Virus record (IMG/VR): IMGVR_UViG_3300042860_001262
Span: 1 to 28,623 of that record
DNA from: a virus
Strand: one strand, 5' to 3'
DNA length: 28,623 nucleotides
Shown: piece by piece, positions 1-28,623 of the stretch
How positions within the stretch are numbered: position 1 is the first letter of the stretch
Layout: the number at the start of each line of letters is the position of its first letter
Made by a program: the position numbers and the translations under genes
The notes under the pieces: model-generated
What the model was told of the DNA's origin: nothing
Seen by the model: the letters and a program-made list of their open reading frames with translations, nothing else
Databases searched by the model: none

Positions 1-2
1 TA

Positions 3-53
3 CCAGGCGCACCAAGCCTTGTGGACAAATACAATCTTACGCCAAGGAGATAA
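3..53 (+). CDS. C-terminal end of an upstream gene (partial)
   Basis: The window opens inside a gene. In frame 3 the sequence reads as a short plausible C-terminus (PGAPSLVDKYNLTPRR) ending at TAA 51-53, just before the next start at 57. A competing reading in frame 1 ends at TGA 58-60 and would give an ATGA overlap with the next gene. Both are open to the left edge and too short to decide. The frame 3 codons look more like those of neighbouring genes (CCA for proline, GTG, GAC), so I prefer it weakly. By position it should be another late structural or internal virion gene. No function can be assigned. Confidence 0.4.
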   Translation, partial: PGAPSLVDKYNLTPRR

Positions 54-56
54 GCA

Positions 57-2246
57 ATGACGAACCTTGAGCGGGTTTCCGCCAACATGCGCAAGATGTT
101 TGAGCAAGGCGCTCCGCAAACAGATATGGAGGCTTACCTTCGACTAGAGGGTTACACGCCATCACGTTATCTTGGTGCCATGGCGAGGCAGCGTCGAGGC
201 GTTGGCGAGGTTGAGGCAGGCGCATTTCGCACCTTCATGCAAGGCTTAACGTTTGGCTTTTCTGATGAAATTGAGGCCGCGGTTAAAGCGGCGTTTACTA
301 AGGGTTCTTACCAGGACAACGTTGAAGCGGTACGCGAAGGCATTAAGGAATACCAAAAGCGCAGCCCCATGTCCGCAGCAAGTAGTGAGCTTGCTGGCGC
401 CTTACTTCCCGCCGCTGTAACGATGGGCGCTGCTGTGCCAGCCGTTGCCGCACGCGCACCCCAACTTGCCGGGGCAGTAACCAGAGGCGCACAGGCCGTG
501 ACAAGCGCACTGCCAACCGCGTTACAAGGCACAAACATTGGCGCACAGGTTGGCCGCGGCGCACTGATGGGCGCTGCCGGTGGCGCGTTGGGTGGCGCAG
601 GGCAAGCTGAAGGCGGTGCAGTTAATACGCTTCAAGGTGCAGCTATAGGCGCTGGTCTTGGCGCTGGAGTTGGTGCCGCCATACCACCGGCTATGGGGAT
701 TGCAGGCTACGGCGTTAACAAGGCGCGTGACGTGTTAGGAAGAAGCGGTGCTGCTGCGCAACAAAAAGCGGCGCAACTCATCATTCAGGGCATGGAGCGT
801 GACCAATTAACGCCAGCCGAATTGCAGCGCAGATTGATGCAGGCAACGCCAGGCAAGCAAACAACGCTTGCTGATATTGGCGGTGAATCGTTGCTATCGC
901 GTGCCGCTGGCGCTGTTAATACCCCTGGTGCCGCCAAAGGTCCGAGAGGTGAGTTCTTGCAAGAACGTGTTCGCACACAATCGGATCGTGTTATTGCTGA
1001 TTTGGCGGCAGCAGCGCAAGAGCGTTTACAAAACACCAATATGTTATTGCGTGACTTAACGGAACAGCAAAAGCGCAAAGCGGCACCGTTATATGCCGCG
1101 GCATATGACACACCTGTTGGCGTACTAAACGATAAAGAGTTATTGGCTTATTTGGATCGACCGGCGTTTAAGAAGGCTTACGCTCGCGCGGTAAGTATGG
1201 CCTCCAACGAAGGCGAATCATTGCCACAAATCTATCGGTTTAAGACTGATGGTAATGGGCGTCCAATTTACGATGAAGATGGCTTGCCTGTTTATGGCGA
1301 GCTAGAAGATTTGCCGAACGTCAAGATTCTTGATTGGGTTAAGCGCGGCCTGGATGATGTGATCAACGCCAAGCAAACCAAGGAAGGGTTTGCGTCTACC
1401 GAGGCAAGAATCATTCGTAACGCAAAGAATGAATTCCTTGATCGTTTAGACACTTTGGTACCAAAGTACAAAGATGCAAGAGCTGCGTTTGCTGGTGACG
1501 CAGCACTAAAAGACGCCATTGACCAAGGTAGAAAAGTGTTCTCAATGCCTGAGAACGATTGGCGCGAAGTGGCGGCAGACTTTAATAAGCTTACCGACAT
1601 GGAGCGCAATATGTTCCGCGCTGGTGTTGTGGATGCCGCCAAGATACAAGCAGATCGTATTACCCGTGAATTTGGAACCGCGCGCGATGTAACGCGCTTA
1701 TTTGATAACACGCAAACGCTTGGACGATTGCGCGCGGCATTTCCTGATACACAGTCGTTTGATACGTTCCGCAATCAACTTGGTGAAGAAGCGCGATTTA
1801 CTGAAGTGCGCAACCGCATTTTGGCTGGATCGCGCACAGCGCCTCTGGCCGCGGAAATGGCTGAACAAGCCGGGCCAACTGGTGCAGCGGTTGGGTCAGC
1901 CATTATCCAAGGCAATCTTCAGCCGATTGCATCACAGTTGCTTGGTCAAGCCATGCAACGTGGCGCTGGAAATGTTGGCGATGTGGCGGAAATACTTGGG
2001 CGCGAATTGCTAACGCCACTAACGCCACAAAGCCTTGATGCTTTGATGCGGCGATTAGCCACGCAGCAAGAGGCCATGGCCCGCGGCGAAGTTGCTCGCG
2101 CAACTACCAGACCTATGGTTGGCGGGGCGCTCGGCCAGTTGGCAGGGCAAGGCGCCGCTCCAGAGCAACCGTTTAGACTTGATGTCATGGGAACGGCTGA
2201 CACCATGACAGATGAAGAGAAACGTCTTGCAGGATTGCTGCAATAG
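57..2246 (+). CDS. Large Gly/Ala-rich internal virion / DNA-ejection-type protein
   Basis: This 729-aa protein has a strong Shine-Dalgarno (AAGGAG, 44-49) ahead of ATG 57. The N-terminal ~100 residues are charged and helical. Residues about 105-235 are very rich in Ala and Gly with glycine-zipper spacing (for example GAAGGALGGAGQAEGG and GAGLGAGVGAA), a composition expected of a segment that can enter a membrane. The remainder is long, mainly helical and charged. Size, composition and position at the end of the late module, just before a terminator, fit phage internal or ejection proteins that leave the capsid with the DNA and cross the host envelope. I see no lysozyme or transglycosylase signature. 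A tail or minor head protein is the alternative. The role is inferred from architecture, not from a diagnostic motif. Confidence 0.6.
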   Translation: MTNLERVSANMRKMFEQGAPQTDMEAYLRLEGYTPSRYLGAMARQRRGVGEVEAGAFRTFMQGLTFGFSDEIEAAVKAAFTKGSYQDNVEAVREGIKEYQKRSPMSAASSELAGALLPAAVTMGAAVPAVAARAPQLAGAVTRGAQAVTSALPTALQGTNIGAQVGRGALMGAAGGALGGAGQAEGGAVNTLQGAAIGAGLGAGVGAAIPPAMGIAGYGVNKARDVLGRSGAAAQQKAAQLIIQGMERDQLTPAELQRRLMQATPGKQTTLADIGGESLLSRAAGAVNTPGAAKGPRGEFLQERVRTQSDRVIADLAAAAQERLQNTNMLLRDLTEQQKRKAAPLYAAAYDTPVGVLNDKELLAYLDRPAFKKAYARAVSMASNEGESLPQIYRFKTDGNGRPIYDEDGLPVYGELEDLPNVKILDWVKRGLDDVINAKQTKEGFASTEARIIRNAKNEFLDRLDTLVPKYKDARAAFAGDAALKDAIDQGRKVFSMPENDWREVAADFNKLTDMERNMFRAGVVDAAKIQADRITREFGTARDVTRLFDNTQTLGRLRAAFPDTQSFDTFRNQLGEEARFTEVRNRILAGSRTAPLAAEMAEQAGPTGAAVGSAIIQGNLQPIASQLLGQAMQRGAGNVGDVAEILGRELLTPLTPQSLDALMRRLATQQEAMARGEVARATTRPMVGGALGQLAGQGAAPEQPFRLDVMGTADTMTDEEKRLAGLLQ

Positions 2247-2300
2247 CGTAAACTAAAGCCTGGACTCCTCCTGTGTTGTCATTCTCCCCCTGAGAGTGTT

Positions 2301-2328
2301 TGCCGCCTGCCACTGGCGGCATTTTTTT
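2301..2328 (+). terminator. Intrinsic terminator after the late module
   Basis: A seven-base-pair stem (TGCCGCC at 2301-2307 with GGCGGCA at 2315-2321) encloses a 7-nt loop and runs straight into seven T residues (2322-2328). It lies 55 bases after the 729-aa gene and before the early gene block, so it separates late from early transcription. Confidence 0.85.
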
Positions 2329-2343
2329 GACCGTCTGTCTGAA

Positions 2344-2373
2344 ATGCACTGGTCATTTCTTGCACTTCGTGCA
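2344..2373 (+). promoter_or_regulatory. TGCACT direct repeat and small hairpin upstream of the resolvase gene
   Basis: TGCACT occurs twice, 16 bases apart (starting at 2345 and 2361), and the second copy is part of a perfect TGCAC-TTC-GTGCA inverted repeat (2361-2373), 12 bases before the ATG at 2386. There is no clear Shine-Dalgarno for the downstream gene, so the hairpin may influence translation or be an operator. A weak -35-like TTGACC (2327-2332) sits at the end of the terminator but no good -10 follows. The regulatory role is a guess. Confidence 0.3.
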
Positions 2374-2385
2374 TGATGGCAAGTT

Positions 2386-2862
2386 ATGAAAATCATTATC
2401 GGTATTGATCCAGGTTTGAGCGGCGCCATTGCTGCCGTTCAAGGTCAAAAATTAGTTAGCGTCTTCGACATGCCAACTGTTGAACGTAAGGTTGGCAAGT
2501 CAGTGAAACGCTTTGTCGCGCCGCACGAACTTCATACGGAGTTGGCGGCATTCTTAATTGATCACGAGTGCGAATGCTTCATCGAGCAAGTGTCCGCCAT
2601 GCCAGGCCAGGGTGTAACGAGCATGTTCAACTTTGGACGCTCGCTTGGCAACGTGGAAGGCGTACTGGCAAGTCTCAAGATTCGGTATCACTTTGTGCCG
2701 CCATTGACATGGCAACGCGCTGTGCGATTAACGGGCGGCAAGGAAGGCGCACGCGCCTTAGCGATGCAAATGTTTCCCGAAATGAGTTCAGCGTTTAGCC
2801 GAGTCAAGGACAACGGACGTGCTGACGCTGCGCTGATTGCTTTATATGGTTCGATGCAATAG
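2386..2862 (+). CDS. ruvC: RuvC-like Holliday junction resolvase (RNase H fold)
   Basis: This 158-aa protein has the RuvC/RNase H-like signature: GIDPGLSGA at residues 6-14 (catalytic Asp8), IEQ at 66-68 (Glu67 on the central strand), and a C-terminal KDNGRADAALIA helix with Asp142 and Asp147, the usual position of the last metal ligands. Length matches bacterial and phage RuvC proteins (about 150-175 aa). The enzyme would cut four-way DNA junctions during recombination or clear branched DNA before packaging. It is the first gene after a terminator and so probably opens the early operon. The next gene follows after 8 bases. Phage members are divergent from host RuvC, and dimerisation and specificity cannot be judged here. 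Confidence 0.88.
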   Translation: MKIIIGIDPGLSGAIAAVQGQKLVSVFDMPTVERKVGKSVKRFVAPHELHTELAAFLIDHECECFIEQVSAMPGQGVTSMFNFGRSLGNVEGVLASLKIRYHFVPPLTWQRAVRLTGGKEGARALAMQMFPEMSSAFSRVKDNGRADAALIALYGSMQ

Positions 2863-2870
2863 GAGTTTTT

Positions 2871-3062
2871 ATGAAAACACAGGAAGTCGAAAATCTTAAA
2901 GAGTTGCTGGCATATACCCGCCAAATCGCAGCCGATTCAGATCGCAAGTTGCGAACGGCCAGGCAGTTTATTGGTGAACTTACCGATGTTGAACGCCTTG
3001 GCGGTCAAGTATCGGACCAGGTCCGCAGTCATGCTCACCAAATCTTGCAAAGGATTATGTGA
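2871..3062 (+). CDS. Small helical hypothetical protein
   Basis: This 63-aa protein starts at ATG 2871 behind a good Shine-Dalgarno (AGGAG, 2861-2865). It is charged and predicted to be almost all helix, with heptad-like Leu spacing in the first half (VENLKELLAYTRQIAADS), so it may form a short coiled coil. There is no cysteine, signal peptide or membrane segment. It is translationally coupled to the next gene (the downstream ATG at 3062 shares a base with its TGA). I do not recognise a family. Genes of this size between phage recombination genes often encode small regulators or host-takeover factors, but nothing here proves that. Confidence 0.7.
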   Translation: MKTQEVENLKELLAYTRQIAADSDRKLRTARQFIGELTDVERLGGQVSDQVRSHAHQILQRIM

Positions 3063-3310
3063 TGTTGATCCAGCGCAATGGCGAAACCGTGGTTGTTGTT
3101 GACCGTCCAAAGATTGGATCGGCTTATGAGCCGCCAAAGCCAAACTATTTGGCGGATGATCAGTTATGGATTCAATCTGTATTTACGTTCAAGCGCGTTC
3201 CGGCTTACGCCATACGCGACAGGCAAGCCAAGTTGCTGTTGCTTGGTTCGCTTTACTTTGGCGGTGTCTTAATGGTTGGACAGATTGCACGTTATCTGTT
3301 GCAGCGATGA
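3062..3310 (+). CDS. Small protein with one C-terminal membrane segment
   Basis: This 82-aa protein starts at ATG 3062, which overlaps the previous stop (TGATG) and has AAGGA (3050-3054) at a 7-nt spacing; a GTG at 3059 is a less likely start. The first 55 residues are soluble and proline-containing (YEPPKPNYLADD). Residues about 58-75 (KLLLLGSLYFGGVLMVG) are hydrophobic and flanked by Arg/Lys on both sides, consistent with a single transmembrane helix and a short basic tail. A membrane-anchored early phage protein could act on the host envelope or exclude superinfecting phage. The family is not recognised. Confidence 0.65.
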   Translation: MLIQRNGETVVVVDRPKIGSAYEPPKPNYLADDQLWIQSVFTFKRVPAYAIRDRQAKLLLLGSLYFGGVLMVGQIARYLLQR

Positions 3311-3525
3311 AGATGCCGTTTGTTAAAAGCTTTTCACTCAACGCTTTATGGCGGGCATTGTCTCGCCAACCTGAAAGGGATCGTAATGGAACAAAAAATA
3401 ACGATTGCTGCAACGGGAACTGTAACCAAGGCCGAGATTGCCCACTCAGAGCATCAGGCGGACGATACGTTTGGTTTCGAGGCAATAGCACCGAAAAAGG
3501 GACGAACACCAAAAGCAACGGTTGA
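3307..3525 (+). CDS. Cys-rich small protein (CNGNCNQGR motif), overlapping the next gene in another frame
   Basis: This 72-aa reading frame begins with an ATGA overlap at the previous stop (3307-3310). A basic N-terminal half (MKMPFVKSFSLNALWRALSR) is followed by CCNGNCNQGRDCPLR at residues 34-48. That Cys pattern (CxGNCxQGRxC) recurs, to my knowledge, in small proteins of many proteobacterial phages, which is why I regard this frame as real. The cysteines could bind a metal. The last ~140 bases overlap, in a different frame, the next gene, which has its own good ribosome site, so DNA 3386-3525 would code for two proteins. No strong Shine-Dalgarno precedes 3307; translation is probably by re-initiation after the upstream stop. 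The function is unknown. Confidence 0.55.
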   Translation: MKMPFVKSFSLNALWRALSRQPERDRNGTKNNDCCNGNCNQGRDCPLRASGGRYVWFRGNSTEKGTNTKSNG

Positions 3526-3682
3526 AGCAGGCGAACTCGAAAAGCGTTTGAACATTGCGCTTGAGAACCTGGCGGACTGCGTGGAAACCCTCAAGGGCTT
3601 GGAAAGCTATGGACGTTTTAACGATTCCGTGGTTCGCCGCCGCGCATTGGAATGCCTAAAAAGGATTGGCGCATGGGAATGA
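3386..3682 (+). CDS. Hypothetical helical protein (98 aa)
   Basis: The start at ATG 3386 is chosen because GAAAGGGA lies 6-13 bases upstream. An upstream in-frame TTG at 3320 has no ribosome site and would add 22 unlikely residues. The protein has an acidic N-terminal half (SEHQADDTFGFEAIAPKKGRT) and a helical C-terminal half rich in Leu/Glu with Cys (NIALENLADCVETLKGLE and RRRALECLKRIG). The frame stays open well past the end of the overlapping Cys-rich ORF, and its codon choice resembles the neighbouring genes. It overlaps the next gene by up to 10 bases. The family is not recognised. Confidence 0.65.
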   Translation: MEQKITIAATGTVTKAEIAHSEHQADDTFGFEAIAPKKGRTPKATVEAGELEKRLNIALENLADCVETLKGLESYGRFNDSVVRRRALECLKRIGAWE

Positions 3683-4335
3683 AAATGATTGTGTCAACGG
3701 TCAAGCCTGACAAAGGATCGTTGCACGTCCTAGCGGCAAGCGTTGACGCTTACGCGCCAGAGATTGATCTTTGCATTGAGAACGGCAAGGGTCCGACGTT
3801 TGGCGATGACTACAACCGAGCCATTGAACGGTTTATGTCTAAGGATGACGAGGGTGTGATCATCGCCAATGATGACATTGTTTTAACGCCTTACTCATAC
3901 CGCTTATTGATGGAGGATGTTGAAGCACTTAAAAAGCTTTGCAGTCATAAGTTGGGACTTGTTGCGGCGCGGTCAGACTATGCAAGGCCAAACCAAAACA
4001 TTCGCGTGCCAATTGGTGATCGTGACCAGTTTGTTGGAATGCGCTGGAAAAGCGAAGGCGCGGTTAGAAAAGTTGCCGTGGTGTCGCCTTTGTTTGCCTG
4101 GTTGCCGCGTGGCGCGTTTGAGCAAGTCCAATTCCCGCCATTGAATTGGTTTAGCGATGATGTGATGTGCGCCGATCTTGCGGCGATTGGCTTTAAGCAT
4201 TGGATTAGCCGAAGCTACATACACCACGTTGGGTCGATGACGATTGGCGTTGATATGCAATCGAATCTCAAACAATCATTGCCATGGCTACAAGAAAACA
4301 GACCTGAATACATTACACAGTGGGGGCTTGAATGA
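3673..4335 (+). CDS. Glycosyltransferase-like protein (GT-A fold), copy 1
   Basis: A protein of about 220 aa. I place the start at ATG 3673, 7 bases after AAGGA (3661-3665). ATG 3652 and ATG 3679 (an ATGA junction with the previous gene) are alternatives. The N-terminus MKMIVSTVKPDKGS is a first beta strand, and ANDDIVLTP with Asp67-Asp68 sits where GT-A glycosyltransferases carry the metal/nucleotide-sugar-binding DxD-type motif. The sequence NWFSDDVMCADLAAIGFKHWISR followed by HHVGSMT resembles the late acidic segment and downstream His of GT2-like enzymes. It is followed by a second glycosyltransferase with an ATGA overlap, so the two probably act together on one glycan. Donor and acceptor are unknown; it could also be a non-catalytic relative. 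Confidence 0.65.
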   Translation: MGMKMIVSTVKPDKGSLHVLAASVDAYAPEIDLCIENGKGPTFGDDYNRAIERFMSKDDEGVIIANDDIVLTPYSYRLLMEDVEALKKLCSHKLGLVAARSDYARPNQNIRVPIGDRDQFVGMRWKSEGAVRKVAVVSPLFAWLPRGAFEQVQFPPLNWFSDDVMCADLAAIGFKHWISRSYIHHVGSMTIGVDMQSNLKQSLPWLQENRPEYITQWGLE

Positions 4336-5012
4336 TTCCGATACGAATCGTGGCGTGCACTCGCCATAACAGAAAGGACTTTGCAGGAACGCCGTTAGGC
4401 GTAACGATTCAGCGTTTTTCACATTTAAGTTTTATCGAAGCGCAGTTATTTACCAACAACACCGTAGGACTTTGCCAGCGTTATAACGAAGCCATTGAAG
4501 CCGCAAAGAACGATCCAGCGTTACTGGTGTTCGTGCATGATGATGTTGAGATCACAGATTGGTTTTGGTATCAGCGTTTGGCGGCATCGCTCGATGACCA
4601 CCACTTGGTAGGTCTTGCCGGTAACGCTCATCCATCGCCTGGTCAAACATCATGGGCGATTACTGACACGGAAGGCACGTTATCGGATCGTATGTCATGG
4701 GCCGGTTGCGTAGCGCGTGGCAACGGTGAGTACATGACGAATTGGGATGTGTTTGCATCACCTAACCGTGAAGTGAAATTGATTGATGGCTTGTTTATGG
4801 CGGCTTACTCAAAAACCTTCCATGACAACGATATAAGGTTTGACGAGCAATTTACTTTTCATCATTACGACATGGACATTTGCCGCCAATTTACAGCAAA
4901 GGAACTGTCAATTTATGTGTCATCGATTTCCGTGATCCATCACTCGCAAGGCGTGATGGGTGCATCATGGAAAGAATCAGCGCAACGCTACTTGGATAAA
5001 TGGAAAGCATGA
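4332..5012 (+). CDS. Glycosyltransferase family 2-like protein, copy 2
   Basis: This 226-aa protein is coupled to the previous gene by ATGA at 4332. It shows the GT2-like order: N-terminal strand IPIRIVACTRHN, then ARxNEAIEAAKND-like segment (YNEAIEAAKNDPALLVFVHDDVEI) with Asp70-Asp71 as the DxD equivalent, the GLFMAAYSKTF segment, and FDEQFTFHHYDMDICRQ followed by ISVIHHSQG, which correspond to the acceptor/catalytic region and late His of soluble GT2 enzymes. It has no membrane segment, so it should act in the cytoplasm with a nucleotide-sugar donor. The arrangement with copy 1 suggests sequential sugar transfers. Targets could be host surface glycans, a virion protein or modified DNA bases. 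Confidence 0.75.
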   Translation: MIPIRIVACTRHNRKDFAGTPLGVTIQRFSHLSFIEAQLFTNNTVGLCQRYNEAIEAAKNDPALLVFVHDDVEITDWFWYQRLAASLDDHHLVGLAGNAHPSPGQTSWAITDTEGTLSDRMSWAGCVARGNGEYMTNWDVFASPNREVKLIDGLFMAAYSKTFHDNDIRFDEQFTFHHYDMDICRQFTAKELSIYVSSISVIHHSQGVMGASWKESAQRYLDKWKA

Positions 5013-5242
5013 ACATCAACAACAGCGATAAAAAAGCCGAGCTGCATCCAATGCCCATTTATGTATTGGAGGGCATACCGTATGTGCCGCACTACATCAA
5101 GCCATACCATTGGGTTGCACCAGGCGGCGTAACACGCACATCGACATGGCTTGAAGAGCGTCATGCCAAACAAACAAAAGGATCACTGTGGCTGCGCACT
5201 TGGGTGCTTGAGCGTTTCGTTGATTCGACACAAAACTTATAG
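5009..5242 (+). CDS. Small hypothetical protein
   Basis: This 77-aa protein is read from ATG 5009, which overlaps the preceding stop as ATGA; ATG 5000 is in frame and would add three residues. It is rich in aromatic residues, Pro and His (IPYVPHYIKPYHWVAPGG), with a basic middle (ERHAKQTKGS) and no cysteine or membrane helix. The family is not recognised. The last gene of the glycosyltransferase group, it is followed by a likely promoter inside its 3' end, so a transcription unit boundary probably lies here. Confidence 0.6.
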   Translation: MNINNSDKKAELHPMPIYVLEGIPYVPHYIKPYHWVAPGGVTRTSTWLEERHAKQTKGSLWLRTWVLERFVDSTQNL

Positions 5243-5248
5243 CATAAT
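5220..5248 (+). promoter_or_regulatory. Sigma70-like promoter ahead of the acetyltransferase gene
   Basis: TTGATT (5220-5225) and CATAAT (5243-5248) are separated by exactly 17 bases, matching 4 of 6 and 5 of 6 consensus positions. Transcription would start near 5255, followed by GAGG and ATG 5272. The -35 lies inside the end of the preceding gene. This is the most convincing host-type promoter I found in the window. Confidence 0.55.
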
Positions 5249-5271
5249 CATGGGGTTCACGAGGATGCTTC

Positions 5272-5715
5272 ATGTTTCGGATCAAGCGGGCGACAGAAAT
5301 GTCACAGACCACCGAGCAAGCCATACGATTTCTTCAGAAAGAGTGCTTGCCATTGGACACGGTACTAAGTCCGAAAAACGGTTGGTGGTGGATTGCCTAT
5401 TGCGATGGACGCCTGGCGGGATTTGCCGCCATGATGCAATCGAGCAAAATACCGGAAGCTGTATACCTTGCGAGGGCCGGTACGCTGGAAGCGTTTCGTG
5501 GCCGGGGGCTGCAAAAGAAGTTGATCCGAGAGCGCCTGAAGTTCGCCAAGGACTTAGGGATGACGCAAGCAATCACGGACACGACAGACAATGTGGCGTC
5601 CGCCAATGCGTTGATTGCCACAGGGTTCAGGATGTTCGAACCGGACGATCCTTGGGGGTTGCCCAACACTTTGTACTGGAGAAAATCGCTTGCCGTACAA
5701 AGACCCACAAGTTAG
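5272..5715 (+). CDS. GNAT family N-acetyltransferase
   Basis: This 147-aa protein starts at ATG 5272 after a GAGG site. It has GNAT architecture: strand WWWIAYCDGRLAGFAAMM (about 38-55), YLARAGTLEAFRGRGLQKKLI (65-85) with the RGRGL acetyl-CoA pyrophosphate loop at 76-80 (motif A), and ITDTTDNVASANALIATGFRM (motif B, with the typical N..A...GF pattern). It should transfer an acetyl group from acetyl-CoA to an amine; the acceptor is unknown. Having its own promoter suggests early expression and a role in host takeover or small-molecule/protein modification. Its 3' end overlaps the HNH gene by 26 bases. Confidence 0.88.
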   Translation: MFRIKRATEMSQTTEQAIRFLQKECLPLDTVLSPKNGWWWIAYCDGRLAGFAAMMQSSKIPEAVYLARAGTLEAFRGRGLQKKLIRERLKFAKDLGMTQAITDTTDNVASANALIATGFRMFEPDDPWGLPNTLYWRKSLAVQRPTS

Positions 5716-6076
5716 AGCACAAAAGCAAAAGATTTACGCCAGGCGGCATTACGAGCAAAACCGCGAAAAGACCATCAAGAAAAGTATCGCAACAAAGCGC
5801 GTATTGCGTACGAAGTGGCGGGCATTCAAAGCATCATTGGTTTGCGAGCGCTGCGGCATTCAGCACGAGGCAGTCATTGACTTTCACCACGTTGACCGAA
5901 CGCCGCCAAAGCGAAACATCAACGAACTTGTGGCGCAAGGTGCGTACAGAAAAGCATTTGAGGAAATCAAAAAGTGCATTGCTGTGTGCTCAAACTGCCA
6001 TCGCATCTTGCATCACGAAGAGCGCAAGCTAGCACGCAAAAAATTAAAACTCAAACAGAAAAGGAAGAAGAAATGA
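5690..6076 (+). CDS. HNH endonuclease (TTG start)
   Basis: A 128-aa protein. I place the start at TTG 5690, seven bases after GGAGA (5678-5682), because the resulting N-terminus (MPYKDPQ..., a basic helix) is the usual beginning of small phage HNH proteins; the upstream ATG 5615 would add 25 residues copied from another frame of the acetyltransferase gene. The HNH beta-beta-alpha metal motif is present: CERCG, DFHHVD and CSNCHRILHH, giving two CxxC zinc pairs and catalytic/structural His residues. The C-terminus is very Lys-rich. It may be a free-standing homing endonuclease or a DNA-processing nuclease. It is coupled (ATGA) to the DUF2800 gene. The overlap with the acetyltransferase gene suggests a compact insertion. 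Confidence 0.85.
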   Translation: MPYKDPQVRAQKQKIYARRHYEQNREKTIKKSIATKRVLRTKWRAFKASLVCERCGIQHEAVIDFHHVDRTPPKRNINELVAQGAYRKAFEEIKKCIAVCSNCHRILHHEERKLARKKLKLKQKRKKK

Positions 6077-7143
6077 ACGCACACTCAGAGTGGTCACCAT
6101 CAGCCGCCGAGCGATGGATAGCGTGCCCGGCATCAATAAAACTCTCACGAGGGGTGCCGCCACGCGAAGCGGGAGAGGCTGCAAAAATTGGCACAGCAGT
6201 ACACGCATTGTCAGAAGCGGTCATGCTTACAGGATCGCCGCCAAAAACGTTTGTTGGAAAGGAATTTGAAGGTGTCGAGATTACTGAAGAAATGGCGTCT
6301 TGGGCCGAGGTCTATACGGACTTTGCGGGCGAACTTGAAAAGCGCATGGAAACTTCTTGTCTTATCGAAGAGCGCCTTCGCATTCCTAATTACGCTGGCG
6401 CTGATGTGTATGGCACTGCCGATCTTGTTTGCTTTAACGATGTTGATTTGGTGGTGGCAGACCTTAAGACAGGCCGCATCAAGGTGGATGTTGAGGGTCC
6501 GCAACTTAAGATTTACGCGTTAGGCGCACTGCAAAAAGCACCGGCAACAGTCAAGAACGTGACGCTTGCGATCATTCAGCCAACGCAAGACCCGCCAATA
6601 AGTATGGCGTTCATGACAAAGGCTGAATTGCTTGATTGGTCCGCTAATGTGTTGGAACCAGCACTGCGCGATACGGTGGCACCATTCCCGCAAACGAAAG
6701 AAGGCGAGCACTGCCGGTGGTGCCCGGCCAGATCAAAGTGTCCTGCCAAGATTGCACGCGTCGAATCGTTTGCTGGTGTCACGCAAAAGCAAGTTGATGA
6801 AGCAACGGAAGATGAATTGAACGCCATGATGAATGTGGCGGATGATGCTTTGCATACCATTGAAGCGATCAAGGATCGCGTGACGCAAGCCTTGCATGAT
6901 GGCCGCCAACTGAAAGATTGGGACTTAGTCCCCAAACGCGCAACGCGTAAGTGGCAAAACGACGAGCTGATGGCGGGATTGCTCAGTGCGCATAAGGGTG
7001 CCGTGAAAACCGTACCGATCACGCCAGCGCAATTAGAGAAGAAATTCCCAGACGTTTACGAAGCATTCGCGGATAAGGTCACCGCTGAATCAAGTGGCTT
7101 AACACTTGGGCGCAAACCCGCGCCAAATCTGACCTCACTTTGA
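6073..7143 (+). CDS. DUF2800-type RecB/Cas4-like nuclease
   Basis: A 356-aa protein from ATG 6073 (ATGA overlap, preceded by AAGGAAG). It has the PD-(D/E)xK RecB-family layout: IGTAVHALSEA (His44, motif I), YGTADLVCF, then VVADLKTG (Asp130 and Lys132, the D-x-K catalytic pair) and a following QLKIYALGA helix (QxxxY motif). Four cysteines are placed as in Fe-S-containing Cas4/AddB nucleases: Cys18 near the N-terminus and Cys214, Cys217 and Cys223 at the C-terminal side (HCRWCPARSKC). This matches the phage DUF2800 family, normally found beside an ssDNA-binding protein, as here. Likely role: exonuclease in phage recombination or replication. The Fe-S cluster is inferred from Cys spacing. Confidence 0.85.
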   Translation: MNAHSEWSPSAAERWIACPASIKLSRGVPPREAGEAAKIGTAVHALSEAVMLTGSPPKTFVGKEFEGVEITEEMASWAEVYTDFAGELEKRMETSCLIEERLRIPNYAGADVYGTADLVCFNDVDLVVADLKTGRIKVDVEGPQLKIYALGALQKAPATVKNVTLAIIQPTQDPPISMAFMTKAELLDWSANVLEPALRDTVAPFPQTKEGEHCRWCPARSKCPAKIARVESFAGVTQKQVDEATEDELNAMMNVADDALHTIEAIKDRVTQALHDGRQLKDWDLVPKRATRKWQNDELMAGLLSAHKGAVKTVPITPAQLEKKFPDVYEAFADKVTAESSGLTLGRKPAPNLTSL

Positions 7144-7159
7144 AATAGGAAACTTTGAC

Positions 7160-7696
7160 ATGCTAGGACTTACAGGTGGTGGATCAGGACTTCCCTACAT
7201 TCGTTTCTCGCCATCAATGAACATGTGGAGCGATAAGACGGGGCAGGAAATCCAACTTAAAAAAATGTTGTTTGACATTGATAACGTGCAAACGGGTTGG
7301 TTGTTGCTTGAAGCCGGTGTGCGCGATTGGCAACCGGATCAAGAGTTAGGCAGGCAAGGACCAAAGCCAAGCGATGCGCATAAGCGTGGGTTTGTGGTGC
7401 GTTTCTTTAGCCGCGAGATGGGATGGGTCGAGTGGTCAAGCAATGGCGCAGGGCCGAACATGGGGTTGGAAGCGCTTTACACGGCAGCCGCCAAGGATCG
7501 CAATTCGAACGCTGGCAAACTGCCGATCATTGAGTACCAAGGCGCCGAGGCCATGAAGGTTGGCAAAGGCAACACGCGCAAGCCTAAGTGGAATATCACG
7601 GGTTGGGCGCCAAGGCCATCGGATGATGCGGGCAGTGCGCCCGTTGCTGCGCCGGAACCGGTGGCACCTGCGCCAGCGAAGGGTGAAGAGTTCTAA
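7160..7696 (+). CDS. Phage single-stranded DNA-binding protein
   Basis: A 178-aa protein starting at ATG 7160 behind AGGAAAC. An OB-fold-like aromatic-rich core (PYIRFSPSMNMW, GFVVRFFSREMGWVEWSSNG, GKLPIIEY, WNITGWAPRP) is followed by an Ala/Pro linker (APVAAPEPVAPAPAKG) and an acidic-aromatic tip (GEEF), the layout of SSB proteins whose C-terminal tail recruits partners. Its position directly after the DUF2800 nuclease matches the usual pairing in phages. It would coat ssDNA during replication and recombination. It is the last gene before a terminator. The assignment rests on layout and context; the core itself is divergent from bacterial SSB. Confidence 0.72.
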   Translation: MLGLTGGGSGLPYIRFSPSMNMWSDKTGQEIQLKKMLFDIDNVQTGWLLLEAGVRDWQPDQELGRQGPKPSDAHKRGFVVRFFSREMGWVEWSSNGAGPNMGLEALYTAAAKDRNSNAGKLPIIEYQGAEAMKVGKGNTRKPKWNITGWAPRPSDDAGSAPVAAPEPVAPAPAKGEEF

Positions 7697-7716
7697 GAAG
7701 TCACTGACTCACAAAA

Positions 7717-7743
7717 CCCGGTCTTTTTAGGCCGGGATTTTTT
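7717..7743 (+). terminator. Intrinsic terminator after the ssDNA-binding gene
   Basis: CCCGGTCT (7717-7724) pairs with AGGCCGGG (7729-7736) to give an 8-bp stem (one G-T pair) with a TTTT loop, followed by A and six T residues (7738-7743). It separates the recombination operon from the aminotransferase operon. Confidence 0.85.
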
Positions 7744-7761
7744 GACTCTTAAGGGGATGAT

Positions 7762-8403
7762 ATGGCAGAGGGCGTTTACAAAATCACGGAATCGTTTGAA
7801 GAAAAGGTTGCCGAGTACACCGGCGCACCATACTGTGTGGCGGTTGATAACTGCTGCAACGCTTTGTTCCTGGCGCTTACCTATGAACGCGTGGCGGGAA
7901 CGACGATCAGGCTACCCGCAAGAACCTATCCAGGCGTTCCTTGCGAAGTGATTCATGCCGGTGCGAAGGTTGACTTTTATCCGGTTGAAGGAAGAACGAT
8001 TAAGGGCGCGTATCAACTGGCACCGACAAAAGTGTTTGATGCTGCGCTTTCGTTTACCTCCAACATGTACATCAAAGGCTCGCACATGTGCGTGTCGTTT
8101 ACCGGGCCTTATAAGCACTTAAAGCTAGGCAAGGGCGGTGCGATTCTTACCGATGACTATGCCGCCATGCTGTGGTTCAAGCGGGCGCGTTTCAGCGGGC
8201 GGCGAGAGTGTTCCTATCACGACGATTATTTCGACATGATTGGCTGGAACTTTTACATGATGCCGGACGTGGCAGCGCGTGGCTTATTGCTTATGAATCA
8301 ATTTTGGGACCGTGATGGTTCGCCAAAAGTGATGGAGGACATTGAGATGAGCTACCCGGATTTGTCCAAGTTTCCAATTTACGCGTTTGGGGGTGACAAA
8401 TGA
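7762..8403 (+). CDS. Miniature DegT/DnrJ/EryC1-type aminotransferase-like protein
   Basis: This 213-aa protein starts at ATG 7762 behind AAGGGG. It follows the DegT family in order: FEEKVAEYTGAPYCVAVDNCCNALFLAL (PLP phosphate-binding region), TIRLPARTYPGVPCEVIHAGAKVDF, VFDAALSF (Asp that contacts the pyridine nitrogen), and CVSFTGPYKHLKLGKGGAILTDD with the Lys expected to bind PLP. Full-length family members have about 370 residues. Here both the segment between the GAKVDF strand and the Asp strand and most of the C-terminal small domain are missing, yet the key Asp and Lys remain. It may make an amino sugar, or be a reduced, possibly regulatory form. It heads an operon containing a NeuD-like acyltransferase, which supports sugar chemistry. 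Confidence 0.75.
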   Translation: MAEGVYKITESFEEKVAEYTGAPYCVAVDNCCNALFLALTYERVAGTTIRLPARTYPGVPCEVIHAGAKVDFYPVEGRTIKGAYQLAPTKVFDAALSFTSNMYIKGSHMCVSFTGPYKHLKLGKGGAILTDDYAAMLWFKRARFSGRRECSYHDDYFDMIGWNFYMMPDVAARGLLLMNQFWDRDGSPKVMEDIEMSYPDLSKFPIYAFGGDK

Positions 8404-8852
8404 GCCGTGAAGCTATGAAGCAGGCGCTGGAGGCTTTGGAAGGATTGCAAACTTGGTCAAATGGCTGGCTAAAGTTTACCGATGAAATCCAAGCACTACG
8501 CCAATCACTTGTCGATGCCGACGACACATCGCAAAAACGTGTCGATGAAATGGTGAAAACTGAACACGACCGTGCCGTCGAGTTAGGGCAAGCGTATGAG
8601 CGTGGCTGGAATGCAGCATTAGCGCAGCGTGAACCGGTGGCGTGGATGCACACAACCGGAACAGGGCATGTGTATTTCCGCAAAAAGCCACAGGATAAAG
8701 TGTTCAACCCACAGCCTGTGTTCACATCGCCACCAAAGCGTGAATGGGTTGGGCTGCATGGAAGTGAAGTACCAGAACCCTACAAATATGACGTTATGTT
8801 TAATGAAGGCTGGTGGTGGGCAGAGGAGAAATTGAGGGAGAAGAACACATGA
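8400..8852 (+). CDS. Conserved phage hypothetical protein (EPVAWMH type), paralog A
   Basis: This 150-aa protein is coupled by ATGA at 8400. Its N-terminal half is a helical Ala/Leu-rich region (MKQALEALEGLQTWSNGW...), the C-terminal half carries REPVAWMHTTGTGHVYF, then VFTSPPKREWVGLHGSE and EGWWWAEEKLREK. The EPVAWM...SPPKREWVGL pattern is one I know from many betaproteobacterial phages and prophages, with no established function. The next gene has the same pattern, so the two look like a tandem duplication that later diverged. No catalytic motif, membrane segment or cysteine pair is visible. Confidence 0.8.
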   Translation: MSREAMKQALEALEGLQTWSNGWLKFTDEIQALRQSLVDADDTSQKRVDEMVKTEHDRAVELGQAYERGWNAALAQREPVAWMHTTGTGHVYFRKKPQDKVFNPQPVFTSPPKREWVGLHGSEVPEPYKYDVMFNEGWWWAEEKLREKNT

Positions 8853-9244
8853 GCGATTCGTACGATGATTACGAGCTGCAAATTCAACTTGCAGAACACG
8901 CATGGGAACAAGCACTAGAGGAAAAGCAAGAGCCGGCGGCGTGGATGCACAACTTTATTGAAGGTAATGTCATCACGCACATACCAGCAGATATTGGCCG
9001 TCATCCTGAGCGATGGACACCTTTATACACCGCACCGCCAAGGAAAGAATGGGTTGGGCTGACGGATGATGAGATACAAGATTTAGGTTATCTGTCCGAA
9101 AAGTTTGATGCAAGTAATTCAGAGTGGTTTGATCGATGGGGATTTGCCCGAGCCATTGAAGCCAAGCTAAAGGAGAAGAACGGCGGTGAATATCGTAACG
9201 GGGCTACGACTGAAAGAACTAAGCTAAATCAGGAGAACACATGA
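8849..9244 (+). CDS. Conserved phage hypothetical protein (EPxAWMH type), paralog B
   Basis: This 131-aa protein is read from ATG 8849 (ATGA overlap); a GTG/ATG further upstream in the same frame would only extend into the previous gene. It contains QEPAAWMHNFIEGN, then LYTAPPRKEWVGLTDDEIQDLGY and a C-terminal AIEAKLKEKNG helix, matching paralog A in order but lacking its long N-terminal helical region. The junctions at the two 3' ends are also alike (GAGAAGAACACATGAG near 8840 and GGAGAACACATGAG near 9232), which supports duplication of a gene plus its junction. Function unknown. Confidence 0.78.
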   Translation: MSDSYDDYELQIQLAEHAWEQALEEKQEPAAWMHNFIEGNVITHIPADIGRHPERWTPLYTAPPRKEWVGLTDDEIQDLGYLSEKFDASNSEWFDRWGFARAIEAKLKEKNGGEYRNGATTERTKLNQENT

Positions 9245-9897
9245 GTGGCGATCACAACATGTATCAAAAGGCAAAACGCAAAAACCAGTACGTCATCTTT
9301 GGTTCAGGAGGGCTTGCCAAGGAGTTGATTGGCTACATCGAGGAAGAAGGAACGCACGAGATTGTGTGCGTGGTTTCAACGCAACCGTTTAACAATAAGC
9401 GTTATGCCGCCAAGTATCCCGTGGTGGAAAGTATCCGAGAGGGCGCGTTTCCTGGTGCTGAATTCTTGCTTGCTGTGGCTGACCCCGATGCAAAGCAAGC
9501 CATTGTTGTTAAAAACGAAGAAAGATGGGGGACGTACATACACAGCACAGCCACGGTATCGCCTTACGCAAAAATTGGTGAGGGTTGCGTTTTAGCGCCG
9601 CAAGTGATCGTTACGGCTGATGCCTGGATCAACGATTTTGTGTTTATGAATACCAATGCAACGGTTGGGCATGACTCGGTGATTCATGGATGGACAACGA
9701 TGTTTCCCAATACGGAAGTGTGCGGCGATTGCGTGATTGGCGTGGCGGTGATCATGGGCATTGGGTCTTATGTATTACCGGGTAAGCAAATCGCTAACCG
9801 CGTGAAGATTTCAGCGGGGTCGATTGTCCGCCATGACTTCAAAGGGCCGGTGCATGAAGGCATTGTGCTGCAAGGAAATCCGGCGGCGCCAAGATGA
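9241..9897 (+). CDS. NeuD/PglB-like sugar O- or N-acyltransferase (left-handed beta-helix)
   Basis: This 218-aa protein is coupled by ATGA at 9241. Residues about 16-90 form the Rossmann-like N-terminal domain typical of the family (YVIFGSGGLAKELIGYIEEEG ... VVSTQPFNNKRYAAKYPV). After TYIHSTATVSPYAKIGEGCVLAPQVIV the sequence continues as hexapeptide repeats of the left-handed beta-helix, with NTNATVGHDSVIHGWTTMFP containing the conserved GHD catalytic His, and ends with HEGIVLQGNPAAPR, the usual closing GxPA motif. It would acetylate an amino or hydroxyl group of a nucleotide sugar. Lying in the same operon as the DegT-like gene, it probably acts on the same sugar. Confidence 0.85.
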   Translation: MSGDHNMYQKAKRKNQYVIFGSGGLAKELIGYIEEEGTHEIVCVVSTQPFNNKRYAAKYPVVESIREGAFPGAEFLLAVADPDAKQAIVVKNEERWGTYIHSTATVSPYAKIGEGCVLAPQVIVTADAWINDFVFMNTNATVGHDSVIHGWTTMFPNTEVCGDCVIGVAVIMGIGSYVLPGKQIANRVKISAGSIVRHDFKGPVHEGIVLQGNPAAPR

Positions 9898-11948
9898 ACG
9901 CAGAACTATTAGCCGCAGCGCTTGGTAACGCCAAGCGTTACAAGAGGGGGTGGCTTGCGTCTTGCCCGGTACCTGGGCATGGCAATGGCAAGGGTGATCG
10001 GCATCCATCATTAGCGATTACGCAAGTCGGTGAGAAGTTTCTATTTAAGTGCTTTGGCGGGTGCGACCAGGAGGATGTGTTTGCCGCCATCAAGCCGCAC
10101 TTACCCAATTCGCTGAACTGGAGCCGCCCCTTAGTTGCGCGTGATCCTTTATCGGGCATCAGGCCGATTGTGCCGCCAACGATGAAGGAAGTGATGGCGT
10201 GGGACTACATCGATGAGAACGGCGAAGTCACAGCGCAAAAGGTCAGGTATGACGTTGAAGGTGGTGGCAAGACTTACCGCCAGTACCACCTTATCAATGG
10301 CGAGCGGGTGCCAACGATCCGTAATTGGACGCCCATACCGTTTGGCTTACCGCTCATGATTGCCAGGCCCATGGCGCCGGTATTTGTGACCGAGGGTGAA
10401 AAGGCCGCTGAGTTTTTGGTTGGCATGTTCGATGTGGTCGCCATATCGGCGCACGCGGGGTCGAGCGAATGGCCTGCCGCCATAACGCCATGGTTTCATG
10501 GTCGCCTGGTGGTGGTGCTGCCGGATAACGACAGACCTGGTTGGAAGTACGCCAGGCGCGTTGTGCGTGACTTGTTTGGGGTAGCGCAAGCGATCAAAGT
10601 GGTGGACTTATCCGATGACGAGTCAGCCATTGGCGATGACGCTGAAGAGTTTATCGGACGCGGGTTTACGTTTGAGGAGTTCGTCAAACGCGTAGCGGAA
10701 GCCAGCGTGATTGACGATTTCGAGCTAGTTACACCGCCACAGCGATTGGTGATTGATGAGAAAGCAGAGACGGAACCCGAATCCGTTGTGCCGGAGAAGG
10801 AACCGTTTGCCGAAGTGGTTGAGGCGCAGGAAGCGCAGCGTTACCGCGTTGAGATGTGGCGTGATGCGAAGGATGAGCCGGTTAAGTGGTTGGTGGATAG
10901 GATTGTGCCGGAGAAGGGGTTCATGGCGCTGTACGGTCCGCCAGGCACGTTCAAATCGTTTATCGCGCTGCACTTAGCCGCCATGATCGCCAGCGGGGAT
11001 TCGTGGCTAGCGCACGAAGTGCCGCAAGCCGGTGATGTCTTATACATCGCAGGGGAAGGCCATGGCGGTATTGGTACAAGGATTTCTGGTTTACGCCATG
11101 CGTATGAACTCAAGGACATTCCGGTTGGCGTCATTCGCTCGCAGGTCAACTTAAGGTCATCTGATCAGGACTTTGCTGATTTGATTGCCGCCATACGAGC
11201 GTCCGAAATCCAGCGTCCGAAATTGATCATTATTGACACCTTAGCCCGCGCCTTTGGCGGCGGCAACGAGAACGCGTCCGAGGACATGGGCAGTTTCATC
11301 AGCAACTGCGGACGCTTGCAGGAAGCCACGGGCGCAGCGCTCCTGGTTGTCCACCACTCAGGCAAGGATGCGTCATTAGGTCTGCGTGGTCATTCAAGTT
11401 TTTTAGGTGCAGTGGATACGCAGATTGAGATTACCCGCCATACCGATCAAATGGCAGGCACGCTTAAAGTGACTAAGCAAAAGGATGGCAAGGACGGTGT
11501 GGAAATTCACTTCTCCATGGAAACGGTGAACTTTGATGAACCAACAACGTCTGCCGCCAAGCTAAACCTTGGATTTGATGATGACCAAGCCAGCACGCTA
11601 GTGGTCAAACCCTTTGAGGGTGAGTTACCTGATGGCGTTGGATTTAAGCCGCCACAAAGCGCAAAGCCAAACGCAGGACGCGGTAAGCACCAATCGATGG
11701 GCAGGGAAGCGTTACGCCATATTGTGAAGACCGAAGGGCAATACCAGATCGTCCAAGGTGAACGCCATCGCGTGGTGACGTTAGAGCGTTGGCGGGATGA
11801 GGTATACGCCAGGCTTGGAAGCGATGTGGAGGATAGCGATAGACGCAAGCGTTGGAAGGAAGTGAAGGACAAGTTAGTTGAGCTTGAGTTTGCCGCCATA
11901 AGAAACGATTTGGTGTGGATCAGACCGATTAACCAGGAAGGATTTTGA
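9894..11948 (+). CDS. Bifunctional primase-helicase (CHC2-like zinc finger, TOPRIM, RepA-like ATPase)
   Basis: A 684-aa protein with an ATGA start at 9894. Domains in order: zinc-finger-like CPVPGHGNGKGDRHPS ... FKCFGGC (about 24-61); TOPRIM region around 160-225 with VTEGEKAAEF and VVVLPDNDRPG (Glu and DxD metal ligands); then after a linker the RepA/AAA_25-type ATPase, with MALYGPPGTFKSFIALHLA as P-loop (about 343-361), LIIIDTLARAFGGG as Walker B (about 443-456), and VVHHSGKDASLGLRGHSSF as the arginine/sensor segment. It should unwind the phage fork and make primers. No DNA polymerase is seen in the window. It is directly followed by GTCCGAA repeats, consistent with initiation nearby. The P-loop has Phe where most have Gly. 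Confidence 0.9.
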   Translation: MNAELLAAALGNAKRYKRGWLASCPVPGHGNGKGDRHPSLAITQVGEKFLFKCFGGCDQEDVFAAIKPHLPNSLNWSRPLVARDPLSGIRPIVPPTMKEVMAWDYIDENGEVTAQKVRYDVEGGGKTYRQYHLINGERVPTIRNWTPIPFGLPLMIARPMAPVFVTEGEKAAEFLVGMFDVVAISAHAGSSEWPAAITPWFHGRLVVVLPDNDRPGWKYARRVVRDLFGVAQAIKVVDLSDDESAIGDDAEEFIGRGFTFEEFVKRVAEASVIDDFELVTPPQRLVIDEKAETEPESVVPEKEPFAEVVEAQEAQRYRVEMWRDAKDEPVKWLVDRIVPEKGFMALYGPPGTFKSFIALHLAAMIASGDSWLAHEVPQAGDVLYIAGEGHGGIGTRISGLRHAYELKDIPVGVIRSQVNLRSSDQDFADLIAAIRASEIQRPKLIIIDTLARAFGGGNENASEDMGSFISNCGRLQEATGAALLVVHHSGKDASLGLRGHSSFLGAVDTQIEITRHTDQMAGTLKVTKQKDGKDGVEIHFSMETVNFDEPTTSAAKLNLGFDDDQASTLVVKPFEGELPDGVGFKPPQSAKPNAGRGKHQSMGREALRHIVKTEGQYQIVQGERHRVVTLERWRDEVYARLGSDVEDSDRRKRWKEVKDKLVELEFAAIRNDLVWIRPINQEGF

Positions 11949-12154
11949 TGTTAAGCGTCCGAATGTCCGAAAGTGATGTTTTGGCGTCCGAATTAGAGTG
12001 TCCTAAAGTTGATGTTTTGTCCTTTAAGCGTCCGAAAACGCGTACGAAGTTGTCCGAAAACGCCATCGAACAAAATTTCATAGCGTCCGAAATGTGTGTG
12101 TGTCTGAAAGACACACATTCGGACGGTGAAATGTTCCGGACGTTTGATGTGTGA
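11948..12154 (+). CDS. Possible small protein spanning the repeat cluster
   Basis: This 68-aa open frame begins at an ATG sharing a base with the previous stop (TGATG, 11946-11950) and ends just before the next gene's ribosome site. Its sequence (MLSVRMSESDVLASELECPK...) is charged, has no recognisable domain, and is largely built from the GTCCGAA repeats, which give recurrent SE/RP/VL codons. It may be a real coupled gene whose DNA also carries binding sites, or simply an open frame inside a regulatory region. I see no independent sign of coding, so confidence is low. Confidence 0.35.
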   Translation: MLSVRMSESDVLASELECPKVDVLSFKRPKTRTKLSENAIEQNFIASEMCVCLKDTHSDGEMFRTFDV

Positions 12155-12166
12155 TGTGTGATGTGA
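11957..12166 (+). repeat. GTCCGAA iteron-like cluster with cruciform (candidate replication origin)
   Basis: Exact GTCCGAA occurs at 11957, 11965, 11986, 12030, 12052 and 12085, with one inverted copy TTCGGAC at 12118 and near-copies at 12000, 12019, 12042 and 12134. Two extra exact copies lie in the primase gene at 11201 and 11215. From 12084 to 12125 an outer inverted repeat (CGTCCGAA / TTCGGACG) encloses a perfect 9-bp inner hairpin TGTGTGTCT-GAA-AGACACACA (12097-12117). GATGTGT is then repeated three times in tandem (12146-12166). Repeats and hairpin immediately downstream of a primase-helicase gene are typical of an origin or an autoregulatory site. Confidence 0.6.
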
Positions 12167-12184
12167 AGAGAAAGGATTTGGGTT

Positions 12185-12850
12185 ATGGCGGCAAAAGATA
12201 AGCGCGGGAAGGTGAGAGATGGTTTGTATGGCGGGTCAGAGGATCGGTTAAAGAATCCTTTTGAAGAGGATGACCAGATCGTGTTGGCGATGAATAGTGT
12301 GGCGGTCAGTGTGATGAAGAGAAAGCGTGAGGCGGATAAGGTTTGGGGATTAGATCGTTTGGCGGAACTGGTAAGCGAGGAAACGCGATTAAGGTTTTGG
12401 AAGCAGCTATGGCGGTGTAGGGATGCGCGGAAAGCGAGAGACGTTGAGGCGTATAGGTTAGCTTGTGGCGGGATGATGCGAGCGTATGACGTGTTGGAGG
12501 CTGAAGCGAAAGCGATGAACGCTGAACCGTTGGCGGTAAGTGTTATGGAGGGTCAACGGGATGACGGGAGCGTGTTTGCGATTTGCGCTGATACGGCAAC
12601 TGTCCACGCCTACGCGGCAATGAGACCTGAATGCGACTGCTGGACGATGGACGAAGTGGCGGTTATCTTGCAGCAGGAGTTTTTCACGCAAGCGGTGAAC
12701 ATCAAACGGGTGATGCCAGGTGCTGAAGTGTTGACGTTGATGGAGGAGCAGGATATTGGTCCGGTGTACAAGGGACATAGTGAGCAGGCTTACGCGTTGA
12801 GCAAGGACGCGTTGGCGGCGATGGAAAGTCAGTCAAAACGAAAGGCTTGA
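12185..12850 (+). CDS. Conserved phage hypothetical protein downstream of the primase-helicase
   Basis: This 221-aa protein starts at ATG 12185 with AAAGGA 8 bases upstream. It has a basic N-terminus, then a helical segment (KVWGLDRLAELVSEETRLRFWKQLWRCRDARKARD) and a central AYDVLEAEAKAMNAEPL, followed by an alpha/beta C-terminal half with WTMDEVAVILQQEFF and MPGAEVLTLMEEQDIG. The order 'W-G-x-D-R-L-x-x-L-V-S-x-E-T ... ALExEA ... HT/AYA ... TxDEVA' reminds me of a family often found beside phage primase-helicases; no function is established. Codon use (more GGT, GCG, AGG; GAG) differs somewhat from genes to the left. It is the last + strand gene before the non-coding, minus-strand island. Confidence 0.75.
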   Translation: MAAKDKRGKVRDGLYGGSEDRLKNPFEEDDQIVLAMNSVAVSVMKRKREADKVWGLDRLAELVSEETRLRFWKQLWRCRDARKARDVEAYRLACGGMMRAYDVLEAEAKAMNAEPLAVSVMEGQRDDGSVFAICADTATVHAYAAMRPECDCWTMDEVAVILQQEFFTQAVNIKRVMPGAEVLTLMEEQDIGPVYKGHSEQAYALSKDALAAMESQSKRKA

Positions 12851-12946
12851 ATCGTTTGGCGGAAAGCTCCCGGTTTTTGCATGTTTTTGGCTACGGGAAT
12901 ATATGGGGTGTGCCTGATGCAAGCGATGAAGCGGTGATCGGTCAGT

Positions 12947-13014
12947 GAGAACGATTCACGATTGCGAGCGATTCTGGTTAGCGAATGATTCGCTAAGGCG
13001 AGCGATTCTCGACC
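12947..13014 (+). repeat. Four 17-bp iterons with a central palindrome
   Basis: Four units begin exactly 17 bases apart at 12947, 12964, 12981 and 12998. Their first 11-12 bases are GAGAACGATTCA, GCGAGCGATTCT, GCGAATGATTCG and GCGAGCGATTCT; the second and fourth are identical over 12 bases. The third unit lies in a perfect inverted repeat TTAGCGAA-TGA-TTCGCTAA (12978-12996). Regular spacing of about one and a half helical turns with a palindrome resembles iteron origins or repressor operators. The binding protein is unknown. Confidence 0.6.
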
Positions 13015-13275
13015 ATGATCGAACGATGCAAAGCTTGATCGGCGCTCTGGCGTAGCCATAGGCGCGCGGAAAGCGCCCTTGTAGGCGATTAAATAGCATC
13101 ATGGCTATCACCCTACATGCTTTCGAGAAAATCGATTGTCGGTGATTCTATGGGCTTATCCTCCAAAGCGTTAAGGCGAGCGCATGCAAGCGCCAAGCGT
13201 AAAGCTTAGGCGTCAATGGGCGCTGTACGCTAAAGCGCAAGGCGTCAATAGGCGCTCTACGTGGAGCGTAGGCGC

Positions 13276-13301
13276 GCGAAAAAAAAGCCCCGAAGGGCTT
13301 T
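13276..13301 (-). terminator. Intrinsic terminator for the minus-strand operon
   Basis: Read leftward, AAAGCCC (13301-13295) pairs with GGGCTTT (13290-13284) around a TTCG tetraloop and continues into a run of eight T residues in total (13286-13279 region, ending near 13279). It lies 30 bases beyond the stop of the 25-aa peptide. On the + strand the same hairpin lacks a proper T run, so termination is mainly leftward. Confidence 0.82.
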
Positions 13302-13330
13302 GATTAAGTTTTCATGCTTTCATGCTGGCG

Positions 13331-13408
13331 TTAAAGGTTAAAGAAAATCGCGCACGCAAGTGCGACGCCGAAAATAACGGCGATTGTCCAATCGATTAGG
13401 CTTTGCAT
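13331..13408 (-). CDS. 25-residue single-span membrane peptide
   Basis: On the minus strand a perfect GGAGG precedes ATG 13408 by 8 bases and opens a 25-codon frame that stops at 13331. The peptide starts MQSLIDW, continues with a hydrophobic stretch TIAVIFGVALACAIFF and ends NL. Except for Asp6 it is uncharged, so it should insert as one transmembrane helix. The start lies 3 bases beyond the stop of the Cys-rich gene, and a terminator follows 30 bases later, so the two are one transcription unit. It is too short for family assignment. Roles could include membrane disturbance, an antiholin-like or toxin-like activity, or inhibition of a host membrane protein. Confidence 0.62.
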   Translation of the reverse strand: MQSLIDWTIAVIFGVALACAIFFNL

Positions 13409-13411
13409 GGT

Positions 13412-14143
13412 TTAAACCTCCGCAAATTGTTTTGCTGATTTTCCGTGGACGACAATGGCGATCGATGCTGCGCTTGGTTTTAAAGCGCCGTCACATGCTC
13501 CGCATGTGATGCATTGTTTTTTGTCGCCTCCCTCGGGGCTTGCTGGGCAAATTGCTTCGTTTTGAAGCTTGAGCGCCGATCCGATCGGAATAACGCGAAA
13601 GGTCCGCCAACCCATTGCGCGAGCGATGTCGCGATCGCTGATGCTATCGGCGCTTGCCATGCACAATTCGCGATGAGCTTGGGCGAATGGTTCGCGCCAT
13701 TGGTGGGTGTATCCCGTCCAATCGCTGGCAAGCTCAAGCAAATCGAGCCAATTTTCGGCCGGGATCATGGCGGGGTCGCCATAGGCGCCAAGCCTAATTT
13801 TTCGACCCTTGAGCCAAAGCGCTGCAAACTTTACGTTATGTGAAAAATCAGGGTATGAGCCACGCTCGAAAGCTTTAAAAACTGCGTTAACGCTTTTGGA
13901 GTAATCAACGTAGCATGTGCGCTTTTGGCTTTCATTGCCACGATGCACACAATCGCCACAAATGCTTTTATCATTGCCAGTATTAACGGCGGTTATAGGA
14001 TTAACGTCCGATCTGATGATATAAGTTTGGACCATGTTCCCGGTTTTGACATTGCTAGACTCAAAAACCGCGATCCCGACAATGGGCGCTTGATCGATTG
14101 GCGAGAATCCGCGATAAAAAACAAATCCGTTTGGCTTGCGCAT
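13412..14143 (-). CDS. Cys-rich conserved phage protein, function unknown
   Basis: This 243-aa protein starts at ATG 14143, with GGAG eight bases upstream on the minus strand; an in-frame start at 14236 lacks such a site. The N-terminus MRKPNGFVFYRGFSPIDQAP leads to a segment resembling a beta domain, then CGDCVHRG ... RTCYVD (two close Cys clusters, about residues 62-79), a helical centre with WLDLLELASDWTGYTHQWR, and a second Cys cluster near the C-terminus (CPASPEGG, CITCGACDGA) before SIAIVVHG. The Cys pairs probably bind zinc or an Fe-S cluster. I recognise the general pattern from other phage and plasmid proteins but know no function. It is the only sizeable gene on the minus strand. 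Confidence 0.78.
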   Translation of the reverse strand: MRKPNGFVFYRGFSPIDQAPIVGIAVFESSNVKTGNMVQTYIIRSDVNPITAVNTGNDKSICGDCVHRGNESQKRTCYVDYSKSVNAVFKAFERGSYPDFSHNVKFAALWLKGRKIRLGAYGDPAMIPAENWLDLLELASDWTGYTHQWREPFAQAHRELCMASADSISDRDIARAMGWRTFRVIPIGSALKLQNEAICPASPEGGDKKQCITCGACDGALKPSAASIAIVVHGKSAKQFAEV

Positions 14144-14249
14144 GATATTTACTCCGTTTTGATTGATTGCGACAAGCAAAACAATAGCATGGGCTTGCAT
14201 TGATCGATTGACCGTTAGTCGGAAAATTTCAACCATTGAAGGGTTTTAT
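14144..14249. promoter_or_regulatory. Divergent intergenic region between the Cys-rich gene and terS
   Basis: These 106 bases separate two divergent genes and must hold promoters in both directions, unless transcription of terS comes from far upstream. I find no clear -35/-10 pair on either strand. The region contains TCGATTGACCGT (14204-14215), whose exact inverted copy is found beyond terS at 14742-14753. Confidence 0.4.
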
Positions 14250-14666
14250 ATGGCGGGGCAACCACAAAAGCGCGCAGCGCTTGCGGTTATTGAGAAAGTA
14301 GGCGAGGAGGAGATTCTTGAGCGAATAAGCGCTGGCGAAAGCGTGCGAGCCATTGCTGAGAGCATTGGAGTAAAGCAAGGGCATTTGAATAGGTGGCTCC
14401 TCGCTCCGGAGCGCAGCGCTCAGTACGCACGCGCACGCGAGGAGCGCGCCTCGGCGCTGGCAGAGGAGGCGCTGACGATCGCCGACGAGGCGAAGGACGA
14501 TCCTAGACTGCGCGTTGATACGCGCAAATGGTTTGCTGCGCGCCTTGATCCGCGATCATGGGCGGAGAATCGCGCGCCAGTCGTGGCGATCAACATAGAC
14601 TCGCAAGCATGGACGGCGATTAAGCAAGCTGAATCGCTGACAATTGATGCAGTGCAGCATGATTGA
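14250..14666 (+). CDS. terS: Terminase small subunit
   Basis: This 138-aa protein starts at ATG 14250 behind GAAGGG; the longer frame starting at 14163 has no ribosome site. The N-terminal half is a helix-turn-helix (EEEILERISAGESVRAIAESIGVKQGHLNRWLL, about 20-55), the middle is a charged helix (RAREERASALAEEALTIADEA), and KDDPRLRVDTRKWFAARLDPRSWAEN matches the oligomerisation region of Sf6-like small terminases (RVDTRKW...LxPxxY/W). It recognises the packaging start and loads DNA onto the large terminase. Unusually, a recombinase gene and 366 non-coding bases separate it from terL. A general DNA-binding regulator is the less likely alternative. Confidence 0.82.
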   Translation: MAGQPQKRAALAVIEKVGEEEILERISAGESVRAIAESIGVKQGHLNRWLLAPERSAQYARAREERASALAEEALTIADEAKDDPRLRVDTRKWFAARLDPRSWAENRAPVVAINIDSQAWTAIKQAESLTIDAVQHD

Positions 14667-14691
14667 ACGCGTATTAATCGCTTTACCAAGC

Positions 14692-14705
14692 GCGACAATT
14701 GTCGC
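14692..14705. promoter_or_regulatory. 14-bp perfect palindrome
   Basis: GCGACAATTGTCGC is self-complementary over all 14 bases and lies 26 bases after the terS stop. Related GACAAT sequences occur on both sides (near 14638 and 14722). A dimeric regulator or recombinase could bind here. Confidence 0.45.
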
Positions 14706-14752
14706 CCAAAGGCGCAAAAGCTGACAATCTAGCGGGTTTCGACGGTCAATCG

Positions 14753-14815
14753 AGAATCATTCGCGCCCTCGATTGACTTGAAATTAAGAATCATTCGCAT
14801 TTGATAATCGTTTTG
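14753..14815 (-). repeat. AGAATCATTCGC repeats, related to the 17-bp iterons
   Basis: AGAATCATTCGC is present at 14753-14764 and 14787-14798, 34 (two times 17) bases apart, with a degraded copy ATAATCGTTTTG at 14804, 17 bases further. Its reverse complement GCGAATGATTCT matches 11 of 12 bases of the unit at 12981 and 10 of 12 of those at 12964 and 12998. This looks like the same binding element as in the 12947-13014 array, in opposite orientation. Confidence 0.5.
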
Positions 14816-14833
14816 ACCCCCCTGGCGCGATTT

Positions 14834-14929
14834 GGGCGGGGCGGCTTTGCCGCGGTGCTCCACACGCGCCAACTTATGCTTCGCATACCTGGCCGCGCTA
14901 ATCGCATACCTGGCCGCGCCAACCCGCCC
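14834..14929 (+). ncRNA. Candidate structured element with 21-bp tandem duplication
   Basis: GGGCGGG (14834-14840) can pair with CCCGCCC (14923-14929), enclosing hairpins GCGGC-TTT-GCCGC (14841-14853) and TATGC-TTC-GCATA (around 14876-14888). A 21-base unit starting TCGCATACCTGGCCGCGC is present twice in a row (14881-14901 and 14902-14922, one difference). This could be a structured RNA, or DNA-level structure in a packaging or recombination site. Only fold potential is seen. Confidence 0.3.
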
Positions 14930-14993
14930 CCACCCACCTTTCATCGCTCCGACGAACGGCCCTCCAAAAAAATTTCACAAGTGAGCAAAACAC

Positions 14994-15016
14994 TGTTACG
15001 CTTGCAACAAGTAACA
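14994..15016. promoter_or_regulatory. Inverted repeat just upstream of the recombinase gene
   Basis: TGTTA-CG-CTTG-CAA-CAAG-TAACA forms nine base pairs of inverted repeat with a 2-base interruption on one side. It ends 16 bases before the recombinase ATG, next to its GGGGAA ribosome site. It could be an operator for self-regulation or half of a recombination site. Confidence 0.4.
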
Positions 15017-15032
15017 AACACAGGGGAACGAG

Positions 15033-15713
15033 ATGGCGATTTATGGTTATGCAAGGGTCAGCACGCAAGAGCAAGTGGATAACACGTCACTGGCCGAGCA
15101 GATCAGAAAGGTTCAGGGATTGGCGTTGATTCGTGGCGAGGATGTGGCTGAAGTGTTTACGGATGAGGGTGTGAGCGGGTCCGTGCAACTTGCCAAGCGT
15201 GATGCGGGTTCGCGTTTAGTGGCGGTTTTGCAGCCAGGCGATGTGGTGGTGATGACGCAATTGGATCGTGCGTTTCGTGACACGGTTGACGCGTTAACCA
15301 TGGCCGAGGCTTGGAAGGCGCAGGGTGTGAAGATGATTGTGTTGGCGTTAGGCACTGACCCGGTGAACAATGGGTCGAGTTGGTCTGAGTTTTTCTTTAC
15401 GCTTATGGCGGCAGTGGCTAGGCTTGAGCGGCGCAGGATTGCCGAGCGTATGGCTGACGGGAGAAAGAGTAAGGCGCAGGCTGGTGGTTGGATTGGCGGT
15501 CATGTACCGTTTGGTTATCGTAAGGATGGTGATGGGAAGTCCGCCAAGCTTGTGCAGGATGAATCGACCTATCCGATTTTGATGTTTATGGTGGGCAAGG
15601 CTAAGGAGCGCAAGAGCTATCGCAAGATTGCTGAGATGGTGAATGGTCAGTTTGGTATGGCGGTGACGCATACGTTGGTGCATCGCGCGGTGGCAAGTTA
15701 TGAACACGCCTAA
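15033..15713 (+). CDS. Serine recombinase (resolvase/invertase family)
   Basis: A 226-aa protein from ATG 15033 (GGGGAA upstream). The catalytic domain has YGYARVST with the nucleophile Ser10, EVFTDEGVSGSVQLAKR, VVMTQLDRAFRD (the conserved LDRxxRD motif) and EFFFTLMAAVARLERRRIAERMADGR (long E helix). After it comes GGHVPFGYRKD, the start of the segment seen in larger serine recombinases, then a short domain with ERKSYRKIAEMVNGQFGMAVTHTLVHRAV, a helix-turn-helix for DNA binding. It is longer than simple resolvases (about 185) but far shorter than integrase-type enzymes (over 450). It could invert, resolve or integrate DNA. Its position between terS and terL is unusual. The start of terL overlaps its end by 14 bases. 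Confidence 0.9.
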   Translation: MAIYGYARVSTQEQVDNTSLAEQIRKVQGLALIRGEDVAEVFTDEGVSGSVQLAKRDAGSRLVAVLQPGDVVVMTQLDRAFRDTVDALTMAEAWKAQGVKMIVLALGTDPVNNGSSWSEFFFTLMAAVARLERRRIAERMADGRKSKAQAGGWIGGHVPFGYRKDGDGKSAKLVQDESTYPILMFMVGKAKERKSYRKIAEMVNGQFGMAVTHTLVHRAVASYEHA

Positions 15714-17118
15714 TAACGAAATCTTTAAGCGTTATCTTGAGTTGGTTCGCCGTTACCGGCCCAACGCGCCGTTGTTTGTGCGCGAGGTGCTAGGGGTTGA
15801 TCCTGACCCTTGGCAGATTGAGTTCTTGGAGGCTATATCCCGCGGTGAGCGCAAGATTAGCGTGCGCTCCGGCCACGGTGTGGGTAAGTCCACGGTGGCT
15901 TCTTGGGCGATGATTTGGTACATGCTTACGCGCGGTCCCGCCAAGATTGTGGTGACGGCGCCGACCTCAAGCCAGTTGTACGACGCATTGTTTGCCGAGC
16001 TAAAGCGTTGGGTGAAAGAGTTGCCAAATGCTTGGGGTGATCGATTGGAGGTAAAGACTGATCGCATCGAGATGCGTGCGGCGCCTCAAGAGTCGTTCAT
16101 CTCCGCCCGTACATCGCGTGCCGAGCAACCTGAAGCGTTGCAGGGTGTGCATTCGGACCATGTGATGCTTGTGGCGGATGAAGCTTCAGGCATTCCTGAG
16201 TCCGTGTTTGAGGCGGCGGCGGGGTCCATGTCAGGGCATAACGCTGTGACGATTTTGTTGGGGAACCCAACGAAGTCCAGCGGTTTTTTCTTTGATACGC
16301 ATAACCGGTTGAAGGATGAGTGGTGGACACGCCGCGTGTCCTGCTATGACTCCAAGCGTGTGAGCGATGCCTACATCAAGGATATGGCGTCAAGGTATGG
16401 CGAAGAGTCCAATGCTTTTCGTGTTCGCGTGTTGGGTGAGTTTCCCCGCACCGATGACGATACCTTGATTGGCGTTGAACTGGTTGATAGCGCGTTTCAC
16501 CGTGATGTTGAAACGACGGATACGCAAACGGTGTGGGGGTTGGATGTGGCGCGATTTGGTACGGATGCCACAGCGTTGGCAAAGCGCAAGGGTAATGCGG
16601 TGACCGAAATACGCAAGTGGCGTGGGTTGGATTTGATGCAGACCACGGGCGCGGTGGTCGCTGAATACGAGGCCATGAAGCCCGAAGACAGGCCCGTTGA
16701 AATCCTTGTTGATTCGATTGGCTTGGGGGCCGGAGTTGTGGACCGATTGCGCGAATTGAATCTGCCTGCGCGTGGGATTAACGTGGCTGAGTCTCCCGCC
16801 ATGGGAACAATTTATGTGAACTTGCGTGCCGAGCTATGGGGCAAGATGAAAGCCTGGCTGGAAAAGCGCGATTGCAAGATTCCTAAAGATGAGTCGCTTT
16901 TGGCGGAGTTAGTTTCGCCGCGCTATTCGTTTAATAGCAACGGGAAGATGAAGCTGGAGAGCAAAGACGAGATGCGAAAGCGCGGGATTGGATCGCCTGA
17001 CATGGCTGACGCTTTGGCGTTGACCTTTGCCAGCGATGCAGGAACAGCGTTGTACGGTAAGGCTTACAACTCGCAGTGGGGTAAGCCGATTAAAAGAAAC
17101 TTGAGAGCAGTTGTTTAA
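15700..17118 (+). CDS. terL: Terminase large subunit (ATPase and nuclease)
   Basis: This 472-aa protein starts at ATG 15700, 14 bases inside the end of the recombinase gene. The ATPase domain has an N-terminal WQIEFLEAISRGERKISVR adenine/Q-like segment, Walker A SGHGVGKST (57-65) and Walker B VMLVADEASG (Asp-Glu). The C-terminal RNase H-like nuclease has WGLDVARFGTDATAL, EILVDSIGLGAGVVDRL and SPDMADALALTF, each with the metal-binding Asp. Length and order match terminase large subunits that pump DNA through the portal and cut it. It pairs with terS upstream and the portal downstream. Confidence 0.95.
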   Translation: MNTPNNEIFKRYLELVRRYRPNAPLFVREVLGVDPDPWQIEFLEAISRGERKISVRSGHGVGKSTVASWAMIWYMLTRGPAKIVVTAPTSSQLYDALFAELKRWVKELPNAWGDRLEVKTDRIEMRAAPQESFISARTSRAEQPEALQGVHSDHVMLVADEASGIPESVFEAAAGSMSGHNAVTILLGNPTKSSGFFFDTHNRLKDEWWTRRVSCYDSKRVSDAYIKDMASRYGEESNAFRVRVLGEFPRTDDDTLIGVELVDSAFHRDVETTDTQTVWGLDVARFGTDATALAKRKGNAVTEIRKWRGLDLMQTTGAVVAEYEAMKPEDRPVEILVDSIGLGAGVVDRLRELNLPARGINVAESPAMGTIYVNLRAELWGKMKAWLEKRDCKIPKDESLLAELVSPRYSFNSNGKMKLESKDEMRKRGIGSPDMADALALTFASDAGTALYGKAYNSQWGKPIKRNLRAVV

Positions 17119-17131
17119 CAAAGGGGCAGCA

Positions 17132-17449
17132 ATGGCAAAGCGAAAAATGCTTAGATCAGAAAGCAAGAAGATGATTTTTGATTACTTAAAGGGATTGAAG
17201 AACCCTGTGAATGCTTGGCATTTGGCGGCAAAGTTTGATATGACCACCAAAAGGATTGACCAACTCATGACCGAGTTGGCGGGAGATGATCTTATTGTTA
17301 AATCCAAGGGCATAAAAAACGTTGAAATACCTTGGAAAAAAGTGATGGTGAACTACTTCGAGGTTAAGGAGCAGTACAAGACTTTTAAGCCGCGTAAGCC
17401 TAAAGCACCAATGCTGTGGCATAACCCATTTGGAATAAAGGCTGCGTGA
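17132..17449 (+). CDS. Small winged-helix-like protein
   Basis: This 105-aa protein is read from ATG 17132, preceded by AAAGGGG; the frame extends to 17111 but that start has no site. It is basic. KKMIFDYLKGLKNPVNAWHLAAKFDMTTKRIDQLMTELAGDDLIV reads like a helix-turn-helix with a wing (VKSKGIKNVEIPW), as in small DNA-binding regulators, and the C-terminus is Lys/Pro-rich (KTFKPRKPKAPMLW). It might control late genes or assist packaging; no family is recognised. The next gene overlaps its stop by one base. Confidence 0.65.
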   Translation: MAKRKMLRSESKKMIFDYLKGLKNPVNAWHLAAKFDMTTKRIDQLMTELAGDDLIVKSKGIKNVEIPWKKVMVNYFEVKEQYKTFKPRKPKAPMLWHNPFGIKAA

Positions 17450-17664
17450 TGGATAGGGAAGACATTATCCGCATGGCGCGTGAGGCTGGATGGATCAGTG
17501 AATACGATTCGCCAACAGGTTTTTGTGCTGAAGCCGCATTTAAGTTCGCCGCCCTTGTTGCCTCTTCCGAGCGTGAGGCTTGTGCGAAGGTTGTCGAAGA
17601 TTACTGCGGCGCATGGAATGACGAAGGTTATGCGCTTGCCGCCGCCATACGAGCAAGATCATGA
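17449..17664 (+). CDS. Conserved small phage protein (DREDIIRMAREAG type)
   Basis: A 71-aa protein from ATG 17449 (TGATG overlap; a GTG at 17446 is less likely). MDREDIIRMAREAGW, then FKFAALVASSEREACAKVVEDY and a C-terminal AAAIRARS follow a pattern that I know from many phages of Burkholderiales and other proteobacteria, always in runs of small genes. All helical and acidic; the two cysteines are not a clear metal site. The function is not established. Confidence 0.8.
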   Translation: MDREDIIRMAREAGWISEYDSPTGFCAEAAFKFAALVASSEREACAKVVEDYCGAWNDEGYALAAAIRARS

Positions 17665-17846
17665 AAGACTACCTCGCGGGCCAGGCCACCTGGCGCACGC
17701 CCGAAGATGACCCGCCGCCATTGGGCGTGAAGATGCTATTGCTTAATCCTGCCGGTGTATGCGTCATTGGCACCTGGTCCGAATGGGCGCTAGCCTGGGC
17801 GCCACTGCCCAAGCTTCCCGATCACATCAAGGAGGTACTGAAGTGA
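17661..17846 (+). CDS. Small DUF551-like protein
   Basis: This 61-aa protein is coupled by ATGA at 17661. ATWRTPEDDPPPLGVKMLLL, GVCVIGTWSEWALAWAPLPKLPDH follows the pattern of DUF551-type phage proteins (tryptophan, D-P-P, G-x-x-V-L, then W-x-P-L-P-x-x-P near the end). These are common small phage accessory proteins without known role. No membrane segment or catalytic motif is visible. Confidence 0.7.
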   Translation: MKDYLAGQATWRTPEDDPPPLGVKMLLLNPAGVCVIGTWSEWALAWAPLPKLPDHIKEVLK

Positions 17847-18037
17847 AAGACTTAACGATTGGCGATGTGATGGGTATCGCCAGAAACACAGGGTTTGATC
17901 AGCACGCAGAGAATCTTTTTATCTTTGCGGCGCAGATCGAGTTTGTTGCAGGCGAAGCACGCTTAAACCATTGCATTGAGTTGCTGGAGAAAAACGGCTA
18001 TGAAGATGCGGCGGAACTATTGAAAGGACAGGGATGA
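17843..18037 (+). CDS. Small hypothetical protein (GTG start)
   Basis: A 64-aa protein started at GTG 17843, which overlaps the previous stop as GTGA and has a very strong AAGGAGG (17829-17835 region) eight bases upstream. An in-frame ATG at 17759 would lie inside the previous gene with no site. MKDLTIGDVMGIARNTGF, FAAQIEFVAGEARLNHCIELLEKNGYEDAAELLKGQG: helical and acidic, of the same style as the DREDIIRMAREAG-type gene nearby (xDxxxIARxxGF). Function unknown. Confidence 0.75.
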   Translation: MKDLTIGDVMGIARNTGFDQHAENLFIFAAQIEFVAGEARLNHCIELLEKNGYEDAAELLKGQG

Positions 18038-18216
18038 ACCTGAACGATATGGCGAGAAAAGCCTGGGTCAATGGATTGCTTGAGAACTTCCCACGAGGCG
18101 AGTACGAGAAATTACAGTGGGAAGTGCTTGAAGAGATGGTGATGGAACTTGAGCGCCGCACGCGTGAACTTGTACAACTTGCCGAGCTTGAGCGTAAGCG
18201 TTGGGGGAAATCATGA
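18034..18216 (+). CDS. Small helical hypothetical protein
   Basis: This 60-aa protein is coupled by ATGA at 18034. MNLNDMARKAWVNGLLENFP is followed by one long charged helix (GEYEKLQWEVLEEMVMELERRTRELVQLAELERKRWGKS) with heptad-like Leu/Val/Met positions, so a coiled coil is likely. No family is recognised. It overlaps the following glycosyltransferase start by four bases. Confidence 0.65.
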   Translation: MNLNDMARKAWVNGLLENFPRGEYEKLQWEVLEEMVMELERRTRELVQLAELERKRWGKS

Positions 18217-19151
18217 GGCCTGTAACCATTCTTGTTCCAGCCTTTAAGTCCAAGCACCTGTACACCACGCTTGCCAGCATTGAAGCGCAGACTTATTCGA
18301 AAATTCAAGTGATCATTGGCAACCATTGCCCGGATGATGAAGAGCATCACATGATCAATGACATAGCGCAATGGTATGACTTTGAAGTCATAGACACGCA
18401 CTTAATTTGTCCTGGTGATCAAGTGGCGCATTACGCGTACCTTTGGGAGCAAGCCCAATCGGACCTTGTGCGGTTTGTGTATGACGATGATGTGATTTAT
18501 CCATCATCAACGTCCTATCTGGTTGATTTGGCGGACCATCACCGCGATGCAACCATGTTTTGGCACCAGCGCCATTGGATCAACGACGAAGGGCGATTCC
18601 TTCGTGCGCCAGGCTTGATCAGTCAGGATGAACTTATTAAGTCATCACGCGAAAACGTGCTGCGATTGATGGCAATGCACAAGAACTTTATTGGCGAGCC
18701 TTCGTTTGTGATGATGGATCGTTCCAAGTGCGCATTCACCATGACCTATTCGCCCCTTGGCGAGTTGGCACCAAGGCATTATTTGGGTGACGTGACCTGG
18801 TATTTGGAAGCCACGCGCCACGGGCCAGCGGTAGGCGGTGGGGCGCACCTGGGGGCGTTTCGTTTGCACGCGAACCAAGACTCCAATAAAGACAACCCGC
18901 GACACACACTAGGGATTGTCGATTGGGAAATGTTCATGCGCTATGAATACTTTGGCGGCAACATCAACCGCGTAACCGCAGAGGATTGGGGGCGTACGAT
19001 TTTGCAAACCTATTGGGCCGAGATGGATCGCAGACCGCCATTGCGTTTATTTCACTCGCGCCTGTCAGCAGATATGGCGTTCAACAAACTCGCCAGCATG
19101 AGCGGTTTTCTGGAGGATTACCACGCTTTGCGCATGAATCTTGCGCATTGA
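18213..19151 (+). CDS. Glycosyltransferase family 2, copy 3
   Basis: A 312-aa protein from ATG 18213 (ATGA overlap, GGGGGAA upstream; the TTG at 18201 in frame is not needed). RPVTILVPAFKSKHLYTTLASIEAQTYSKIQVIIGNHCPDD is the classic GT2 N-terminus, and RFVYDDDVIYPSS has Asp91-Asp93 as the DxD site. The C-terminal part carries RHYLGDVTWYLEATRHGP and FRLHANQDS, resembling the acceptor ED/H segments of soluble GT2 enzymes. Without membrane helices it should work in the cytoplasm. It sits among small genes between terminase and portal, away from copies 1 and 2. Confidence 0.88.
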   Translation: MRPVTILVPAFKSKHLYTTLASIEAQTYSKIQVIIGNHCPDDEEHHMINDIAQWYDFEVIDTHLICPGDQVAHYAYLWEQAQSDLVRFVYDDDVIYPSSTSYLVDLADHHRDATMFWHQRHWINDEGRFLRAPGLISQDELIKSSRENVLRLMAMHKNFIGEPSFVMMDRSKCAFTMTYSPLGELAPRHYLGDVTWYLEATRHGPAVGGGAHLGAFRLHANQDSNKDNPRHTLGIVDWEMFMRYEYFGGNINRVTAEDWGRTILQTYWAEMDRRPPLRLFHSRLSADMAFNKLASMSGFLEDYHALRMNLAH

Positions 19152-19187
19152 TGCGCTAATGTGCTAGTGTCTGCCCCCAAATGGGGG
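19143..19187 (+). promoter_or_regulatory. Palindrome and GC hairpin before the small basic gene
   Basis: GCGCAT-TG-ATGCGC (19143-19156) is an inverted repeat across the glycosyltransferase stop. TTGCGC (19141-19146) and an extended -10-like TGC-TAGTGT (to 19170) stand 18 bases apart, a weak promoter candidate. CCCCC-AAAT-GGGGG (19174-19187) then forms a tight hairpin 8 bases before the next ATG, with no T run, so it is not a terminator. It might tune initiation of the 19195 gene. Confidence 0.3.
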
Positions 19188-19194
19188 TAGTGCC

Positions 19195-19359
19195 ATGAAA
19201 GCCAGGCCAGTGTGGGATAAAGCGCGTCCAAAGTCATTGGGCAAGAGCGAACCGTTGTCCAAGAAGGAAAAAGCCAGCGCCAAAGCCATGGCGAAATCCG
19301 CTGGAAGGCCATACCCAAACCTTGTTGACAATATGCGTGCTGCAAGGTCTAAGAAATGA
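19195..19359 (+). CDS. Small basic phage protein (54 aa)
   Basis: ATG 19195 opens a 54-codon frame ending at TGA 19357-19359. MKARPVWDKARPKSLGKSEP, many Lys/Ser/Ala residues, then KSAGRPYPNLVDNMRAARSKK: a very basic peptide. The GRPYPNLVDN(M) ending is typical of a conserved small protein found near terminase/portal genes in many phages. It may bind nucleic acid or act in head assembly; the role is not known. It is missed by length cut-offs. No good Shine-Dalgarno is visible; a GC hairpin precedes it. Confidence 0.75.
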   Translation: MKARPVWDKARPKSLGKSEPLSKKEKASAKAMAKSAGRPYPNLVDNMRAARSKK

Positions 19360-19688
19360 GCAAGCAAGTACGCGATTCAGCCGGTCATTTGTGGCCTGAA
19401 GTTATTGGTCGCTTTGGCACAACGACGATGCTTACAACGTCAGACTCAAGCCAGCAATCGCACGCCGCCGCAACCGGCGTAACACTTATGCGTGTTTCCA
19501 ATGGCTCCGATGATGGCAGGCACTTGCATTTCAAAGCAGGCGCAAACCCAACTGCAACGGTTGATGATCCTATTATTCCTGCTTATCAAACTGAGTATGT
19601 GGCGGTCAATCCCGGCGACAAAGTTGCCATTATTTCGGGTCATAGCCACACTTTTCACGTCACCATCACGGACATACTGCCATCATGA
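19356..19688 (+). CDS. Hypothetical beta-rich phage protein
   Basis: This 110-aa protein is coupled by ATGA at 19356. After MSKQVRDSAGHLWPEVIGRFG it is rich in Thr/Ser/Val with alternating hydrophobics (GVTLMRVSNGSDDGRHLHFKAGANPTATV, TEYVAVNPGDKVAIISGHSHTFHVTITDI), so a small beta sandwich is likely. Position between packaging and portal genes and the fold suggest a minor structural or decoration protein. No family is recognised, and there is no membrane or catalytic motif. Confidence 0.65.
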   Translation: MSKQVRDSAGHLWPEVIGRFGTTTMLTTSDSSQQSHAAATGVTLMRVSNGSDDGRHLHFKAGANPTATVDDPIIPAYQTEYVAVNPGDKVAIISGHSHTFHVTITDILPS

Positions 19689-19846
19689 TGAAAAAGACCA
19701 AAGCCGAGAAGAAAATCTCCAAAGTCATGCGCGAGTACAAGGCGGGCAAGTTGCATTCGGGTAGCAAGAAAGGGCCGGAAGTGACAAACCCTAAGCAGGC
19801 CATAGCCATTGCGTTGTCTGAAGCCGGTAAAGCGAAGAAAAAGTGA
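19685..19846 (+). CDS. DUF6496-like small basic protein (53 aa)
   Basis: ATG 19685 overlaps the previous stop (ATGATGA; ATG 19688 is the alternative). MMKKTKAEKKISKVMREYKAGKLHSGSKKGPEVTNPKQAIAIALSEAGKAKKK: the M(R/H)EYKxGxLxSG ... KQAIAIALSEAG pattern is that of the DUF6496 family, common in phages and bacteria and of unknown function. It is highly Lys-rich. The gene is too short for most ORF cut-offs. The next gene starts on its last base. Confidence 0.85.
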   Translation: MMKKTKAEKKISKVMREYKAGKLHSGSKKGPEVTNPKQAIAIALSEAGKAKKK

Positions 19847-20337
19847 TGGAATGCCCTATTGAAACCAAAGACCCGGTTGCGAACTTAAAGAATCGCAATT
19901 GGGCGTTTGCCAATGTGGGTTATGGGCCTGCTAATCCTGAATTGCCTAACCGTGAATTCTGGAACGCCAAAGCCGAAACGTGGAACACGGACTTAGCGCA
20001 AGCCAAGTCCATGCGTTGCGGTAACTGCGCCGCTTTCATTCAAACGCCTGAAATGATTGAGTGCATCACAGGCGGCATGGAGGGCGAAAGCGACGAAGAA
20101 AACGGCGAATACGAAAACGGCGAAGAAGGCGAAAGCGAAGAGAACGAAGACTTAGAGATGGTGGTGCAAGATGCCGCCGATCTTGGTTACTGCGAACTAT
20201 TCCACTTTAAGTGTGCAGCGGCACGCACATGCGACGCCTGGTTAGTTGGCGGGCCTATTACATCAATGGCGAACTCACGCCGCCAGCGCGAAGCCGTTGA
20301 GTTTCAGCGCGTCAATTTTATGCGTGAGGAAGATTGA
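19846..20337 (+). CDS. Cys-rich conserved phage protein with a Glu-rich insert
   Basis: A 163-aa protein from ATG 19846 (TGATG overlap). PVANLKNRNWAFANVGYGPANPELPNREFWNAKAE starts a conserved pattern, then MRCGNCAAFIQTPEMIEC, and after the insert LGYCELFHFKCAAARTCDAWLVGGP. Six or more cysteines in CxxC and spaced positions suggest a metal or Fe-S site, as in proteins of similar pattern near phage portal genes. Between the two Cys regions lies a low-complexity acidic stretch of about 25 residues (from GESDEENGEY to EENEDLE) which is repetitive at DNA level too. Function unknown. Confidence 0.72.
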   Translation: MECPIETKDPVANLKNRNWAFANVGYGPANPELPNREFWNAKAETWNTDLAQAKSMRCGNCAAFIQTPEMIECITGGMEGESDEENGEYENGEEGESEENEDLEMVVQDAADLGYCELFHFKCAAARTCDAWLVGGPITSMANSRRQREAVEFQRVNFMREED

Positions 20338-20588
20338 TGATTAAGCGCGGGTCAGAAACGTTTTCTGGTTATAACAAGCCTAAAAAAACGCCGAATCATC
20401 CTAAGAAAAGCCACGCTGTATTGGCGAAATCAGGTGATGAGGTCAAACTGATTCGTTTTGGGCAACAAGGCGTTCAAGGTTCACCGGAAGGCACCAAACG
20501 CAACGAGGCATTCAAAGCAAGACATGCTGCGAATATTGCCAAGGGCAAAATGAGTGCGGCTTATTGGGCCAACAAAGTCAAATGGTGA
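20337..20588 (+). CDS. Conserved small basic phage protein
   Basis: This 83-aa protein starts at ATG 20337 (one-base overlap, GAGGAAG upstream). KPKKTPNHPKKSHAVLAKSGDEVKLIRFGQQGVQGSPEGTKRNEAFKARHAANIAKGKMSAAYWANKVKW: the PNHPxKSHxVxAKxGxxxKLIRFGQQGVxGSP ... SAAYWAxKVKW pattern belongs to a phage family I have seen between terminase and portal genes. It is basic and probably interacts with DNA or the portal assembly, though no role is established. Confidence 0.82.
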   Translation: MIKRGSETFSGYNKPKKTPNHPKKSHAVLAKSGDEVKLIRFGQQGVQGSPEGTKRNEAFKARHAANIAKGKMSAAYWANKVKW

Positions 20589-20591
20589 ACT

Positions 20592-22736
20592 ATGGACGTT
20601 GAAATGAACCTTGCTACCGGCATCAAGTCCGGTGAGCCTATGGACGAGACTGAAGTTCAAGCCATTGTTGCGGCTGAACTTGTTGATGCCACCAATTTCA
20701 TTGATTTGGAGATTGGCAATCTTCGCGCTCGCGCCACGGAATACTATTTTGGCGATCCGTTTGGCGATGAAGAAGAGGGGCGCAGCCAGGTTGTATCGAT
20801 GGATGTGCGCGACACAGTGCAAGCCATTTTGCCGAGCCTCATGCGCATTTTCTTCTCATCAGAGAACGTTGTTCAGTATGTGCCGCGCAACATGGAAGAT
20901 GCGCCGATGGCAGAGCAGGCCACGGATTATGTGCGCTATATCCTGAACGAAGACAACAATGGTTTTGTGCTGTTTCACTCCATCTTCAAAGATGCCTTGG
21001 TACGCAAAACAGGTGTTTGCAAATGGTGGGTTGATGAGCACATTGAAATTAAAAATGAAAACTATACAGGTCTTGATGATGCGCAACTGTCACTGATCCT
21101 TGGTCAGGAAGGCGTTGAGATGGTGGACTTAATGTCCACCGAAGACCCGTCAGCGCCGCCACCGGTGATTGATCCGTTGACCGGCCAGCAACTAACGCCA
21201 ACAGTCATGATTCATGACGTGACGGTTAGCCGCAAGATCATCACCAAACGTTTCCGCGTCGAAAGCCTGGCGCCTGAAGAGTTCATCGTTGACCGTAGAG
21301 CGCGAACGCTTGAAGACGCAGACATTGTGGCGCACAGAAAGCTTGCCACCGTGTCCGAACTTGTTGCCATGGGTTACGATCAAGAATTGGTCGAGTCCAA
21401 CACGGGCGAAGACGAACTCGACACAAACATTGAACGCATTGCGCGTAATCCTGCGCAAATGATGTTTGGCGAATCAGCCAACAATCCAGCGCAACGCCGC
21501 GTGCTTTACACCGAATCCTATATCCGCATGGATATGGACGGTGATGGTGTGGCGGAACTGCGCAAGATTTGCACCATGGGTCCGTCCTACAAGATCGTTG
21601 CCAACGATCCGGCTGATGATGTTCCCTTTGCTTATTTTTGCCCTGATCCTGAGCCGCATACGCTTTTTGGCATGTCCACGGCAGATGTAACCATGGACAT
21701 TCAGCGCATCAAGTCAGTAATCCTGCGCAATATGCTTGATTCACTGGCGCAATCCATTCATCCGCGCACGGGCGTGGTTGAAGGTCAAGTGAACCTTGAT
21801 GACGTGCTGAATAACGAAAACGGCGCCATCATCAGAATGCGTGCGCCTGGTATGGTTCAGCCGTTCACCACACCATTTGTTGGCGGTCAGGCATTCCCGA
21901 TGATGGAATACATGGACCAGGTGAAAGAGGCCCGCACCGGCATGTCCAAAGCCTCAATGGGCCTTAACGCTGATGCGCTGCAATCCACCACTAAGTTGGC
22001 GGTACAGGCCACGGTCCAGGCCGCGCAGCAACACATTGAGTTGATCGCTCGCGTGTTTAGCGAAATCGGTATGAAGCGATTATTCAAAGGCTTACTGCGC
22101 CTAATTACGCGCAATCAAGATAAGCCACGCGTGATCAGACTGCGTAACCAGTGGGTGCAAATTGACCCGCGTGGTTGGGATGCTTCGATGGATGTAAGCG
22201 TCAACGTTGGTCTTGGCACTGGCGGCATTGATGAAAAGATTCAATTCTTGCAAGCCATTGCTGGCAAACAAGAGCAGTTGCTTCAAACGCTTGGCACCAA
22301 CAATCCCATTGTGACGGTTGGTCAGTACGCCAACACGTTATCAAAGCTTGTAGAAATGGCCGGTTATAAGGACTCGACGCAATTCTTCAATCAATTGCCG
22401 ATGGACTTTTCACCGCCACCGGCGCAGCCACAACCGGACCCAACACAAGCTTTGGCGCAAGTGCAAATTCAAAGCATTCAGGCTGATATTCAAAAGAAAG
22501 CCGCCGAACTTGCATTGGAGCGCGAGAAGATGATCCGCGCAGATGATCGTGAGCGTGATCGCATTGCGCAAGATGGCATCCTGAAACGTCAGGAAATGGA
22601 GTTAAAGTATCAAGTTGACTTAGCGGCAACGCAGGCAGAGATTGATGCCAGAGTTGCGATGGACCGTGAACGATTACAGATGCAGGCGATTAACCAGGCA
22701 CAACAAGCCGTTACAGCGGCACAACCCATGCAATGA
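20592..22736 (+). CDS. Portal protein
   Basis: This 714-aa protein starts at ATG 20592, 3 bases after the previous stop, without a strong ribosome site. The size is close to P22-type portals. The N-terminal part is the clip/wing side (IDLEIGNLRARATEYYFGDPFGDEEEGRSQVVSMDVRDTVQAILPSLMRIFF), the middle contains RVESLAPEEFIVDRRARTLEDADIVAHRK and MLDSLAQSIHPRTGVVEG typical of such portals, and the C-terminal ~105 residues are a Pro/Gln linker (near 605-620) followed by a long charged helix (AELALEREKMIRADDRERDR). It forms the dodecameric ring where DNA enters and leaves. Downstream come scaffold and capsid genes. Confidence 0.9.
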   Translation: MDVEMNLATGIKSGEPMDETEVQAIVAAELVDATNFIDLEIGNLRARATEYYFGDPFGDEEEGRSQVVSMDVRDTVQAILPSLMRIFFSSENVVQYVPRNMEDAPMAEQATDYVRYILNEDNNGFVLFHSIFKDALVRKTGVCKWWVDEHIEIKNENYTGLDDAQLSLILGQEGVEMVDLMSTEDPSAPPPVIDPLTGQQLTPTVMIHDVTVSRKIITKRFRVESLAPEEFIVDRRARTLEDADIVAHRKLATVSELVAMGYDQELVESNTGEDELDTNIERIARNPAQMMFGESANNPAQRRVLYTESYIRMDMDGDGVAELRKICTMGPSYKIVANDPADDVPFAYFCPDPEPHTLFGMSTADVTMDIQRIKSVILRNMLDSLAQSIHPRTGVVEGQVNLDDVLNNENGAIIRMRAPGMVQPFTTPFVGGQAFPMMEYMDQVKEARTGMSKASMGLNADALQSTTKLAVQATVQAAQQHIELIARVFSEIGMKRLFKGLLRLITRNQDKPRVIRLRNQWVQIDPRGWDASMDVSVNVGLGTGGIDEKIQFLQAIAGKQEQLLQTLGTNNPIVTVGQYANTLSKLVEMAGYKDSTQFFNQLPMDFSPPPAQPQPDPTQALAQVQIQSIQADIQKKAAELALEREKMIRADDRERDRIAQDGILKRQEMELKYQVDLAATQAEIDARVAMDRERLQMQAINQAQQAVTAAQPMQ

Positions 22737-22993
22737 CACCTGACGAAAAAGTAAGAAGAGCACAGGAAGCCGAACGCATTTTGAATTCCACGCTTTACCA
22801 AGAGGCGTGGCAACGAATTAGAGAATCGTTGTTTGAAGAGTGGACCGCTTCGCAGGATGCCAAGCACCGCGAAATGATCTTTCATGACTTCAAAGCCATG
22901 GATCGCCTTCAAACCTATTTTGGAAGCGTGATAACTGACGGTACGTTGACCCGTATGGCGGCTGATCGCCAACGGAAACTGACCAAATCTTGA
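22733..22993 (+). CDS. Small helical protein between portal and scaffold
   Basis: This 86-aa protein is coupled to the portal gene by ATGA at 22733. VRRAQEAERILNSTLYQEAWQRIRESLFEEWTASQDAKHREMIFHDFKAMDRLQTYFGSVITDG is helical, acidic to neutral, with frequent aromatic residues. Small genes at this position are common in portal-scaffold-capsid clusters and may affect head assembly. No family is assigned with confidence. Confidence 0.68.
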   Translation: MTPDEKVRRAQEAERILNSTLYQEAWQRIRESLFEEWTASQDAKHREMIFHDFKAMDRLQTYFGSVITDGTLTRMAADRQRKLTKS

Positions 22994-23006
22994 TGGAGCG
23001 CAATAA

Positions 23007-24023
23007 ATGAGTGACAATGTAGCAACCGTTGAAAGCGATAGCACAGCGGGCATGACGGTGGCGCAAGCCGCCAAAGCCTTTGAGGATATGTTTGCCGAAC
23101 CCGGAGAACAAACAGAAGCCCAGGCGCAAACGGACGAGGCGCAAGCCGAATCCGATGATGTTGGCGATGCAGAGACAGGCGCGGAAGAGCAAGGCGAAGG
23201 GTCCGAAGACGTTGAAGCATCGAGCGAATCAGACGAAGACGCTCAAGAACCAGAGCAATCCAGCGAGCCACCAAAGTTCACCGTCAAGATTGATGGCAAG
23301 GAACAAGAGGTTGAACTTAATGAGTTGATCAACGGTTACCAGCGAACGGCTGATTACACGCGCAAAACGCAAGCATTGGCTGAACAGCGCAAGGCCGCTG
23401 AAGCCGAGCTGAACGCGGTGCGCGAAGAGCGGCAGACTTACGCTCAATTGCTTACGGCGTTGCAATCGCAACTCCAACAGCAACAGGAAAACCCGATTGA
23501 TATGGAGAGTCTATACAGAGACGATCCAATTGAATGGGTGCGGCAAACCGAGTTGCAACGTCAGCGCAACGAGAAATTGGCAGCATCACAAGCCGAACTC
23601 CAGCGCTTGAACCAGTTGCAACAAGCTGAATCGCAACGAGCCATGAAAGCCAGGCTTGAGCAAGAGGCGCAACTTCTTGTGGAGGCCATTCCAGAATGGA
23701 AAAACGCTGACACGGCAAAGGCTGAAAAGGCCGCGTTGATTGAATTTGGATTGAAGGAAGGTTTTCAGGAAGACGATTTGAAAGGCGTGGCTGATCACCG
23801 CGTTGTCAAATTACTTCGTAAGGCAATGCTATACGACAAAATCGCGGCAAAACAGGCAACGATTAAGCCTAAACCGCCCGTTGTACAGCAAGCCAAAACC
23901 ATTACGCCTGGTAATCCAAAAGCCGCCAAAGTTTCCACGAGTGAGTTAGTCCGCGCCAAACAGCGCCTTGCAAAAACCGGCAACGTTCGTGACGCTGCCA
24001 AATTGTTTGAACATCTCATCTAA
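23007..24023 (+). CDS. Capsid scaffolding protein
   Basis: A 338-aa protein from ATG 23007 (GGAG 10 bases upstream). The first ~90 residues are acidic and disordered (Glu/Asp/Gln-rich), followed by FTVKIDGKEQEVELNELINGYQRTADYTRKTQ, a segment typical of phage head scaffolds, then long coiled coil (residues about 115-220, EAELNAVREERQTYAQLLTALQS and Gln-rich repeats) and a basic C-terminus that would bind the capsid shell. It directs procapsid assembly and is lost from the mature head. It lies between portal and capsid genes, the standard order. Confidence 0.85.
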   Translation: MSDNVATVESDSTAGMTVAQAAKAFEDMFAEPGEQTEAQAQTDEAQAESDDVGDAETGAEEQGEGSEDVEASSESDEDAQEPEQSSEPPKFTVKIDGKEQEVELNELINGYQRTADYTRKTQALAEQRKAAEAELNAVREERQTYAQLLTALQSQLQQQQENPIDMESLYRDDPIEWVRQTELQRQRNEKLAASQAELQRLNQLQQAESQRAMKARLEQEAQLLVEAIPEWKNADTAKAEKAALIEFGLKEGFQEDDLKGVADHRVVKLLRKAMLYDKIAAKQATIKPKPPVVQQAKTITPGNPKAAKVSTSELVRAKQRLAKTGNVRDAAKLFEHLI

Positions 24024-24034
24024 AGGAAACCCAA

Positions 24035-24994
24035 ATGACTATCGCATCAAACACCTTCCTCACTTACTCTGCAAAGGGTATCCGTGAGGATTTGAGCAAT
24101 CAGATTTACAACATCAGCCCGGAAACCACACCGTTCATGAACAACATTGGACGTGGCACAGCAAGCAACACGCTGTTCCAGTGGCAGACCGATTCGTTGG
24201 CGGACAACACCACCGCAAACGCGCAACTGCAAGGTGATGACATCACTTCGTATGATGCTGTAACGGCAACCGTTCAGCTAACCAATTACACCCAAATCAG
24301 CCGCAAAACGGTTGTGATCTCCGGTACGGTTGAGGCTGTCAACAAAGCAGGCCGCAAGTCGGAATTGGCCTATCAGTTGGCAAAGCGTGCGGCTGAACTG
24401 AAGCGCGACATGGAAACCATCATGCTGGCGAACCAGGCTGCAACCGCTGGTGACTCAACAACGGCTCAAAAGACCGGATCGTTGCTCGCGTTCATCAAGA
24501 CCAACACCGACAAGGGCACTAACGGTGCTGATCCTTCTTACTCCACGCTGCCTAACGATGATCGCAGCGATGGCGTGACTCGCGCATTTACTGAAACCAT
24601 TCTCAAGAGTGTGCTTCAGAAAGTGTGGGAGCAGGGCGGCGATCCTTCGATTGTGATGGTTGGTGCCAAGAACAAGCAAGTTGTTTCTGGCTTCAACGGC
24701 ATCGCAACGCGCTTTCGTGATGTGCCTGCTGGCAAGCAAGCGCAGATCATTGGCGCGGCTGATGTGTATGTTGGTGACTTTGGACAAGTCAACATTGTTC
24801 CTAACCGTTTCCAACGTGATCGTGACGCGTTTGTTTTGTCACCTGATTACGCTGGCGTGCATTTCCTTCGTCCGTTCCAGCAAGTCGAGCTTGCGACAAC
24901 GGGTGATGCTGAAAAGCGCTTGCTCCTCGCTGAATATGGCCTTGCCATTTACAACGAGAAGGCACACGGTTTGGCGGCTGATCTTTCGACCTAA
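24035..24994 (+). CDS. Major capsid protein (SU10/DUF5309 family, HK97 fold)
   Basis: A 319-aa protein with AAAGGAAA 5-12 bases before ATG 24035. ASNTFLTYSAKGIREDLSNQIYNISPETTPFMNNIGRGTA matches the N-terminal part of SU10-like major capsid proteins, followed by FQWQTDSLADNTTANAQLQGDD, KRAAELKRDMETIMLANQA (long spine helix), PSIVMVGAKNKQVVSGFNG and a C-terminal VYVGDFGQVNIVPNRFQRDRDAFVLSPDYAG. It follows the scaffold gene and is closed by a strong terminator, consistent with heavy expression. It forms the icosahedral shell. Confidence 0.93.
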   Translation: MTIASNTFLTYSAKGIREDLSNQIYNISPETTPFMNNIGRGTASNTLFQWQTDSLADNTTANAQLQGDDITSYDAVTATVQLTNYTQISRKTVVISGTVEAVNKAGRKSELAYQLAKRAAELKRDMETIMLANQAATAGDSTTAQKTGSLLAFIKTNTDKGTNGADPSYSTLPNDDRSDGVTRAFTETILKSVLQKVWEQGGDPSIVMVGAKNKQVVSGFNGIATRFRDVPAGKQAQIIGAADVYVGDFGQVNIVPNRFQRDRDAFVLSPDYAGVHFLRPFQQVELATTGDAEKRLLLAEYGLAIYNEKAHGLAADLST

Positions 24995-25002
24995 CTAGCA
25001 AC

Positions 25003-25038
25003 AAGGAACGGGGGCGGAAACGCTCCCGTTTTTACATG
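25003..25038 (+). promoter_or_regulatory. Split ribosome binding site bridged by a hairpin
   Basis: The only Shine-Dalgarno-like sequence before ATG 25036 is AAGGA at 25003-25007, 28 bases away. If the 22-base hairpin (25008-25029) is folded, just 6 bases (25030-25035) remain between them, an optimal distance. Similar hairpin-shortened sites are known in T4 mRNAs (genes 25 and 38). Read-through transcripts of the capsid gene would be translated this way. Confidence 0.55.
25008..25033 (+). terminator. Intrinsic terminator after the capsid gene, overlapping a translation start region
   Basis: ACGGGGGCG (25008-25016) pairs with CGCTCCCGT (25021-25029) in a 9-bp stem with one G-T pair and a GAAA tetraloop; five T residues (25029-25033) follow. 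The stem separates AAGGA (25003-25007) from the ATG at 25036, so the same hairpin could bring ribosome site and start codon together. Confidence 0.88.
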
Positions 25039-25356
25039 GAATCAAAACTTTTCGAGCATGATCCACTTCTTGGCCTAACGCGCATTTGGCATTACGACGA
25101 GGCCACAGACACAGCGGTGATTGAAACGATTCAAGATGCAACGCCCATTGTTGAAACCAACAAAGCAGAGTTCGCCGCCATCGACGAACGCGCCAGGTGG
25201 GACGGTGAAGGTCTTGGTTTACGAGTTGCATCCATCCCCATGAACATCTACATGGACTTGGTGAGCAAGGGCATCACGCGCACAGAAAAAGATTTTAAGA
25301 AGTGGCTCAATGATCCCGATAACCGATTTTTCAGGACTCGACCAGGAAGGGTGTGA
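25036..25356 (+). CDS. Conserved hypothetical phage protein after the capsid gene
   Basis: This 106-aa protein starts at ATG 25036, three bases beyond the terminator's T run; the ribosome site is discussed with the hairpin. LLGLTRIWHYDEATDTAVIETIQDATPIVETNKAEF, RVASIPMNIYMDLVSKGIT and a C-terminal WLNDPDNRFFRTRPGRV form a pattern I have seen in other phage proteins at this position. It has alpha/beta character and no membrane segment. A head-completion or other structural role is possible. The next gene overlaps its stop by one base. Confidence 0.8.
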   Translation: MESKLFEHDPLLGLTRIWHYDEATDTAVIETIQDATPIVETNKAEFAAIDERARWDGEGLGLRVASIPMNIYMDLVSKGITRTEKDFKKWLNDPDNRFFRTRPGRV

Positions 25357-26066
25357 TGGAAACCAAACGATTGATTAGCGTATGCGTCCCTGCGAGGGAC
25401 GAAGTGCATTCAGATTTTGCATTTGATCTTGTCAATGCAGTGTCTTTCCACGTTGCGCATCATCCGCATGACGTGGTTAATGTGAACATCAGCAAGGGAA
25501 CATTGCTTGTAAGCCAGCGTTCAGAATTGGTGATGACCGCCATGGAAAATAACGCTGACGTGGTGCTGTTTATTGATAGCGATATGCGCTTCCCGCAAGA
25601 CACCATCAAGCAATTGCTTGACCGTGACTTGTTAGTGGTTGCCGCCAACTGCCCGCGCAGGCGAATGCCAGTGGGGCCAACGGCTGCGAACTATGATCCA
25701 GAAACACAGCGCAAGGTGCCTGTATATACAGGTGAGCACGACACGGGCGTCGAGCAAGTTGACGCGGTTGGAACGGGTGTTATGATGATTGACACGAACG
25801 TGTTTCGCGCTATCGAGATGCCTTGGTTTGCTACGCCATGGGATGTGGCGGCTAAAGGCTACATGGGCGAAGACATATACTTTTGCAAGTTATTGCGCGA
25901 CAATGAGATTCCGTTGTATATTGATCATGACCTGTCCAAGCACATTGGACATATTGGAACCTGGGAATACAAGCATCAGCACACCTGGGCAATCCGTCCG
26001 CAAGAGGATGCTTATCGAGCATCTGTCGGCCTTAAAACCGAACTTCGCAAAAAGGACGCTGCCTAA
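25356..26066 (+). CDS. Glycosyltransferase-like protein (GT-A fold), copy 4
   Basis: A 236-aa protein from ATG 25356 (TGATG overlap, AGGAAGG upstream; a GTG start at 25353 is also in frame). LISVCVPARDEVHSDFAFDLVNAV, then SKGTLLVSQRSELVMTAMENNADVVLFIDSDMRFP with Asp74-Ser75-Asp76 as the DxD motif, and later GTGVMMIDTNVFRAIEMPWF and GYMGEDIYFCKLLRDNEIPLYIDHDLSKHIGHIG with an ED...H ending, as in GT-A sugar transferases. It is placed among capsid and tail genes, so it may modify virion proteins or host surface sugars during late infection. Confidence 0.85.
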   Translation: METKRLISVCVPARDEVHSDFAFDLVNAVSFHVAHHPHDVVNVNISKGTLLVSQRSELVMTAMENNADVVLFIDSDMRFPQDTIKQLLDRDLLVVAANCPRRRMPVGPTAANYDPETQRKVPVYTGEHDTGVEQVDAVGTGVMMIDTNVFRAIEMPWFATPWDVAAKGYMGEDIYFCKLLRDNEIPLYIDHDLSKHIGHIGTWEYKHQHTWAIRPQEDAYRASVGLKTELRKKDAA

Positions 26067-26068
26067 TC

Positions 26069-26695
26069 ATGGCGCTTGGCACTTATTCGGAACTTAAAAC
26101 GTCGATTGCCGATTGGGTGAACCGGTCGGACTTAACGTCTGCCATCGCCGATTTCATCACGTTGGCGGAAGCCGAGTTCAATCGAACCGTACGCGTGCGT
26201 CAAATGATCGTCCGGGCCAATGCCACGCTTGATAGCGAATACACGCAACTTCCATCCGATTTTCTGCAAATGGAAAATCTTGTTTTGCTCACGACAACGC
26301 CAACCAAATTGGAGTTTTTGAGCGATGAACAAAGCGATGACTTTTATACGCGTTACTTTTCGGCGGCTGGCACACCGCGTTACTACACGATTGTTGGTGA
26401 TACGTTCAAGGTTGTGCCAACTCCGGGAACGGATACAACGCAAGTTCAAATGACGTATTACGGCAAGATTGCCGCGTTATCTGATAGCAATACAACGAAC
26501 TGGTTGCTGACCAAACATCCTGACCTTTACTTGTACGGCGCACTGCTGCAATCGGCGCCTTATCTGCAAGATGACTCGCGCATTCCCGTTTGGAATGCCG
26601 CTTATGAACGTGGCATTGAGGCCATGAAACTTGAGCAAGAACGCGCCAATTACAGCGGAACAACGCCACGCGTTCGCGCCAAACCAATGGGGTAA
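26069..26695 (+). CDS. Head-tail adaptor / head-completion protein
   Basis: This 208-aa protein starts at ATG 26069, two bases after the preceding stop. LGTYSELKTSIADWVNRSDLTSAIADFITLAEAEFNRTVRVRQM is the common N-terminus of phage adaptor proteins that dock below the portal, followed by a beta region (LPSDFLQMENLVLLTTTPTKLEFLS, YYTIVGDTFKVVPTPG, VQMTYYGKI) and a C-terminal helix (LLTKHPDLYLYGALLQSAPYLQDD ... AYERGIEAMKLEQERANYSG). Size and order match gp4/gp6-type connector proteins. It should seal the head and join it to the tail. Confidence 0.78.
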   Translation: MALGTYSELKTSIADWVNRSDLTSAIADFITLAEAEFNRTVRVRQMIVRANATLDSEYTQLPSDFLQMENLVLLTTTPTKLEFLSDEQSDDFYTRYFSAAGTPRYYTIVGDTFKVVPTPGTDTTQVQMTYYGKIAALSDSNTTNWLLTKHPDLYLYGALLQSAPYLQDDSRIPVWNAAYERGIEAMKLEQERANYSGTTPRVRAKPMG

Positions 26696-26698
26696 TCC

Positions 26699-27085
26699 AT
26701 GGCTAATTCATTCTCCGACTATCTCGAAAACAAAGTGCTCGGCCATGTATTTGGCGGATCGGCTTACTCGGCACCGGCCACCATTTACGTCGGCCTTTTC
26801 ACTGCTGACCCTGGCGAGTCAGGATCAAGCAACGAAGTGTCGGGCAACGGATACCTTCGCCAATCCATGGCGTTTACGGTATCGGGATCAGCCGCAACCA
26901 ATACATCAGCCGTTGAGTTTCCAACCGCCACGGGTTCGTGGGGGACGGTAACGCATACCGCACTTTATGACGCGTCAACATCAGGCAATATGCTTGCCGT
27001 TGGGCAATTGAGCGCATCCAAATCAATCGGAACCAATGATGTGTTCCGATTCAATGCCGGTGATTTTGACATCACCCTTGACTGA
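26699..27085 (+). CDS. Small tail/fibre-associated structural protein
   Basis: A 128-aa protein from ATG 26699. MANSFSDYLENKVLGHVFGG, YSAPATIYVGLFTADPGESG, VEFPTATGSWGTVTHTALYDASTSGNMLAVGQL and FNAGDFDITLD: the pattern of a phage structural family often labelled tail fibre protein, beta-rich with Ser/Thr/Gly and no cysteine. Position between adaptor and fibre genes agrees. It probably forms part of the tail tip. It overlaps the next start by one base. Confidence 0.82.
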   Translation: MANSFSDYLENKVLGHVFGGSAYSAPATIYVGLFTADPGESGSSNEVSGNGYLRQSMAFTVSGSAATNTSAVEFPTATGSWGTVTHTALYDASTSGNMLAVGQLSASKSIGTNDVFRFNAGDFDITLD

Positions 27086-27738
27086 TGTACGGGTACGGCG
27101 CTGGCGTCTATGGCAAGAACATTTATGGGCTAACGGCCTATAAAGACGCCGCCGTAGCGATTGCCGCGCAAAGCGCGGTTGCAGTAGTAGGCCAGCGCAT
27201 TGGACTTGGCGCTGTAGCGGTTAATGCAACATCAAGCGTTAGTCCAACAGGGCAGCGGATTGCGCTTGGCGCGGTAACAATCAGCGCAACGTCAAGCGTT
27301 AGTCCAACAGCGTCAAAAGTTGTTTTCGGAAGTGTTGCAATCGCCGGTGCGTCAGCGGTTGTGGCATCGGGTAGCGAAGTTCACGAAGGCGCCGTAGCCA
27401 TTGACGCATTGGCGGTGGTTGCAGCAAGCGCCAACAGAATTGCGGCTGCAAGCGTTACGATAACGGCTCAAAGCCTGGTTGAAGCGTCAGGCGGTGTGCG
27501 TCAGTTGGCGTCAGTAACGATTACGGCAACGTCAAGCGTTAGCGCCACGGGTATTGAGAAGTGGGAACCGGTGCCAGGCCCAACGGATAGTTGGTCAACG
27601 ATTGTGGTTGGGCCAGCAACGTGGGACGATCAAACCGACCCAACGGATACATGGGCGCCACAAACCGTAGTGGCGCAATCCTGGTCAACACAAACAACCC
27701 CAAGCAAATCTTGGACACCGCAAGTGTCCCCTTACTGA
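27085..27738 (+). CDS. Repetitive tail protein with seven 20-residue repeats
   Basis: This 217-aa protein starts at ATG 27085 (TGATG overlap). A short Gly/Tyr N-terminus (MYGYGAGVYGKNIYGL) precedes seven repeats of exactly 20 residues (residues 23-162), each with a [AS]V[AT][IV].A..[AS]V core such as AVTISATSSVSPT. The C-terminal ~55 residues contain five Trp-centred segments (TDSWST, ATWDD, TDTWAP, QSWST, KSWTP). The repeats should form a regular beta structure, perhaps a fibre shaft or spike, with the Trp part as tip or joint. Repeat copies are also alike in DNA. The family is not recognised. Confidence 0.72.
   Translation: MYGYGAGVYGKNIYGLTAYKDAAVAIAAQSAVAVVGQRIGLGAVAVNATSSVSPTGQRIALGAVTISATSSVSPTASKVVFGSVAIAGASAVVASGSEVHEGAVAIDALAVVAASANRIAAASVTITAQSLVEASGGVRQLASVTITATSSVSATGIEKWEPVPGPTDSWSTIVVGPATWDDQTDPTDTWAPQTVVAQSWSTQTTPSKSWTPQVSPY
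27151..27570 (+). repeat. Seven tandem 60-bp coding repeats
   Basis: The repeats start at 27151 and then every 60 bases, coding for 20 residues each. TCAAGCGTTAGTCCAACAG, for example, is present at 27232 and again 60 bases later at 27292, and a TCAAGCGTTAG copy follows near 27532. Exact period and DNA-level identity suggest recent duplication and possible length variation between related phages. Confidence 0.75.
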
Positions 27739-27746
27739 GGTGAAAC

Positions 27747-28623
27747 ATGGCTGATACAACAACCACCAATTTGAGTTTGACGAAGCCTGAAGTTGGTGCG
27801 TCAACGGATACATGGGGCAACAAACTAAATACGAACCTTGACTCGATTGATGCCATCTTCTCGGCATCCGGCACAAGCGTTTCGATGAACGTTGGCAGCG
27901 GAAAGACGCTAACGCTTGGCGGAAACATGACCGGATCGGGAACGATCAATGGCGTATCAATTGGTCAATCCGTTGCTGGTGCAGGATCGTTTACAACATT
28001 AAGCGCGTCAGGCAATACAACGTTTACTAACGCGCCAATCCTGTCATCGCTTACAGCGTCAAAGCCTGTTTTTACAAGCGCAAGCAAAGCTTTAACGTCC
28101 AGCGGTGTTGTTCCTATTGACCAGGGCGGAACCGGTGCAAACCTAACCGACCCAAACGCTGATCGCATTTTGTTTTGGGATGATTCAGCAAGCGCGTTTA
28201 CATTTTTGGAGGCTGGAACCGGACTGTCGATTAGCGGGACAACCTTGTCAACAACGGGCGGCGCATCAATCTCTGCTGGTGACTCTAACGTAACGGTTAG
28301 CGATACAGGATCAAACGGAACCGTTACTGTTCAGACTGATGGTTCCGAGCGTATGCGTATCACCTCCTCCGGCAACGTAGGGATTGGGACGAGTTCGCCT
28401 TCTACTGTGGGTAATGGGGGGCTTACACTAGGAACTGCGGCTGCTGGTAAAAGTCTGATTATGTATTCTTCGTCGGATGGCAATAACGGACTGATTCAAT
28501 TTATAGATTTAAATTCTGCCAATGCGTTTCAAATCGGTGGAAACTCTGCAAATATTGCTTTGTATGGTTATGGCAGTAGGCCAATGATATTTTATACAAA
28601 CGATACCGAGCGGATGAGTATCA
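27747..28623 (+). CDS. Tail fibre protein (partial, runs off the right end)
   Basis: ATG 27747 follows GAGGTG by 5 bases; 292 codons are seen with no stop before the window ends. [41 protein letters not shown] is the typical beginning of phage tail-fibre proteins. It continues with Gly/Ser/Thr-rich beta repeats ([25 protein letters not shown]) and the common fibre motif [20 protein letters not shown], with a second ERMSI near the end of the window. The missing C-terminus would hold the receptor-binding or chaperone domain. It would mediate host recognition. Confidence 0.9.

Follow-up and report, generated by a model that had tools for sequence, protein, structure and literature searches.

The window analysed here is the complete IMG/VR record of a freshwater phage, 28,623 bases long, and carries RuvC and exonuclease genes, a RepA-like helicase-primase gene (9894), a gene with no assigned function (gene 12185; 12185-12850, plus strand), a phrog_2554 gene (gene 13412; 13412-14236, minus strand), the gene for an Sf6-like terminase small subunit (TerS; 14250-14666), a small serine recombinase gene (15033), terL (15700), and the portal, scaffold, and major head genes. 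A terminator-like hairpin whose best T-run is on the minus strand (13284-13301) lies between the convergent genes 12185 and 13412. A tRNA scan gave no match.

The non-coding DNA between these two convergent genes also holds array 1 (12947-13010), which consists of four plus-strand units at an exact 17-bp pitch: unit 1, GAGAACGATTCAC (12947-12959), the first unit kept in nearly all array-bearing relatives; unit 2, GCGAGCGATTCTG (12964-12976); unit 3, GCGAATGATTCGC (12981-12993); and unit 4, GCGAGCGATTCTC (12998-13010). Over 11-mers (GAGAACGATTC in unit 1, GCGAGCGATTC in units 2 and 4, and GCGAATGATTC in unit 3) 40 of 44 letters agreed, the top value at a 17-bp pitch across the whole window, while the maximum reached in 300 dinucleotide shuffles of the intergenic DNA and 20 of the whole window was 33. 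The location and the four units from 12947 that a preliminary description had reported were thereby confirmed, and no phased repeat elsewhere in the window surpasses them. The sequence GCGA.CGATTC that it had described as shared is exact in units 2 and 4 but not in units 1 and 3; the family consensus is GMGARYGATTC, which in itself forms a partial dyad (GAA-NNN-TTC). The perfect palindrome it had placed over the third unit, TTAGCGAA-TGA-TTCGCTAA (12978-12996), is real, has unit 3 as its core, and is the unit dyad of array 1 in its fully formed state. Perfect palindromes of that size are not rare by themselves, the window having 11 and each shuffle 1 to 6. A promoter scan of 12500-14400 found nothing at array 1.

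A unit scan of the window revealed the same motif on the opposite strand between terS and the serine recombinase gene (array 2, 14750-14815). Neither this second array nor a host regulator (Fur) site as the nearest match had been part of the preliminary description. Array 2 begins about 85 bp past terS, upstream of the recombinase gene, with no clear promoter by eye, and in the relatives it comprises four phased positions, of which A and C are strong and B and D weak. Site A (GCGAATGATTCTC on the minus strand, 14752-14764) sits within a 10-bp perfect inverted repeat (14745-14754/14768-14777). Site B (CTCGATTGACTYG, 14769-14781, minus strand) keeps the 17-bp phase and is conserved in sequence, with a poor match to the motif. 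Site C is GCGAATGATTCTT on the minus strand (14786-14798), and site D (GATAATCGTTTTG as written on the plus strand, 14803-14815, assigned to the minus strand) is weak, phased, and nearly invariant where array 2 is present. Two further elements were seen in the same gap. The hairpins TATGCTTCGCATA / TGTGCTTCGCACA (14876-14888), located past array 2 and before the recombinase gene, show a compensatory change between relatives and vary in copy number. Just upstream of the recombinase gene, the inverted repeat GTTACGCTTGCAACAAGTAAC (about 14997-15017) is conserved, largely retained even in L033 and L035, and possibly a site for the recombinase.

The relatives were drawn from 79 viral loci with the 13412 gene, about 34 of which, on partial contigs, have the shared neighbourhood; phages of one group are not independent samples. 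A search of these genomes for the 17-bp period showed its phase to be conserved in most relatives and the arrays to be lost from some near-identical ones. Both arrays were kept in the freshwater relatives. The position and phase of array 1, and likewise those of array 2, were kept in most lineages, for the 12185 protein down to a group with 72% identity, and overall they persisted in relatives whose flanking-gene proteins were down to about 72-86% identical. Unit 3 was the most changeable: in L013/L020/L034 another palindrome, TCAAGCA-TGA-TGCTTGA, which differs by four paired changes, keeps the phase, and in L024-L031 the unit has no palindrome. In one distant relative, MW202879, array-type sites were absent from the two stretches examined.

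The segment carrying array 1 (12907-13033) was missing or replaced in L014, L019, L022, and L027/L055, with flanks about 80-93% identical. In L014/L019 array 1 alone was missing, while in L022, L027/L055, and L033 array 2 was cleanly missing and array 1 either had other sequence in its place or survived as a relic. The losses fell on separate branches of the tree of the 13412 gene. Three of the four lineages without array 1 also had no array 2, and array 2 was present in every array 1 lineage with a readable terS-recombinase gap. The array-less phages G006 and G009 retained 12185, TerS, the recombinase, 13412, and the helicase-primase at 94-99% identity (93-99% over the relatives that had lost both arrays), and no gene was lost together with the arrays in them, barring contig ends and the structural gene 57, unmatched in G006. 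TerS occurs as two alleles (about 46% identical to each other, as against 88-99% otherwise) that are swapped among otherwise 95%-identical phages. As judged from these comparisons, the two arrays are a linked, accessory pair, since near-identical relatives have lost one or both and yet retain the candidate phage DNA-binding genes.

At the place of array 1, phages L014/L019/L022 have an intact frame of about 67 amino acids (...LPVFACFWLREIGKSRDLLKVPKGLAVCERVDPNRSKAYEMALRLHWRIGAAIGARKAPL) that overlaps the stop of gene 12185. In the array-bearing phages the two ends of this small ORF survive as relics at 12849-12910 and about 13040-13080, on either side of array 1. A pseudoknot-like reading of the T-rich stretch 12862-12907 was considered and rejected, the stretch being the start of the small ORF according to L022/L019.

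We then scanned viral contigs for two units at a 17-bp pitch and found many unrelated phages with longer arrays in non-coding DNA, such as GCGAGCGATTCGCATTT four times (L140), GCGAATGATTCACAAAT four times (L163), and GAGAATGATTCTCAAAT five times (L141). Control scans of viral contigs gave 2 matches for the reversed motif, 7 for a 16-bp spacing, and 54, mostly in coding DNA, for an 18-bp spacing. Pairs in which both units reached a score of at least 8 numbered 22 at 17 bp, with the window's own group excluded, versus 6 at 18 bp and 1 at 16 bp. The motif has the consensus ATGAGAATCATTCTCAT and is clustered in T5-like terminal repeats, in Vequinta- and Stephanstirm-type phages, and, at a 17-bp pitch, in small environmental phages. 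An idealised array matched 887 records of named phages when weak E values were included and 97 at E <= 0.01; most of the rows inspected were T5-like, Vequinta-, or Stephanstirm-type phages. A slightly different query matched 14 plasmid records, mostly weakly. A strict tandem pattern, too stringent to tell much about Fur sites generally, matched 1 bacterial locus when 84,980 species genomes were scanned, along with 3 loci in viruses. In scans of whole records with ATGMGAATSATTCKCAT, most matches fell in one gene-free cluster per genome, and the reversed control gave 0. The T5-like clusters inspected lie close to the right-hand end of the terminal repeat in those records that annotate it, and several T5/V5-type clusters sit between convergent genes. 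In the part of the literature that was searched, no report of such clusters of Fur boxes in phages or in T5 terminal repeats was found.

These scans also yielded several observations on neighbouring sequences. The T5-like phages L165, L168, and L173 have many copies of GTGCAAATCCGAC beside the Fur-like cluster, and L165 additionally has DnaA-box-like words (TGTGGATAA) and a LexA-like palindrome, TACTGTATATTTATACAGTA; DnaA-box-like and LexA-box-like words were likewise seen by eye in the cluster region of T5_ev219. In L141 and L135, the gene at terL or immediately ahead of it encodes a GSIPFGY or GIVPFGY stretch, like the recombinase domain adjoining terS, and recalls the order terS-recombinase-terL of the window. 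Marine virus contigs (L126, L130, and their relatives) carry a two-unit version, GAGAATGATTCCTATTTGAGAATGATTCTCATTT, which in L130 precedes a small gene by about 100 bp and could, by its position, be an operator.

A matrix built solely from T5/V5-type phage sites was run blind on E. coli K-12, the test set being five stretches (218.5 kb) selected for Fur-controlled genes rather than the whole genome. Eight intergenic regions in this set, 1.1% of its sequence, we take from established knowledge to be Fur controlled. They received 11 of the 20 top matches, compared with 0 to 2 for 30 column-permuted matrices, and the fecI, fhuA, and fepB-entC intergenic regions occupied ranks 1 to 3. In the 28.6-kb window, the same matrix ranked site C first, with a score of 19.5, and site A third, with 10.5; a score of at least 18 is expected by chance at fewer than 1 in 3 million positions. 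In most relatives the arrays came first, the top two to four matches per locus being mostly array members with scores up to 27.7, the value of the site C counterpart in L020, ATGCGAATGATTCTCAT. The units of array 1 in the window, in which the outer AT flanks are missing, scored only 4.7-5.6, and unit 1 of L006/L007, ATGCGAATGATTCTCGA, scored 19.5.

In the opposite direction, a matrix made from freshwater array 2 alone had a consensus identical to ATGAGAATCATTCTCAT and placed 7 of its 20 top matches in the Fur regions (permuted, 0 to 1). The matrix from array 1 alone, with the core GAGAATCATTCTC and different flanks, placed 2 of 20 there: fecI, ranked second, and fhuA, ranked third (permuted, 0 to 1). 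With the E. coli Fur regions as the reference, array 2 thus matched the Fur-site consensus better than chance in both matrix directions. On the E. coli scale, which may differ from the Fur motif of the window phage's own host, array 2 is convincingly Fur-box-like in its sequence, and array 1 more weakly so by its own sequence, its likeness coming through kinship and linkage to array 2.

Several other explanations were weighed against these data. Operators for a phage-encoded regulator of the recombinase, terL, or lysogeny, as the repressor operator of the preliminary description would be, seem unlikely. Dyad units at a regular pitch, an array upstream of the recombinase gene, and DNA-binding candidates encoded in the window (the 17111 product, TerS, and the recombinase) would suit such a role, but the candidates persist in array-less relatives, no promoter is evident at array 1, no CI-like repressor was recognised among the genes of the window or the extra ones of the relatives G005/G006, and the presence of the motif in unrelated phages would call for an unrecognised common protein. 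Somewhat less likely still is a packaging initiation site (pac or cos) bound by the terminase small subunit. The closeness of array 2 to terS, the distance of 0.4-1.1 kb between arrays and terS in three unrelated phages (L141, L135, and L144), and the position of the T5-type clusters in the terminal repeat speak for it; the motif is, however, common to phages with different TerS families (phrog_1482, 2538, and 3802) and matches E. coli Fur promoters, which is unexpected for a TerS site, and the TerS alleles are not linked to array presence, the TerS of the array-less L022 being 99% identical. We regard as quite improbable a replication origin with iterons for a phage initiator, for instance the product of gene 12185 beside the RepA-like helicase-primase. 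Tandem iteron-like units at a constant pitch directly downstream of the replication genes, with array 1 following gene 12185, are what such an origin would look like, but L022 and L027/L055 have neither array (L033 largely neither) and yet keep the replication genes, the helicase-primase and 12185 of L022 and L027/L055 being 94-95% identical. The same motif also occurs in phages that have neither gene, the AlphaFold model of the 12185 product (mean pLDDT 69) had no PDB match at E <= 0.001, and a GC skew search for an origin revealed no switch.

The accessory status of the arrays argues against an essential origin, a packaging site, and an obligate phage-encoded partner or repressor operator. 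It was on the same ground, the retention of 12185, TerS, 13412, the recombinase, and the helicase-primase in relatives without both arrays, that the second origin and the partition site of the preliminary description found no support. Structured RNA or a cruciform at the 3' ends of transcripts from the convergent genes is very improbable. In its favour, the unit 3 palindrome was swapped for another with paired changes in L013/L020, and a 10-bp perfect inverted repeat surrounds site A, but folding of both arrays was not significant on either strand (z-scores, -0.7 to -1.9), an Rfam scan gave no match, and the palindrome was lost in L024-L031. Finally, a chance or compositional repeat of the G+C-rich, GCGAT-rich intergenic DNA has a negligible probability; the region is indeed rich in GGCG and GCGAT words, but shuffles never reached the array phasing, a matrix from unrelated phages recovered the arrays, and conservation of phase and position down to the most diverged flanking proteins refutes it. 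The general idea of an ordered array of protein sites, already put forward in the preliminary description, is well supported by the conserved 17-bp phase, the dyad units, the second array, and the missing RNA-fold signal.

We give a probability of about one-half to the reading that the arrays are tandem Fur-box-type operators for a host repressor of the Fur family, which they probably titrate. Since the phages are unrelated and no regulator common to them was recognised, the simplest candidate for the binder is a Fur-family repressor of the host. The candidate phage binders are kept in close phages without the arrays, and therefore a host protein and an accessory role are indicated. Binding by the host Fur protein, and every functional step described next, we infer. 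One dimer of the metal-sensing repressor, supplied by the host, would sit on each dyad of 13-17 bp (GMGAAY-S-RTTCKC, best form ATGAGAATCATTCTCAT), and the dimers would stand side by side every 17 bp. As the phage DNA multiplies, it would soak up the repressor, and host iron uptake would be de-repressed. Titration, the most likely use, is favoured over promoter control because of the convergent or gene-free placement, and the dispensability of the arrays favours it too. Array 2 might additionally serve as an operator or roadblock for the downstream recombinase-terL genes. Some points sit less easily with host Fur sites and their titration. The units of array 1 score low in the window, and the replacement palindrome of unit 3 is not Fur-like. 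A genome with four to eight sites may offer too few of them to titrate a repressor that is abundant. Titration alone also does not explain why arrays often lie near terS/terL, or why the T5 clusters lie at the terminal-repeat end; such positions leave room for a role in packaging or injection.

A wider reading, which we put forward tentatively and consider rather doubtful, is that clusters of host Fur boxes were acquired independently by many phages that infect Gram-negative bacteria and are unrelated to one another, the replicating phage DNA acting as a sponge or sensor for the iron regulator. That it might take in phages as different as the small podovirus-like ones of the environment, T5, and the Vequinta type, with the T5 cluster on the first-entering DNA and iron status tied to infection, is equally tentative. 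If host Fur sites are indeed what the arrays provide, they would be a phage device made of DNA only, which acts on the global iron regulator of the host with no need for an encoded protein and links phage replication to iron uptake, and they would account for long gene-free repeat regions left unannotated in records of T5-like and Vequinta-type phages.

Among known systems, the E. coli Fur boxes (fecI, fhuA, fepB-entC, cirA, and fiu) resemble the phage sites in being 13-17 bp dyads with the core GAGAAT-S-ATTCTC and flanking AT, and their promoters are recovered by matrices from phage sites. They overlap promoters, often singly or in the form of overlapping hexamers, whereas in the phages the sites follow one another at 17 bp, often off promoters, and array 1 differs from them in its missing AT flanks. 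The terminal-repeat clusters of T5-like phages (phiR201, My1, and T5_ev219) are like the arrays in that the palindrome ATGMGAATSATTCKCAT is grouped in one gene-free stretch, but their spacings are 17-46 bp, often 29 or 35, and there is no adjoining terS; they are annotated as a repeat region only, or not at all. The lambda origin and plasmid iterons consist of about four tandem units by the replication genes, bound by a self-encoded initiator, and are essential; array 1 shares this layout, but here the arrays were lost while the replication genes were retained. In the Fur titration assay, multicopy DNA with Fur sites reportedly titrates Fur and de-represses a Fur-controlled reporter. This assay, credited to Stojiljkovic et al. 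(1994) in a passage of PMC10219339, is a laboratory plasmid assay rather than a phage function, but its mechanism is the same as the one that we propose here for the arrays.

Follow-up and report, generated by a model that had tools for sequence, protein, structure and literature searches.

The window, that is, the whole stretch of DNA analyzed here, is a 28,623-base virus record in which a gene for a serine recombinase (rec) lies between the genes for the small (terS) and large (terL) terminase subunits. The features of the locus are listed below; A/B denotes a group of relatives defined in the next section of the text.

14250-14666, plus strand: terS, small terminase subunit, 138 aa (Pfam Sf6_terminase, E 1.4e-19; PHROG 1482, E 2.9e-20)
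14817-14841, plus strand: C-run/G-run hairpin, predicted mark of the packaged-DNA end (124 of 136 loci, plus phiM5)
14842-14852, no strand assigned: mini-hairpin CGGC-TTT-GCCG, one of 77 TTC/TTT-loop hairpins in 54 spacers
14876-14886, no strand assigned: mini-hairpin ATGC-TTC-GCAT, the sole exact copy in the window and the commonest hairpin type in the set
14949-14959, no strand assigned: CCG-N5-CGG element, operator-like, conserved upstream of rec
14966-14975, plus strand: A/T tract AAAAAAATTT, UP-element-like, the only such tract in the window
14994-15014, no strand assigned: conserved block TGTTACGCTTGCAACAAGTAA, candidate recombinase site or operator, in 24 of 24 A/B leaders and single-copy in the window
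15033-15713, plus strand: rec, serine recombinase, 226 aa (Pfam Resolvase PF00239, E 2.4e-31, residues 3-153)
15700-17118, plus strand: terL, large terminase subunit, 472 aa (PHROG 2, phrog_2, E 4.6e-46)

The first-pass annotation had placed a 226-aa serine recombinase between the two terminase genes and had it overlapping terL. The matches to PF00239, Sf6_terminase and phrog_2 bear this out, and the overlap of rec and terL is 14 nt. The spacer between terS and rec (14667-15032, 366 nt) carries, in this order, the C-run/G-run hairpin, the TTC/TTT-loop mini-hairpins, the CCG-N5-CGG element, the A/T tract and the conserved block, after which rec begins. The portal encoded in the window is of the SU10 type (Pfam match). 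A gp88-like gene (phrog_2554, E 1.8e-76; 13412-14236, minus strand) precedes terS in many A/B phages, and it had no match in C phages.

The search of IMG/VR viral contigs with three recombinase queries gave 149 loci in all, a count of related contigs and not of independent events. Type A/B accounts for 46 of them, with recombinases 88-100% identical to that of the window (partial copies aside); the query L060 brought in 49 loci, called type C, and a query from MW202879 another 54, called type D. The recombinases of C and D have 35-39% identity to the window protein. Of the 149 loci, 123 had enough flank upstream (>1000 nt), and terS was upstream of rec in all 123 (A/B 42/42, C 42/42, D 39/39); terL was likewise downstream of rec in 123 of the 123 loci with enough flank on that side (A/B 43/43, C 45/45, D 35/35). 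The recombinase gene abuts terL in A, B, and C (hit-to-hit gap of -10 to 35 nt), and in group D the two genes stand 236-3964 nt apart; in the 19 loci examined, the sequence between them consists mostly of consecutive small ORFs on the same strand. This hypervariable run of 0.2-4 kb (L175-L225) mostly opens with ORFs of 78 aa and 57 aa, and nine Pfam families were matched among 54 of the small ORFs scanned. Group C (L060-L107) has a 27-aa ORF, resembling a single membrane helix, directly before rec, and the stop codon of this ORF overlaps the beginning of rec. Exactly one PF00239 match was present in every one of the 13 relative records examined, and the tyrosine integrase family PF00589 was absent from all 13, which leaves rec as the only site-specific recombinase found in these records.

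Our results show that rec is a constant part of the packaging module of one clade of uncultivated phages. Its sequence is under strong purifying selection, with a median dN/dS of 0.067 and a maximum of 0.107 (405 pairs from 33 distinct A/B genes). The allele in the slot has nevertheless changed. In the recombinase tree, A/B form one clade (support 100/100) and C and D another (100/99), with about 36% identity between the two clades, whereas the TerL tree, whose bootstrap had not settled, mixes A/B and C (four changes each, at least two forced by supported branches) and rejects C and D as a single clade (p-AU 0.017). Since the C recombinases are sister to those of D, yet C TerL lies near A/B TerL, one recombinase allele has given way to another within a single slot, with the function kept. 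The A/B recombinases group with one plasmid and one chromosomal sequence (support 85/82). A separate recruitment of the A/B gene from plasmids was considered and set aside, as a single clade of all phage recombinases was not rejected (p-AU 0.095, with ten long-branch rows left out before the test).

It had been suggested that the recombinase gene moved into the locus. The universal terS-rec-terL order speaks against a recent insertion, and the suggestion holds only at a deeper level, where recombinase alleles were replaced in place. This displacement would also suit a mobile or selfish gene that settled in the terminase gap and is kept by its own spread. Outside the clade the gap does vary: in two contigs with TerL about 70% identical, where the recombinase search gave no match, terS abuts terL (L111) or the gap is occupied by an endonuclease VII-like gene (L110, 3674-4237; PHROG 1035, E 5.4e-18). 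We consider a selfish gene quite unlikely, as rec is kept in 123 of 123 loci with its active-site residues intact and at the low dN/dS given above, and neither terminal repeats nor a target-site pattern was seen round it.

The protein belongs to the serine recombinase superfamily, having a Resolvase catalytic domain with the active-site Ser and Arg; R8, S10, R79, and R82 are invariant in two alignments (11 and 23 proteins). In the predicted model (mean pLDDT 78.8, pTM 0.47, residues 106-119 poorly predicted), the catalytic domain (residues 1-139) aligned with the TP901-1 integrase (3bvp; Z 15.2, rmsd 4.5, 128 residues). The C-terminal part aligned with the recombinase domain of two integrases, that of Listeria (residues 138-226 on 4kis_B 134-221; Z 5.9, rmsd 2.6, 85 residues) and Bxb1 (residues 140-226 on 9iu8_A; Z 6.3, 85 residues); Z values under 8 are modest, and the match with Z near 6 spans the whole recombinase domain. 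The top Foldseek match was the Bxb1 integrase, across both domains, and the structural alignment (VIA) re-examined Foldseek's own matches only. The model suggests that Rec consists of the catalytic domain and the first DNA-binding (recombinase) domain of the large serine integrases. The zinc ribbon and coiled coil were not found, as the protein ends at 226 aa inside the recombinase-like domain and the predicted structure has no further domain; the protein contains no cysteine. The HTH_7 family gave no match in the window recombinase at E 0.01, nor in one C or D member at E 1. As modeled, Rec is neither a classical HTH_7 resolvase nor a large serine integrase. Its best PHROG was PHROG 95 'integrase' (E 2.4e-48), and it also matched PHROG 125 'DNA invertase' (E 5.8e-33).

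Related recombinases occur outside phages. The best plasmid relatives are 37-44% identical over 88-100% of the recombinase, and full-length relatives are found on a Methylobacterium plasmid (58 kb), in Vibrio parahaemolyticus (10 kb), in Gluconobacter (8.9 kb), and in a Methylobacterium bullatum record (2.8 Mb); the Vibrio and Gluconobacter plasmids also carry a ParA gene. In genome_contigs, 234 recombinase relatives were confirmed, with a best identity of 40%. None of the 80 recombinase loci fetched from that set had a TerL, portal, or capsid of the window's phage family, and none of 17 pattern matches was confirmed as a TerL relative in a scan that detects close relatives only; within this coverage, no prophage was found in genome_contigs. 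The families of ParA, ParB, and repressors were absent from 41 ORFs of the complete relative G005, a set that excluded terL and one structural ORF. Since neither ParA nor a repressor was found among these ORFs, a plasmid-prophage stage is not supported.

These searches bear on the idea that rec is a compact integrase of a temperate phage, which would recombine a leader attP with an attB of the host. Site-specific integration was the first role put forward for this gene, and several observations are in its favor: Bxb1 is the best Foldseek match, the C-terminal domain matches the integrase recombinase domain, the integrase PHROG is the best one, and no other integrase was found. The excerpt of PMC9144972 on phage JC1 describes a 551-aa serine integrase with attP 41 bp upstream of its gene, a placement similar to that of the conserved block. 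According to an excerpt of PMC3783163, it is the zinc ribbon with the coiled coil, following the recombinase domain, that gives integrases the choice of attP x attB, and the predicted structure of Rec has neither. In addition, no TerL relative was confirmed in genome_contigs, where the scan reached close relatives only; the best recombinases there are 40% identical, with no family TerL, portal, or capsid at any of the 80 loci, and the 41 G005 ORFs include no repressor family. Integration is not supported by these data, and we judge it unlikely.

The leader of rec is rich in small hairpins. Hairpins with a 4-bp stem and a TTC or TTT loop numbered 77 in 54 distinct spacers, against 4.0 expected from shuffled sequences. 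At least one was present in 51 of the 54 spacers, and their density was 3.7 per kb, against 0.22-0.30 per kb genome-wide. The stems vary with matching changes on both sides (ATGC, GTGC, GCAC, GCGC, CGGC), and many of these hairpins read GCGAAGC on the opposite strand. The sequence GCGAAGC is a very stable DNA mini-hairpin.

The CCG-N5-CGG element also stands before terS (14212-14222, one mismatch) and, in several relatives, before a ruvC-like gene. It was considered as the crossover site and rejected on this ground: an element that precedes several separate genes reads better as an operator, and it may be that of a phage regulator. An A/T tract similar to that of the window is found upstream of rec in G001-G006, G009, and MW202879. 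In group D the tract is followed by a sigma70-like promoter (TTGACA-16-CATAAT); a search of the plus strand of the window gave none ahead of rec. The tract, an element shared with other genes, and the 14-nt overlap with terL would all be consistent with a Rec whose chief role is now to regulate the rec-terL transcript by binding DNA, or to assist in packaging, with recombination a minor activity. We regard this as improbable, because all 23 phage proteins aligned (23 of 23) keep the catalytic Ser10 and the arginines.

The inverted repeat noted earlier just upstream of rec (TGTTAC-N11-GTAACA, 14994-15016) proved to be a conserved sequence and not a conserved palindrome. The 21-bp sequence TGTTACGCTTGCAMCAAGYAA underlying it is invariant in 24 of 24 distinct A/B leaders. 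Pairing of the arms across the same leaders is 6/6 in four, 5/6 in eight, 4/6 in four, and 3/6 in eight, so that the dyad is perfect in only 4 of 24 and mostly incidental. Its occurrence is at the level of chance: inverted repeats with 6-bp arms and a spacer of 3-20 nt were seen six times in the 366-nt spacer, against 2.32 expected (P 0.094), and the chance of at least one is P 0.79. A 23-bp dyad as the site common to A and C (TGTTAC-N11-GTAACA and TGTAAA-N11-TTTACA) was discarded, as it is not kept in the B leaders or in those of the L074/L086 type. The leaders of A, C, and D have no obvious dyad in common, and for this reason the recombination site stays a candidate.

The conserved block has no second copy in the window or in G001 (a 38.7-kb A-type relative) with up to five mismatches. 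This concerns most directly the proposal of a DNA invertase that switches tail genes. Small serine recombinases of the size of Rec include invertases, and the match to PHROG 125 agrees with such an activity. Against it stand the single copy of the leader block in the window and G001 and a gene order that is constant in every locus with enough flank. As the window is without part of the tail region, the inversion test rests on G001. Tail-gene inversion, another of the roles first suggested, finds no support here and is in our view highly improbable.

Swapping of terS driven by the recombinase was rejected as well, as the spacer, the CCG elements, and the start and tail of terS stay alike in two aligned pairs. 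Among the terS alleles of the window, L005, L008, and L009 (47% vs. 99% identical), the differences are confined to a stretch that begins near codon 5 and finishes some 30 codons short of the stop codon. This domain mosaic looks like homologous exchange within terS and not like cassette exchange at leader sites; the pattern would fit a packaging signal inside terS.

In 124 of 136 loci (A/B 43/43, C 37/48, D 44/45), the C-run/G-run hairpin is found no more than 500 nt ahead of rec. Some of the C loci with no hairpin match have an extra terS-rec insert or a shorter C-run. The relation of this hairpin to the ends of the packaged DNA comes from phiM5, whose TerL is 57% identical to that of the window. 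In phiM5, with its ends used as deposited, an annotated direct terminal repeat of 357 bp lies directly before terL, and C-run/G-run hairpins at 315 (315-344) and 43963 close both copies of the repeat. The right-end ORF that spans the start of the repeat is terS (PHROG, E 3.4e-6; Pfam gave nothing useful). The excerpt of PMC10386132 that covers phiM5 makes no mention of a recombinase. Because a hairpin like that of the window closes the phiM5 terminal repeat, the packaged end in the window is probably between terS and rec, at the hairpin, a point that the first-pass annotation did not raise.

The position of rec beside this probable end of the packaged DNA leads us to propose, tentatively, that Rec is a resolvase-like enzyme that reduces redundant or multimeric phage DNA to monomer circles. 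We hold this to be a real possibility and the most likely use of the gene. A terminal repeat or a dimer would supply two direct copies of a site in the leader region, which Rec would recombine within the phage DNA to give monomer circles; the conserved block in the rec leader is the putative site. Rec is predicted to lack the parts that set direction in integrases, and the constant gene order, the invariant catalytic residues, the purifying selection, the single recombinase found in each of 13 records, the in-place exchange of alleles, and the full-length relatives on plasmids, two of them with ParA, are in keeping with such a reaction. Given the location next to the predicted packaging end, Rec may be used either immediately after entry, to close the linear genome as Cre-lox does in P1, or ahead of packaging, to resolve dimers. 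Both the reaction and its timing are deduced from comparative sequence data, which showed no recombination products, no dimers or deletions, and no second site. Of the three roles offered by the first-pass annotation, the resolution of dimers or of terminal redundancy is the best fit, with the reservation that the conserved block is single-copy, so that two sites would come together only in a dimer or in terminally redundant DNA. If the window is like phiM5, its terminal repeat would stop some 10-15 nt past the hairpin and short of the block at 14994, which may thus not be duplicated in virion DNA; this counts against use on entry.

A more far-reaching version of this proposal, which we regard as doubtful, is that a mini integrase, reduced to the catalytic and recombinase domains and encoded exactly at the packaged terminus, circularizes the incoming linear genome with no need for host RecA. 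It would represent a new class of genome closing, in which a distant serine recombinase took over the place of the gene without loss of the function or of the terminus hairpin, and rec would perhaps be the first complete gene of the left end. In virulent-looking phages whose linear DNA is redundant, the closing of the genome is generally attributed to homologous recombination by host or phage. For 80alpha, an excerpt of PMC7290940 states that terminal redundancy is needed for circularization and that the enzyme is unknown. The literature searched gave no account of a recombinase gene in the terS-terL gap, and nothing that joins a serine resolvase, terminase, and phage circularization. If the proposed resolution to monomer circles is true, these phages would have, inside the terminase module, a dedicated serine enzyme that is the counterpart of Cre-lox in P1. 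Rec would also be a natural, compact recombinase of 226 aa with a DNA-binding domain of the integrase type, on which the part played by the zinc ribbon and coiled coil in setting direction could be studied. Two distant recombinase clades have replaced one another in a single slot, and this opens site specificity to direct testing.

The system can be compared with several known ones. It differs from the Gin and Hin invertases in that no second inverted site was found, with a leader block that is single-copy in the window and G001. The large serine integrases (Bxb1, TP901-1, and Listeria A118/LI) share the catalytic and recombinase domains of the Rec model; Rec, in contrast, stops after the recombinase domain, and no integrated prophage was found. 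The Tn3 and gamma-delta resolvases resemble Rec in their catalytic domain and similar length, in a conserved leader block before the gene, and in the full-length relatives on plasmids. The C-terminal domain of Rec, however, resembles the integrase recombinase domain and not HTH_7, and res subsites were not identified: the 21-bp block is conserved in A/B, but the dyad is not.

Phage P1 encodes the site-specific recombination system Cre-loxP near its packaging start; the system circularizes DNA with terminal redundancy and also resolves dimers. Its recombinase, Cre, is of the tyrosine type and acts at a known site of 34 bp. The likeness is in a phage-coded recombinase near a packaging end, which is predicted here. 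The differences are that Rec is a serine enzyme encoded between terS and terL, its site is a candidate only, no plasmid-prophage genes were seen, and the predicted terminus is fixed and not headful. A further counterpart is the 'gamma delta resolvase' of the Manatee Spring phage (MW202879), a circular relative of 36.5 kb, which is 35% identical to Rec and occupies the same place after terS; it differs in belonging to the other clade (D), where small genes take up 0.2-4 kb after rec and ahead of terL.
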